A stretch of DNA of 49,499 bases from Scytonema tolypothrichoides VB-61278 (GTDB taxonomy: Bacteria; Cyanobacteriota; Cyanobacteriia; Cyanobacteriales; Nostocaceae). The position numbers and the translations under genes were made by a program. Location of the stretch: the NCBI RefSeq assembly GCF_000828085.3, contig NZ_JXCA02000022.1, forward strand, positions 69,192-118,690, read 5' to 3'. Below, one piece after another: positions 1 to 49,499 of this stretch (position 1 is the first letter of the stretch; each line of letters opens with the position of its first letter). The notes under the pieces were generated by a model. It ran no database searches, was not told the DNA's origin, and saw only the letters and a program-made list of their open reading frames with translations.

Positions 1-1
1 A

Positions 2-769
2 GGCGAAATATTACTAACTTTGGTGGTTAAGGACTGGAATTTACGCGGAATTCAAGACCAAGCACTGGAATGGTTAAAGCGCTATCCCCAGTTAGTGGGG
101 GTTTGTTTGAACCGCAACCCAAACCGTACGAATGCCATTTTTGGACGAGAAACTCATTGCATTGCTGGGCATTCTTACTTAAGAGAAAAATTTGCCGGAC
201 TAGAATTCCAAGTACGACCGGATACATTTTTTCAAGTACATACAGAGACGGCAGAAGCATTGTTGCAGGTCGTTCAATCAGAACTCAATTTACAAGGTTC
301 TGAGGTATTACTGGATACTTATTGTGGTATTGGGACTTTGACATTGCCACTTGCCAAACAAGTTAGGAAAGCAATGGGGTTAGAATTGCAACCAGAGGCA
401 GTAGAACAAGCGATTTTAAATGCAAAGCAGAATGATATTTCAAATGTCATTTTTCAGACTGGGGCTGTCGAGAAATTGCTTCCCCAAATTGAAATTCTGC
501 CAGACATCGTTTTGCTTGATCCACCGCGTAAGGGATGCGATCGTAGTGTTATTGAAGCTTTACTCAAATTTCAACCCCGACGTATTGTTTATATCAGTTG
601 TAAAGTCGCTACCCTTGCTCGTGATCTGAAATTACTTTGTGAAAACGGGGTATATAATCTCACACGGGTACAACCAGCTGATTTCTTTGGGCAAACCGCT
701 CATGTGGAAGCTGCCGCATTTCTTGTCCGATCACAATCGGACAAAGGTGCTAACTCATTTACAACTTAA
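2..769 (+). CDS. rlmD: 23S rRNA (uracil-5)-methyltransferase, RlmD/RumA family, 5' end outside window
   Basis: The reading frame is open from base 2, so the true start and the N-terminal TRAM/Fe-S part lie left of the window; about 255 codons remain. The visible part is the SAM-dependent methyltransferase domain: the FFQVHTETAE segment, SAM motif LLDTYCGIGTLTL, motif IV LLDPPRKGCD, the catalytic-cysteine segment ISCKVATLARDL and the C-terminal HVEAAAFL with the general-base glutamate. In this family the cysteine attacks C6 of the target uracil before methylation at C5. The usual SCNPAT motif reads SCKVAT here; the cysteine is kept. The first in-window start-like codon (TTG at 20) is probably internal. 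Family assignment is firm; the exact target uracil is inferred. Confidence 0.9.
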   Translation, partial: GEILLTLVVKDWNLRGIQDQALEWLKRYPQLVGVCLNRNPNRTNAIFGRETHCIAGHSYLREKFAGLEFQVRPDTFFQVHTETAEALLQVVQSELNLQGSEVLLDTYCGIGTLTLPLAKQVRKAMGLELQPEAVEQAILNAKQNDISNVIFQTGAVEKLLPQIEILPDIVLLDPPRKGCDRSVIEALLKFQPRRIVYISCKVATLARDLKLLCENGVYNLTRVQPADFFGQTAHVEAAAFLVRSQSDKGANSFTT

Positions 770-1165
770 CTGAAATAAAAATTTGTCGTCCAACGTATCG
801 TAACAATGCTATAATACTATTAAGAGAAATATATAATTCCTTTTGTTTAAAGAGATTGACGTTGCAAAAACTCTCCCAAAAATATGAAATGAGTTGTCTA
901 AGATGCGAATCGGCGTAAAAGAGTATTAACCTACTCTTTTGACTAAAAAACATATTAGTTGCTTACTGTTTAAACAGTTGCAAACAAGCCGTTTTTTCTG
1001 TAAGTGACTCTATGTCGTAAAGGAGAGTTAATGCTCCCTAGCATTTTCAAAATTTAGTTGTGAAGACGAAAGTTTGAAGGCAACATAACCACCTCAAATT
1101 CTATCAGGGTGCCTGTGACAGCAAACTGATGTCTAGCTAACTCTGAAAGCTACGGGGTTTCTATT
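770..1165. other. Gene-free stretch with two inverted repeats and a long leader
   Basis: I see no coding sequence. Two perfect inverted repeats are present: a 9-bp stem AAAAGAGTA/TACTCTTTT at 917-940, a possible terminator-like hairpin, and a 14-bp palindrome ACTGTTTAAACAGT at 965-978. The last 150 bases before the GTG start of the next gene are not AT-rich spacer and could be a structured 5' leader; no known riboswitch was recognised. Confidence 0.5.
917..940. terminator. Hairpin after rlmD
   Basis: AAAAGAGTA (917-925) pairs perfectly with TACTCTTTT (932-940) around a six-base loop. The 3' arm ends in four T residues. It may stop transcription on either strand, though it lies about 150 bases past the rlmD stop. 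Confidence 0.4.
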
Positions 1166-1621
1166 GTGATTACTATCTCGCTTCGTCCTACAGGGCGTAA
1201 TTGGGGCACAATCAGTTTTGCCTCAACTTTGTACCTCTGTCCGATACTAGACTTGCTATTGGCAGAAATTCCGGGCAAATTACAAGCAGAACTGCGGCTA
1301 GGACTTCAAGAAGCTCTGGTAAACGCAGCCAAACACGGTAACAATCTAGATCCTGGGAAAAGGGTTGTCGTTCGCTTTTCCTTAATTGATAATCAGTATT
1401 GGTGGGTCATATCAGACCAAGGTAGCGGTTTTACACCATGTTTTACCAGCGACGTTGATATCGATCCCAAAGAATATTTACCACCCGATGAGTCAGAAAA
1501 TGGTCGTGGTATGTCTATTCTTCATCAAATTTTCGACCAAGTTCAGTGGAACAGTAAAGGTACAGAGTTGAGGCTTTGTAAACAAATAGAAAATCGAAAC
1601 CGACTTGCTTTGCGACGGTGA
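1166..1621 (+). CDS. RsbW/SpoIIAB-like ATP-binding protein (anti-sigma factor type)
   Basis: A 151-residue single-domain HATPase_c protein starting at GTG. The GHKL ATP site is readable: N-box EALVNAAKHGN (about 49-59), G1 box SDQGSGF (83-89) and G2 box NGRGMSIL (112-119). Proteins of this size usually act as serine kinases and anti-sigma factors in partner-switching cascades. No anti-sigma antagonist or sigma gene is adjacent, so the partner is unknown. It sits alone between a long leader and a hairpin shared with the convergent gene at 1686-1970. It could equally regulate a non-sigma partner. The fold is secure and the partner is inference. Confidence 0.85.
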   Translation: MITISLRPTGRNWGTISFASTLYLCPILDLLLAEIPGKLQAELRLGLQEALVNAAKHGNNLDPGKRVVVRFSLIDNQYWWVISDQGSGFTPCFTSDVDIDPKEYLPPDESENGRGMSILHQIFDQVQWNSKGTELRLCKQIENRNRLALRR

Positions 1622-1625
1622 AGAC

Positions 1626-1672
1626 GGATAAGCCAGAGGAGGGACGACAACACTTCCTCATCTGGCTTATCC
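1626..1672. terminator. Strong hairpin between convergent genes
   Basis: GGATAAGCCAGA (1626-1637) is perfectly complementary to TCTGGCTTATCC (1661-1672), with additional pairing inside. It starts five bases after one stop codon and ends 13 bases before the other gene's stop, fitting a bidirectional terminator without a long T run. Confidence 0.65.
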
Positions 1673-1685
1673 TCGTCACCTTCCC

Positions 1686-1970
1686 CTATCTCTTTTGCTC
1701 GCCGTGAGTTGGACAGGGTGGAGCAGAAATGGAACGATCCAACCAACCACCGGCTTGCTGGAGTCTAAGTAAAGCTTCTTGTGGTTCATCTTTCAGGAGA
1801 AACACAAGAGCTGCTGCTGCTTGTTCACTTGCGCGAACATTGCGGTTAGACTTAAGACGATGCCAATCGTTAGGAGATATGCTCAGCTTCTCCATCAGGG
1901 CTTGGGCTAGTTCCAAGCTGCTAAACTGACTCAGTTGATTAGCTTGAGGTAACTGGCTTGATTTCGACAT
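1686..1970 (-). CDS. Small conserved cyanobacterial protein of unknown function
   Basis: About 94 residues if translation begins at the second ATG (MSKSSQLP); an upstream in-frame ATG at 1982 would add four residues. There is no signal peptide or membrane segment. The middle is helical and Ala/Leu-rich, with LAQALMEKLSISPNDWHRLK and a second helix ASEQAAAALVFLL, and ends with GGWLDRSISAPPCPTHG. I recall this as a family restricted to cyanobacteria (possibly DUF6439) but cannot confirm the accession. It is convergent with the ATP-binding protein gene. Function unknown. Confidence 0.75.
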   Translation of the reverse strand: MSKSSQLPQANQLSQFSSLELAQALMEKLSISPNDWHRLKSNRNVRASEQAAAALVFLLKDEPQEALLRLQQAGGWLDRSISAPPCPTHGEQKR

Positions 1971-2020
1971 GATATCAGGCATGAGTGCTGAGTACTGAAG
2001 TTGTGGGTGATAGTCTGGGG

Positions 2021-2260
2021 CTATTTCATTCTATGCACAACTACACAGTCTAATAGCAATGTAAAACTCTCGGATCTGAAAGTTCTACATATGTGGAATA
2101 GTAACCGTAGGGTGGGCACTGCCCACAACGTAAAAATAAGGTTTTGAGCGAGGGTAGGCAGTGCCCACCCTACAAAAACAGCGTTATTGATAGTGGTGCA
2201 AGATGTGAGAAAACTCAATACGGTTGCTGTTAGAGTCAAAACTGAGATCTGACGCACCAT
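2021..2260 (-). pseudogene. Lipoprotein gene remnant with a repeat inserted after the signal peptide
   Basis: The 79-codon frame begins with a convincing lipoprotein signal (MVRQISVLTLTATVLSFLTS then Cys, about residues 1-21). After CTTINNA it runs straight into translation of the inverted repeat at 2107-2173, giving the low-complexity string VGWALPTL...LWAVPTL, and then unrelated residues to the stop. WALPTL/WAVPTL is what this dispersed cyanobacterial repeat encodes when read through. The simplest reading is a small lipoprotein gene truncated by the repeat. An alternative is a chance signal-like sequence; the Cys-containing lipobox makes that less attractive. Confidence 0.45.
2107..2173. 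repeat. 67-bp palindromic repeat element (GTAGGGTGGGCA type)
   Basis: GTAGGGTGGGCACTGCC (2107-2123) is repeated perfectly inverted at 2157-2173. A related half-copy, TAGGGTGGGCACTG, occurs at 2301-2314. The form is that of a small non-autonomous hairpin element; no transposase is nearby. Confidence 0.7.
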
Positions 2261-2341
2261 AATTATTGTGATTTTGTAGCCTCAAAAGCTTATGATTCCC
2301 TAGGGTGGGCACTGTTCACCTTACTCTTTTTGAGAAAGTGA

Positions 2342-2381
2342 GCCAGCGCGGTCTTGGGGGTTTCCCCCATGAGCGACTGGC
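2342..2381. repeat. Nested hairpin repeat upstream of the gene at 2422
   Basis: GCCAG (2342-2346) pairs with CTGGC (2377-2381), and inside it TGGGGG (2355-2360) pairs with CCCCCA (2364-2369). This is a dispersed repeat in filamentous cyanobacteria. It keeps the frame of the downstream gene open and creates a false N-terminal extension from 2305. Confidence 0.6.
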
Positions 2382-2421
2382 GAACCCGGAGGGTGCAAGA
2401 TCTGAGTCTACTAACTTGTAC

Positions 2422-2787
2422 ATGAAGCCGCCGAAACAGTCATCTAGGCCACCTTTTGATAAAGAAAATCAAGATTCAGAATTTGAACAAGAACTTCTGA
2501 AACTCGAGCATGCGCTTGTTGCTTTAAAGGAACGCTACAATCAAGTGCAAGCAGACAAAGCTAGTCAAAAAGAATTACAACAACGTCTTGGACGATTGCG
2601 TCACAGTAAATTACCAAATGTAAAAGCCGAGTTAAAGCAAATTCAACAACACTTGGAAGAACTTGAATTTAACTTAGAAAGTCAATTATTATCCTGGAAT
2701 AGCGTTAAAGAACCTTTTTGGCAAGCCGTCCGCTTTGGTGGTTTGGGCGTTATCATAGGCTGGTTATTAAAGTCTGTTGCTGGATAA
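2422..2787 (+). CDS. Small coiled-coil protein with C-terminal membrane segment
   Basis: 121 residues from the ATG at 2422. The frame stays open back to 2305, but that part is encoded by repeat DNA, so I reject it. Residues 18-95 are charged with a heptad-like Leu pattern ([38 protein letters not shown]), suggesting a coiled coil. The last 20 residues ([17 protein letters not shown]) look like a tail anchor. The gene ends one base before the asnS start, so the two are probably co-transcribed. I recognise no domain. Membrane-attached coiled coil is an inference from composition. Confidence 0.75.
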
Positions 2788-2788
2788 T

Positions 2789-4180
2789 ATGGAAAATCGA
2801 CGGATTGCAGAAATATTGCGAAGTGGTGAACCTGATGAGTTTGTAGTAGTTCAAGGCTGGGTTCGCACAAAACGAGAGTTAAAAGGATTTTCTTTTATAG
2901 AAGTAAATGATGGCTCATCCTTGGCGAGTTTGCAAGTAGTACTCAATGAGGATTTGCCAGACTACGATGATATTTTAAAAAAGCTCAATACTGGTGCTTC
3001 AGTGGAAGTGGCTGGAGTGCTGGTGGGATCACTTGGTAAAGGACAGCGGATTGAGTTAAAAACAGATAAGATAAAAGTCTTTGGAGAAGCTGATCCCGAA
3101 ACATATCCTCTGCAAAAGAAACGCCATTCGTTTGAGTTTTTGCGAACTATTGGACATTTGCGATCGCGCACCAATTCCTTTGGTGCAGTTTTCCGAGTCA
3201 GAAACGCCTGCGCTACTGCTATTCATCAATTTTTCCAAGAACGCGGCTTTTTGTGGGTACACACTCCTGTTATCACCGCTAACGACTGCGAAGGTGCGGG
3301 TGAACTTTTCAGCGTCACCAGTTTGGATCTCAAAAATGTTCCTCGTACCCAAACCCAAGCCATAGATTATAGTAAAGACTTTTTTGGCAAACCAACATAC
3401 TTAACAGTCAGCGGTCAACTCGAAGCCGAAGTTATGGCGATGGCGTTTACGAACGTCTATACTTTTGGTCCTACTTTCCGTGCAGAAAACTCTAACACCT
3501 CTCGCCACTTGGCAGAATTTTGGATGGTAGAACCAGAGATGGCTTTCTGTGATCTCAAAGGAGATATGGATTTAGCCGAGGCGTTTCTCAGACATATTTT
3601 CAAATATGTACTAGAAACTTGCTCAGAAGACATGGAATTTTTCAATCAGCGTATTGATAATAGTGTATTGGCAACGGCAGACAACATTATTAATAATGAA
3701 TTTGAGCGCATAACTTACACAGAAGCCATCAAACTATTAGAAAAAGCTGATGTTCAATTTGAATATCCTGTCAACTGGGGTTTAGATTTACAGTCAGAAC
3801 ACGAACGCTATCTTTGCGAACAACTCTTCAAGAAGCCAGTTATCGTTACCAATTATCCAGCGCAAATCAAAGCCTTCTACATGCGCTTAGATGAGGATGA
3901 AAAAACCGTTTCTGCGATGGATATTCTGGCACCCAAAATTGGTGAAATTATTGGCGGTTCTCAAAGAGAAGAACGATTAGATGTTCTCGAACGTCGTATA
4001 ATCGCTCAAGGAATGAAACCAGAAGATTTGTGGTGGTATCTCGATTTGCGCCGCTTTGGAACTGTTCCCCATGCTGGGTTTGGATTGGGTTTTGAACGAC
4101 TGGTGCAGTTTATGACGGGGATGGGAAATATCAGAGATGTGATTCCGTTTCCACGGACTCCGGAAAGTGCTGAGTTTTAA
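2789..4180 (+). CDS. asnS: Asparaginyl-tRNA synthetase
   Basis: 463 residues from ATG 2789 (an in-frame TTG at 2777 overlaps the previous gene and is unlikely). It charges tRNA-Asn with asparagine. Order: N-terminal OB-fold anticodon-binding domain (about 15-110, [12 protein letters not shown]), then the class II catalytic core with motif 1 ([15 protein letters not shown], about 148-162), motif 2 ([16 protein letters not shown]) and motif 3 ([12 protein letters not shown]) near the C-terminus. The WMVEPEMAF and IPFPRTP segments are typical of AsnRS rather than AspRS. Length matches the bacterial family (about 465). It follows the coiled-coil gene with a one-base gap and has its own terminator. 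Confidence 0.97.
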
Positions 4181-4190
4181 CTGTTTTTAA

Positions 4191-4222
4191 AAACCCGGTT
4201 TTTGAAAAAATCGGGTTTCTTT
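4191..4222 (+). terminator. asnS terminator
   Basis: AAACCCG (4191-4197) pairs with CGGGTTT (4212-4218) and is followed by a T-rich tail. It lies 11 bases after the asnS stop. The same AAACCCGG motif forms inverted repeats elsewhere in the window (37310-37368, 40999-41066). Confidence 0.75.
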
Positions 4223-4251
4223 ATAGTTAAGTATTAATAGCTAGATTAATT

Positions 4252-4842
4252 TTACTTCCTTAATTTTTCTAGCGCGTTTGTGATAAATTTTAGTTCATCT
4301 GCTGACAAAGCCTGATTAGCAGACTCAAAAAAAACTGATAAATTGCCGAGTTCAAGATGTTCGTATACGCTGGCTTGTAAAGCTAGTTCTAATAGATGTA
4401 CTTGGTGAACAAACTGGGATTCAGCAGATTCTCTCTTTTCATATTCTTCCCATAAAGCAATCCATTTTGAGCCATTAGGAAGTTTACTCAGTACTTGAGA
4501 AATAGATTGTTTTTCTAGCTGATATTTCTGGCTTCGTTCTATGATATCTTGTGGAGTAAAATCCCCTACATATACTTCTCCCAAATCATGTATTAAAGCC
4601 ATACGAATAACCTTTGTTTTATCTAACTCAATGTGATATTCATCTGCCAAAAATAAAGCTAGTAGTGCAACACAAAACGAGTGTTCAGCAACACTTTCAC
4701 AATACTTTTTTTCTATACCATGCCTTAGCCAACCCTGACGATAGAGATGTTTCAAATGATTGAATTCAAAATAAGCTTCGATAATAGGTAAGGTTTTTTG
4801 ACCGCTTAAAAGAGTCACAGGTAAAGGTGCTTTTGTATGCAT
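4252..4842 (-). CDS. HD-domain hydrolase, YfbR/HDDC2-like
   Basis: 196 residues from the ATG at 4842; a TTG three codons upstream (4851) is an alternative. The metal-binding HD signature is clear: the early His (ESVAEHSF), HD pair (ALIHDLGEVYVGD) and a later acidic region. This layout matches the HD_3/HDDC2 family, whose characterised members are 5'-deoxynucleotidases acting on dNMPs. Substrate here is inferred. It lies alone on the minus strand, convergent with asnS, with 170 bp to the next gene. Confidence 0.8.
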   Translation of the reverse strand: MHTKAPLPVTLLSGQKTLPIIEAYFEFNHLKHLYRQGWLRHGIEKKYCESVAEHSFCVALLALFLADEYHIELDKTKVIRMALIHDLGEVYVGDFTPQDIIERSQKYQLEKQSISQVLSKLPNGSKWIALWEEYEKRESAESQFVHQVHLLELALQASVYEHLELGNLSVFFESANQALSADELKFITNALEKLRK

Positions 4843-5015
4843 AATTTTCAATTCACTCTTGCAATGAAAAATAACAAATTCCGGACGTGATTTACACAGG
4901 ATATATTTATCCTATTGTTTGCTAATCTTTTTGATTGTAGCAGATAAGAATGGGCTGAAGTTTTCAGCCCAAACTATAGTTGATAGGAAAGTGCAAGATA
5001 TGAATCAAGGTATTT

Positions 5016-5504
5016 CTATACATATACACGTCGAGCGATCGCCTCCCTATCCAAACGACATAATCTTACTCGCTGGATAATTTGTGCGCCCATTTTTTCA
5101 TAAAACTGAATTGCAGGTGCATTATGAGTAGCGACTGTCCAATCGATTCTTCTACCTCCTTTTTTATCAGCAATTTGACATAAACGTTTTATCAACGCTT
5201 CACCAACTCCACGGTTTCGATATTCAGCTTTGATATATAAATCATCTAGCCAGATTCCTGGTTGAGCAAGAAAGGTGGAGTAAATCTGGTGATATGTGGC
5301 AAATCCAATTGGATTCTTATCAATCTCAGCTAACAAAACAAACGCAAGAGGATTTTCACAAAATAAAGTGTCTTTTAGTTTCTTGGGTGTCGCCTCTACA
5401 AAGTCAAGACAGCCATCAAACTCTGCCTTCAATCTAATGAGTTCCATAATAGTAGAAACATCACTGACGTTGGCGTCTCGGATTAAAAACTGTTGGTTGT
5501 GCAT
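5016..5504 (-). CDS. GNAT-family N-acetyltransferase
   Basis: 162 residues from ATG 5504 (MHNQQFLIRDANVSD). An upstream ATG at 5537 would overlap the antiporter gene by 14 bases and add residues not typical of the fold. GNAT landmarks: beta1 FLIRDANVSD, the strand LDDLYIKAEYR and the acetyl-CoA pyrophosphate loop RNRGVGEALIKRL, then APAIQFYEKMGAQ. It transfers acetyl from acetyl-CoA to an amine; the substrate is unknown (the length and ending resemble diamine acetyltransferase-like members). It is likely co-transcribed with the upstream NhaC gene, 19 bp away or overlapping depending on the start. Confidence 0.85.
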   Translation of the reverse strand: MHNQQFLIRDANVSDVSTIMELIRLKAEFDGCLDFVEATPKKLKDTLFCENPLAFVLLAEIDKNPIGFATYHQIYSTFLAQPGIWLDDLYIKAEYRNRGVGEALIKRLCQIADKKGGRRIDWTVATHNAPAIQFYEKMGAQIIQRVRLCRLDREAIARRVYV

Positions 5505-5523
5505 AAGAAAGACAAAAGTAAAG

Positions 5524-6867
5524 TTATTCAAAGTCATCTTGCATTTTGGATTCTGTTAACTTAAATCGAACCCAATTCCAAACTGGAATTAGATATAAAT
5601 AAACGGCATAGGGGATAAATCCTGAATCAGTCATTAATAGAGTTGCAGGTACTAATCCGGCAATATTCCAAGGAATGAGAGGTGATAGTACAACAGCAGT
5701 ATTTTCAATATCAGTTGCTAATTCATAATTGTCTAGACGCTCTTGCTCATACTTTTCTTTTACAAGCTGATGAGTCAGGAGAATTGCCAGCGTTTGAGTG
5801 CAACCAAAAGCGGCTGATGCTAACCCAACTGTACTGGTTCCGAAAAATAAATGACTTCTAGAAGAAGCTTTCTTGAGAAGATTATCCACAGTTACTAATA
5901 TTTTTGTCCCGACGATAATTCCTGATAGAGAAGTCGATAAAATGACGACTAGCGAAATTCTAAGCATCGAAAAGATGCCTCCTCCTGTCAGAACTTCACT
6001 CAAGTCCATTCTTTGCTCTAAGTTGAAGCCAAACCAAGCAAAGTTTATCATTTTAAACCAAGAATATTTTTGGTAAAATATCCCTAAAAAGAATCCAATT
6101 ACGAGACTAACTAGTAATGTTAATTTCACTTCTACTTTGAAAAGACAAAGCACTATAACGGCAAAAGCCGGAAATAACACGAGTGGGTTAATATTAAAGT
6201 ATTTCGGAATTTCTGAAATCAAATCACTATTTCTAATTTCAACAGGATTGCTGAATGAAAAAATTAAATAAATCAAGCTAGAAGTTATTAAAGGTAACCA
6301 AGCAGTTGATATCATAGCTCTTAGGTTTCTATATAGCTTGGTTTTGGTAAGACTAGCAACAAGATGCGCACTAGAAGACATCGGAGAACATCTATCTCCA
6401 AAATAGGCTCCTGCAATAATTGCCCCAGCAATTAAATGAGGATTAATATCTCCTTCTTTTGCCATAATCATCAGGGCTACTCCTACAGTACTAACTGTGC
6501 CAAGGGAGGTGCCCAATAGTACATAAATAAAACAGGAAAGGACAAAGGCTGAAAGAATAAAATATTGAGGATTTATGAATTGGGTTCCATAGTAAACTAA
6601 AGCAGGAATTGTTCCTGCTGCCAGCCACACGGCTGTCACTGCTCCAATTAATAAGAGAATTGTGATGACTGGAAAAGCTTTTTGACTACTAGTCAAACCC
6701 ATTTTTATTAAAGATTTTACGCCAAAGCCTTGGTAAGAAAATGTCACAAGGAGTATGACCAGAGAAAGTAAAAGTGGATAGGCAACAAAGTAACCTTTGA
6801 TAACGCTACACAGCAAGATAAAAAAACAAAAAATTAGAGGAAGTAATGAAATCATTTTCTTGATCAT
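5524..6867 (-). CDS. nhaC: NhaC-family Na+/H+ antiporter
   Basis: 447 residues with about 11-12 hydrophobic segments and almost no soluble part. The family hallmark GDRCSPMSSSAHLVASLT (NhaC: GDK-SP-S) is present near residue 160, preceded by LGTSLGTVSTVGVALM. Such proteins exchange Na+ for H+ across the plasma membrane. The gene is more AT-rich than its neighbours and NhaC is patchy in cyanobacteria, so acquisition by transfer is possible. A LysR gene starts 160 bp away in the opposite direction and may control it. The GNAT gene follows in the same orientation. Family is secure; the ion may differ because NhaC relatives include substrate antiporters. Confidence 0.85.
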   Translation of the reverse strand: MIKKMISLLPLIFCFFILLCSVIKGYFVAYPLLLSLVILLVTFSYQGFGVKSLIKMGLTSSQKAFPVITILLLIGAVTAVWLAAGTIPALVYYGTQFINPQYFILSAFVLSCFIYVLLGTSLGTVSTVGVALMIMAKEGDINPHLIAGAIIAGAYFGDRCSPMSSSAHLVASLTKTKLYRNLRAMISTAWLPLITSSLIYLIFSFSNPVEIRNSDLISEIPKYFNINPLVLFPAFAVIVLCLFKVEVKLTLLVSLVIGFFLGIFYQKYSWFKMINFAWFGFNLEQRMDLSEVLTGGGIFSMLRISLVVILSTSLSGIIVGTKILVTVDNLLKKASSRSHLFFGTSTVGLASAAFGCTQTLAILLTHQLVKEKYEQERLDNYELATDIENTAVVLSPLIPWNIAGLVPATLLMTDSGFIPYAVYLYLIPVWNWVRFKLTESKMQDDFE

Positions 6868-6943
6868 TCATTCTCTTTTTTCCAACACTAAATAGTTTAG
6901 TTATTACACAATTGCAAAACAAAGTATTTCTTAGATACCTTAT

Positions 6944-6958
6944 ATCGATAAAATCGAT
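6944..6958. promoter_or_regulatory. Candidate LysR operator in divergent promoter region
   Basis: ATCGAT occurs at 6944-6949 and again at 6953-6958 with AAA between, giving a short dyad inside the 160-bp gap between nhaC and lysR. LysR regulators usually bind such interrupted palindromes. This rests on position and symmetry only. Confidence 0.35.
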
Positions 6959-7027
6959 GGATGAAGAGTAAAGACTTTTGCATCTATCAAAATGTGGCTT
7001 TCTTAGATAAATGAAGTCAAAGACAGT

Positions 7028-7897
7028 ATGCTAAAAATCTCTCAGTTGCGGGCTTTTGTGGCTGTTGCTGACCACGGTAACTTCAGCTTAGCGGCTTTAG
7101 AGTTGGGGTTATCTCAGTCAACTGTTAGTCATGCGATCGCCACACTTGAACAAGAACTAGGAGTTATTCTCTTTTTTCGGAGTCGTCAGGGTGCAACTTT
7201 GACGCCAATTGGAGGGGAGGTGATTCAGGAGGCGCGTCAAGTTTTGCATTTATTAGAGGTGATGCAGCAAAAAGCCAACCTGGAAAAAGGATTACAGGCT
7301 GGACAAGTGCGGGTTGCTTGTGTTCGCAGCATTGCAACTCACGTACTACCAGAGGTGATTGCTCGTTTTCGCGAGAAGTTTCCAAAGATTAGTGTGGTGA
7401 TAACCGAATGCGATCGCTATGCAGAAGTAGAACAGGCACTGCGAGAAAATCACGCGGACGTTGGCTTCACCTTGTTACCGACGACAACAGAGTTTGACAC
7501 ACGGGAGTTATTCCGAGATGAGTTTGTTGCACTGCTACCTCCCAAGTCAATAGCTGCTGATGAGTCGCTGAGTTGGGAACAGTTAGCAGGGTATCCGATG
7601 ATTGTGAATATCCGCAGTCCTCAGCACAACAAGACAGTCCAGACTCATTTTTTAAAATTTGGTCAAACTCTCAAGGTGGACTATCAAGTGAGGGAAGATT
7701 CGACAATTCTCAGTATGGTTAAGCAAGGATTAGGGGCAGCTGTAATGGCGAGATTAGCAGCTGAACCTATACCAGAAATCATAGAAACGAGGAGTTTGCC
7801 AGTACCGCTAGAGAGAATTATCGGAGTTGCTACCCTTGAAGATGCTTTATTGCCCAGAGGTGTCTTTGCTTTTCTGGACGTTCTCAAAGTTGGTTGA
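7028..7897 (+). CDS. LysR-family transcriptional regulator
   Basis: 289 residues, normal length. The N-terminal winged HTH is clear: LRAFVAVADHGNFSLAALEL then LSQSTVSHAIATLEQELG (about 6-45). The effector domain follows from about 90 (VRVACVRSIATHVLPEVIARF ... ECDRYAEVEQALRENHADVGF) with the usual two-lobed periplasmic-binding-like layout, ending at FLDVLKVG. It is divergent from nhaC, the classic LysR-target arrangement, so it may regulate that antiporter. The co-inducer is unknown. A hairpin at 7957-7986 follows the gene. Confidence 0.9.
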   Translation: MLKISQLRAFVAVADHGNFSLAALELGLSQSTVSHAIATLEQELGVILFFRSRQGATLTPIGGEVIQEARQVLHLLEVMQQKANLEKGLQAGQVRVACVRSIATHVLPEVIARFREKFPKISVVITECDRYAEVEQALRENHADVGFTLLPTTTEFDTRELFRDEFVALLPPKSIAADESLSWEQLAGYPMIVNIRSPQHNKTVQTHFLKFGQTLKVDYQVREDSTILSMVKQGLGAAVMARLAAEPIPEIIETRSLPVPLERIIGVATLEDALLPRGVFAFLDVLKVG

Positions 7898-7956
7898 CGT
7901 ATTTGGCATCACTGCTACACCCTAAACTAGATTGAAATAAGCAGCAATGATCCCAT

Positions 7957-7986
7957 CCTTAGGCTGTTTGCACAGCATGCCTAAGG
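7957..7986 (+). terminator. Hairpin downstream of lysR
   Basis: CCTTAGGC (7957-7964) pairs with GCCTAAGG (7979-7986) about 60 bases after the lysR stop. There is no adjacent T run, so efficiency is uncertain. Confidence 0.4.
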
Positions 7987-8105
7987 CATTGCGACAAGCT
8001 TTTCAAACTACCGCCTTATAAAAAGTAGTGTCAAGATTTTTGTTGCGGGAGAAAAAATAGTTGTAACATAAAACCCGCATCTAAAAATTACAGGGGAAAG
8101 CTATT

Positions 8106-8414
8106 ATGGCCATTCCAAATCAACAGGGTAAATCTACTATCGATTTTCGAGACAACCGACGCACCACAACTCGCGTTACAGTTCATATTCCCAAGGAGTT
8201 GCATAAACAACCAGTTATTTCACGCCTGATATCTTATTGCGGCATCACAGTCAATATTGCAGCAGCTCAACTGAATGGTCATATGCCGCAACCAGGTAAC
8301 TTTGATTTAGAGCTACGAGGAACAGTTTTCCAAATTGCTAGCGCCTTAACTTACCTTAATGAACTGAATTTAGAAGTTTGCCACCCATTTTTTACAGAAG
8401 AAGAAGGTTGGTAA
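8106..8414 (+). CDS. NIL-domain protein
   Basis: 102 residues with a good ribosome site (AGGGGAAAG) just upstream of ATG 8106. After a polar N-terminus, residues about 22-100 match the NIL ferredoxin-like fold (TRVTVHIPKELHKQPVISRLI, VNIAAAQLNG, FDLELRGTVFQIASALTYL, LEV). NIL domains bind amino acids such as methionine at the C-terminus of MetN transporters; free-standing copies are common in cyanobacteria and have no assigned role. There is no transporter gene nearby. A 10-bp hairpin follows. Confidence 0.8.
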   Translation: MAIPNQQGKSTIDFRDNRRTTTRVTVHIPKELHKQPVISRLISYCGITVNIAAAQLNGHMPQPGNFDLELRGTVFQIASALTYLNELNLEVCHPFFTEEEGW

Positions 8415-8776
8415 GTTGAGTTTTTAGAAATAAGCAACGAGTGCTGGGCTAGGTAGCTCTCAGCACTCGTCAATACCAGTCGTCACCCTTATAGAAGCGC
8501 TCTTAAGGCGTCTATAAGTCGCTTAGCTATACGCGGCAGTCGCCTACAGAGATTGATACGCCACTTGAACTAAAGGGGGAGGGGAACCGCCAATCTCAAT
8601 GTCAGTTACCACCCTTACGGAAAGCAATTGCGGATCCACAGCGAAGGAAACTTCCGTAGGCGGAAACTTTCTCCGTGAAAACATTGAAGCTCACCGTTGT
8701 TAGAGAATCTCAGTAGCTTGAGCCGCGCTGTAAGGCTTAGGAGATAGCAAGTGTCGGTGGTGTCTACAACACTGTA
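8415..8776. other. Gene-free stretch with hairpin repeats
   Basis: No coding sequence is supported. ACGAGTGCTG (8438-8447) pairs perfectly with CAGCACTCGT (8462-8471), probably the end of the NIL gene transcript. A second dyad has CTTATAGA at about 8488 and TCTATAAG at about 8511. The remainder looks like degenerate dispersed repeat sequence. Confidence 0.5.
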
Positions 8777-9424
8777 CTACGCCATTTGATTTTCAATTGC
8801 CCACCGCGCTAGTTCAGTGCGATTGTGGAGATTGGTTTTGCCCAACATATTGGACACATGGCTTTCTACCGTGCGTTGGCTGACATTTAATTCTTCAGCT
8901 ATTTCGCGGTTAGCTAAGCCCCTAGCCACAAATTGCACAACTTTGAGTTCTGTTGGGGTTAATTGCACATCGAAGGGAACTTGGATGCGGGAACCGTTTT
9001 CTCCTCCTTTTGCTTGGTGTTCTTTCCAGCGAATGGTCTGCTTCAGAGAAGATTCTACTTGTGCTACCAATTCTTCTGGTTCAAAAGGCTTAACCATGTA
9101 CACATCAGCACCTTTATTCAGACCTTTTACTCGGTCTGCGCTTTGTCCCTTAGCTGAAAGGAATAGAACGGGAATCCAACTGGTGCGTTCGGTCTGCCGG
9201 ACTTGTTCTACAAAAGTATAACCGTCCATTTCTGGCATCATCACATCGCAAATGATCATGTCTGGAATATCCTGCTCTAAAATGTCCAGCGCTTCTCGAC
9301 CATTTTCGGCGGTGCTGACATCATAACCCCGGAATTCCAAATAATCCTTCACCAGCAAGATGAGGTTAGGGTCATCATCAATAAGTAGAAGTCGTTTGTG
9401 ATCTTTCATGCTGGGTTCTTTCAT
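8777..9424 (-). CDS. NarL/LuxR-type response regulator
   Basis: 215 residues from ATG 9424; a TTG at 9469 would add 15 residues and another ATG exists at 9409. The receiver domain has the acidic pair (LLLIDDDPN), phospho-acceptor Asp in IICDVMMPEMDGY (about residue 60), Thr/Ser in LFLSAKG and Lys in VKPFEPEEL. The output domain is a LuxR HTH (LTPTELKVVQFVARGLANREIAEELNVS, TVESHVSNML). It resembles the highly conserved cyanobacterial regulator related to plastid Ycf29, but I am not certain of that identity. No histidine kinase is adjacent, so it is an orphan here. Confidence 0.88.
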   Translation of the reverse strand: MKEPSMKDHKRLLLIDDDPNLILLVKDYLEFRGYDVSTAENGREALDILEQDIPDMIICDVMMPEMDGYTFVEQVRQTERTSWIPVLFLSAKGQSADRVKGLNKGADVYMVKPFEPEELVAQVESSLKQTIRWKEHQAKGGENGSRIQVPFDVQLTPTELKVVQFVARGLANREIAEELNVSQRTVESHVSNMLGKTNLHNRTELARWAIENQMA

Positions 9425-9809
9425 AGCAGTGGCACTTATCGCGCTTGATCCATCAAGGTCTTGAATCAATATCCTCTCTGGTGGATTAAGGAGGTGTTGT
9501 GCTTTTTCCTACTTAACTTGCGTTTGCTTTATAAAGTCCTAAAAGTGGGTCTCACTCTCAAGAAATTCTCTACAAACAACAAAAGTCCAGTAAGGATACG
9601 TAGAGCAGTAGTATTTATAATGCGTTATTATATATCGCTTTGAAAGCTGCGGGTTAAAAAACACTGATTAAATAATAATTATTCAGGTTAACAAGTAAGT
9701 GTTGGACTCAAGATCCTCCCAAATTACAATTAACCCACACTTTCATTTGTTTACTACTGTGCCATATCCTTAGTTGGATGTTAAGCTTCTATAAGTTGTT
9801 CACGACAAC
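9425..9809. other. AT-rich gene-free stretch
   Basis: No supported gene or repeat. It holds the presumed promoter of the response regulator on the minus strand. No clear sigma-70 box was identified. Confidence 0.4.
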
Positions 9810-10304
9810 CTAGGGAACTTTTTGGCAAAGGATGGGAAAACACAATGCATATTCTTCTACCACCTTATTGCCTAAGAAGTGTTCTTGTATAATCCGCTCA
9901 ATGGCTTCCAGGATTGTTGGGCGATACCGCACAGCATCCGGGTAATCCTTTATTATCAGTCTAGAACAGCAAACTGGCAAGCAATTGATTTTATTCCCAA
10001 ACATGCAACTGAAACTGCCATCTTGCCTTTTGTGACGACTTAGGTGTTTGAGTCGTTTTTTGAAGCCTTCGGAAAATGGTAAACGAGCTTGTTCACACAA
10101 GCAGTTAGAAACTGTTTGGACAACACAAATAAAAATGTCCCTCGGAATGTTCGACAGTTCTAAAGCTTCTATAGAAATACTTAGGGCTTTATTCGCTGGT
10201 GTAAGCGTGGTTTTTCGTAGCGTATGGTAGGACTGGATCACTGTAGTGTTACTCAAATGGCGGCTCCCTGATAACTGTTCTATATCAATTTCCCAGCTTT
10301 GCAA
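9810..10304 (-). CDS. Doubtful hypothetical protein upstream of groES
   Basis: 164 codons from a TTG; the frame is open a few codons further upstream to a TGA but has no ATG until very late (MFGNK). It is not an antisense shadow of a known gene, and its composition is protein-like, with Cys-rich segments (CVVQTVSNCLCEQ; CMFGNKINCLPVCC) and a helical C-terminal part. I recognise no family. It is divergent from groES, about 200 bp away. It may be a 5'-truncated remnant rather than an intact gene. Confidence 0.35.
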   Translation of the reverse strand: MQSWEIDIEQLSGSRHLSNTTVIQSYHTLRKTTLTPANKALSISIEALELSNIPRDIFICVVQTVSNCLCEQARLPFSEGFKKRLKHLSRHKRQDGSFSCMFGNKINCLPVCCSRLIIKDYPDAVRYRPTILEAIERIIQEHFLGNKVVEEYALCFPILCQKVP

Positions 10305-10403
10305 ACAAAGTTGCCCATATATCCATATTCGTCATTTACGGAGTAAAACCTGAAAGCTGAGAAAAGTAGAGTATTTCTACTTACGTAGGTTTCTGCAAAC
10401 AAA

Positions 10404-10419
10404 GTTCGGGAACCCGTAC
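10404..10419 (+). promoter_or_regulatory. K-box upstream of groESL
   Basis: The sequence GTTCGGGAACCCGTAC fits the published Anabaena groESL K-box pattern GTTCGG-NNAN-CCNNAC at every fixed position. In that system the element mediates light-linked regulation of groESL. It lies 40 bases upstream of the CIRCE element. Confidence 0.75.
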
Positions 10420-10458
10420 AAAAGAAAATGTTGCCATTGCACTTTGCCTTTAGGTAAA

Positions 10459-10485
10459 TTAGCACTCAGGAGTTGAGAGTGCTAA
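10459..10485 (+). promoter_or_regulatory. CIRCE operator (HrcA binding site)
   Basis: TTAGCACTC, nine bases, then GAGTGCTAA: an exact match to the CIRCE consensus. It lies 17 bases before the groES start. HrcA represses groESL through this site until heat stress. Confidence 0.95.
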
Positions 10486-10502
10486 CAAGGTGAGAATTTG
10501 GT

Positions 10503-10814
10503 ATGGCAGCTGTATCTTTAAGCGTTTCTACAGTTAAACCTCTGGGCGATCGCGTATTCGTCAAAGTAAATGCCTCCGAAGAAAAGACCGCAGGTGGTCT
10601 GTATTTGCCCGACACAGCAAAAGAAAAGCCTCAAGTAGGCGAAGTTGTCGCTGTCGGTGAAGGCAAAATCAAAGATGACGGTGCTCGTCAAGCGTTGGAT
10701 GTGAAGGTCGGAGATAAAGTTCTCTACTCCAAATACGCTGGAACCGACATTAAACTTGGAACTGACGAATACGTCCTGCTTTCTGAGAAAGACATTTTGG
10801 CAATCGTTTCATAG
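10503..10814 (+). CDS. groES: Co-chaperonin GroES
   Basis: 103 residues with ribosome site AAGGTGAG before ATG 10503. Typical GroES features: [42 protein letters not shown], including the mobile loop ([11 protein letters not shown]) that docks on GroEL, and the C-terminal [12 protein letters not shown]. It caps the GroEL cavity during protein folding. It is first in the groES-groEL operon, with K-box and CIRCE control upstream. The 122-bp gap to groEL contains direct repeats of a CATTTGTCAT type. Confidence 0.98.
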
Positions 10815-10849
10815 TCTTTTAGTCATTTGTCATCACTCATTTGTCATGA

Positions 10850-12577
<1,728 letters not shown>

Positions 12578-12589
12578 GATTATTTTGAC

Positions 12590-12620
12590 ATCCCCCCAGC
12601 TTGCACGCTGCATGGGGGAT
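12590..12620 (+). terminator. Hairpin after groEL
   Basis: ATCCCCC (12590-12596) pairs with GGGGGAT (12614-12620), with internal GC pairing. It starts 12 bases after the groEL stop. There is no long T run; the stronger terminator is downstream. Its TTGACATCCCCCC context also resembles ends of IS605-type elements. Confidence 0.5.
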
Positions 12621-12724
12621 TTCCAGAATAACTACACAGTTTTTCTGGTTCTAGCAAAAACCTCACCTAAAGACGAGGGTAAAGTAATGCCTGTGAATGC
12701 AACTTAAATATTGTTACAAAAATT

Positions 12725-12758
12725 AACCGCCTATCTTGTTCAGATGGGCGGCTTTTTT
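12725..12758 (+). terminator. Rho-independent terminator of groESL
   Basis: A stem formed by ACCGCCTATCT and AGATGGGCGGCT is followed immediately by TTTTTT. Orientation fits the groESL transcript. Confidence 0.75.
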
Positions 12759-12981
12759 GTGCTGATGATTTGTCAACTGCTACACTTCCCTGACGGGTGA
12801 GTGTAGGCTTCCAGCAAATTTTATTTTTCTAGAACTTCCTTCAAAGTACTCGTTTTCTTTCTTTCTAAGACGTTTTATGGTAAGGAACATACCCTGCCTT
12901 ACTAATCTTTACAAAAAGAAAGACATATTTACTTGCGTGGAATATTTCACACACAAGAGGCAGGGACGGGGTCTTACAAAA
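12759..12981. other. Gap between groESL terminator and psbJ
   Basis: No gene seen. It contains an imperfect dyad TACACT...AGTGTA near 12781-12807, which could be a terminator for the psbEFLJ transcript. Confidence 0.35.
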
Positions 12982-13101
12982 TCACGTTGGAGCACCAAGT
13001 CCGGCGTAGGATCCATAAAAGAAAATACCCACAACGGTGATGACACCTAAACCGGCGATTGTCGCAACAATCCACAGAGGAATTCTGCCACTTCCAGACA
13101 C
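12982..13101 (-). CDS. psbJ: Photosystem II protein J
   Basis: 39 residues, GTG start, ending in [20 protein letters not shown] then [21 protein letters not shown]. It is a single-span thylakoid membrane protein at the QB/cytochrome b559 side of photosystem II, affecting electron flow and assembly. A polypurine ribosome site (GGAGAAAAAG) precedes the GTG. Size, sequence and last place in the psbEFLJ operon all match the family. The GTG start is the only unusual point; no in-frame ATG exists in the expected position. Confidence 0.95.
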
Positions 13102-13180
13102 TGCTTTTTCTCCTCTCTTTGCTAAAAAAATTAATGACAAAAGTTAAAAAATAAACAAGGCTTAATAGCCATGATTCCAG

Positions 13181-13300
13181 TTAGTTAAAGAAGTAACTGG
13201 AAAACAGAATACCAAGAACGAAAATCATTAACAGTCCCAGATAAAGGGAAGTTCGGTTTAGTTCAACCGGCTGATTATTGGGATTGGGGCTTTTTTCCAT
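13181..13300 (-). CDS. psbL: Photosystem II protein L
   Basis: 39 residues: [20 protein letters not shown] then [19 protein letters not shown]. It is a one-span thylakoid protein at the PSII monomer interface, needed for QA function and dimer stability. A strong ribosome site (GGAGGAAATT) lies directly before the ATG, nine bases after the psbF stop. The protein ends in the invariant YFFN. Third gene of psbEFLJ. Confidence 0.97.
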
Positions 13301-13309
13301 AATTTCCTC

Positions 13310-13447
13310 CTAACGTTGTATGAACTGCATTGCAGCGATCGCGCCTAAAAAGAAGATAGTTGGCACAGCTAAAGTATGAACTGCCAGCCATCTGACTGTA
13401 AAAATTGGATACGTAACTGGTTGATTGACGTTATTTCCGCTAGTCAT
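13310..13447 (-). CDS. psbF: Cytochrome b559 beta subunit
   Basis: 45 residues: [20 protein letters not shown] then [20 protein letters not shown] and QFIQR. His24 in the single membrane span is the heme axial ligand, paired with the His of PsbE. It is required for PSII assembly. It starts nine bases after the psbE stop, second in psbEFLJ. Sequence is intact and canonical. Confidence 0.97.
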
Positions 13448-13456
13448 GATTTCAAA

Positions 13457-13708
13457 CTACTTTGTGTTACTAAACTGTTCTACTTGTTGTTTTGCTTCAA
13501 AACGGTTATTCACAATTGGCAATTCCTGCCGTGCTGATGGGTAGTACTCATTAGGGCGAGGTGTACCAAACGCATCGTATGCCAAGCCAGTGCTGACAAA
13601 TAACCAACCCGCAATAAAGAGTGCAGGAATGGTGATGCTGTGAATCACCCAGTAACGAACGCTCGTAATAATGTCCGAAAATGGACGCTCTCCAGTAGTT
13701 CCCGACAT
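13457..13708 (-). CDS. psbE: Cytochrome b559 alpha subunit
   Basis: 83 residues beginning [20 protein letters not shown]; His23 ([10 protein letters not shown]) is the heme ligand in the only membrane span, followed by the lumenal region GTPRPNEYY. With PsbF it forms the b559 heme protein essential for PSII. It lies 96 bp after ycf48 and heads psbEFLJ. Normal length for cyanobacteria (about 82). Confidence 0.98.
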
Positions 13709-13804
13709 TTATATCCCTACCTTCACAAAAATTGTTATTGAGATCATTATCCTACAAAGTTAAGAAAGAGTTACACCTCGTAACTTCTTTCTCAGAAATC
13801 AGTT

Positions 13805-14827
13805 TCAAGCAGCCTCTGATTTCGTCGCTGCGGCAATACTAGGATTATATTTGAGTAAAACACCGCGATCACCAATCACAAATCCCTTTTCCTGGTTTAG
13901 AAAAACAATTTTGTAAAAATTAGCGGGAACTTGTTCAACATCACGGTCTTTTTCCCAGGTTTTTCCACCATCAGAACTGCGCAGCAAATTACCGCTACCA
14001 CCACTGATCCAAACTTCATCTGGTGTGCGATAAGCCAGATCTAGTAGACCCCAACTAGTAGAAAGCTCAGGATTTTTAGCTTCCTGCCATTGCTCTGGGT
14101 TAGCTGGGTCGGTAAACTGTACCTGACCACCTCGTGCTAACATCCATACTTGACCATTTTCAGCAAATCCCATATTCTCTACCCGTCGGGAACTATTCCG
14201 GTTGTGGGGTACCCAAGCGTTTAACCCTGGTTCCCAAGTTGAGTAGAAGTTACCTTTAGCAGAAACAGCCACATATTTGCCATCACGGGAACGTTCGATG
14301 TTGCGAACCACACCAACAGCTTGTTCTACCTGTGCTTTCCAATTTTGACCGCCATCTGTGGTTCTGTATATCGCTCCTACATCTGTCGCGATCTCAACTG
14401 TATTTTGTCCCAGTGCGACAATACTAACAGGATTACCTGGTAGGTTTTCACTCAGTTGAATGCGAGACCAAGAACGACCTTCATCAGTGGTATGTAACAA
14501 CAAAGCTGGTTCTCCAGCGATCCACCCCTCTTTACCTGCAAAACTGACCGTATTAAAACGGTACCTTTGGTCATCTAATTCTAATTGTAAAGGTTGCCAA
14601 GTCGCGCCACCGTCTTTTGTTTCCAAAAGAGTAGCATTGCTACCTACTAGGAAACCATGCTGGGGGTTATCTGTAAAAGCAATATCTAGTAGTTTTGCAT
14701 CTGTTGGGACAGCAATCACTTCCCAAGGATTGTAGCTTGTCGAAGGGACATTACTACAACCAACACACATAAGTATAACCACGAACAAAGCGAGTATTCG
14801 TTGGCAAAATTTTACAATTGGAAGCAT
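13805..14827 (-). CDS. ycf48: Photosystem II assembly factor Ycf48 (HCF136)
   Basis: 340 residues. An N-terminal lipoprotein signal ends at Cys24 (ALFVVILMCVGC), placing it on the lumenal side of the membrane. The rest is a seven-bladed propeller of Asp-box/BNR-like repeats: DGGATWQPL, DEGRSWSRI, DGGQNWKAQ, DGGKTWEKD. Ycf48 binds precursor D1 and helps early PSII reaction-centre assembly. It stands between rubA and psbEFLJ, the conserved cyanobacterial order, and is probably transcribed with rubA. The C-terminal AAATKSEAA tail is variable in the family. Confidence 0.97.
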   Translation of the reverse strand: MLPIVKFCQRILALFVVILMCVGCSNVPSTSYNPWEVIAVPTDAKLLDIAFTDNPQHGFLVGSNATLLETKDGGATWQPLQLELDDQRYRFNTVSFAGKEGWIAGEPALLLHTTDEGRSWSRIQLSENLPGNPVSIVALGQNTVEIATDVGAIYRTTDGGQNWKAQVEQAVGVVRNIERSRDGKYVAVSAKGNFYSTWEPGLNAWVPHNRNSSRRVENMGFAENGQVWMLARGGQVQFTDPANPEQWQEAKNPELSTSWGLLDLAYRTPDEVWISGGSGNLLRSSDGGKTWEKDRDVEQVPANFYKIVFLNQEKGFVIGDRGVLLKYNPSIAAATKSEAA

Positions 14828-14914
14828 CTGTTATCTGTTTTTTTTTGTGAATTTGTGAATTTGTGTATGGGTTTTGTGTTAGGAGGGTATTACTTACCCC
14901 GTAAAGAGCGTGTT

Positions 14915-15250
14915 TTACCGTAAGCCATAAAGACTTAGAAAAAACAAAAAAGCAAGAGCCAAAGCTCCGAAAATCAGAAGATTTTTCTGCCCTGGTGTGA
15001 GAGTATTCACACCGAAACCAAATTTCAGATTTTCGTCAAAGCCGGATGCTTTGCCTACAGGACCAATGTTTGTAAAAGCGCTCTTTTTTGCAGTGCAAAC
15101 TGGACAGCGCCAAGTGACTGGTATTTCCGCAAAGGGTGTCCCTGGGGCGATGTCATGCTTGTCGTCCCCCTTCTGGGGTTCGTAAACGTAACCGCAAGCA
15201 CGACACTCGTAGCGGTCTAGCGCAATTGTTTCAACAGCTTGTTCGCTCAT
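14915..15250 (-). CDS. rubA: Membrane-anchored rubredoxin
   Basis: 111 residues. The rubredoxin iron site is complete: Cys16 and Cys19 (CRACGYVYEP) and Cys49 and Cys52 (CPVCTAKK). A linker and a C-terminal membrane helix (about 90-108, LLIFGALALAFLFFLSLYGL) anchor it. RubA of this type is needed for photosystem assembly and photoprotection of early PSII intermediates. It leads the rubA-ycf48-psbEFLJ cluster with an 87-bp gap to ycf48. Confidence 0.96.
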   Translation of the reverse strand: MSEQAVETIALDRYECRACGYVYEPQKGDDKHDIAPGTPFAEIPVTWRCPVCTAKKSAFTNIGPVGKASGFDENLKFGFGVNTLTPGQKNLLIFGALALAFLFFLSLYGLR

Positions 15251-15611
15251 AGCTCTTGGCGTCGGTGAGAAGCAAATATTAAATATACGTTAAAAATTAT
15301 GACATTAAGTGTTAGGTTTTTCTATCTTGAGCAAAAACGAATCAAATCATCTCCAGCTCTATTTCTTGAGATTCAAGAAAGTCAAATAGATATAATGTAA
15401 AAGAAGTTTACACTTCAGGTATGCCTATCGCTTGCGCCACAGCGCTCGCCAAAGTGCGCACCTTATCCAAGAGGAGGCACGGCACACCCGAAGTGAATGT
15501 CCTTTGTTTGGGTTCGCCCAACGGGAGGTCCAGTTGCCGTGAGAGCGAGAAACCCTTTCCCAGCACTGGTCTGGTCAAAGTTATTAGCACCAAAAGCGGT
15601 AAAAACTCATT
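15251..15611. promoter_or_regulatory. Divergent promoter region rubA/ndhC with a repeat
   Basis: This gap drives rubA (minus) and ndhCKJ (plus). It contains a perfect dyad at 15362-15380, a TATAAT box at 15391-15396 and, from about 15417 to 15590, GC-richer dispersed repeat sequence (GCGCACC, GGTTCGCCCAACGGGAGG) that lies in the presumed ndhC leader. Confidence 0.5.
15362..15380. promoter_or_regulatory. Perfect palindrome before ndhC -10 box
   Basis: TTTCTTGA (15362-15369), GAT, TCAAGAAA (15373-15380). It overlaps the expected -35 zone of the TATAAT box at 15391-15396. An operator is likely but the binding protein is unknown. Confidence 0.45.
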
Positions 15612-15974
15612 GTGTTTGTCCTTAGCGGTTACGAGTATCTTCTTGGCTTCTTAATTATCTGTAGCCTAGTGCCTGCCTTGGCTCTGTCAGCGTCCAAGCT
15701 TCTGCGACCCAGCGGTCGCAACCCAGAACGACGCACCACATATGAATCCGGCATGGAACCGATTGGTGGAGCTTGGATTCAGTTCAACATTCGCTACTAC
15801 ATGTTCGCGCTGGTCTTCGTCATATTTGATGTTGAGACTGTATTTTTGTATCCTTGGGCGGTTGCTTTCCACCGTCTTGGGCTATTGGCATTTATTGAAG
15901 CGCTAGTTTTTATTGCAATTCTTGTCGTTGCCCTAGTGTACGCATGGCGTAAAGGAGCTTTGGAATGGTCTTAG
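15612..15974 (+). CDS. ndhC: NDH-1 subunit NdhC (subunit 3)
   Basis: 120 residues from a GTG. Three membrane spans, with the conserved loop [31 protein letters not shown] (about 45-75) that lies at the quinone/proton coupling site. It is part of the thylakoid NDH-1 complex for respiration and cyclic electron flow. Its end overlaps ndhK by ten bases, so translation is coupled. First gene of ndhCKJ. Confidence 0.97.
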
Positions 15975-16699
15975 ATACTAACATAGAACAGCAAAAAGAG
16001 CGCATTCTCAACCCGATTTCGCGGACTTCAGTAACCCAAGATTTGTCAGAAAACGTGATTCTGACGACGGTTGATGACCTCTACAACTGGGTGCGCCTTT
16101 CTAGCCTTTGGCCGATGCTGTTTGGTACCGCTTGCTGCTTTATTGAGTTTGCAGCTTTGATTGGTTCCCGATTTGACTTTGACCGTTTTGGTTTGATTCC
16201 CCGTTCTAGCCCTCGTCAAGCTGACTTAATTATTACTGCAGGCACAATTACCATGAAGATGGCACCTCAGCTTGTGCGTCTTTATGAGCAAATGCCAGAA
16301 CCCAAATATGTGATTGCTATGGGTGCTTGCACGATTACTGGCGGTATGTTCAGCGTAGATTCCCCTTCCGCTGTACGCGGTGTCGATAAACTGATTCCAG
16401 TGGACGTTTACTTACCTGGTTGTCCCCCACGTCCAGAAGCAATTATTGACGCAATAATCAAGCTACGGAAGAAGATAGCAAATGATTCGATGCAGGAACG
16501 GAATCGAATTAAGCAAACACACCGCTATTACAGCACAACTCACAACCTCAAACCCGCAGAGCAAATCCACACAGGTAAATATTTGCGGACTGAATCTCGC
16601 TTCGCACCACCGAAGGAGTTGACTGAGGCGATCGGTTTACCCGTCCCACCTGCTCTTTTGACTCAAAAGGTACAACAGGAGGAAACTAAGCGTGGCTGA
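15965..16699 (+). CDS. ndhK: NDH-1 subunit NdhK (NuoB/PSST)
   Basis: 244 residues. It carries the cysteines of cluster N2: the vicinal pair in GTACCFIEF, then [11 protein letters not shown] and [12 protein letters not shown]2 passes electrons to plastoquinone. The C-terminal 60 residues are the usual cyanobacterial extension. Its start overlaps ndhC and its end overlaps the GTG start of ndhJ by eight bases. Confidence 0.98.
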
Positions 16700-17243
16700 A
16701 GAATCAAAAGAAGAATCGAAAGCTGAAGAATCGAAACCAGTACCACCAGAGGAAAAGTCAATAGTCAAAGCGGGCGCAGTTTCCCAGTGGTTAACAGAAA
16801 ATGGCTTTGATCATGAGTCTTTGGAAGCTGATCATAGCGGTATAGAGATTATTAAAGTTGAGGCAGATTTTTTGCTTCCACTTTGCACTGCACTGTATGC
16901 TTACGGGTTTAATTCTCTCCAGTGTCAGGCTGGGATTGATTTGGGGCCAGGACAGCAGTTGGTTAGTGTCTATAACTTGATTAAAATCAGTGATAATGCT
17001 GACCGTCCTGAAGAAGTGCGTCTCAAAGTCTTCCTCCCACGGGAAAATCCCAAAGTCCCCTCAGTTTACTGGATTTGGAAAACAGCAGACTGGCAAGAAC
17101 GTGAGTCCTACGATATGTTCGGCATTGTCTACGAAGGACACCCAGATCTGAAGCGGATTTTGATGCCAGAAGATTGGGTCGGTTGGCCCTTACGTAAGGA
17201 TTACGTGTCGCCTGACTTCTATGAGTTGCAGGACGCTTATTAA
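16692..17243 (+). CDS. ndhJ: NDH-1 subunit NdhJ (NuoC-like, 30 kDa)
   Basis: 183 residues from a GTG. The first 25 residues are a Glu/Lys-rich extension ([14 protein letters not shown]) and may vary. The conserved part contains [20 protein letters not shown] and the signature [21 protein letters not shown], ending [19 protein letters not shown]. It belongs to the hydrophilic connecting arm of NDH-1. Last gene of ndhCKJ, followed by a strong terminator. Confidence 0.97.
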
Positions 17244-17265
17244 AGCGAATTGCGTTTTCATTCTT

Positions 17266-17308
17266 AGCCCCTCTTGGCGATTTGTCGTCGAAGAGGGGTT
17301 TGTTTTTT
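17266..17308 (+). terminator. ndhCKJ terminator
   Basis: CCCCTCTT (17268-17275) pairs with AAGAGGGG (17291-17298), followed by a T-rich tail TTTGTTTTTT. Located 25 bases after ndhJ. Confidence 0.85.
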
Positions 17309-17668
17309 AGCAACACAGAATGCATCGCACTGATTTTTAGCAGGAAGTTCTCAAAGCACGAAACAACGTCGTCTTTTGGACAAGCTTATGGTCAACAGTT
17401 TTTTATTAATGAAAATAAGCAATCAAAAAAACCAATCTTGGGAAATTTGCAAAATGATCTTTTTCAGGTGCCGTGAAAAGTCAAGTCAGCTACAGAGAGT
17501 ATTGCAAAACTGGGTTTAATAGACAAAAATACTTAGTGTAATTAGGAGGAAAAAATAAGGCTTTTAAAGATCATCAATATATCTATTTGGCAATAAAATG
17601 CTTAATTTTAAGGCGATCGCAATTTTTTATAAAGTTTTAGCACAGTATTCCTAATACACTTTAACAAC
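17309..17668. other. AT-rich gene-free stretch
   Basis: No convincing gene. It contains one HIP1 octamer (about 17612) and a purine-rich AGGAGGAAAA tract (about 17543) without a start codon at the right distance. Confidence 0.4.
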
Positions 17669-18490
17669 GTGCGGACTGACCAAATATTCTACAGTTTATT
17701 TCAAGCTTTCCCCAGCATATTTTTTGACATAATTGGCGACACAACTGTCAATCCCAACACCTATGAATTCGTTTCCGTTGAACTCAAAGAAACTGCCTTC
17801 CGGATTGATGGTGTGTTTGTCCCCGCAACTGAAACTACAAAAGAGCCAGTTTATTTTGTCGAAGTTCAGTTTCAACTAGACTCAAATTTTTATAGACGCT
17901 TTTTTGCAGAAATCTTTCTCTATCTGCGTCAAAATACATCCGTCAAATTCTGGCGTGCAGTTGTTATCTATCCCAACCAAAATTTAGATCCAGACGATCA
18001 ACAGCCATATCAGTTGTTGCTAGAGAGTCCACAAGTCCAGCGCATTTATTTAGATGAATTAGGTACAGCGGCAGAAAACTCACTTCAACTTGCGGTTGTG
18101 CAGTTAATTATAGAACGAGAAGAGACAGCCGTTGATCGAGGTAGAGAATTAATTTTGCGGGCAAGACAACAACTGACAGATGAAGGAACCAGGACGCAAA
18201 TTGTAGAATTAATAGAAACCATCCTGTTGTACAAGTTTACTCAGTTAAGCCGAGAGGAGTTGGCAGCAATGTTGGGCATAGATGACGAATTCAAAAAGAC
18301 AAAGATGTATCAATCTATTAAGGAGGAAGGTTTAGAAGAGGGTAGGCAGGAAGGCTTACAAGAAGGTAAGCTGCAAGCGAAGTTAGAAGTAGTACCCCGA
18401 TTGTTAGCATTGGGGTTGAGTGTGGAACAAGTAGCAAGGGCTTTGGATTTGACGTTAGATCAGGTGCAACAAGTTATTCAAGGTGGCTAG
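17669..18490 (+). CDS. Rpn/DUF2887-type PD-(D/E)XK protein
   Basis: 273 residues from GTG 17669. The N-terminal domain shows the PD-(D/E)XK pattern: RIDGVFVP then EPVYFVEVQFQ (about 45-70) and FYRRFFAEIFLYLRQ. The C-terminal part has the variable helical region and the repeat EEGLEEGRQEGLQEGK typical of these proteins, ending in a helix-turn-helix-like LSVEQVARALDLTLDQVQQVI. Relatives are called Rpn recombination-promoting nucleases or DUF2887/Uma2-like transposase-associated proteins and occur in many copies in cyanobacteria. Nuclease activity here is inferred from motifs. It is an isolated gene, likely mobile in evolution. Confidence 0.8.
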   Translation: MRTDQIFYSLFQAFPSIFFDIIGDTTVNPNTYEFVSVELKETAFRIDGVFVPATETTKEPVYFVEVQFQLDSNFYRRFFAEIFLYLRQNTSVKFWRAVVIYPNQNLDPDDQQPYQLLLESPQVQRIYLDELGTAAENSLQLAVVQLIIEREETAVDRGRELILRARQQLTDEGTRTQIVELIETILLYKFTQLSREELAAMLGIDDEFKKTKMYQSIKEEGLEEGRQEGLQEGKLQAKLEVVPRLLALGLSVEQVARALDLTLDQVQQVIQGG

Positions 18491-18502
18491 ATCTACATCA
18501 AT

Positions 18503-18530
18503 GGTGCGTTAGCTAGCGCTAACACACCCT
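18503..18530. repeat. Palindromic repeat after the Rpn-type gene
   Basis: GTTAGC TAGC GCTAAC is a self-complementary core within GGTGCGTTAG...CTAACACACC, a common dispersed cyanobacterial repeat. It may serve as a terminator. Confidence 0.5.
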
Positions 18531-18564
18531 AGACTGCTTCACGCCTTAGCGCGAAATTTAAGGT

Positions 18565-18810
18565 TTACATCTTACCTTTGTGCATGACTTCCTGAAGGTG
18601 ATGACGAATTTCCTGTGCGTGCTGAATATCAGACTGGCGTAATTTCTCGAACAATTCTACACAAGGCTGAGAACCTGCTTGCTGTGCATCGTTGATGTAA
18701 GTTTCATAAGCTTTGATTGCTTCAGCTTTGTTGTGCAACACTGTGAGGAAATCATATTCCAGGTTGCTTACGGGATTTTGAGTTTGAGCGTTTCCTGCAG
18801 TTTGAACCAT
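18565..18810 (-). CDS. Small helical, ferritin-like cyanobacterial protein
   Basis: 81 residues with a strong ribosome site (GGAGGGTAAATTT) before ATG 18810. Two predicted helices: NLEYDFLTVLHNKAEAIKAYETYINDAQ and PCVELFEKLRQSDIQHAQEIRHHLQEVM. The spacing of Glu, His and DIQHAQE recalls half of a ferritin-like four-helix bundle, which could bind metal as a dimer; this is inference. No close named family recognised. Monocistronic. Confidence 0.75.
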   Translation of the reverse strand: MVQTAGNAQTQNPVSNLEYDFLTVLHNKAEAIKAYETYINDAQQAGSQPCVELFEKLRQSDIQHAQEIRHHLQEVMHKGKM

Positions 18811-18944
18811 AAATTTACCCTCCTTTGGGTTTCTTATTTACTTCTACTCACCCGAAAAGAGGTATTCATCTTCCCAAAAGAGTATGCCACGATACGTAAT
18901 TAGTAGCAAAACAGTAACCCAAGAGGTTGCATTTTTTTAACGGT

Positions 18945-18992
18945 TATCAGTTATTACTCTTTATTGATAACTGATAACTCATAACTGTTTAC
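18945..18992. repeat. Short heptamer-type repeats (TGATAAC)
   Basis: Several copies of variants of GATAACT/ACTGATAAC occur in a row. The same motif recurs at 19625-19676 and about 33870. They resemble short tandemly repeated repetitive sequences of heterocystous cyanobacteria. Confidence 0.55.
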
Positions 18993-18996
18993 TGAT

Positions 18997-19548
18997 TCAA
19001 GCAATATCCTTGCAGCGATGTGGATAGTTGAATTCACGCTCTTTTTCCAGTGGTTCGTTCTCAATACGTGTCATTGGGCAAAACTTAGTGTTAGCACTCA
19101 TGCAATCCATATGTGGTGTTTTGGCACACACAAACAATAGCCCACCTAAAACTACTAATAAGCCGCCAATTGCTACAGTCTGAACCCAAGAAATTTCCAG
19201 CGCACCATGAACAACTACTTCTCGCAGTACGGAAACAATTGCCACTTCCACTGCTACCCCAACAGCAATACTATGCTCTTGTAAATACACCATTAGAAGT
19301 CGAAATAACTCGACCAAAATTAAGATGAATAGTATCTTCGCAGTCACGTGTTTAAAATCTACGGGTATTTCAAGGGTGGTAAAGAAAACCCATAGCTGCA
19401 TCAGCATAATAGCGAACAAACCTAAACACAGAACAATCACAATTAAGTCTTGGAATGCTTCCATGTTACGGACTATCCAATGTCGATCTAGCCAGCGATC
19501 GCTAAATAAAAATTGACTCTTGAGGCGCTTTTTCATCAACCTGTCCAT
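18997..19548 (-). CDS. PsiE-family membrane protein
   Basis: 183 residues from ATG 19548 (MDRLMKKRLKSQ); a TTG at 19587 is a weaker start. Four hydrophobic helices: DLIVIVLCLGLFAIMLM, ILFILILVELFRLLMVYL, VAVEVAIVSVLREVVVHG and VAIGGLLVVLGGLLFV. The EHSIAVGVAVEVAIVSVLREV segment matches the phosphate-starvation-inducible PsiE family. Function in any organism is unsettled. The C-terminal tail has four Cys residues (KTPHMDCMSANTKFC...RCKD) that may be a local feature. Flanked on both sides by heptamer repeats. Confidence 0.8.
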   Translation of the reverse strand: MDRLMKKRLKSQFLFSDRWLDRHWIVRNMEAFQDLIVIVLCLGLFAIMLMQLWVFFTTLEIPVDFKHVTAKILFILILVELFRLLMVYLQEHSIAVGVAVEVAIVSVLREVVVHGALEISWVQTVAIGGLLVVLGGLLFVCAKTPHMDCMSANTKFCPMTRIENEPLEKEREFNYPHRCKDIA

Positions 19549-19624
19549 TATTATCAAGACAACTTCATTGCACACCAGCCATTTCAACTCATAATTTCAT
19601 TGTCTCTTAACTCAGCCTTCTTTT

Positions 19625-19675
19625 AACAGCTATCAGTAAAAACTGATAACTGTTTACTGATAACTGTTCACTGAT
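19625..19675. repeat. Heptamer-type repeats (ACTGATAAC)
   Basis: Direct repeats of ACTGATAACTG and TTACTGATAAC between two genes, the same family as at 18945-18992. Confidence 0.55.
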
Positions 19676-20620
19676 TTAACGAGGTTGATAATTTACGTTT
19701 GATATTTGCTGCCACAGATTTTCAGCATTTTTTGCCCACTGAAAATTCTTCTGAGCTTTGTATAAATCTCTGGCATATTGCAACACTTCTGCTGCCTGTG
19801 GATACTGCTTTAGCTGTATAAAAACTAACGCTGCACTATAATAAGCGTTGGCATTATTTGTATTTGCTTCTGCCGATTTTCGAAAAGCTTTTAATGCATC
19901 TTTTAATTTATTTTGACTAAACAAAATCATTCCGAGATTATAATGAGCTTCTGAATATTTGGGATTTCTTTTAACTGCTTTGCGAAAGGCATCTTTTGCT
20001 TTATCAGTTTGCCCCTGTTGTAAATAACAGATGCCCATATGATAAGCAGGTTCTGGTGCGTTTTTGGTCAGTTCAATTGCTTTTTTAAAGGATGCGATCG
20101 CTTTATCACAATCTCGTTGTTGCTTGCGCAGCAACCCTAAATTATAGTGAGCTATTCCTAATTTAGGGTCAAGTTCTAATGCTCGTTGCAAATAATCGTT
20201 TGCTTGCTGCCAATTACTGCCTTCCAAAAGCGATCCACCAAGATTAGCATATGCCAGAGCAAACTGGGGATCAGATTGTGTCGCTTTGTAAAATGCATCA
20301 GCAGCAGGTTGTAATTGTCCTGCTTGTCGCAGTGCTAATCCTAAGTTGTAGTGAGCTGCAGCTAAGTTGGGATCGAGTTCTGTGGCTTTACGAAATAAAG
20401 CAATAGCATCTTCGACTCTCCCCACCTGAATCGCTTCTAATCCTTGTGTCAAGTAGTCTTGAGGGCTGCTATCAATGTATTGCACAAGTTTGAGAAGGTG
20501 AGGAGATAAAGGAACAGCTGGAGGTGGAAAAGCTGAGGATGCTGGGGAGAGAAGGCTTTGAACCACTAATATCAAACCCACTAAAGTAGGAAGGCGATAT
20601 TGACACAGATGGACTTGCAT
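19676..20620 (-). CDS. Secreted TPR-repeat protein
   Basis: 314 residues from ATG 20620; a GTG at 20641 would add seven residues. A signal peptide (LPTLVGLILVVQSLLSPASSAF, about 9-30) sends it out of the cytoplasm. At least six consecutive TPR units follow from about residue 50: examples NLAAAHYNLGLALRQAGQ, KLGIAHYNLGLLRKQQRD, KYSEAHYNLGMILFSQNK. TPRs mediate protein-protein contacts; the partner is unknown. It is divergent from the EF-G-like gene, about 275 bp away. Confidence 0.88.
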   Translation of the reverse strand: MQVHLCQYRLPTLVGLILVVQSLLSPASSAFPPPAVPLSPHLLKLVQYIDSSPQDYLTQGLEAIQVGRVEDAIALFRKATELDPNLAAAHYNLGLALRQAGQLQPAADAFYKATQSDPQFALAYANLGGSLLEGSNWQQANDYLQRALELDPKLGIAHYNLGLLRKQQRDCDKAIASFKKAIELTKNAPEPAYHMGICYLQQGQTDKAKDAFRKAVKRNPKYSEAHYNLGMILFSQNKLKDALKAFRKSAEANTNNANAYYSAALVFIQLKQYPQAAEVLQYARDLYKAQKNFQWAKNAENLWQQISNVNYQPR

Positions 20621-20897
20621 TGTTTTCTTATATTGGAACACTTTAAGTTACGTTTACTTTACAAAATTTATTTAACATATCCACACATTCATATAAGTTT
20701 AATTTTTTATAGTAAATTTTGTAATAGTTAAGTTTTCTTCAGTTAAATATTACGAGACACTACATTTTTTGAGTTCCTATATTAAAAGAGAGATAATCTC
20801 AAGTTAAGGAGACGATAATCTTTGGAATCATGAAATTTGAAACCCTCAATAACTTAAGATAACGCGGCTAGATATGTCTAGCTGCAAGGGAGGTTGT

Positions 20898-22946
20898 ATG
20901 AACGAAAAAGTGAAATCGGGTTCGCGAAATGTGGCAATTGTTGGTCCATATTTAAGTGGAAAAACCACATTCCTGGAAAGTTTGTTATTCGTTACAGGGG
21001 CAATAAATCGCAAAGGCAGTGTTAAGGATGGTAACACAGTAGGAGATAGTGCTGCTGAATCGCGTGATCGCCACATGAGTGTAGAAGTAACTGCCGCTAG
21101 CACTGAGTATAGTGACACTCGCTTCACATTTATTGACTGTCCTGGAAGTGTGGAATTTGCCCAAGAAACGTACAACGCCTTAATGGGCGTGGATGCAGCA
21201 ATTGTCGTTTGCGAACCCATCACAGACCGAGTCCTCACCCTTGCCCCTTTATTTAAATTCCTTGACGACTGGGAAATTCCTCACCTCGTCTTTGTGAATA
21301 AAATGGATCGGGCTAATATCAATGTTTTAGATACCTTACATGCCCTCAAAGCCGTTTCCAGTCGTCCCTTGGTAGCGCATCAATACCCCATTATGCAAGG
21401 GGAACAGCTGACAGGCTTCATCGACTTAGTAAGCGAACAAGCATACAAATACCATGCAGGTGCACCTGCTGATCCTATTCCTTTCCCCAAAGAACTTAAA
21501 GAACAAGAACACATAGCACGGGCAGAAATGCTCGAAGCCTTAGCAGATTTTGACGACCATTTACTAGAAGAACTTTTAGAAGACATCGAACCTCCCCAAG
21601 AAGAAATCCTCAAAGACCTGAAAATGGAATTAGGGGCGGATTTGGTTGTACCTGTTTTCTTTGGAGTTACTGAACAAGATTACGGTGTACGTCCACTCCT
21701 AGAAGCTTTACTCAAAGAAGCCCCTGAACCAAAAACCACAGCAGAACGTCGCTTAAAGGCTCAAAAAGGCAATTCCCCTGTGGCGCAAGTGCTGAAAACT
21801 TACTACACTCCCCAAGGTGGCAAATTATCTCTGGTACGAGTTTGGCGAGGTAAGTTAACTGATGGGATTGTTCTCAACGGCGTTCGTGCTGGTGGTCTTT
21901 ACCGCCTCATGGGACAACAGCAGCACTCAATTAATGAAGCATGTGTTGGTGAAATCGTTGCTATTAGCCGTTTAGAGGGTATTAAGACTGGGGATACTCT
22001 TTCTTGTGAACAATTGACGACGGCTTTACCCAAAGCTGGACAGCTAGAACCAGTTTATGCCTTGGCGATTACTCCCGAAAAGCGCAACGACGAAGTAAAA
22101 CTCAGCAGTGCTATCACCAAGCTGTTGGAAGAAGACCCCTCTCTTGCTTGGGAACAACACGGCGATACTCACGAAGTTATCCTGTGGGGTCAAGGTGAGA
22201 TTCATTTGCAAGTCGCGCTAGACCGATTGCGCCGCAAATATAATCTGCCGATGACAACGCACTTACCGCAAGTGCCTTACAAAGAAACTATTCGCAAACC
22301 GGCGTCATCAATTCACGGACGCTACAAACACCAAAGCGGTGGTCACGGACAGTTTGGCGATGTTTATTTGGACATTCAGCCATTATCACGCGGCGAAGGC
22401 TTTAACTTCAAAGAAACTATTGTTGGTGGTGTCGTTCCTAGGCAATACATTCCTGGTGTGGAAATAGGTGTGCGGGAGTTTCTGTCACATGGTCCCTTGG
22501 GTTTCCCCGTTGTGGATGTGGCGGTAACTTTAACAAATGGTTCTTACCACACTGTGGATAGTTCTGAACAAGCATTTAAGCAAGCCGCACGTCTGGCGAT
22601 GCAAACAGGATTGCCCAAGTGTGAACCTACCCTGCTAGAACCTATCATTCGTGTGCAAGTCTCGACTCCCAACGAATTTACTGCCAAAGTGCTGCAACTT
22701 GTCACTGGTAGGCGGGGGCAGATTTTGGGTTATGAAGGTGTGCATGACTGGCAAGGATGGGACTGTGTGATTGCTTATTTACCACAAGCAGAGATGCAGA
22801 ACTTTATTGTGGAGTTGCGATCGCTCACTCTTGGTGTTGGTTCCTTCCATTGGGAATACGACCATCTTCAAGAAGTTCCTGATAGAATTGCCGATCGCAT
22901 TCTTACCTCTGGTAATGGGAATGGTGGTAATGGGAATGGTAAGTGA
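20898..22946 (+). CDS. EF-G-like translational GTPase (paralog)
   Basis: 682 residues. I chose ATG 20898 because GGGAGG lies just upstream; an in-frame ATG at 20874 precedes that site. All EF-G domains are present: G domain (1-about 270), domain II, III, IV (HGRYKHQSGGHGQFGDV) and V. G1 is GPYLSGKT (16-23) instead of AHVDAGKT, G4 is NKMD (134-137), and G3 reads DCPGSVEF with Ser84 where EF-G has the catalytic His. This resembles the EF-G-2/FusA2 type (Synechocystis sll0830-like). A role in normal translocation is doubtful; ribosome binding is expected. The C-terminus is a Gly/Asn tail. A hairpin terminator follows at 23011. Confidence 0.88.
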   Translation: MNEKVKSGSRNVAIVGPYLSGKTTFLESLLFVTGAINRKGSVKDGNTVGDSAAESRDRHMSVEVTAASTEYSDTRFTFIDCPGSVEFAQETYNALMGVDAAIVVCEPITDRVLTLAPLFKFLDDWEIPHLVFVNKMDRANINVLDTLHALKAVSSRPLVAHQYPIMQGEQLTGFIDLVSEQAYKYHAGAPADPIPFPKELKEQEHIARAEMLEALADFDDHLLEELLEDIEPPQEEILKDLKMELGADLVVPVFFGVTEQDYGVRPLLEALLKEAPEPKTTAERRLKAQKGNSPVAQVLKTYYTPQGGKLSLVRVWRGKLTDGIVLNGVRAGGLYRLMGQQQHSINEACVGEIVAISRLEGIKTGDTLSCEQLTTALPKAGQLEPVYALAITPEKRNDEVKLSSAITKLLEEDPSLAWEQHGDTHEVILWGQGEIHLQVALDRLRRKYNLPMTTHLPQVPYKETIRKPASSIHGRYKHQSGGHGQFGDVYLDIQPLSRGEGFNFKETIVGGVVPRQYIPGVEIGVREFLSHGPLGFPVVDVAVTLTNGSYHTVDSSEQAFKQAARLAMQTGLPKCEPTLLEPIIRVQVSTPNEFTAKVLQLVTGRRGQILGYEGVHDWQGWDCVIAYLPQAEMQNFIVELRSLTLGVGSFHWEYDHLQEVPDRIADRILTSGNGNGGNGNGK

Positions 22947-23010
22947 TTCTTGATTTTGGATGAATCAAAATCCTCTGATTTTGCACAGTTGCTGATTTTG
23001 GTAATCATAT

Positions 23011-23040
23011 GAGGACACCTCTATTAGGTGTCCTTTTATC
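23011..23040 (+). terminator. Terminator of the EF-G-like gene
   Basis: AGGACACC and GGTGTCC pair around CTCTATTA and are followed by TTTTATC. Confidence 0.75.
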
Positions 23041-23288
23041 TTTCAAAGATTGTTTTTTTATAGTAGTTATGAAAAAAAGTACTTCTAATAGTGGTTCAAA
23101 TGAGAAGGGCTATATTTTTTGATGAACCGCAGAGGAAGCAGCGAAAAGTATGAGCCTCGCTTTCCTCCGATCATACCTTTTCAAGAGAGAGTACGCACCA
23201 GAGAAGAATAAAGAGAGGTTTTCACGACTTATTCTAGATCAGTCGTGAACAAAAAAAACGAACCGCAAAGGACGCAAAGACACGAAGT

Positions 23289-23415
23289 GGCTTCCCGCAG
23301 GGTAGGACGCAAAGAAAAGAAAGAGAAGAAGAGGAGGATGTTTATATCCTATTAAGTAGGTCAACATTGAAAAACGTAAGATAGAATTTTTGCGATTACT
23401 ACCCTGCGGGAAGCC
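23289..23415. repeat. Inverted copies of GGCTTCCCGCAGGGTA
   Basis: GGCTTCCCGCAGGGTA near 23289 and TACCCTGCGGGAAGCC near 23400 are perfect inverted copies. One copy is inside the MITE-like element at 23352-23511 and one is outside, indicating nested repeat insertions. Confidence 0.6.
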
Positions 23416-23511
23416 CCCTCTGGGGTCTACGCTGCACTGCGTTACGCTGCCCTCTGGGCACGCTGCGCTGACGTAATGACATTTTACGTTTAATTAGGTT
23501 GACCTACTTAA
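23352..23511. mobile_element. 160-bp MITE-like element
   Basis: Perfect 14-bp terminal inverted repeats: TTAAGTAGGTCAAC (23352-23365) and GTTGACCTACTTAA (23498-23511). Similarity continues inward (AAACGTAA against TTACGTTT). It has no coding capacity and GC-rich internal repeats. The TIR includes the flanking TTAA, a target typical of some DDE transposases, so TTAA may be the duplicated target. Confidence 0.65.
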
Positions 23512-23886
23512 GTCAGGCTTTATATAGTCTAAACTCCAGTTATTAACTCAGCTTTGCTTGGTTATTTTTCATAGCTTACTCTCTTCCCGGTGCAAAATTA
23601 CGTATTTTCTTTTTGATTTTTTTGGCGTCCTTAGCGTCTTGGCGTGCGCTTTGCGCTTAGGTTAAATTAGGTATTCTTCTGACGAGAAGGGAGTAAGGCA
23701 ACAAAAGACCCCACAACCACGTCGGATTATGGGGACTTATAACTACTATGAACAAGATGTAACAGGGTACCCCGTCCAAGGATCGCGGGGTGCGTGCCAT
23801 CATTGTTTAGTTAGGGATAGGTGAAATGGTTTATGCATTTTTGTCGTGTGGGTAGCTGACGAAAGATATAGATGCTATGACCAACC

Positions 23887-26229
23887 TTAGATTTCAAACG
23901 TCAACTGACGTGCAGCCCCATCATCGACAAAACTCTGTTCAGCAACACCAACTAGTTCCACAATGACTTCACGCGTTGCGGGTGAAAAATTACCCTCTCG
24001 TCCTCCAATCTCAACAATCGTTCGTTGCCCTTGTGAACAAACCTGGTAAGTTGTTGTGCAAAAGGCTCCTGTTTTGTGCTCGAAGGTATGACCGTCATCT
24101 TCATAAAGTGTAAACTCACCTGTCCCCATCCAGATCCGAAGCCTGATCTGGTCTAAGGGACGTTCATCTATGTATTGCATGACTGGTGCCATCGGAATAA
24201 TCGAGCCAGCACGCACATATAATGGCATTCGCTCAAGCGGTGCGTGTGCCAGAATGTGAATTGGTCCTTGAAAAGTCTCGCCACTCCACCAATCGTACCA
24301 GCAACCTTCAGGCAAGTAGACGACACGGTGTTCAACACCTGGGCGATAAATTGGTGCTGCTAATAATGACGGACCAAACATAACTTGGTCACAGAGGGTG
24401 AAAGTTTTCGGGTCATTGGGAAAATCATACAGCAGGGGACGCAGAATTGGTGAGCCAGTGGTGGCGGCTTTCCAGAAGAGAGTGTAAATGTAGGGCAGCA
24501 GTTGGTAACGGAGTTCGATGTACTCGCGGCAAATTTTTTCGACGCGATCGCCAAACACCCAAGGTTCATGCTGTGCTGTCGTTAATGCTGAGTGTCCTCG
24601 CATCAAGGGGTAAAGCATTCCTACCTGTATCCAACGAGCAAATAGTTCAGCTGTCGCGTTACCCGCAAACCCCCCAATATCACTACCCACAAACGCAACG
24701 CCCGATAAACCGAGGTTACACATCATCGGTAAGGACATTTCCAGGTGTTCCCACAGGGATTGATTATCTCCCGTCCATACTGCAGACCAGCGCTGAATCC
24801 CAGCGTATCCAGATCGTGTCAGAAAAAACGAGCGTTCTGTCGGACGAGATTTTTCAAGTCCCTGATAAGATGCCTGTGCCATCATTTGTCCATACAGGTT
24901 ATGGGTTTCGGTATGGGTAGTTCTCTCGTCAGTTGGTCCTTGGGCAGCATCGAGGGGAAACGCAATCTTCTTACCAGGATCACCGAATGGACGGTCATCA
25001 AGTGTCGGTTCGTTCATGTCATTCCAGATTCCAGCAACACCCACATCAGTGAGACTGCTTAGCAAACTTCCCCACCAATCTCTAACTTCAGGGCGCAGGT
25101 AATCAGCAAAGACAGCTTTATCGGGCCAGACATAGCCGTGAAATAGCTGACCATTCGTTTTTCTGATGAAATAGTCGTTCTTTAATCCCTCATCAAAGAC
25201 TTTGTAATCTGCTTCTGGTTCGTACTTGACACCAGGGTCAACAATTGTTGTTACCTTGAAACCATCTTGCTTGAGATTGTCTATTAATTTTTTGGGGTTA
25301 GCAAATCGCTTCTGACTCCAGGTAAAAACCCGGTAGCCACTCATATAGTCAATATCGAGATGGATAACATCACAGGGAATGCGGCGCTGACGAAATTCAT
25401 CCGCCAGTTTGCGAACTATATCTTGTGACTCGTAACTCCAGCGACACTGGTGGTAACCTAGTGACCATTTGGGCGGTAAGGGCATCCGTCCGGTTAGCTG
25501 GGTGTAAGTCTCAAGAATTTTTGCGGGTTCTGGTCCATAAATAATGTAGTAATCCAGTTCACCCCCCTGAGTTTCCATCCGCCAGACTCCAGGTTGTTCT
25601 GCCCCCAAATCAAAGCGACTCCAAAAAGTCGTATTGAAGAAAAGCCCGTACCCCAATCCAGGACGTAACGCGATGAAAAAGGGAATTGCCTGATACATAC
25701 TGTCTGTCAGGACACCGTAGTCAATCGCATCAGACGTCCAGTTGGTTTTCACTTTTGAACGCTGATCGAGTAAGCCAGTGGGTTCACCAAAACCATAAAA
25801 ATGTTCATCAGTTTCAATCTGTTTCCACCCAGCAATGGCACCAGTTCGCCACCCCATCCCTGGGTCGGCATCATGAGCAAAGGGCTGTCCGGATTTGTCG
25901 AAGCACTGAATACGACAAGGATTGCGGGACACAAGGAGGCGCAGCTGCTGAGTTTCAATTTCTATAGCCTCTGCTTTTTCTCGCACCTCAAACGGCACAG
26001 TCGGCCATTCTTCATCCGCCAGTGCGACTGCCCATGATCGCCGGGGTAGAAATTCGCTCGTTGGCGTCATTCGTACCCGAATTAGGTTTGGGGCTAGCAC
26101 GGTAATGCTTAAACAGGGGTCGCCACACTTGAAGAGAATATGGCGATCGCTCTGTTGTATTGTTTGCACTGCCCCAAGAATTGACCAAGCCGGTTCGGTT
26201 GTGTGCAGTTGTCCAAAGTATTGCGGCAT
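23887..26229 (-). CDS. Glycoside hydrolase family 31 alpha-glucosidase
   Basis: 780 residues. N-terminal beta-sandwich (about 1-250), TIM barrel (about 250-580) and C-terminal beta domains. The GH31 nucleophile is Asp404 in GIWNDMNEP; the acid/base is Asp488 in WTGDNQS. Substrate-loop residues HLDIDYM and VGSDIGGF are present. No signal peptide, so it is likely cytoplasmic and acts on alpha-glucosides such as maltooligosaccharides from glycogen turnover, which is an inference. It stands alone on the minus strand between repeat-rich gaps. Confidence 0.93.
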   Translation of the reverse strand: MPQYFGQLHTTEPAWSILGAVQTIQQSDRHILFKCGDPCLSITVLAPNLIRVRMTPTSEFLPRRSWAVALADEEWPTVPFEVREKAEAIEIETQQLRLLVSRNPCRIQCFDKSGQPFAHDADPGMGWRTGAIAGWKQIETDEHFYGFGEPTGLLDQRSKVKTNWTSDAIDYGVLTDSMYQAIPFFIALRPGLGYGLFFNTTFWSRFDLGAEQPGVWRMETQGGELDYYIIYGPEPAKILETYTQLTGRMPLPPKWSLGYHQCRWSYESQDIVRKLADEFRQRRIPCDVIHLDIDYMSGYRVFTWSQKRFANPKKLIDNLKQDGFKVTTIVDPGVKYEPEADYKVFDEGLKNDYFIRKTNGQLFHGYVWPDKAVFADYLRPEVRDWWGSLLSSLTDVGVAGIWNDMNEPTLDDRPFGDPGKKIAFPLDAAQGPTDERTTHTETHNLYGQMMAQASYQGLEKSRPTERSFFLTRSGYAGIQRWSAVWTGDNQSLWEHLEMSLPMMCNLGLSGVAFVGSDIGGFAGNATAELFARWIQVGMLYPLMRGHSALTTAQHEPWVFGDRVEKICREYIELRYQLLPYIYTLFWKAATTGSPILRPLLYDFPNDPKTFTLCDQVMFGPSLLAAPIYRPGVEHRVVYLPEGCWYDWWSGETFQGPIHILAHAPLERMPLYVRAGSIIPMAPVMQYIDERPLDQIRLRIWMGTGEFTLYEDDGHTFEHKTGAFCTTTYQVCSQGQRTIVEIGGREGNFSPATREVIVELVGVAEQSFVDDGAARQLTFEI

Positions 26230-26301
26230 AATCCTGATTGAAACACAATAGCCCTCGCTTCACTCAAATTCAACAGAAATCCAAAATTCAAAGAGTTTAA
26301 A

Positions 26302-26363
26302 AATGATTAATTATTTTTGAATAATGATTAATTATTTTTGAATTTTGAATTTTGAATTTTGAA
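26302..26363. repeat. Tandem repeats: 21-bp unit then TTTTGAA heptamers
   Basis: A 21-base unit (AATGATTAATTATTTTTGAAT) starts at 26302 and again at 26323. It is followed by about four TTTTGAA heptamers to 26363. Slippage-prone AT-rich tandem DNA. Confidence 0.75.
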
Positions 26364-26495
26364 TTCCCCGTTGGCGCAGCCGCCCCGGAGGGGCTAGGGG
26401 TTGACCTCGCCTCATTGAGGTTCACACGACTTACTGCCAAAAAGCTTGTATCATTAGGCATATATAGATTACACTGGACATCTTCACATCAACGC

Positions 26496-26684
26496 ATGAA
26501 TGATACACAAACTTGGTATATTGTCAAGCATTCGGCTGGTCATTGCGAAATAATCCCCAGTGACGAAGCAACTGAGGAAAATAATCCAGAAATTATTGAG
26601 CAATGGGGACCATTTAGTTCCCAAGAAGAAGCGATTGCCCGCCGCGTAGGACTGATTAGGTCTGGTAAATGCCAACCAGTGTGA
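26496..26684 (+). CDS. Small conserved-looking protein, 62 residues
   Basis: I place the start at ATG 26496 (MNDTQTWYIVKHSAGHCEII). The frame is open back to 26352, but that part is repeat-derived. The protein is hydrophilic: a WYIVKH strand, an acidic middle (SDEATEENNPEIIEQWGPF) and a helix SSQEEAIARRVGLIRSGKC. This layout, with FSSQEEAIARR, is seen in short cyanobacterial hypothetical proteins. No function known. It is convergent with the protease gene. Confidence 0.65.
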   Translation: MNDTQTWYIVKHSAGHCEIIPSDEATEENNPEIIEQWGPFSSQEEAIARRVGLIRSGKCQPV

Positions 26685-26728
26685 AATCAAAAGTCGAAAA
26701 AATCTTTTGACTCTTGAGTGTTTACTTT

Positions 26729-28015
26729 TTAATTTTTTTCTGCTCTGGTGTTTCCTTTTTGTGCAATTTCTTTACCTATCACTTCTACAGCTTTAGCAAA
26801 TTGGGGATCTTGTAGGGTGCCAACTTTGTCTCGCTCTTTAAGCCATAGCCGTTCTCGCTGAGAAGTTGTCAAGTCTACCTTGACATCTGGGTCAATTCCA
26901 TGCTTATTAATATCTCGGTTATTAGGAGTGTAGTATTTCGCAATTGTCACCGCTAGTCCTGAACCATCGTCCAGAGGACGCACTGATTGCACTAAGCCTT
27001 TGCCAAAGGTCTGACTACCGACTATAACAGCACGCTTGTTATCCTGCAAAGCTCCAGAGAGGATTTCACTCGCACTTGCTGAACCTTTATCCACTATTAC
27101 CACGAGCGGTTTGTTTGTCAAAGCACGTCCATTTGCCACTTCTCGTTCTACTTCTGCGGCGCGGTCTTTCGTGGAGACTATCGTACCGCTATTCATCCAC
27201 ATTCGGGCAATTTCGACGCTAGAGAAAAGCAAGCCACCAGGATTATTACGTAAATCCAGGACATAACCAGCGACTTGCTTACTCTCTAAATTTCTGATCG
27301 CTTGTTGCATCTCTTTACCAGCGTTGGCGCTAAACTGCTTCAAGCGAATATAACCAAGATTACCTGCTGGAGTTTGTTTTTGAGAGTACTCGACTGGATG
27401 AATTTCAATCTTAGCTCTTGTAATGTTAAATTGTCTTTCCTGACCATTCCGCAGAACTGTCAAGTTGACTGGTGTTCCTGCTGTACCTCGGATTAAGGAC
27501 ACTGCCTGATTGGTATCCATACCTTCGGTACTTTTTCCGTTGATTTTGGTGATCACATCTTTTGCCAGGATACCAGCTTTTGCTGCAGGTGTATCCTCAA
27601 TCGGCGCAATCACAGTCAGCTTCTTGGTTTTCTCATCTAAACCAATTTGGATACCAATACCTGTCAGTTCTCCAGAGGTATCCACTTGCATGTTTTTGAA
27701 TTCCTCTGGATCCATAAACCGAGTGTAGGGATCACCCAGCTTCTTCAGCATTTCCCTGATGGACTTGTAAGCCTCCTGCTTGTTGCTATAAGACTTGTTC
27801 AGGTACTCACGACGAACAGCCTGCCAATCTAACTTATTAAAAGTACCATCTACATATTGGCGGTTAATAATTTGCCAGACTTCATCTAATAATTCCTTAG
27901 GGCTTTCTTTAAATAAGGCTTGTCCTTGTGAGTGAATACCCAAACTAGTGACTGCTATTGTTGTCAGTGTCACCGCTGTAGCACCCAAAACAAGCCCATT
28001 TCTTGTAATTACCAT
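26729..28015 (-). CDS. ctp: C-terminal processing protease, S41 family
   Basis: 428 residues. A signal or anchor sequence (GLVLGATAVTLTTIAVTSLGI, 7-27) is followed by an N-terminal helical part, a PDZ domain (about 115-200) and the S41 catalytic domain. The Ser/Lys dyad is Ser314 in GSASASEIL and Lys339 in TFGKGLVQ, with the expected 25-residue spacing. Cyanobacteria have three paralogs; CtpA matures the D1 protein of PSII, and this one is closer to the CtpB/CtpC type by its anchor and C-terminal tail, so D1 processing should not be assumed. It acts in the lumen or periplasm. Confidence 0.9.
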   Translation of the reverse strand: MVITRNGLVLGATAVTLTTIAVTSLGIHSQGQALFKESPKELLDEVWQIINRQYVDGTFNKLDWQAVRREYLNKSYSNKQEAYKSIREMLKKLGDPYTRFMDPEEFKNMQVDTSGELTGIGIQIGLDEKTKKLTVIAPIEDTPAAKAGILAKDVITKINGKSTEGMDTNQAVSLIRGTAGTPVNLTVLRNGQERQFNITRAKIEIHPVEYSQKQTPAGNLGYIRLKQFSANAGKEMQQAIRNLESKQVAGYVLDLRNNPGGLLFSSVEIARMWMNSGTIVSTKDRAAEVEREVANGRALTNKPLVVIVDKGSASASEILSGALQDNKRAVIVGSQTFGKGLVQSVRPLDDGSGLAVTIAKYYTPNNRDINKHGIDPDVKVDLTTSQRERLWLKERDKVGTLQDPQFAKAVEVIGKEIAQKGNTRAEKN

Positions 28016-28169
28016 AATGACAGCTGTGCAAGACGCAAAATTTTATAATCAGTATGCTCAATCTAACACAGGGTTTTGCTGTAAAGACTGAGCATATTTT
28101 TTTATTTCATAAAAATGCTTTGTCATCCGGCGACTACCTATGTCGGCGGTACAAAATTTGTCGAAAAAT

Positions 28170-29396
28170 TTATGGATCTATCCAACGTCCATCTATCTTA
28201 ATTAAGTTGATCAATTCTTCCACTCCTTTTTCTTCTGGAACTTTTTTAATTTCTTCTCTTCCACGGTAAAGAGAAATGTATCCAGGCGTTTTACCAACGT
28301 AACCGTAATCAGCATCAGCCATTTCTCCGGGTCCATTGACAATACACCCCATGACTGCTATGTCGAGTCCGGTAAGATGTTTAGTGGCTTCGCGGACTTT
28401 GTGCAGAACTTCTTCTAGGTTAAACAATGTACGCCCACAAGAGGGACAAGCGACGTACTCCACCATTGTTTTCCGCAATCCCAAAGCTTGCAAAATACTG
28501 TAACATACAGGAATTTCTTTCTCTGGTGATTCCGTTAGTGAAACACGAATTGTATCGCCAATACCATCAGCTAATAAAGTGGCAATACCAGCGGTGGATT
28601 TAATCCGTCCGTACTCGCCATCACCTGCTTCGGTGACACCCAAATGCAAAGGATAATCCATACCCAGTTCATCCATTCGCTGTGCCATGAGGCGATAAGC
28701 AGCTATCATCACTGGCACTCGTGAAGCTTTCATAGAAATCACCAAGTTGTGGAAATCTAAAGATTCACAAATGCGAAGAAATTCTATTGCTGATTGCACC
28801 ATACCTTCTGGGGTATCGCCGTAGGTGAACAACATTCTTTCACCAAGCGAACCGTGATTTACCCCAATTCGCATAGCTTTGCCTTGATCGCGTAAGGAAA
28901 TCACTAATGGGGCCAAAGTTTCACGAACTTTTTCGCCAATTTCGTCAAATTCAGCCTTAGTGTATTCGGTTCTATTAGGGTTTGGCTTTTCAAAGACGTA
29001 CAACCCTGGATTAATCCGCACTTTTTCTATATGTTTGGCGACTTCCAGAGCGATTTTCATGCCATTGTGATGTACATCCGCCACAATAGGCACATCCTGG
29101 TAGGTTTTGATTAATTTTTGTTTAATCTGGGCCAACGCTTTGGCATGAGCCATACTGGGTACAGTAACGCGAACGATTTCGCAGCCGATTTCATGGAGAC
29201 GGCGAATTGCTGCGACTGAACCATTTATATCTAAGGTGTCTTCGTTAATCATTGACTGCACCACCACAGGGTAGGCACCCCCAATGGTGACATCACCTAC
29301 TTTGACTGGACGGGTTTTGCGTCGTTTGATTGTGGTGTCAAAGATGGGTTGAGTATTTACAGTGCTGGAAGTTGTTAGCGTAGGCAGGGTTTGCAT
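28170..29396 (-). CDS. ispG: HMBPP synthase (GcpE)
   Basis: 408 residues. It reduces MEcPP to HMBPP in the MEP isoprenoid pathway, supplying carotenoid and phytol precursors. TIM-barrel part: [41 protein letters not shown]. The C-terminal Fe-S domain has Cys ligands in [13 protein letters not shown] and [10 protein letters not shown]. The 4Fe-4S enzyme uses ferredoxin in cyanobacteria. Length is normal. Another MEP gene, ispD, lies 7 kb away but is a pseudogene. Confidence 0.97.
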
Positions 29397-29645
29397 ATCC
29401 TGTTAAGTAAAATTTTTGTAGCAAAGATATCCAGTTGGAAAACATTCTGTTTTCCAGATTGCCATATGAAAGGGTCATTTGAGCGATGAAGTTGAAAAAA
29501 AAGCAGGAAAAAAGGGAAAGGATGAGTGGGGGAGGAGGGAGAGTCGGGAAACAGGTAAAAATGACTAATCAATTATCTAAAATCCAAAATTCAAAATCTC
29601 AAATTGCAATAAGTAGCAAATATTATTAACAGCACCAATGATTTT

Positions 29646-30644
29646 ATGAGCCAATTATTAATTCCTGTCATTCATTCTATTTTTGACGGTGAGGGTTTAA
29701 TTAAAACCGTACTTCGCCACTACCCCATCAGCAATATCCGTAAGTGTAAACTATACAAGCGAGGTCTGAACGATACGTATTTGGTGGAAACTGAGCAACC
29801 TGAGCAACAAAGATATATTCTACGAGTTTATCGACGTAGGTGGAGAAATAAGCAAGAAATTGATTTTGAACTGGAACTGTTAGCGTTTCTACACGAGCAA
29901 AAACAGTCGGTTGCATACCCTATTGCAAGAAAAGATGGCGTTTTGACAACAGAAATTGCTGCACCAGAAGGAACGCGTTACGTAGCTGTGTTTTCCTATG
30001 CACCAGGAGATGCAGTCAATGAAAAGCTTAATGGGATACAAAGCTATCGTTTAGGAGAAGCACTGGCAAAAATTCACCAGACACTAGACAAGTTCAAAAG
30101 TAGTTTTACTCGCCCTGCTTTGAAAAGTGAATACTTGCTAGATTCGTCATTGGAAGCAATTGCACCTTTGTACCAACACCGAGAAAGCGATATGAACTAT
30201 CTGCAAAAACAGGTAGACCAAATCAAAAAGCAGTTAGAAGAATTTCAACTGCCTTTGTTAGCACCAGCTTATGGAATTTGTGTTGGTGATGTTCATTCAG
30301 GGAATGCTCATTTCACGGAAGATAATGAGCCAACTTTATTTGACTTTGACCAATGTGGTTATGGCTGGCGTGCTTTTGATATTGCAAAGTTTTTGCACGT
30401 AGCAATTAGGATGAAAATAGATGTTAAAATTAGAAATAGTTTGCTCGAAGGATATGAGTCAATTCGTAAACTGAGTGAGACTGAACTACTATCAATTCCT
30501 GTGTTTCTCAAAGCAGCCCATATTTGAGTTATGGGAATTAGCACAAATGCAGTTGGTGATGTTTTGCCGTATGGCTGGTTCACTGAGGAGTGGATTGATG
30601 AGCGTTTAGCAATATTAAAAAGTTTGTCAGACAAGGAATTTTAA
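29646..30644 (+). pseudogene. APH-fold phosphotransferase gene with in-frame TGA
   Basis: The first 293 codons encode an aminoglycoside-phosphotransferase/choline-kinase fold: N-lobe with the nucleotide-binding strand YILRVYRRRW, the catalytic loop CVGDVHSGNAHF and metal site LFDFDQCGYGWRAFDIAKF. A TGA at 30525-30527 follows FLKAAHI, and the same frame then continues for 38 codons (VMGISTNAVGDVLPYGWFTEEW and on) to TAA at 30642-30644. The continuation looks like the authentic C-terminus, so the TGA probably replaced a TGG. Total about 332 residues, normal for the family. Either a recent pseudogene or a truncated but active kinase, as the catalytic residues precede the stop. The usual HGD motif is GD here. 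Confidence 0.7.
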
Positions 30645-30814
30645 ATAATAAAAAATACTTGTTTTGTAGTTTTCAAAAATCAGTTAATGGTAAAAGTTCC
30701 TTTTCAAAGACTTAAAAACATAATATTAGCCAGTTCTACTTGTTTTCCTGCTTAGTGTAGAAACGAGTAAAAGCTAGATAAAATGATGGAAAGAATGCTA
30801 AAAGAGGCGGCATT

Positions 30815-31162
30815 GTGCCTAAAATTACTATTGAACTACCGGAAGAACTTTCTCAGCAATTGGAGTTAGTAGGCGATCGCCTTCCAGAACTTCTAGCTCT
30901 TAGTTTGCAACAACCACCATTACCAGCCCACATCTATCGCTACATTCTGAATTTTATTGCCAGTAATCCTACACCTGAAGAAATCGCTACCTTTCGTCCC
31001 ACACTTGAAATGCAACAGCGTTTGCAAACTCTTATAGAACGCAGCAAAAATAGGGAAATTACAGAGCAAGAGCGTATAGAGCTTGACGAGTATGAGCGGA
31101 TTGAGCATTTGGTAATTATGCTCAAAGCTGGCAACTTAAGAAATCTTCCTAATACATTATGA
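30815..31162 (+). CDS. Small partner protein of HNH nuclease
   Basis: 115 residues from GTG 30815 with AGAGG eight bases upstream. The N-terminus (MPKITIELPEELSQQLELVG) looks like a ribbon-helix-helix or related beta-strand-plus-helix DNA-binding or antitoxin start. The rest is helical and charged. Its stop overlaps the start of the HNH gene by four bases (ATGA), so they are translated together. Such pairs recur in cyanobacteria; an antitoxin or targeting role is inferred only from the pairing. Confidence 0.7.
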   Translation: MPKITIELPEELSQQLELVGDRLPELLALSLQQPPLPAHIYRYILNFIASNPTPEEIATFRPTLEMQQRLQTLIERSKNREITEQERIELDEYERIEHLVIMLKAGNLRNLPNTL

Positions 31163-31551
31163 CTTACATCAGTCCTGCGCTCCGACGACAAGTTGAACAA
31201 CGAGCTAATGACAGGTGTGAATATTGTTTACTTCCAGCAGACGTTACCTTTTTCCCACATGAACTGGATCATGTGATTGCAGTAAAACATGGTGGTGCTA
31301 CCAATGCTGATAATCTAGCTTTCGCTTGTTGGCGCTGTAATCGTTACAAAGGGACGGATCTAGGTTCGTTTGATCCACAGACAAAAGCCTTCAGTTTTCT
31401 CTTTAACCCACGTACACAGAAATGGGAGAAACATTTCTTAATAGAGGATTCCAGGATTATGGGGTTAACACCAGAGGGACGCACAACCGCGATGTTACTA
31501 CAGTTTAATAGCGATGAGCGAATAGCTGAACGGCGGAGATTGTTGGGCTGA
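31159..31551 (+). CDS. HNH endonuclease
   Basis: 130 residues. Zinc-finger-framed HNH motif: Cys20-x2-Cys23 (CEYCLLP), ELDHVIAVKHGG (Asp37, His38) with NADNLAFAC, and Cys57-x2-Cys60 (CWRCNRYKG). This is a complete beta-beta-alpha metal nuclease site. The C-terminal part (FNPRTQKWEKHF, LTPEGRTTAMLLQFN) is shared with cyanobacterial HNH proteins of this size. It follows the small partner gene with a four-base overlap. DNA substrate unknown; could be defence, mobility or toxin-antitoxin. Confidence 0.88.
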   Translation: MTYISPALRRQVEQRANDRCEYCLLPADVTFFPHELDHVIAVKHGGATNADNLAFACWRCNRYKGTDLGSFDPQTKAFSFLFNPRTQKWEKHFLIEDSRIMGLTPEGRTTAMLLQFNSDERIAERRRLLG

Positions 31552-31625
31552 GGATAGATAGCAATAACACAAGAGCTTATTGTTACTAAGCTACCTTTTA
31601 GATACATTAAGTTTTCAATTTAACT

Positions 31626-32666
31626 ATGAACACCCCAACAAAAACTCAACTACCAATCCCTCCCCATTTCAACCCCCAAAACCTAGGCAAAGTCTGGCGT
31701 GTACCTTACCAAGAACGTGCAAAAGAAGCGACAGAATGGGCCAAAAAATATAATATTAAACCATCTTCAGAAGATAAAAGACGCATTTGTTTACTTTTGA
31801 TTGACGTACAAAACACCTTTTGCATTCCCGAATTTGAATTATTTGTCGGTGGAAAATCTGGAACGGGTGCGGTAGATGATAACGTCCGCTTGTGTGAGTT
31901 TATCTATAGCAATTTGGGAGTGATTACTAAAATTATCCCGACTATGGATACTCATACAGCAATGCAAATTTTTCATCCCATTTTTTGGATTAATACTGTT
32001 GGTGAACACCCAACTCCTTCTGCTACGAGTATTACACCAGCAGATATTGAAAAAGGAGTTTGGAAAGTGAACCCAAGAGTTGCCCCAAGTCTTGGCTATA
32101 ACTATGAATTTTTAGAAAAACACGCTTATCACTACGTTAAGCAGCTGACTCAAGATGGCAAATATCCTTTGACTGTTTGGTCTTATCATTCTATGGTGGG
32201 TGGTATCGGTCATGCATTAGTTTCTGCTGTGGAAGAAGCAGTATTTTTCCACTGCATAGCTCGTCAAAGTCAGACACAATTTGAAATCAAAGGGAATCAT
32301 CCTTTAACAGAAAACTATTCTATTTTACGTCCAGAAGTTTTGGAAAGTTTTGATCAACGTCAGATTGTACAAAAGAATACGCGTTTGATTCAAGAATTGT
32401 TAGAATTTGATGCTGTAATTATTGCGGGACAGGCGAAAAGTCACTGTGTTGCTTGGACAGTTGGTGATTTATTAACGGAAATTCAACAGATAGACTCTCG
32501 TTTAGCGAAAAAAGTTTATTTGCTGGAAGATTGCACTTCCCCTGTTGTTGTTCCTGGTGTAGTGGATTATGTAGAAGCCGCAAATGCTGCATTTGAGAGA
32601 TTTGCAGCAGCAGGAATGCATTTGGTTCAATCGACTGAGTCTATTTTAAGTTGGTTTGAAAAATAA
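31626..32666 (+). CDS. Isochorismatase-like cysteine hydrolase
   Basis: 346 residues, longer than usual nicotinamidases (about 200) because of insertions between strands. The isochorismatase fold is marked by Asp60 ([11 protein letters not shown]) and the nucleophile Cys274 in [12 protein letters not shown], followed by LLEDCTSP and [13 protein letters not shown]. The metal-binding DTH appears in [14 protein letters not shown]. Nicotinamidase activity is plausible but the insertions leave the substrate open. The gene is single, 74 bp after the HNH gene. Confidence 0.85.
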
Positions 32667-32679
32667 TTATTGAGTACCA

Positions 32680-32800
32680 TTACTACATTTTAGCGGAGAA
32701 TGTGAGGCGGAGCCTGAAGGTCGGCATTCCCAGGCAGAGCCTGGGAACGAGAGAACAACGAGGGAACCAGAAAATAACGAGGGAACCAGAGAATAAGAGT
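32680..32800. repeat. Dispersed repeat and 19-bp tandem unit
   Basis: A palindromic GGCATTCCCAGGCAGAGCCTGGGAACGAG segment (positions near 32723) forms CCCAGGC/GCCTGGG. It is followed by two copies of AACGAGGGAACCAGAAAAT with one change. Both are typical dispersed sequences of filamentous cyanobacteria. Confidence 0.6.
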
Positions 32801-32805
32801 CTGAC

Positions 32806-33690
32806 TCACTGCTGTAAATATCCTCTGGGATCTTGAGCTGCCCAACCTAAAGATGAACTAGAACGCACTTCAAAATGGAGATGGGGTTGGTTTGTGGTGG
32901 GTGTTCCGGTTGTACCCACAGTTGCGACGATGTCTCCTTTATTTACTTGTTGACCAAGGTCGACTTTGATACTCTCAAGATGGGCGTAGCGGCTTTGCAA
33001 TCCGCCACTGTGATTGATAATGACTAAGTTACCATAAGTCCCTTGTTCACTGGCAAAAGCGACTCTCCCATCACCAATCGCTTGTACAGGCGTTCCTTTT
33101 GCTGCTAACAAATCCACACCACTATGAAAAAAAACTTTACCGTCGGTAGGATTAGTCTGCCAGCCATAAGGTAAAGCCACAGTTGCGACTTCCCCGAATG
33201 GATACCCAGCTAATTTACTCGGAGTAGAAGTTGATACACCAGACTCTGTTATGGGACGATTGGGTGAGGGTTTTACCTCTGGAACAAACACAAATCTGGA
33301 ATTTTTCTGACAGCCATTCACCTCAAATAAGACATCAGGGCGGATTTTATATTTTGCTGCAATTTGTCGCCAGTTTTGACCAGGAGGTACTTCAACAACA
33401 ATCCCATTGTAGGGAGGGATTTGAATTTCGCGACCAATAGCAACTTTATTATTTCTTAAGGTCGGATTCATGGCGATAATAGTAGCTGGTGTGAGATTGT
33501 AAAGCTGCGCTATACTCTCCACAGTTTCTCCTGGTGCAATTTTGTGTCGCCCGAAGCGTTCAAGGGCTGAACTCTGACAACCAGTAACAGTCTGTTGTGC
33601 CAGTATAGAGTGTGGGCTAGTGTACATAAGCCCAAGGGTGCTCGTGACTATGCTAATACAGAGAAAGAGTAAACGATAGCAAAAAGTCAT
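32806..33690 (-). CDS. LysM-containing M23 metallopeptidase
   Basis: 294 residues from ATG 33690; a TTG at 33711 is an alternative. Signal peptide (LLFLCISIVTSTLGLMYTSP), two LysM-like modules (IAPGETVESIAQLYNLTPATI and VPPGQNWRQIAAKYKI) that bind peptidoglycan, then an M23 domain with zinc ligands in FHSGVDLLA and HLHFEVR and the intermediate SRYAHLES. It is a cell-wall endopeptidase or amidase activator of the NlpD/EnvC type. Periplasmic. Divergent from the HtrA protease gene, both envelope proteins. Confidence 0.9.
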   Translation of the reverse strand: MTFCYRLLFLCISIVTSTLGLMYTSPHSILAQQTVTGCQSSALERFGRHKIAPGETVESIAQLYNLTPATIIAMNPTLRNNKVAIGREIQIPPYNGIVVEVPPGQNWRQIAAKYKIRPDVLFEVNGCQKNSRFVFVPEVKPSPNRPITESGVSTSTPSKLAGYPFGEVATVALPYGWQTNPTDGKVFFHSGVDLLAAKGTPVQAIGDGRVAFASEQGTYGNLVIINHSGGLQSRYAHLESIKVDLGQQVNKGDIVATVGTTGTPTTNQPHLHFEVRSSSSLGWAAQDPRGYLQQ

Positions 33691-34030
33691 GTATCTAAAG
33701 GAGACACTCAATTACTTTAGATCTTAAATGGCAACAGCAGGCGATCAAAGGTCGTGAGTTCTTAAGTGGTGCTTTTTAATAACCAAAACTGACTGATGAG
33801 CAATGAATTCTTGAGAAGAATCAGAATGCAGAACACAAAACCCACTTGGAACTCTAAGGGATGAATCAGCTACCAGTTATCAGTGATTCAATTAGCAATT
33901 TTTTTTCTTCACTGTTCACTGTCCTGAGTTCTGACTCCACCAGTTCGGGGTTGTTTCTGAGACAAGTATCCCCTGACTTGACTACACTTAGAAATTAGCA
34001 TCTGCATTGCTGTCCTTGAATGTAATGATT
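33691..34030. other. Divergent promoter region of M23 and HtrA genes
   Basis: No gene. It includes a CAGTTATCAGTGATTCA heptamer-like repeat (about 33872) and TTCACTGTTCACTGTC repeats. Confidence 0.4.
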
Positions 34031-35242
34031 ATGAAGTTATCCTTATCTTTAAAGCAACTGGTTATTTATCTATCGTTATTGACTATTGGCGGCGGTGCAG
34101 GCTTGTTCGGTAGTCGCTATTTTGTACCACAAAATAGTTGGTTTAGAGAGTTAAGAAATGTAACAGCATCTTCATCTTCAGAAACCTCAATTCCAAGCCC
34201 TGTGGGAGGTCAGACTGGAACTACTATTGGCGATAATATGAATTTTATTGCGACTGCTGTTCAAAAAACTGGACCAGCAGTCGTCCGAATTAATGCAACC
34301 CGCAAAGTGGCTAATCCTATTTCTGATGCTTTAAAGAATCCGCTGTTGCGGCGGTTTTTTGGTGAAGAAGAGCAACCATTTCCCCGAGAAAGAATAGAGC
34401 GTGGTACAGGCTCTGGGTTTATTTTGAGTCAAAATGGACGAATACTCACTAACGCTCATGTCGTTGCAGATACTGACACAGTATTAGTCACCCTCAAAGA
34501 TGGTCGGACTTTTGACGGTACGGTGGTGGGAGTTGATTCTGTAACAGATGTTGCTGTTGTCAAAATTTCAGCTTCTGATCTGCCAACAGTTAAGATAGGT
34601 AATTCACAAAACTTAATACCAGGTCAATGGGCGATCGCCATTGGTAATCCCTTAGGTCTAGACAATACTGTCACAATCGGTATTATCAGCGCTACAGATC
34701 GGACGAGCGCTCAAGTTGGTGTTCCAGAAAAGCGAGTCGGTTTTATTCAGACAGATGCAGCTATTAACCCTGGTAACTCTGGCGGACCATTGTTAAACGC
34801 TCAAGGTGATGTCATTGGCGTTAACACTGCTATCCGCGCCGATGCTCAAGGGCTAGGTTTTGCCATCCCAATTGAAACAGCAGCCCGTATTGCTAACGAA
34901 CTTTTTACTAAAGGGCGTGTACAACATCCTTTTTTGGGGATTGAAATGTCAGATCTTTCTCCTGCCAAAAAACAGCAGATTAATCAAGACAAAAATCTCA
35001 AGATTAAGCACAATGTCGGTGTCGCCATTACAGGAGTTTTAGAAAAATCTCCAGCACAACGAGCCGGACTCCTTCCTGAGGACATGATTCAAAAAGTTAA
35101 CGGTAAGCCGGTTAGGACATCTGCTCAAGTACAGAAACTCGTAGAGTCCAGTACTGTAGGCAAGATTCTGCAAATTGAGGTCAACCGCAACGGGGAATTT
35201 AAAACATTTCAAGTAGAGTTAGGAACCTATCCCCAGAAGTAG
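34031..35242 (+). CDS. HtrA/Deg-type serine protease
   Basis: 403 residues from ATG 34031; a TTG at 34007 in the same frame is unlikely. A signal anchor (LVIYLSLLTIGGGAGLFGSRYF) is followed by a trypsin-like domain with the catalytic triad His in LTNAHVV, Asp in VTDVAVVK, Ser in NPGNSGGPLL, and one PDZ domain (about 300-395, LGIEMSDLS ... AGLLPEDMIQKVNGKPV). One PDZ and size match the cyanobacterial HhoA/HhoB/HtrA group. It degrades misfolded envelope proteins. Which of the three paralogs it is cannot be settled here. Confidence 0.93.
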   Translation: MKLSLSLKQLVIYLSLLTIGGGAGLFGSRYFVPQNSWFRELRNVTASSSSETSIPSPVGGQTGTTIGDNMNFIATAVQKTGPAVVRINATRKVANPISDALKNPLLRRFFGEEEQPFPRERIERGTGSGFILSQNGRILTNAHVVADTDTVLVTLKDGRTFDGTVVGVDSVTDVAVVKISASDLPTVKIGNSQNLIPGQWAIAIGNPLGLDNTVTIGIISATDRTSAQVGVPEKRVGFIQTDAAINPGNSGGPLLNAQGDVIGVNTAIRADAQGLGFAIPIETAARIANELFTKGRVQHPFLGIEMSDLSPAKKQQINQDKNLKIKHNVGVAITGVLEKSPAQRAGLLPEDMIQKVNGKPVRTSAQVQKLVESSTVGKILQIEVNRNGEFKTFQVELGTYPQK

Positions 35243-35301
35243 TCCATAGTCTGGGAGTCTAATAATTTTTGACTCTTGACAAATGAAGTGTTGACTCTTG
35301 A

Positions 35302-35649
35302 CTAATGATTGTTACTCAAATTATCTAACTGCATCCGTTGTTCCATTTGGCGAAGAAAATAACCCGTCATCATAGCTGACGCCAAAAGACCCGCGAGATT
35401 GTCTCGATCTGTTGTGATTTGCACGTTAAAATTTTCTGCGGGTAACATTCCGACAAGCCCTTGGACGTTTTGCGAAATGATTTGTTTAATTTCGGGGCTG
35501 ACGGACTGAGCAACGCGGGCTAGAACCTCAGGGGATTGGTGCTGTAAATATTTGAGTAAGTGATTAGGGTGTTCCTCAAAGCTATCAGAGATAAGCTGAT
35601 TGGGATGTTCCTCAGGGTAGTCATTCAGAAAGTTAGGATCAAACACCAT
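35302..35649 (-). CDS. DUF760-family protein
   Basis: 115 residues. The core SPEVLARVAQSVSPEIKQIISQNVQGLVGMLP and DNLAGLLASAMMTGYFLRQMEQRM match the DUF760 family shared by cyanobacteria and plant chloroplasts. No function assigned; mostly helical, no membrane span or signal. Convergent with the HtrA gene. Confidence 0.85.
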   Translation of the reverse strand: MVFDPNFLNDYPEEHPNQLISDSFEEHPNHLLKYLQHQSPEVLARVAQSVSPEIKQIISQNVQGLVGMLPAENFNVQITTDRDNLAGLLASAMMTGYFLRQMEQRMQLDNLSNNH

Positions 35650-35732
35650 TGGCTGTTTTTGTAGCTGAGTTTCTTATTCTACTCTAAACCATAGTAGAAG
35701 GGTCAGACATATCACCACCTCTTTCTGAGGTA

Positions 35733-36302
35733 CTAGGATTCTTCCACCGCAGCAGAACTGCTACTGGATTCTGCTGTTGTCAGTTCTAGCTCTAGTTGTT
35801 TTTGCTCCTGTCCGTTGGAGAATGATGCTGGAAGTTGGTCGATTTGGAAATACTGGTGAAATTTAGAGGTGGTTTGTAATGAGTAGGAGCGAGATTCACT
35901 GTCTCGGCGTTTTCTGACAAAACCAAGTTCGACGAGTTCTTGAACGTGTTGATATGCACCAGAACCGCGCACGTTAATCAAGTCGCTTTGGAGTATTGGA
36001 CTATTTAGGGCAATAGCTGCCAAAGTCCGCAATGCTCCGACGCCCAATTCTACTGGAATTAGAGTTTGCACTAGGTCATGAAAATCTGACCGCAGTTGCA
36101 AACTATAACCATTTGGAGTTTCAACGACTTCTAGGGCGCTATCTCGGCGGGCATACTCATCAATGAGTTCTATGATGCCTTCCTCAGCTGTCGCGCGATC
36201 GCAAGCGGCATACTCGGTAATTTCACTAATAGACAGGGGCTTACCCTTCAAATAGAGAATTGCTTCTATCTTGGTCGCTGCATTTATCACGGCATTAGTC
36301 AT
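35733..36302 (-). CDS. scpB: Segregation and condensation protein B
   Basis: 189 residues. Two winged-helix domains: KIEAILYLKGKPLSISEI (start) and VELGVGALRTLAAIALNSPILQSDL with IRGSGA-like NVRGSGAYQHVQELVELGFV. It forms the kleisin complex with SMC and ScpA in chromosome organisation. The C-terminal tail is Gln/Glu/Ser-rich. Start codon lies within ATTAGTCATT repeats, which provide alternative ATGs nearby. scpA is not in the window. Confidence 0.92.
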   Translation of the reverse strand: MTNAVINAATKIEAILYLKGKPLSISEITEYAACDRATAEEGIIELIDEYARRDSALEVVETPNGYSLQLRSDFHDLVQTLIPVELGVGALRTLAAIALNSPILQSDLINVRGSGAYQHVQELVELGFVRKRRDSESRSYSLQTTSKFHQYFQIDQLPASFSNGQEQKQLELELTTAESSSSSAAVEES

Positions 36303-36420
36303 TAGTCATTGGTCATTAGGAGGCAGTGCTCGACGAGGATTTTCCAGGCTACAGCACTTGCCGTTCATTCGTCATGACTCATTTAGTCACGTGTACAAAG
36401 AAAAAATGACGAATGACTAA
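36296..36420. repeat. CATTAGTCATT-type direct and inverted repeats
   Basis: Three to four copies of CATTAGTCATT/CATTGGTCATT at the scpB start, and an inverted pair CATTCGTCAT (about 36366) and ATGACGAATG (about 36405). This family of ATGACTAATGAC repeats is common in Nostocales. Confidence 0.6.
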
Positions 36421-36533
36421 GGAGAATCACAAGTGTTTGGAAAGGTAGCATATTGTATGACTAAAATCAAGACTTTTGTTGAGATCACCAAAGACGAAGC
36501 TTCAGCAATGCCCCAAAATTGTTATAACCGACT

Positions 36534-37225
36534 TCACACCTCACCCAGCCTAGTTTTGAGAATGAATTCAGCGCATCGCCGAATCTTGGGGAGTTGTTAG
36601 CTTCAAATTCGTCTCCTCCCCTTCAACAACTCGCACTTCCCAGCCGCACTTTTCAAACAAAGCAGCATCATCTGTCACTTTCCACCCCTGACGGACACCT
36701 TCGGTGTGACACTGCTTAAGCAACTTAACATCAAATCCTTGGGGAGTTTGGGCTGCCCATAATTGCCGTCGGTCAGGCGTACTTTGAATAATGCCATTTT
36801 CATCTACGACTTTAATCGTGTCTTTAACCGGGACAGCAGCAATCAAACCGGGACAGTGTTGAATAACTTGAGCACAACAGTTGAACGAATCTGGTGTGGC
36901 GAGGCATCTGGCTCCATCATGAATCAATACTTCTTTTGCGGAGTCTGGCAACGCCTGTAATCCATTGTAAACCGATTCTTGCCGGGTAGAACCCCCTTGA
37001 ATCAGTTCCACAGGCGAAGATTGCTTTAATTGAGTAAAAATCGTCTGGAAATCTTGCCAGTCTAATGGTTGGGAGATAATGCCTATCTAACTGATTTAAC
37101 TTGCTGCTTCAGCAGCGAAAAGAGTCCACGCGATAATAGGCTTAGAGCGCACCACAAGTAGAAGTTTATTGCGGTCACTCCCTATTCTTCTTCCGCTTAG
37201 GTGCGGCTGGAATTAATAAATGCAC
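36534..37225 (-). pseudogene. ispD: Decayed ispD (CDP-ME cytidylyltransferase)
   Basis: An intact middle part of 147 codons (36568-37011) is clearly IspD (ELIQGGSTRQESVYNGLQAL, LIHDGARCLA, VPVKDTIKVVD, AAQTPQGFDVKLL, VTDDAALFE). Reading upstream, the N-terminus is recognisable but broken. A GTG at 37225 opens HLLIPAA; a one-base insertion near 37198-37201 shifts the frame to [14 protein letters not shown]...[13 protein letters not shown]; then TAA (37096-37098) and TAG (37087-37089) interrupt before IGIISQPLDWQDFQ. At the 3' end a one-base insertion in GCGATGCGC (a disrupted HIP1 site, about 36571-36579) moves the true tail FILKTRLGEV out of frame. IspD is essential in the MEP pathway, so another copy must exist. 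Confidence 0.85.
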
Positions 37226-37309
37226 AGAATCCCTCAATCTCACAATAGGGGATAGGTTAGTGGTTAGTAGTATTATTTGACAATAGGACTTAAGCACCAT
37301 CTGCTAGAA

Positions 37310-37368
37310 ACCCGGTTTCTTCGTTCGTCTTTGGTTGCAAAACAGACGATTTTTGGTAGAAACCGGGT
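37310..37368. repeat. AAACCCGG-type inverted repeat
   Basis: ACCCGGTTTCT (37310-37320) and AGAAACCGGGT (37358-37368) are perfect inverted copies, with CGTCT/AGACG pairing inside. Same family as 4191 and 40999. Confidence 0.65.
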
Positions 37369-37496
37369 AACTTTTGCGTAAGTCTTGGACAACTAACAAT
37401 CGACAGGTGGTCAACTCTAATCCTTAATTTCTAATTCCTCATTACTAACCCAAATCTTCCCCTAAAATAATGAGCGAGTAAGCGTCAATATATATT

Positions 37497-38456
37497 ATGC
37501 GAATAGTAGCCCTTGTCCCTGGCGGAATTGGCGACCAAATTCTCTTTTTTCCGACCTTAGATAACCTGAAGCACTATTACCCCAATGCTCAGGTGGATGT
37601 TGTTGTGGAACCCCGTTCAAAGACTGCTTACCGGGTGAGTAAGTCAGTTAATGATGTACTGGCGTTTGACTACAAAGACCGTAACAGCATGGCAGATTGG
37701 GGCAACTTGGTAGGCACGATTCGCGATCGCGAATACGATGTTGCCATTGCCCTAGGGCAAAGTGCTTTAGTGGGTGTTTTGCTCTGGCTGACTGGAATCC
37801 CCACACGAATTGGCTACAAGAGCAAAGGATCTGTTTTTCTCACCAATTCTGTTCCTTTAAAAACAGAACAATATGCTGCTTGTATGTACCATGACTTGCT
37901 GCAAGGCTTGGGTATCAACTCCCCTTGTCCCGAGTTAGCAGTTAATGTACCAGTACCAGATATTGACTGGGCTAACAAGGAACAACAACGGCTGGGGATC
38001 AAGGAAACTGGCTACATTTTGATTCACGGCGGTTCTAGCGCACTTGCCAAGACAAAAGGTCTGGATAAAGTTTACCCTGTGGCAAATTGGCAGCAAATTA
38101 TTCAAGACTTTCAGGAAAAGCAGCCACAAATGCCCGTAGTGATTATCCAAGGACCAGAGGATGGAGAATTTGTCCGCAGTCTCAAACAGTCCGTACCCAA
38201 TATAAAAATCAGTTCTCCTGATGATATAGGCAAGTTAACAGCCATGATTGCTGGAGCAAATTTAATGCTGTGTACTGACAGCGCCCCCATGCACTTGAGT
38301 GTGGCGGTACAGACTTATACCATCGGCTTGTTTGGTCCAACAGACCCAGGAAAGTTACTGCCCAAGAGTGATAAATTCCTCGCCATCAAATCCTCTACAG
38401 GTAAAATGGCAGATATTTCGCCTAAAACTGTGTTGGAGAAAATTTGGGGTGGGTAA
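37497..38456 (+). CDS. Glycosyltransferase family 9 (heptosyltransferase-like)
   Basis: 319 residues. GT9 pattern: N-terminal Rossmann start MRIVALVPGGIGDQILFFPTL, FDVVVEPRS-like middle, and C-terminal donor-site HGGSSALAKTKG, LCTDSAPMHLSVAV, GLFGPTDPGKLLP. Such enzymes transfer heptose or a related sugar from an ADP-sugar to lipopolysaccharide core or other glycans at the inner membrane. The stop overlaps the start of the HAD phosphatase gene, so the two are coupled. Acceptor unknown. Confidence 0.88.
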   Translation: MRIVALVPGGIGDQILFFPTLDNLKHYYPNAQVDVVVEPRSKTAYRVSKSVNDVLAFDYKDRNSMADWGNLVGTIRDREYDVAIALGQSALVGVLLWLTGIPTRIGYKSKGSVFLTNSVPLKTEQYAACMYHDLLQGLGINSPCPELAVNVPVPDIDWANKEQQRLGIKETGYILIHGGSSALAKTKGLDKVYPVANWQQIIQDFQEKQPQMPVVIIQGPEDGEFVRSLKQSVPNIKISSPDDIGKLTAMIAGANLMLCTDSAPMHLSVAVQTYTIGLFGPTDPGKLLPKSDKFLAIKSSTGKMADISPKTVLEKIWGG

Positions 38457-39030
38457 ACCTGCTGTATTCCTAGACCGCGATGGAGTATTAAATGTTGAGG
38501 CTGGCTACATTCACTCTGTAGAAGATTTACATTTAATTCCTGGAGTTGCCAAGTCTCTGCGTCAGCTGAATGACCGAGGTATTTTTTGCTGTCTGGTTTC
38601 AAATCAATCCGGACCTGCCAGAGGTTATTATCCAGACAGTCACGTACAAGCGTTACATCAGCGACTTTGCCGACTCTTGGCACAGGAGGCTGGAGCGAAA
38701 CTAGACGCATTGTATTATTGTCCCTACCTCAGCCCACCAGAAGGAGGACTAGACCCAGCGTACACCCGGTGGTCTACCTGGCGCAAACCAAATACAGGCA
38801 TGTTAGTTGCAGCAGCCTGGGAACATGATTTGGATCTCAAGCACAGTTTTATGGTAGGGGACAAAGCAACTGATGTGGATATGGCACACAATGCCGGCTG
38901 TGTGGGTATTTTGGTGCAAACAGGTTTTGGCGATCGCGTTTTGGCAGGTGATTACCAGCACCACACAATACCAGATTACGTCGCCAAAGACTTAGCTGTA
39001 GCTGTTGAATGGATTTTACAGCAGTTATAA
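38449..39030 (+). CDS. HAD-IIIA phosphatase, GmhB-like
   Basis: 194 residues from GTG 38449, overlapping the glycosyltransferase stop by eight bases. HAD motif I FLDRDGVLN (Asp9, Asp11), motif II LVSNQSG, and the Asp pair in MVGDKATDVDMA. Length and sequence match D,D-heptose 1,7-bisphosphate phosphatase, which fits the heptosyltransferase upstream. The zinc-loop cysteines of classical GmhB are largely missing (CPYLSPPEGG only), so it may be a relative with a different phosphosugar. Confidence 0.85.
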   Translation: MGKPAVFLDRDGVLNVEAGYIHSVEDLHLIPGVAKSLRQLNDRGIFCCLVSNQSGPARGYYPDSHVQALHQRLCRLLAQEAGAKLDALYYCPYLSPPEGGLDPAYTRWSTWRKPNTGMLVAAAWEHDLDLKHSFMVGDKATDVDMAHNAGCVGILVQTGFGDRVLAGDYQHHTIPDYVAKDLAVAVEWILQQL

Positions 39031-39044
39031 AAAAATACAAAAAT

Positions 39045-39135
39045 ACAAGCGCTACCGAGCTTCACTTCGGTACAGCTTGTTTCAAAAACTTTTGTTACTA
39101 TCTAAAATCCGTCTTTTAAAGGCGGATTTTAGCTT
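39045..39135 (+). terminator. Two hairpins after the HAD gene
   Basis: TACCGA/TTCGGTA lies within CAAGC...GCTTG (about 39047-39079), and a second perfect stem CTAAAATCCG (39102-39111) / CGGATTTTAG (39123-39132) follows. Confidence 0.6.
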
Positions 39136-39672
39136 ATTGACTTTCCTGACAAGTAAATAGCATTATTGTGTGCGTAATAGCTTGATATTTTCTTCTTTTG
39201 AAAAAAAATATTTTGCAAAAGGCTAGTAGAAATAAAATATTTTCGGTAGATTTTTGAAATAACAAATTTTTTGGGTAATCTACTACACATTCATCGTGTT
39301 TGGTCATTATTGTGCGTAAGTTGGAAGTTTAGCTTGGGTATAGCTTCTAGCCTAATTTCTGAAGGTAACACTGAGTGATTTTATCAAGAACTTCATAATG
39401 ACAAAGAAAATGAAAGAAATAACAAGATTTTAAATTTGTTACGAAACTAGTGAACTAGAATTAAAAATTTACGTTAGAACAAAGAATAGTGACCATTATG
39501 CAGCAAGCTCAGGATTCTCGGCTGCATGGCAACTATATTGTTGCCATTGTTATCAGGTGTGAATAGCTTACCGATAGATCTAGCGCGCCATATTATGTGT
39601 TCCTTAACTTCCCTCTTGCTGTTAGGCTGGTGCATCGAACAAGAATGTGACGAAATACACAAGGAAAAACAG
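39136..39672. other. AT-rich gene-poor stretch before an unknown gene
   Basis: Very AT-rich with no recognised gene or repeat. An in-frame TTG at 39526 would extend the next gene by 49 residues into this DNA, but that part lacks a ribosome site and protein-like composition. Confidence 0.4.
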
Positions 39673-40440
39673 ATGGCGATTCGATTACATGGCTTCATGA
39701 GCAGCGGAAAACGTTACATCCAAGTAGAAAACCAACCTCACCACATCACTGGGATTTTCAGAACGCTCATGCACTTTTCAAAAAATATGCATCACTGTAC
39801 GCTAAAAAATGCGGAAAATGCATATTGTAGGTATGAGGAAGATGGAACAATTACTTTCTATCAAGGTGAAAACTCTGAAGTCTCTGATTCAGTAGGAATT
39901 TGGACATATCTTGTCTATGAATGTCCAGAAGGTGAAGAAAAAGTTTTCCCTGATCCATCTATTGATACAAGTGTAAATTCTTTGAAACAATTGTTTGCTG
40001 GTTACAAAATTGTTCAAGTAACTGTAGACATCAAGGATTATCTCAAGTATCAATATATTCAAGATGAATATCTAGATGTTCAACTACCCTGTGATTGGAA
40101 CACTTCAGAGGGTAGAAAAATTGCCAATCTTCTTTTAGAAGAATTTAAGGCTTTTAAATCATCTACTATCTTTAATGAACGTGCTGGTCAAGAATACAGA
40201 AAAACCGTTTTAGACGGTTTTATCAAAGCTGCACAAGAAGTTTTGGAAAACGGTGGAACCGTTAGAGACTTTGAATCGGCTCAATATGATGTGCTAAGGA
40301 AGATTAGAATTGATGACATAGCAAATTTAATTCTTGAGTATAACGATTATCGCATCTGGCAAGCGGCATTACCCAGTAAATCAAAAGCAGTTGAATATGC
40401 TTTTAGTACAGCATTAAGACTGATATGCCGTATTAAGTAA
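39673..40440 (+). CDS. Protein of unknown family, 255 residues
   Basis: I place the start at ATG 39673 because AAGGA lies eight bases upstream. An earlier in-frame start codon (39526) is possible. No known domain: N-terminal part MAIRLHGFMSSGKRYIQVEN with a His-rich patch (HHITGIF, MHHC), an acidic middle (EEDGTITFYQGENSE, WTYLVYECPEGEE) and a helical C-terminus (ARAGQEYRKTVLDGFIKAAQ-like helix, IDDIANLILEYNDYRIWQ). No signal or membrane segment. AT-rich compared with neighbours. A MITE-like element begins at the base after its stop, so its 3' end may have been altered. Gene is plausible; function unknown. Confidence 0.6.
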   Translation: MAIRLHGFMSSGKRYIQVENQPHHITGIFRTLMHFSKNMHHCTLKNAENAYCRYEEDGTITFYQGENSEVSDSVGIWTYLVYECPEGEEKVFPDPSIDTSVNSLKQLFAGYKIVQVTVDIKDYLKYQYIQDEYLDVQLPCDWNTSEGRKIANLLLEEFKAFKSSTIFNERAGQEYRKTVLDGFIKAAQEVLENGGTVRDFESAQYDVLRKIRIDDIANLILEYNDYRIWQAALPSKSKAVEYAFSTALRLICRIK

Positions 40441-40782
40441 CTAAGTGGACAAAAGTGTTTCATGTGCGTTGCGAGTGTATGTCCGGCACCAGACCGCACG
40501 GTACAGGCGCTAGTCATGGCGTGAGCCATAGGTATAGCGAACCAATCGCAGAGGTTTGCGATTGATTGAGTCTGCCCAACGAAAAAGCCGTATCCGCAAA
40601 GCACACGCCCACAGAGCGAACAAAGTACAGGTTTCCCCTTCGGATCTGCGCTTTCCTATGAGCGCCAAATCCAGCACGAGGAAGACGTTGGTGCAGCACT
40701 GGCTGACTACGTTCCGTATGTTCGTAGCATGGTACACAAACGCAATTGCCTTGGTTACGATTATTTCTGTCCACTTACTTAG
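40441..40782. mobile_element. 342-bp MITE-like element
   Basis: Left end CTAAGTGGACAAAA (40441) and right end, read inverted, CTAAGTAAGTGGACAGAAA (to 40782) are imperfect terminal repeats differing by a four-base AAGT duplication. The interior is GC-richer than the flanks and contains a perfect hairpin CAATCGCA (40543-40550) / TGCGATTG (40557-40564). Open frames on both strands inside have no transposase signature. Non-autonomous element. Confidence 0.65.
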
Positions 40783-41233
40783 TTTTGAGCTAAAGCACTT
40801 ACAAATAATAGAATACCCAGCCGTCGTGGTTTACCGATCCTCAAAAAACCGCAGCAAAATCATCGGTTTTACTGAGATACATATGAAACGGCTGGGCATT
40901 TTATTTTTTGCATCTCCCTAAGGACTTATAGTTACTAGTAACTTAGTAATCCTATTTGATTTGTGAAAATTGGAAAACTTATATCTTGCACCAGGATCAA
41001 AAACCGGGTTTCTTGAGAATGATAACCCTTAAAAACCTTAATTTTCCGTTTAGAAACCCGGTTTTTTAGGTCTTGTTGAGAATAGTGCAAGATCTAAGAA
41101 AATTCAGATTCCCGACAACTTTGGCCAAGTCGAGAATCTTGTTGTTTACGTAAGCGCAAGCGGGCGCCGGAGGCGATAGCCATAGGCATACGCGAGTGCA
41201 TGCCCGTAGGGCTTATGATTTAGGATTGCTATA
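40783..41233. other. Gene-free stretch with three hairpin repeats
   Basis: No gene. It holds an inverted pair ACCCAGCCGT/ACGGCTGGGC around 40816-40900, a perfect 15-bp pair AAAAACCGGGTTTCT (40999-41013) / AGAAACCCGGTTTTT (41052-41066) flanked by ATCTTGCAC/GTGCAAGAT, and a dispersed GCGCCGGAGGCGATAGCC repeat near 41165. Confidence 0.6.
40999..41066. repeat. AAACCCGG-type inverted repeat with outer arms
   Basis: Perfect 15-bp arms at 40999-41013 and 41052-41066. Outer arms TATCTTGCAC (about 40982) and GTGCAAGAT (about 41086) extend the dyad. Confidence 0.7.
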
Positions 41234-41707
41234 CTAAAACATCTCAAACAAGGCATCATCTAACTCATAACCTAGAAGTTGTGCCATCGACTGGAGGCGA
41301 GATTTACTAGGAATGCCCTGCTGTTGTAACCAATCGTTTAAAGCAAATAGCTTGTGCATTAAAAAGATTTCTAAAGCTTCAGGATTATACTGAATACCTT
41401 CTTTGGTACTGAACTGGTGCGGTACAAGCATTGCTGCATAACGGGCAAATTCCCCGGTTTTCCAATCAAGTAAAAATGGTAACCAGGGATAGCGAGTATC
41501 TAGACGGATAAACCATAGGCGTACTTCTGGAATTTCTGAAAGTTCCCGTGGATCGCCTGGTTCGAGAGTATAGTCGATATCAAAATGGAGTTGCTGCTCG
41601 TAGGATGCGATCGCCCCCTCTTGCAGCAATTTTTCAATCTCTGTGACTACGGGGGACACATCCAAGGAGTTAATGCAGTCGGTGTTGAGTGTGATGGTGA
41701 TTGTCAT
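41234..41707 (-). CDS. crr6: Crr6-family NDH-1 maturation factor
   Basis: 157 residues. The core DPRELSEIPEVRLWFIRLD, YPWLPFLLDWKTGEFARYAAMLVPHQF and NPEALEIFLMHKLF are the Crr6/DUF1817 signature (CHLORORESPIRATORY REDUCTION 6), a soluble factor for NdhI assembly in the NDH-1 arm in plants and cyanobacteria. A link to ndhCKJ, 24 kb away, is functional, not positional. It is the last gene in a run of minus-strand genes, with 74 bp to the broken gene upstream, so it may be read from that operon or from its own promoter. Confidence 0.85.
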   Translation of the reverse strand: MTITITLNTDCINSLDVSPVVTEIEKLLQEGAIASYEQQLHFDIDYTLEPGDPRELSEIPEVRLWFIRLDTRYPWLPFLLDWKTGEFARYAAMLVPHQFSTKEGIQYNPEALEIFLMHKLFALNDWLQQQGIPSKSRLQSMAQLLGYELDDALFEMF

Positions 41708-41781
41708 CGAGTCAAAAAATAGCCTCGATGATTAATACTACTCTTTTCTGGTTCAAGCTAATCTCTCATCTTTAAACTTGA

Positions 41782-42438
41782 TTAACCAGTCATCCCTATC
41801 AGGTACGAAACCCAACGCCTGAAAATCTTGTACTCTCCGACAACCAATACGGTGATATTTTTTTTAGTAGGTGTCTTGTTGAAGTCAACCTGCTCTTCAG
41901 CAATCCTAAGATCCGGATTAACTTTCACCCCTTGGATCGCTGACTGTACATTTTTTGCGATTTCCTGAATTTTACGTATGTTGAGGAAATTAGTCTTTAA
42001 ATCAAAGGTTGGTGTTTTTTTGAGCAACTCGAGAATCCACGCACAGGTAGCCGGTCCACTCTCCTGTTCTACCTCACCCTGTTCCTTCGCTTCAATAGTA
42101 ATGATCGCGCTTTGTGTGCTGGTCAAAGGAAATGCAAGAATCTGATAGTTTCTGCCACCAACATCTTGAGCCTGAAAAACACGAAGTTTCTTGCTAAAGT
42201 TTGGGTGAGAAACACTGCCTGCATAAAGTGCATCTCGTGTCAGCTGAGCAATGGAACGAGTTACTGCCTGCTAATGGTCGCCTTTGTAGTTTCTTTTGAC
42301 AAAATTTTTAAAATCAGGCTGTTCTGGCAGCTGGGAAATAATTCTCTCAAGCCCTGCATTAGTCAGTTGCAAGGTGTCGTTATCCACTGTTGAGCCTTTC
42401 CACACCAATGAGCTTTTCTCTGTACTCATGGCATACAT
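41782..42438 (-). pseudogene. Unknown-family gene split by an in-frame TAG
   Basis: Reading from ATG 42438 (MYAMSTEKSSLVWKGSTVDN) gives about 55 codons, then TAG at 42271-42273 after RNYKGDH, and the same frame goes on QAVTRSIAQLTRDALYAG to the stop at 41782. The downstream part alone is 114 codons from a TTG. Total about 218 residues; no known domain. The sequence on both sides is protein-like (DTLQLTNAGLERIISQLPEQ; NFSKKLRVFQAQDVGGRNYQ), so the TAG most likely interrupts a real gene (CAG or TGG origin). It is the last member of the acidic-repeat operon. A GAGAGG ribosome site precedes the ATG. Confidence 0.6.
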
Positions 42439-42473
42439 AAAAATTTATCCTCTCATGTCAAGTTTGCTAATAA

Positions 42474-42526
42474 GTAATGGGTAATAGGTCATAGCAACTC
42501 ATTACCAATTACCGATTACCCATTAC
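42474..42526. repeat. GTAATGGGTAAT inverted repeat
   Basis: GTAATGGGTAAT (42474-42485) and ATTACCCATTAC (42515-42526) are perfect inverted copies; the right arm covers the stop codon of the next gene. It belongs to the GGTAATNGGTAAT dispersed family and may have inserted into the operon. Confidence 0.7.
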
Positions 42527-43647
42527 CCTTCTCCCGCACTCCTCAACCCTCTATGACCATTCTGATCTGAATTAAAAGCTACAACCCGTTGCGTATGACC
42601 ACGGAACGCAATACCCAAAGTCTCGGCACTGGTGAGCCATTCTTCCACAACATCAGCAATTTCACGTAGTAAAGCTTCAAACTCAGCACGAGAAGTATTG
42701 AGGACGTATTTCTGAGCTAACCAACGGATAACACTTCTACCTGCAACCGCCATCCGGTGACGCTGGGACGCATCAACATTTTCATTGAAGTAGCGCAACA
42801 TGACTTCTTCAACGACATCCCAAGCATTGTCTGCACCAAAGAGTTTTTTTACATCGTCTGCGCCAAGAATTTTGAAGGCTTCTTCCAAAAGTTGTAAGAC
42901 TTCAATCCGTAAAACATTGACGTGACCATAAGAAGCCCATTTCAAGTTATTTCGCAGATCCAAACCTGCTCGTCTTACCGTAGCAATGCTGCCAAAACTT
43001 GGATCGAAAGCCCGCTCTCGGATAACATCGGAAATACGTTTATCGCGCCAGAACTCAGCCACGTTGTTAGTAAACTGAGTGAACAAAGTATGAAATTGAG
43101 TGTTGGGTTTGGCACTCGGCGCTGGTTTGATTGTGGTGTAACCTAAGACACGACGGTAGGTTTGCATACGATCTTTTTGGGTGTAGCGCAAGACACTGCG
43201 GCGGTCAAAGCGATACAAACCATAGGCACCATCACCCGTTGATAATCTCACCGCACCAGCATTAAACAATTCTTGAAGTTTCTTAACGGCACGAAACACA
43301 CCTATCTTCTCATGCTGGTAGAGATAATAGAGGTCGGCGACTGCGAGAATTCGCTCTGATGCGACTTGCTCATCGTAATCCTCAACACCTTCAGGTAAGC
43401 GAGTTGCGTTGATTTTGGCAGCGGCTTCGTTACCAATACCAATTAATTCTGCTAAGCCTCCATCTGGTGGTGCTGGGGTTTGGGTTTGGGCGGCGATTAG
43501 CTGAGAAACCATAGTCTCAATTTGCTGAGTTAGGGCGTCCGCTAGCTGAGGATTTTGAATTAACTGAGGTGCGAGTTTATCTGTGAGAGTTTCCCTCAGC
43601 GCCGCAATGCGATCGTATAAATTTTGATTTTCTCCTGCTGTTGTCAT
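42523..43647 (-). CDS. Unknown-family protein in acidic-repeat operon, 374 residues
   Basis: No recognised domain. The first 50 residues are helical (LYDRIAALRETLTDKLAPQLIQNPQLADALTQQIETM), then a Pro-rich linker (QTQTPAPPDGG) and a mixed alpha/beta body with VADLYYLYQHEKIGVFRAVKKLQELF, RRSVLRYTQKDRMQTYRRVLGY and FWRDKRISDVIRERAFDPS. There is no signal peptide or membrane span. It lies 60 bp after the large beta-domain protein gene and 84 bp before the TAG-split gene, same strand. Cytosolic location and partnership with the operon products are inference from context. Confidence 0.75.
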   Translation of the reverse strand: MTTAGENQNLYDRIAALRETLTDKLAPQLIQNPQLADALTQQIETMVSQLIAAQTQTPAPPDGGLAELIGIGNEAAAKINATRLPEGVEDYDEQVASERILAVADLYYLYQHEKIGVFRAVKKLQELFNAGAVRLSTGDGAYGLYRFDRRSVLRYTQKDRMQTYRRVLGYTTIKPAPSAKPNTQFHTLFTQFTNNVAEFWRDKRISDVIRERAFDPSFGSIATVRRAGLDLRNNLKWASYGHVNVLRIEVLQLLEEAFKILGADDVKKLFGADNAWDVVEEVMLRYFNENVDASQRHRMAVAGRSVIRWLAQKYVLNTSRAEFEALLREIADVVEEWLTSAETLGIAFRGHTQRVVAFNSDQNGHRGLRSAGEG

Positions 43648-43707
43648 GATGAGTCTCCTGGTCCTACTAAGTAGGGCGACATTGCTGTTAATTTCTGCAA
43701 CTGCTGG

Positions 43708-45462
43708 CTATATGGAAGGAGTTATTCTCCGCATAGGTATTGTCGGATTAGAATTTGCAGCTGGAGATATTTGGTCGATATCATCCGGTTGATAGTTTGT
43801 TGGTGGTGGAATAATCTCAGCAGCCAGACGTTGAACCTGATATAACTGGAACGCTAAATCTCTAAGGGCACGCAAAACACCTTCTCGTCGAAAAGCAGTA
43901 TTACGCACGGGAGTGAAAGAAGCAGCTTGCACGAGAATCATCAATCTTTCAGCAGTTTCTGCTATTGCTTGGGCGATTCCTAATTTACCTCCTGCTTTAG
44001 CAAGTGTTGGACCCTCCTCTGCTCCAAAACGCCACGCCCACTTCAGCAAGCCTTCAACGCTCATAGGAGGCGTGAGTTTTGATAGCTCATCTTCCGGGTA
44101 TCCAGTCCCGTCAGGTAGGGGAAAAGCCACTGGTTTTCCATCTTTGCTAGTTCTCCTACCATAGTTTCTAGGGTTTTTTGGCTGATATTTTGCTAGCGTG
44201 AAGTTAATGAGGACAGCCTGTCTCTCAGCAGGACCAAGGAAGACCAGATCCATAATTCGGTAGACTTCTTGAACAGACTCCGCTACAACTGATAAAGCTT
44301 GGGACAATAGGACGAGTTGTGTACCCACGTAGGCTCCTCCTCCAGTATCTTGTACATAGGTGTTCCAGCTATCTCTTAGGGAAACAATGTAGTCGCGGAT
44401 AATCAGGAAATTGCCGTAATTTTGTTCTTCATCCACCGTGTTTATGTGACCACGACTTAGCCCAAAAACATCAGCTAAATTTTTCATCTGTCCACCAACA
44501 TTCTCCGAGGAGTTGGTATCTTCAACGCTACCAATCAGGAGTTGGAACAAGTTATCGACACGCTGGACACGGGGACCACCAGTTGTTCCCAATTCATCGA
44601 CTAACTCCATCAACTCGGTGCGAATAATTGCCCGCATTGCATCCATATTTTGTTGATCGGCAGCTGGGTCTAGAGGATATAGCTTATCCAGCAAGGGCAG
44701 TGCGTCATTTAGTGCAGCTTTAGCACGATGATAGAGACTAGCTTGGGCACCACTGACAGTACCACCAAGGTCGTTCTGCACAGCAGCGTAGGTGCGAGCA
44801 GTCCACACGTATTCGGTGCGTCCATTGGTTTGTTTTGGCGTGAAAGTTTGAGTCAGGGTACTGAGAAATGCGTTGGGATCGCTGTTGAGGTTTCGTCCCA
44901 ATACTTCTGTTAAAGCACTATCTACAATTTGCTGTAGCGATCCGCCTCTATTATCGACAGGAGTCAGTGAGGTTTGCGTACCTGTCCCGACAATTTGATT
45001 GGAAGTCGGCAAAATATCGTAAACAGTAACAGGTTGTTCCTGAAAATCTTGTCTGGTGCGCTTTTCAGTTGCCTCATCCTCAACGAATTCAATTTTGACG
45101 CTTTGGATTCTATAGTTACTTTCGCTCTCCTCCTCATTGAAAATAACAAATAGATCAAGGCTCACAGGCTTTGAGTTGTCTTTAGACGGCAGTTTAACAC
45201 TCTTTGGTGGTTTGGTAAAACCGATGCGTCGTCTGCCTTGATAAACATTGAAATAAAGATCGGGTGTCCGATCAAAATCTAGAAACTCCTGCCGGAAGTC
45301 ATCATCTGTAAACTCAAATTCAAAGAAGCCTGTAGAATCTGTCTTACCAGAACCAAGGCGATCATCAAATCTCTGGTCGTCGTCCCAAAGCTCGACCCGA
45401 AAGCCAGAAACATTGTTACTTCCGACAGTCGTCAACTGTCCGCGAATACGATAAGTTATCAT
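43708..45462 (-). CDS. Large protein with N-terminal transthyretin/CarboxypepD_reg-like domain
   Basis: 584 residues from ATG 45462, with GGAGATAAT just upstream; the frame is open further but overlaps the protease-like gene. Residues about 1-110 look like a beta-sandwich (ITYRIRGQLTTVG, GFRVELWDDDQRFDDRLGSG, STGFFEFEFTDDDF, PDLYFNVYQGRR), the pattern of transthyretin-like or carboxypeptidase regulatory domains. The remaining 470 residues are mainly helical with no known family (LYHRAKAALNDALPLLDKLY; LRALRDLAFQLYQVQRLA). ATG follows the previous stop by one base, so translation is coupled. No secretion signal. Confidence 0.8.
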   Translation of the reverse strand: MITYRIRGQLTTVGSNNVSGFRVELWDDDQRFDDRLGSGKTDSTGFFEFEFTDDDFRQEFLDFDRTPDLYFNVYQGRRRIGFTKPPKSVKLPSKDNSKPVSLDLFVIFNEEESESNYRIQSVKIEFVEDEATEKRTRQDFQEQPVTVYDILPTSNQIVGTGTQTSLTPVDNRGGSLQQIVDSALTEVLGRNLNSDPNAFLSTLTQTFTPKQTNGRTEYVWTARTYAAVQNDLGGTVSGAQASLYHRAKAALNDALPLLDKLYPLDPAADQQNMDAMRAIIRTELMELVDELGTTGGPRVQRVDNLFQLLIGSVEDTNSSENVGGQMKNLADVFGLSRGHINTVDEEQNYGNFLIIRDYIVSLRDSWNTYVQDTGGGAYVGTQLVLLSQALSVVAESVQEVYRIMDLVFLGPAERQAVLINFTLAKYQPKNPRNYGRRTSKDGKPVAFPLPDGTGYPEDELSKLTPPMSVEGLLKWAWRFGAEEGPTLAKAGGKLGIAQAIAETAERLMILVQAASFTPVRNTAFRREGVLRALRDLAFQLYQVQRLAAEIIPPPTNYQPDDIDQISPAANSNPTIPMRRITPSI

Positions 45463-45463
45463 A

Positions 45464-46840
45464 TTATCTCCTTGCCAGCGCACTGTAAAAGTTTTTGGTA
45501 ATGACTTTTGGTTCCGCCAATCGCCTATCAAGTGCCCAACGCGACGCCGGAATTAAAAATCGTTCTGGAATAATTCCTGGATCGTTTCCAGCTGCTAAAC
45601 GCTCCCCTGCTTCCTCAATCATGCGTTGGTGCTGTGGCTTAAATCCCGTTATCTGTGCTAGTGTCTTGTCCCCCAGTTGTTTGTAAGGGGTGTAACAGAT
45701 GGTATCTACCACCAATTTTTTCGCCTTACTGAAAGTTTCTAATAATTCAGAGGGAATGTTGCCAGCACGGGGGTTAGGATAAATACGCTGCCAGATTTGG
45801 CGGTATCTTTCGGCTGTTTCAGGAAATCCCATGCGCCGCAGCAACTCAATGCTGATAAAGACTCGCAAGTAGGGTACAGGATGAGGTGCACCAGAGTGAA
45901 AGTACAGGGTTGCTTGGGGCGATCGCGCCGCAATATCCATTAAAGAGGAAACAATTGCCGGACCACCCAGCAACAAACCGGATAAATCGGCAAAAATTTC
46001 GCTATGCCAATGAGTCCAAGTGGCAGCAAGCACGCGGCTCATTCCCGCTTTTAGCAATCGCATGGCGATCGCACGAGGAATTTCCTGCCGCAAATTTAAA
46101 TCAGTTTGCAAATTATGAGAAACCTCATGCAAAATTGCCCCCAGTGTCCAGGGATTCACCAAACGGTGATAAGGTAGCTGAATCAAGGGGAAGGGATTAA
46201 TTTGCTGTCCCAGTTTCGACAGAGGAATACCGCGCCGGAATGTCGCTGGAGAAAAGCCAGTTTTCATGTACGAAAACGGCGCGGGTGCTGGAATTGACCT
46301 GGCTATCCCCAAGCCCATGTAGATATCTTGGTAGCAATCTAAGGCAATGCGATCGCAACCTAACAACCAGTTGCCAAATTTGGTTTGTCTTTGTCCAAAC
46401 AACTCGAAATAAAAATCCCAAATTTGCTCGATAGCGCGCACCCGTTCGTGAGCTCCGTCTTTGCGACTCATCAGCTGTTGCAGATGGTCAGTATCTGGCG
46501 CTTTGATAGCAGCTTCAGCAGTTTGACCAACTAGCCTTGACATTTCTATCAACTGGACTCTGAGCGAACTTATCAGTTGATTCACCGCATCAATGTGGGC
46601 GTCCGAAGGGCTAGCAGGATCTGTACCAAATTCATCGTGACGAAAGGGACGCAAAGCAGCTGCGTGTCTAGTAACATTCAGCGCCTGTACCCTCAGCCAA
46701 GATTTGAAATTGGGTAGTGATGATTCACCAGCCGTGCTATAGCTATCCTCCAAACCACTGAAACCGTTTAACTGCTCAGTCTCTTCTTCGACGCTTAATG
46801 ATGTTAGTGTTTCCAATAGTCCGTTCATATTCTTTCCCAT
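45464..46840 (-). CDS. HExxH zincin-like protein in acidic-repeat operon
   Basis: 458 residues. A single HEVSH (His238-His242) within LGAILHEVSHNLQTDL and a likely third ligand Glu281 in WHSEIFADLSGLLLGG give the HExxH...E pattern of gluzincin-type metalloproteases. Up to about 200 the protein is helical, with no signal peptide; residues 30-45 are acidic. The C-terminal 150 residues (RMGFPETAERYRQIWQRIYP, ITGFKPQHQRMIEEAGERL) have no known family. It lies 36 bp after the second acidic-repeat gene and one base before the next. Protease activity is inferred from the motif; processing of the acidic-repeat proteins is a testable idea. Confidence 0.75.
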   Translation of the reverse strand: MGKNMNGLLETLTSLSVEEETEQLNGFSGLEDSYSTAGESSLPNFKSWLRVQALNVTRHAAALRPFRHDEFGTDPASPSDAHIDAVNQLISSLRVQLIEMSRLVGQTAEAAIKAPDTDHLQQLMSRKDGAHERVRAIEQIWDFYFELFGQRQTKFGNWLLGCDRIALDCYQDIYMGLGIARSIPAPAPFSYMKTGFSPATFRRGIPLSKLGQQINPFPLIQLPYHRLVNPWTLGAILHEVSHNLQTDLNLRQEIPRAIAMRLLKAGMSRVLAATWTHWHSEIFADLSGLLLGGPAIVSSLMDIAARSPQATLYFHSGAPHPVPYLRVFISIELLRRMGFPETAERYRQIWQRIYPNPRAGNIPSELLETFSKAKKLVVDTICYTPYKQLGDKTLAQITGFKPQHQRMIEEAGERLAAGNDPGIIPERFLIPASRWALDRRLAEPKVITKNFYSALARR

Positions 46841-46876
46841 CCCAATTGCAACAGCCAGAATTACCCATGAGCGTTT

Positions 46877-47623
46877 CTAGGGACGACACTTTCCATTTGT
46901 CTTTGACATGAGCTTATGTTGGGCTCGATGGGATTTCTTCATCACCTGGGCGACTTTCTTGGGATTATTTAAAACTTTAGCTGTATGACCAGCCAAAGCT
47001 CTTAAAGCAGTTGTTTTTGAAAGTGGTTTGCCTTGTGCAACTTGATTGGCTAAAGTTCCCACTGTTCCTTTCAAAATTTGTGGTACGGTTTGCAACAGTT
47101 GGCGTGTTTTTGGGTTTTTGTGCAGAGTTTGACCCACCTTGGCGACTCCTTGAATCAAGGATGGAGTGACACTTGTCACCGCTTTTGCAGCTTGTGGAAT
47201 TAATCTGGCTGCGAGTGGTATTAATGCACCTAAAAAAGCTTCTGCTTCCGCTTCACTTTCGCTGTGAGCTGCTTTGTATGCAAGATTTTCCATGACGACT
47301 TCATACTCAGTCATTGGGGCAGATTCAAACTCAGACTCATATTCGTATTCACCTTCCCCTAGTCCCAGTGCACCACCTAAACCCTGTAGTAAGTCGCCGA
47401 TAAATGGATCTCCCTCGTATTCGCCTTCATACTCAAATTCAAATTCTCGCTGGCGTCTTCTACGACCACCTCCAATCAATCTACCAATTGCTTTCACTGC
47501 CATTGGCGCTACACTTGAAAGTAACGGAGCTAACAGAGGGAAAAATTCTTCACTTTCGTACTCGTTGGCGAATTCACACTCGTATTCGCGGTCATGTCCA
47601 GTTTCTAGTTCGTATTCAAACAT
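46877..47623 (-). CDS. Acidic-aromatic repeat protein, paralog 2
   Basis: 248 residues. The order of segments is: acidic-aromatic 2-27 (FEYELETG, EYECEFANEYESEEF), hydrophobic/cationic 28-59 (LLAPLLSSVAPMAVKAIGRL, then GGGRRRRQR), acidic-aromatic 60-72 (EFEFEYEGEYEG), Gly-rich 73-90, acidic-aromatic 91-109, and from 121 SESEAEAEAFLGALIPLAARL into a basic C-terminal domain with KNPKTRQLLQTVPQIL and LANQVAQGKPLSKTTALRAL. The C-terminal 130 residues are clearly related to those of the upstream gene, so the two are tandem paralogs. No signal peptide. I have seen similar unnamed proteins in cyanobacteria and soil bacteria; no function is known to me. Confidence 0.85.
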   Translation of the reverse strand: MFEYELETGHDREYECEFANEYESEEFFPLLAPLLSSVAPMAVKAIGRLIGGGRRRRQREFEFEYEGEYEGDPFIGDLLQGLGGALGLGEGEYEYESEFESAPMTEYEVVMENLAYKAAHSESEAEAEAFLGALIPLAARLIPQAAKAVTSVTPSLIQGVAKVGQTLHKNPKTRQLLQTVPQILKGTVGTLANQVAQGKPLSKTTALRALAGHTAKVLNNPKKVAQVMKKSHRAQHKLMSKTNGKCRP

Positions 47624-47671
47624 TTTTTGACCTCTTTTTTATTTGTGTGTTTGCAACTGCAACCCAAACTG

Positions 47672-48505
47672 TTAGAACTCATAAACTGGTTCTCTTCTTT
47701 TCCGGGGTGCTGGTTTGGCGACTTTACTAGCAGCCTGAGACGAACGCACTAAGGTTTTGGCACAAGTTATAGGATTGCCAAGGACTTTACGTGTTTCATT
47801 CGCCATAACACGAGCAGCGGTTTTAGAACTGATGGGTTTTCCTTGGGCTGCCTGTCGTGCTAAGGTATTGCTCGCTCTAGCAACAATGGTGGGTACTGTT
47901 TTCACCAAAGGACGGGTGCTGGGAGATTTGCGTAAAGTACGTGTGAGTGTGGCAGCACCTTTAACCAGCTTCGGGGAAATTAGCCGTATTGAGGCAGATT
48001 TGATGGGGATAATTCTGGCTGTGAAAGCACCAGTGTAAGCTTCTGCTTCTGCTTCACTCTGTACTTGGCTTGCCATAGCTGCAAGAACTTCTGCTAAAGC
48101 TTCTGGCTGTGGTACTGCTTCGTTTTCGTACTCGCTCTCAAATTCACTGGTTAATTCATACTCACTTTCAAATTCGTACTCGAATTCCCCTTCACGCGCC
48201 AACTGACCTGCAATTGTACCTAGCGCTCCACCAACAGCTGGTCCACCTATGGCTGTACCCACAGCGCGAGCAGCAATTGGTGCGATCTTTTTGAGTACGG
48301 GGGCTAATTTTCTGGCAATTCCCCGTATTTTCTTAAAGAAAGCTTCGCTCTCATACTCACTTTCGTACTCACCTTCACCTTCACCAAGACCCCCAAGAAA
48401 TTCTTCGCCTTCGTACTCACCTTCGTATTCGTTCTGAAGTTCATCCTCGAATTCGTTCTCAAATTCACTCTCGAATTCGTGCTGCATGGTTTCTCCGTCC
48501 AACAT
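47672..48505 (-). CDS. Acidic-aromatic repeat protein, paralog 1
   Basis: 277 residues with AAGGAG before ATG 48505. Segments: acidic-aromatic 9-56 (EFESEFENEFEDE ... EGEYESEYESE), cationic amphipathic helix 57-81 (FFKKIRGIARKLAPVLKKIA), Gly/Ala-rich stretch 82-103 with GxxxG-type spacing (GTAIGGPAVGGALGTIAG), acidic-aromatic 105-130, Ala/Glu linker with SEAEAEA (150-156), then a basic domain 161-277 with RKSPSTRPLVKTVPTIV and LARQAAQGKPISSKTA, ending in VYEF. Opposite charges alternate along the chain. First gene of the operon, divergent from the LuxR-type gene. The alternating Glu-aromatic pattern could form beta strands; that is inference. Confidence 0.85.
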   Translation of the reverse strand: MLDGETMQHEFESEFENEFEDELQNEYEGEYEGEEFLGGLGEGEGEYESEYESEAFFKKIRGIARKLAPVLKKIAPIAARAVGTAIGGPAVGGALGTIAGQLAREGEFEYEFESEYELTSEFESEYENEAVPQPEALAEVLAAMASQVQSEAEAEAYTGAFTARIIPIKSASIRLISPKLVKGAATLTRTLRKSPSTRPLVKTVPTIVARASNTLARQAAQGKPISSKTAARVMANETRKVLGNPITCAKTLVRSSQAASKVAKPAPRKRREPVYEF

Positions 48506-48812
48506 TTCGTGACTCCTTGGATGGGAATGCTTACAGCATCTAGGTATAACCGCTATTACAACTTTGTCACCAGTCGCTTTTTCTTAGGAAACACAACTTT
48601 GGTAGCTCAATTGAATGTAACTCGTTTAAGCTACATATATTTTTCTATTAAACTAATAGTACCCATTAGGGTGATTGCATAAACTATTAGAAATAGTTGT
48701 AATTTATTTATCAATTTAAGAAGATTTATGTATTGATTGCGTAAAATTTGCTTAATTCTTTGAATTAATTATTTAAATCAATTTTGAGTCAACTTAAGGA
48801 TGAATACAAGCA
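48506..48812. promoter_or_regulatory. Divergent intergenic region between acidic-repeat operon and LuxR-type gene
   Basis: 307 bp, AT-rich, holding both promoters. No clear inverted repeat or consensus box was identified. The head-to-head layout suggests the LuxR-type protein controls the operon. Confidence 0.4.
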
Positions 48813-49238
48813 ATGAAGACCTCAAAAAGCAACAAGCCGATTACTGCATACAATAATCAATTGGTGCTGTCGTCTGAGAAAGAGGCTCTATTGGAGGTTT
48901 TGGTCAAACAAGTTGCTACCTCTGCTCCCTATAAGGTTTTTAAACTGACTGAACAGATGATAAATGAAGTTATTTTTGAATCTGATATAGATGGTGTACG
49001 TTACTACGTGGTACGCTCTACACCTAAATCTCAAGAAAAAATTAGTCTCAGTCCCCGTGAACAAGCGATCGCTAAATTAGTTGCACAGGGTCTTCCTAAC
49101 AAATCGATTGGTATTAATCTTGACATTAGTCCTTGGACAGTCGCCACACACCTGCGCCGTATTTTTGTCAAGCTAGGGGTCACTTCTAGAACCGCTATGA
49201 TTGCTCGTGTTTTCAAAGAAAATCTCCTAAAAGAGTAA
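48813..49238 (+). CDS. LuxR-type HTH regulator without receiver domain
   Basis: 141 residues. The C-terminal half (about 76-138) is a LuxR/NarL HTH: LSPREQAIAKLVAQGLPNKSIGINLDISPWTVATHLRRIFVKL. The N-terminal 75 residues (EKEALLEVLVKQVATSAPYKVFKLTEQ, GVRYYVVRSTP) lack the phospho-acceptor Asp of a receiver and match no sensor domain I know. It starts 307 bp from the acidic-repeat operon, in the opposite direction, and is the natural candidate regulator. Activating signal unknown. Confidence 0.88.
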   Translation: MKTSKSNKPITAYNNQLVLSSEKEALLEVLVKQVATSAPYKVFKLTEQMINEVIFESDIDGVRYYVVRSTPKSQEKISLSPREQAIAKLVAQGLPNKSIGINLDISPWTVATHLRRIFVKLGVTSRTAMIARVFKENLLKE

Positions 49239-49384
49239 ACAGTGATACTAGTATCTTTTATGTTTGCAACATATCCGCTCCCCTGACCCCTAAGCAAGAG
49301 GGTTGGGGGGATGTCCATAGCAAACATTTAGCGAAAAAGTCTCGGAAATAAGGTGGTTAGAGTTCTTTGCTTGGGTTGGAGGCT

Positions 49385-49413
49385 TTGACACTCTCCGGGC
49401 TAAAGCCACGGAG
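49385..49413 (-). mobile_element. Candidate IS200/IS605-type right-end hairpin
   Basis: On the minus strand the segment reads as a CTCCG stem with inner GGCT/AGCC hairpin and closes in GAGTGTCAA. CTCCG (49393-49397) pairs with CGGAG (49409-49413); GGCT (49398-49401) pairs with AGCC (49404-49407). This CTCCG...CGGAGAGTGTCAA form follows tnpB genes in many cyanobacterial IS605-type elements. The gene itself would lie to the right, beyond the window. All three minus-strand frames have a stop within the last 20 bases, so only the element end is inside. Confidence 0.45.
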
Positions 49414-49499
49414 ATTCTCCCATCTAGCCCAATCCCCCGTGGAACTGTATTCATGGAGTTGCCCCCTACCGTTTCTGGAACTACCTCACGGTAGTGTTA

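What the first reader, a model, noticed from the sequence alone, without database searches (positions are those of the whole stretch)
41782..49238. Uncharacterised operon: two acidic-aromatic repeat proteins, a zincin-like protein, a large beta-domain protein and a LuxR-type regulator
Six minus-strand genes with gaps of 1-84 bp form a transcription unit, with a divergent LuxR-type gene at its head. Two tandem paralogs have alternating Glu-Phe/Tyr tracts and cationic segments, followed by an HExxH protein, a 584-residue protein with an N-terminal beta-sandwich-like domain, and two proteins of unknown family. None carries a secretion signal. Hypothesis: the paralogs are self-neutralised precursors or assembly proteins whose cationic parts are released by the zincin, for example as a membrane-active peptide or structural polymer. 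The gene layout is seen directly; the role is inference.
Basis: partly seen in the sequence, partly recalled or inferred. Interest (0 to 1): 0.85.

Follow-up and report, generated by a model that had tools for sequence, protein, structure and literature searches.

The report
Mobile operon with interchangeable toxin-like cargo
A small mobile gene cluster, found from cyanobacteria to soil bacteria, combines two unusual acidic repeat proteins, a protease-like protein and two unknown proteins with a swappable toxin-like gene, which hints at an undescribed way for bacteria to package and use toxins.

Summary
The operon is real and is a conserved system. Window 41782-49238 holds EF1 and EF2 (acidic-aromatic tracts plus a cationic C-terminal domain), an HExxH protein, F3, p374 and a divergent LuxR gene. 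The core proteins reach no curated family cut-off in the libraries tried. The set recurs in seven phyla by record title: of 30 loci with enough flank, 30 have EF, 30 p374, 28 F3 and 23 a LuxR gene.

That slot varies: relatives carry nuclease, peptidoglycan-hydrolase-type, M35 or Het-C domains, with shared N-terminal modules and swapped C-termini. In one close pair EF1 is 99.6% identical over 265 residues, after which the tails do not align. Within the genus the locus is present or absent as an island.

Best reading: a polymorphic effector operon with an undescribed, Sec-independent packaging/delivery core. Acidic tracts bind tagged cargo and mask EF1's cationic glycine-zipper segment; the HExxH protein unmasks it. 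Cargo polymorphism is shown by sequence; assembly, cleavage and delivery are inferred. Against it: in 9 of 28 loci an M20 peptidase gene, not cargo, follows p374.

The parts
48813..49238 (+). LuxR-type (GerE) regulator, 141 aa, divergent from the operon
   Evidence: Pfam GerE E=9.8e-17; a LuxR gene lies in 23 of 30 well-flanked loci, on the opposite strand in 21
47672..48505 (-). EF1: acidic-aromatic tracts, cationic glycine-zipper-like segment, cationic C-terminal (EFC) domain; 277 aa
   Evidence: dN/dS 0.17 against L009
48194..48340 (-). EF1 residues 56-104: net +9 segment ending in a Gly-rich stretch, between tracts of -23 and -13
   Evidence: similar segment in 32 of 39 loci by a simple pattern
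46877..47623 (-). EF2: paralogue of EF1, 248 aa, same EFC domain
   Evidence: 43.5% identity over 131 aa to EF1; EFC profile; dN/dS 0.22
45464..46840 (-). HExxH protein, 458 aa, predicted mostly helical
   Evidence: motif residues invariant in 35 relatives; AlphaFold2 mean pLDDT 78.8, pTM 0.81; no Foldseek PDB match, best E 0.6
46115..46129 (-). HEVSH motif (residues 238-242)
43708..45462 (-). F3: 584 aa from its ATG; conserved C-terminal core with an N-terminal domain that differs between lineages
   Evidence: dN/dS 0.19
45271..45423 (-). weak transthyretin-like match in the F3 N-terminus
   Evidence: Pfam TTR-52 E=1.4e-4, below cut-off
42523..43647 (-). p374: 374 aa, one of the most conserved members, no known family
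   Evidence: 50-90% identity to 30 relatives; dN/dS 0.12
41782..42438 (-). interrupted cargo gene (the 3' part, 41782-42126, is the ORF seen)
   Evidence: tblastn of the intact L009 cargo, residues 1-116, to 42438-42088, E=1.9e-22; pieces searched apart match L009 and L018
42271..42273 (-). in-frame stop that interrupts the cargo gene
41795..49499 (.). part inside the window of a ~9.7-kb presence/absence island between crr6 and a Fur-like gene; it runs on about 2 kb past the window
   Evidence: absent from 4 of 7 congeners, whose flanks meet within about 0.2-0.75 kb

Best explanation
A mobile polymorphic-effector operon. The core (EF1, EF2, HExxH protein, F3, p374, LuxR) packages and delivers, or stages for release, a swappable effector encoded just after p374 or as a C-terminal tail of EF1. 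Shown by sequence: conserved linkage of the core, toxin-type domains in the slot, shared N-terminal modules with unrelated C-termini, EF1 tails swapped between near-identical operons, absence of obvious Sec signals, presence/absence as an island. Inferred: alternating Glu-Phe/Tyr tracts of EF1/EF2 stick to one another and to the short acidic tags of the cargo, making a particle in which the cationic glycine-zipper segment of EF1 is masked; the HExxH protein cuts or rearranges it; the unmasked segment perturbs a membrane so that the effector crosses. F3, whose N-terminal domain differs between lineages, is a candidate recognition part; p374 is the structural or adaptor core.
For: Linkage: 39 loci with the HExxH gene tabulated; of 30 with at least 2.5 kb up- and 5 kb downstream, EF in 30, two or more EF in 26, p374 in 30, F3 in 28. 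Slot content: of 20 cargo proteins scanned, 9 pass a Pfam cut-off: GIY-YIG, DNA/RNA endonuclease, M15 peptidase, M35 (two), DUF2272 (with a sub-cut-off CHAP match), Het-C, and two with peptidoglycan-binding domains. Modular swapping: L011, L013 and L054 share a ~125-aa N-terminal module at 72-77% identity and nothing detectable after it; L009, L018 and the window pieces share another; the C-terminal domain of L054 (cyanobacterium) matches that of L038 (Verrucomicrobia MAG), 34% over 248 columns, E=1.5e-24, on a different N-terminus. L012/L014: p374 98.7%, HExxH 97.1%, EF1 residues 1-265 99.6% identical, but EF1 tails and slot genes gave no alignment at E<=1. Tags: in L055, EF proteins and three cargo genes share an N-terminal (W)LFE[A/T]P; WLFE[A/T]P occurs 3 times in that 7.4-Mb genome, each at one of these cargo genes. 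Acid-hydrophobic-acid triplets (two or more): 8 of 16 slot genes against 11 of 128 distant genes, p=4e-8. Purifying selection on five core genes, dN/dS 0.12-0.22.
Against: In 9 of 28 loci the gene after p374 is the M20 peptidase, in 2 a third EF and in 1 a LuxR gene, so cargo is not universal, mainly outside cyanobacteria. 11 of 20 cargo proteins scanned pass no Pfam cut-off. 8 of 16 slot genes have fewer than two tag triplets. No immunity gene is recurrent. No secretion ATPase, pore or tail gene was recognised in the operon. M20, amidohydrolase and PLP-decarboxylase neighbours are unexplained. The p374 fold is unresolved (pLDDT 44.5). The window's own cargo gene is broken, so this copy may lack its effector. 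Protease activity, assembly, membrane activity and export are untested.
Confidence: 0.57

Rival explanations
1. EF1 and EF2 are themselves the agents: self-neutralised precursors of membrane-active peptides (bacteriocin-like), matured by the HExxH protein. The slot genes are accessory passengers.
For: EF1 +9 segment between -23 and -13 tracts, conserved in 32 of 39 loci by a simple pattern; slot without cargo in many loci; EF present in 30 of 30 well-flanked loci.
Against: EFC domain of about 100-130 residues is conserved in both paralogues, more than a peptide needs; cargo tags and EF1 tail swapping are left unexplained; no leader or export gene was recognised.
Confidence: 0.2
2. An internal defence or cell-suicide system: infection or stress triggers the HExxH protein, EF1/EF2 damage the membrane and nuclease or lipase cargo kills the cell.
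For: Distant HExxH relatives (24-28% identity) on rhizobial plasmids lie near CHAT, patatin, S8 and phospholipase D-like genes; patchy island.
Against: Peptidoglycan-type cargo (M15, DUF2272) has no use in the cytosol; core and tested neighbours match no PADLOC model at E<=0.01 apart from the GIY-YIG part of one cargo. Those distant relatives are not the canonical operon.
Confidence: 0.12
3. Cargo is delivered by a contractile injection system elsewhere in the genome; the operon core is a loading or chaperone module.
For: Tail-sheath matches in 7 of 10 operon-bearing genomes, 6 of them above the cut-off.
Against: No sheath match in 3 of 10 operon-bearing genomes (G061, G155, G439), while 3 of 3 operon-lacking congeners have one. 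The type VI sheath family was not searched.
Confidence: 0.06
4. A metabolic or storage system: EF proteins are a Glu/aromatic-rich reserve and the M20, amidohydrolase and decarboxylase genes process it.
For: M20 in 16 and amidohydrolase in 13 of 30 well-flanked loci.
Against: These genes are missing from most cyanobacterial loci; toxin-type cargo and swapping are unexplained.
Confidence: 0.05

Closest known systems
Polymorphic toxin systems (Zhang et al. 2012, PMC3482391; passages seen)
   Same: Shared N-terminal modules with swapped C-terminal toxin-type domains; Het-C, nuclease and metallopeptidase domains; a peptidase in the neighbourhood
   Different: None of the trafficking domains named in the passages (PAAR, VgrG, WxG/LxG/LDxD, TPS, PVC-metallopeptidase) appeared in the Pfam scans; no recurrent immunity gene; core families are orphans
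PVC-type / extracellular contractile injection systems
   Same: An HExxH protein beside toxin-type cargo; broad phylum range
   Different: No sheath or baseplate gene recognised in the operon; 3 of 10 operon-bearing genomes have no sheath match
p374-domain loci with an S8 protease on Tolypothrix and Burkholderia plasmids (found here)
   Same: A ~240-residue p374 domain (hhalign E 1.9e-15 to 3.5e-13); nearby S8 peptidase and peptidoglycan-binding or amidase genes
   Different: 26% identity; no HExxH, F3 or EFC match in the stretches fetched
Self-assembling alternating peptides such as FEFEFEFE (PMC5770463, abstract in a search listing)
   Same: Same alternation as the EF tracts; amyloid formation with Arg-Phe peptides
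   Different: Short synthetic peptides; whether the EF tracts assemble is untested

Membership tests
Polymorphic toxin system | conserved N-terminal part with swapped C-terminal parts | tested here: met
   three sets: L011/L013/L054, L009/L018/window pieces, EF1 tails of L012/L014
Polymorphic toxin system | toxin-type domains in the variable part | tested here: met
   7 of 20 cargo proteins scanned pass a Pfam cut-off for a catalytic or Het-C domain, 2 more for a peptidoglycan-binding domain only, 11 for none
Polymorphic toxin system | a known trafficking domain at the N-terminus | tested here: not met
   none in the Pfam scans of core and cargo; no Sec-like segment in the proteins checked
Polymorphic toxin system | adjacent immunity gene | tested here: inconclusive
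   a 109-aa gene follows EF1 in L012 and L014 but is 95% identical while the tails differ, so it does not behave as tail-specific immunity; no recurrent small gene
Zincin metallopeptidase | HExxH plus a further acidic ligand | tested here: met
   H238, E239, H242, E281, D285 invariant in 35 sequences; which of E281/D285 binds metal is not known
Zincin metallopeptidase | zincin fold | tested here: inconclusive
   model mostly helical; no PDB match at E<=0.001; active-site geometry could not be measured
Contractile injection system | sheath or baseplate genes in the cluster | tested here: not met
   no such match among the eight window genes; sheath not in all operon-bearing genomes
Known anti-phage defence system | match to PADLOC models | tested here: not met
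   0 of 5 core proteins at E<=0.01
Bacteriocin / membrane-active peptide | membrane activity of the cationic segment | not testable with these tools
   charge pattern only

The most novel reading that the evidence does not exclude
A new kind of protein-delivery machine: intrinsically sticky acidic-aromatic tracts act as a universal docking code, so that any effector with a short acidic tag is drawn into a particle with EF1/EF2, and the HExxH protein switches the particle from a masked to a membrane-active state that carries the effector across a membrane without Sec, tail tube or secretion ATPase.
Probability: 0.35. Interest if true: 0.93.

Novelty: new variant of a known kind. Interest (0 to 1): 0.8.

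Why it matters
If right, it adds a class of effector-delivery system whose core families have no recognised relatives in the libraries searched, shared by at least seven phyla. It would give a testable rule (a short acidic tag) for what is loaded, and a programmable way to move proteins. Even without delivery, it ties four orphan protein families into one conserved system and explains a set of unannotated Glu/Phe/Tyr-repeat proteins.

Tried and rejected
Structure of p374: AlphaFold2 on 31 sequences gave pLDDT 44.5, unusable. Fold of the HExxH protein: no Foldseek match. PDB sequence searches for the HExxH protein (28, 104), p374 (103) and F3 (105): nothing below E=0.03; EF1/EF2 were not searched there. 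Viral origin: p374 found no match in phage records (38) or viral contigs (97). RNA elements: none at gathering scores in 40500-49499 (107). F3, F5 and the HExxH family show no profile match to the S8-type plasmid proteins (37). The idea of a conserved WLFEAP tag in all operons was dropped: 0 of 60 family genomes have WLFEAP (61), and the tag is seen only in L055; other loci have differently worded acidic tags. A cruder acid-peak test was weaker (33 genes against 248, p=1e-4; it counted crr6 and the window's own fragment). Horizontal transfer between phyla as the main story was dropped: on a quick 34-row tree Cyanobacteriota form one clade and Acidobacteriota need two changes (95), so the system looks old with local movement. 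Literature: eight searches found no description; most subscription papers are not held.

Full report
What is there. The five core genes and the divergent LuxR gene are as described, with gaps of 48, 36, 1 and 60 bp. The next gene downstream, crr6, encodes a CRR6-family NdhI maturation factor (Pfam E=1.6e-74), which points to a cyanobacterium. The core proteins pass no curated cut-off in Pfam or NCBIfam and match nothing convincing in PHROGs or PADLOC.

Conservation. A profile of three HExxH proteins found 35 relatives in public genomes. By record title they span Cyanobacteriota, Acidobacteriota, Actinomycetota, Pseudomonadota, Planctomycetota, Verrucomicrobiota and Armatimonadota; many are MAGs. 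ORF clustering and profiles recover the neighbours. I tabulated 39 loci (window, L008-L043, L054, L055). Of 30 with at least 2.5 kb upstream and 5 kb downstream of the HExxH gene: EF 30, at least two EF 26, p374 30, F3 28, any LuxR 23 (opposite strand 21), M20 16, F5 15, amidohydrolase 13. A complete copy lies on a Paraburkholderia plasmid.

Rarity and mobility. p374 was found in 5 of 292 cyanobacterial-phylum genomes, in 3 of 347 in the phylum of Silvibacterium, one of them weak and one the centre itself, and in 1 of 396 in the phylum of Mycobacterium sp. PS03-16, the centre itself. In the window's genus the HExxH gene is in 3 of 7 genomes and crr6 in 7 of 7. In the four without it, sequence at crr6 is followed within about 0.2-0.75 kb by sequence that in the window's genome starts about 9.7 kb further on: an empty site. 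The two other carriers sit at the same place, each shown on one flank only. Flanks are 90-95% identical where operon DNA is mostly 73-83%, and dS is 0.77-1.32 for core genes against 0.37 for crr6. The copies are therefore older than the split of their hosts, or evolve faster. On a quick tree of 34 loci Cyanobacteriota form one clade.

The cargo slot. The intact gene after p374 in Brasilonema (L009) has a nuclease C-terminus (Endonuclea_NS_2, 27.6 bits, cut-off 27). The two pieces, searched apart, match L009 and L018; the C-terminal 102 residues match nothing else in my set. In 28 loci with a gene within 700 bp after p374, that gene is non-core in 16 (one, in L025, is probably a spurious ORF), a third EF in 2, M20 in 9 and LuxR in 1. 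Of 20 cargo proteins scanned with Pfam, 9 pass a cut-off: GIY-YIG (L011), endonuclease (L009), M15 (L006), M35 (L019, L025), DUF2272 (L017), Het-C (L028), peptidoglycan-binding (L012, L022).

Module swapping. L011, L013 and L054 share a ~125-residue module at 72-77% identity and then diverge completely; L009 and L018 share another at 49%. The C-terminal part of L054 matches that of L038, from another phylum, on a different N-terminus (34%, E=1.5e-24). In L012/L014 the core is 97-99% identical except F3 (78%), EF1 is 99.6% identical over residues 1-265, and then both the EF1 tails and the slot genes fail to align at E<=1. This pattern defines polymorphic toxins (PMC3482391, passages).

Tags. 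In L055 the EF proteins and three cargo genes begin with (W)LFE[A/T]P; the WLFE[A/T]P pattern occurs only at these three genes in that genome, and the stricter WLFEAP is absent from 60 family genomes, which did not include that one. Elsewhere the tags are short acidic-hydrophobic stretches: 8 of 16 slot genes have two or more triplets, against 11 of 128 genes more than 6 kb away (p=4e-8). Half of the slot genes do not.

Anatomy and mechanism. EF1 has tract (-23), segment (+9), tract (-13), then a cationic C-terminal domain (+20). The segment reads K/R-rich and then Gly-rich, similar in 32 of 39 loci by a simple pattern. Peptides such as FEFEFEFE form amyloids with Arg-Phe partners (PMC5770463, abstract in listing). 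From this I infer masking and co-assembly. The HExxH protein is mostly helical in a fair model (pLDDT 78.8) and resembles no solved structure; protease activity is inferred from invariant residues alone. Peptidoglycan-type cargo without Sec-like N-termini implies some other exit from the cytosol, which I assign to the core. That is the least certain step.

Wider family. A p374 domain occurs in plasmid loci of Tolypothrix and Burkholderia pyrrocinia beside S8 peptidases. Distant HExxH relatives on rhizobial plasmids lie near CHAT, patatin and phospholipase D-like genes. This leaves a defence role open.

Known or new. Eight literature searches gave no description; in three Aravind-group papers I looked only at passages for chosen words. 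The arrangement belongs to the known kind 'polymorphic toxins' by its swapping, but no known trafficking domain was seen and the core is orphan: a new variant, possibly more.

Noticed in passing
L044:7507-18725 and L045:1-14432: Plasmid gene clusters with a p374-like domain, an S8 serine peptidase, peptidoglycan-binding or amidase genes and several orphan proteins; probably a sister system.
   Followed up: partly
L046:3426-13148 and L047:1806-12975: Distant HExxH relatives next to CHAT, patatin, phospholipase D-like or C25 peptidase genes on conjugative rhizobial plasmids.
   Followed up: partly
L048:7644-13368: Paraburkholderia phymatum plasmid: a QGEYQGEY-repeat protein, a distant HExxH protein and the amidohydrolase side by side, without p374 or F3 matches.
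   Followed up: no
L019, L022, L023, L024, L025, L027, L029, L041 upstream of EF1: A pyridoxal-dependent decarboxylase precedes EF1 in eight acidobacterial loci; role unknown.
   Followed up: no
L012:8541-8870 and L014:7493-7822: A 109-aa hydrophobic-looking protein between EF1 and EF2, 95% identical although the EF1 tails differ.
   Followed up: partly
C-termini of acidobacterial EF2 proteins, e.g. L019:8843-9886: A conserved Cys-rich ending (YCRCCGQVLR) that looks metal-binding.
   Followed up: no
L056:3000-18900: A very divergent copy (EF-like, HExxH, two orphan proteins, p374, LuxR) that may show the minimal set.
   Followed up: partly
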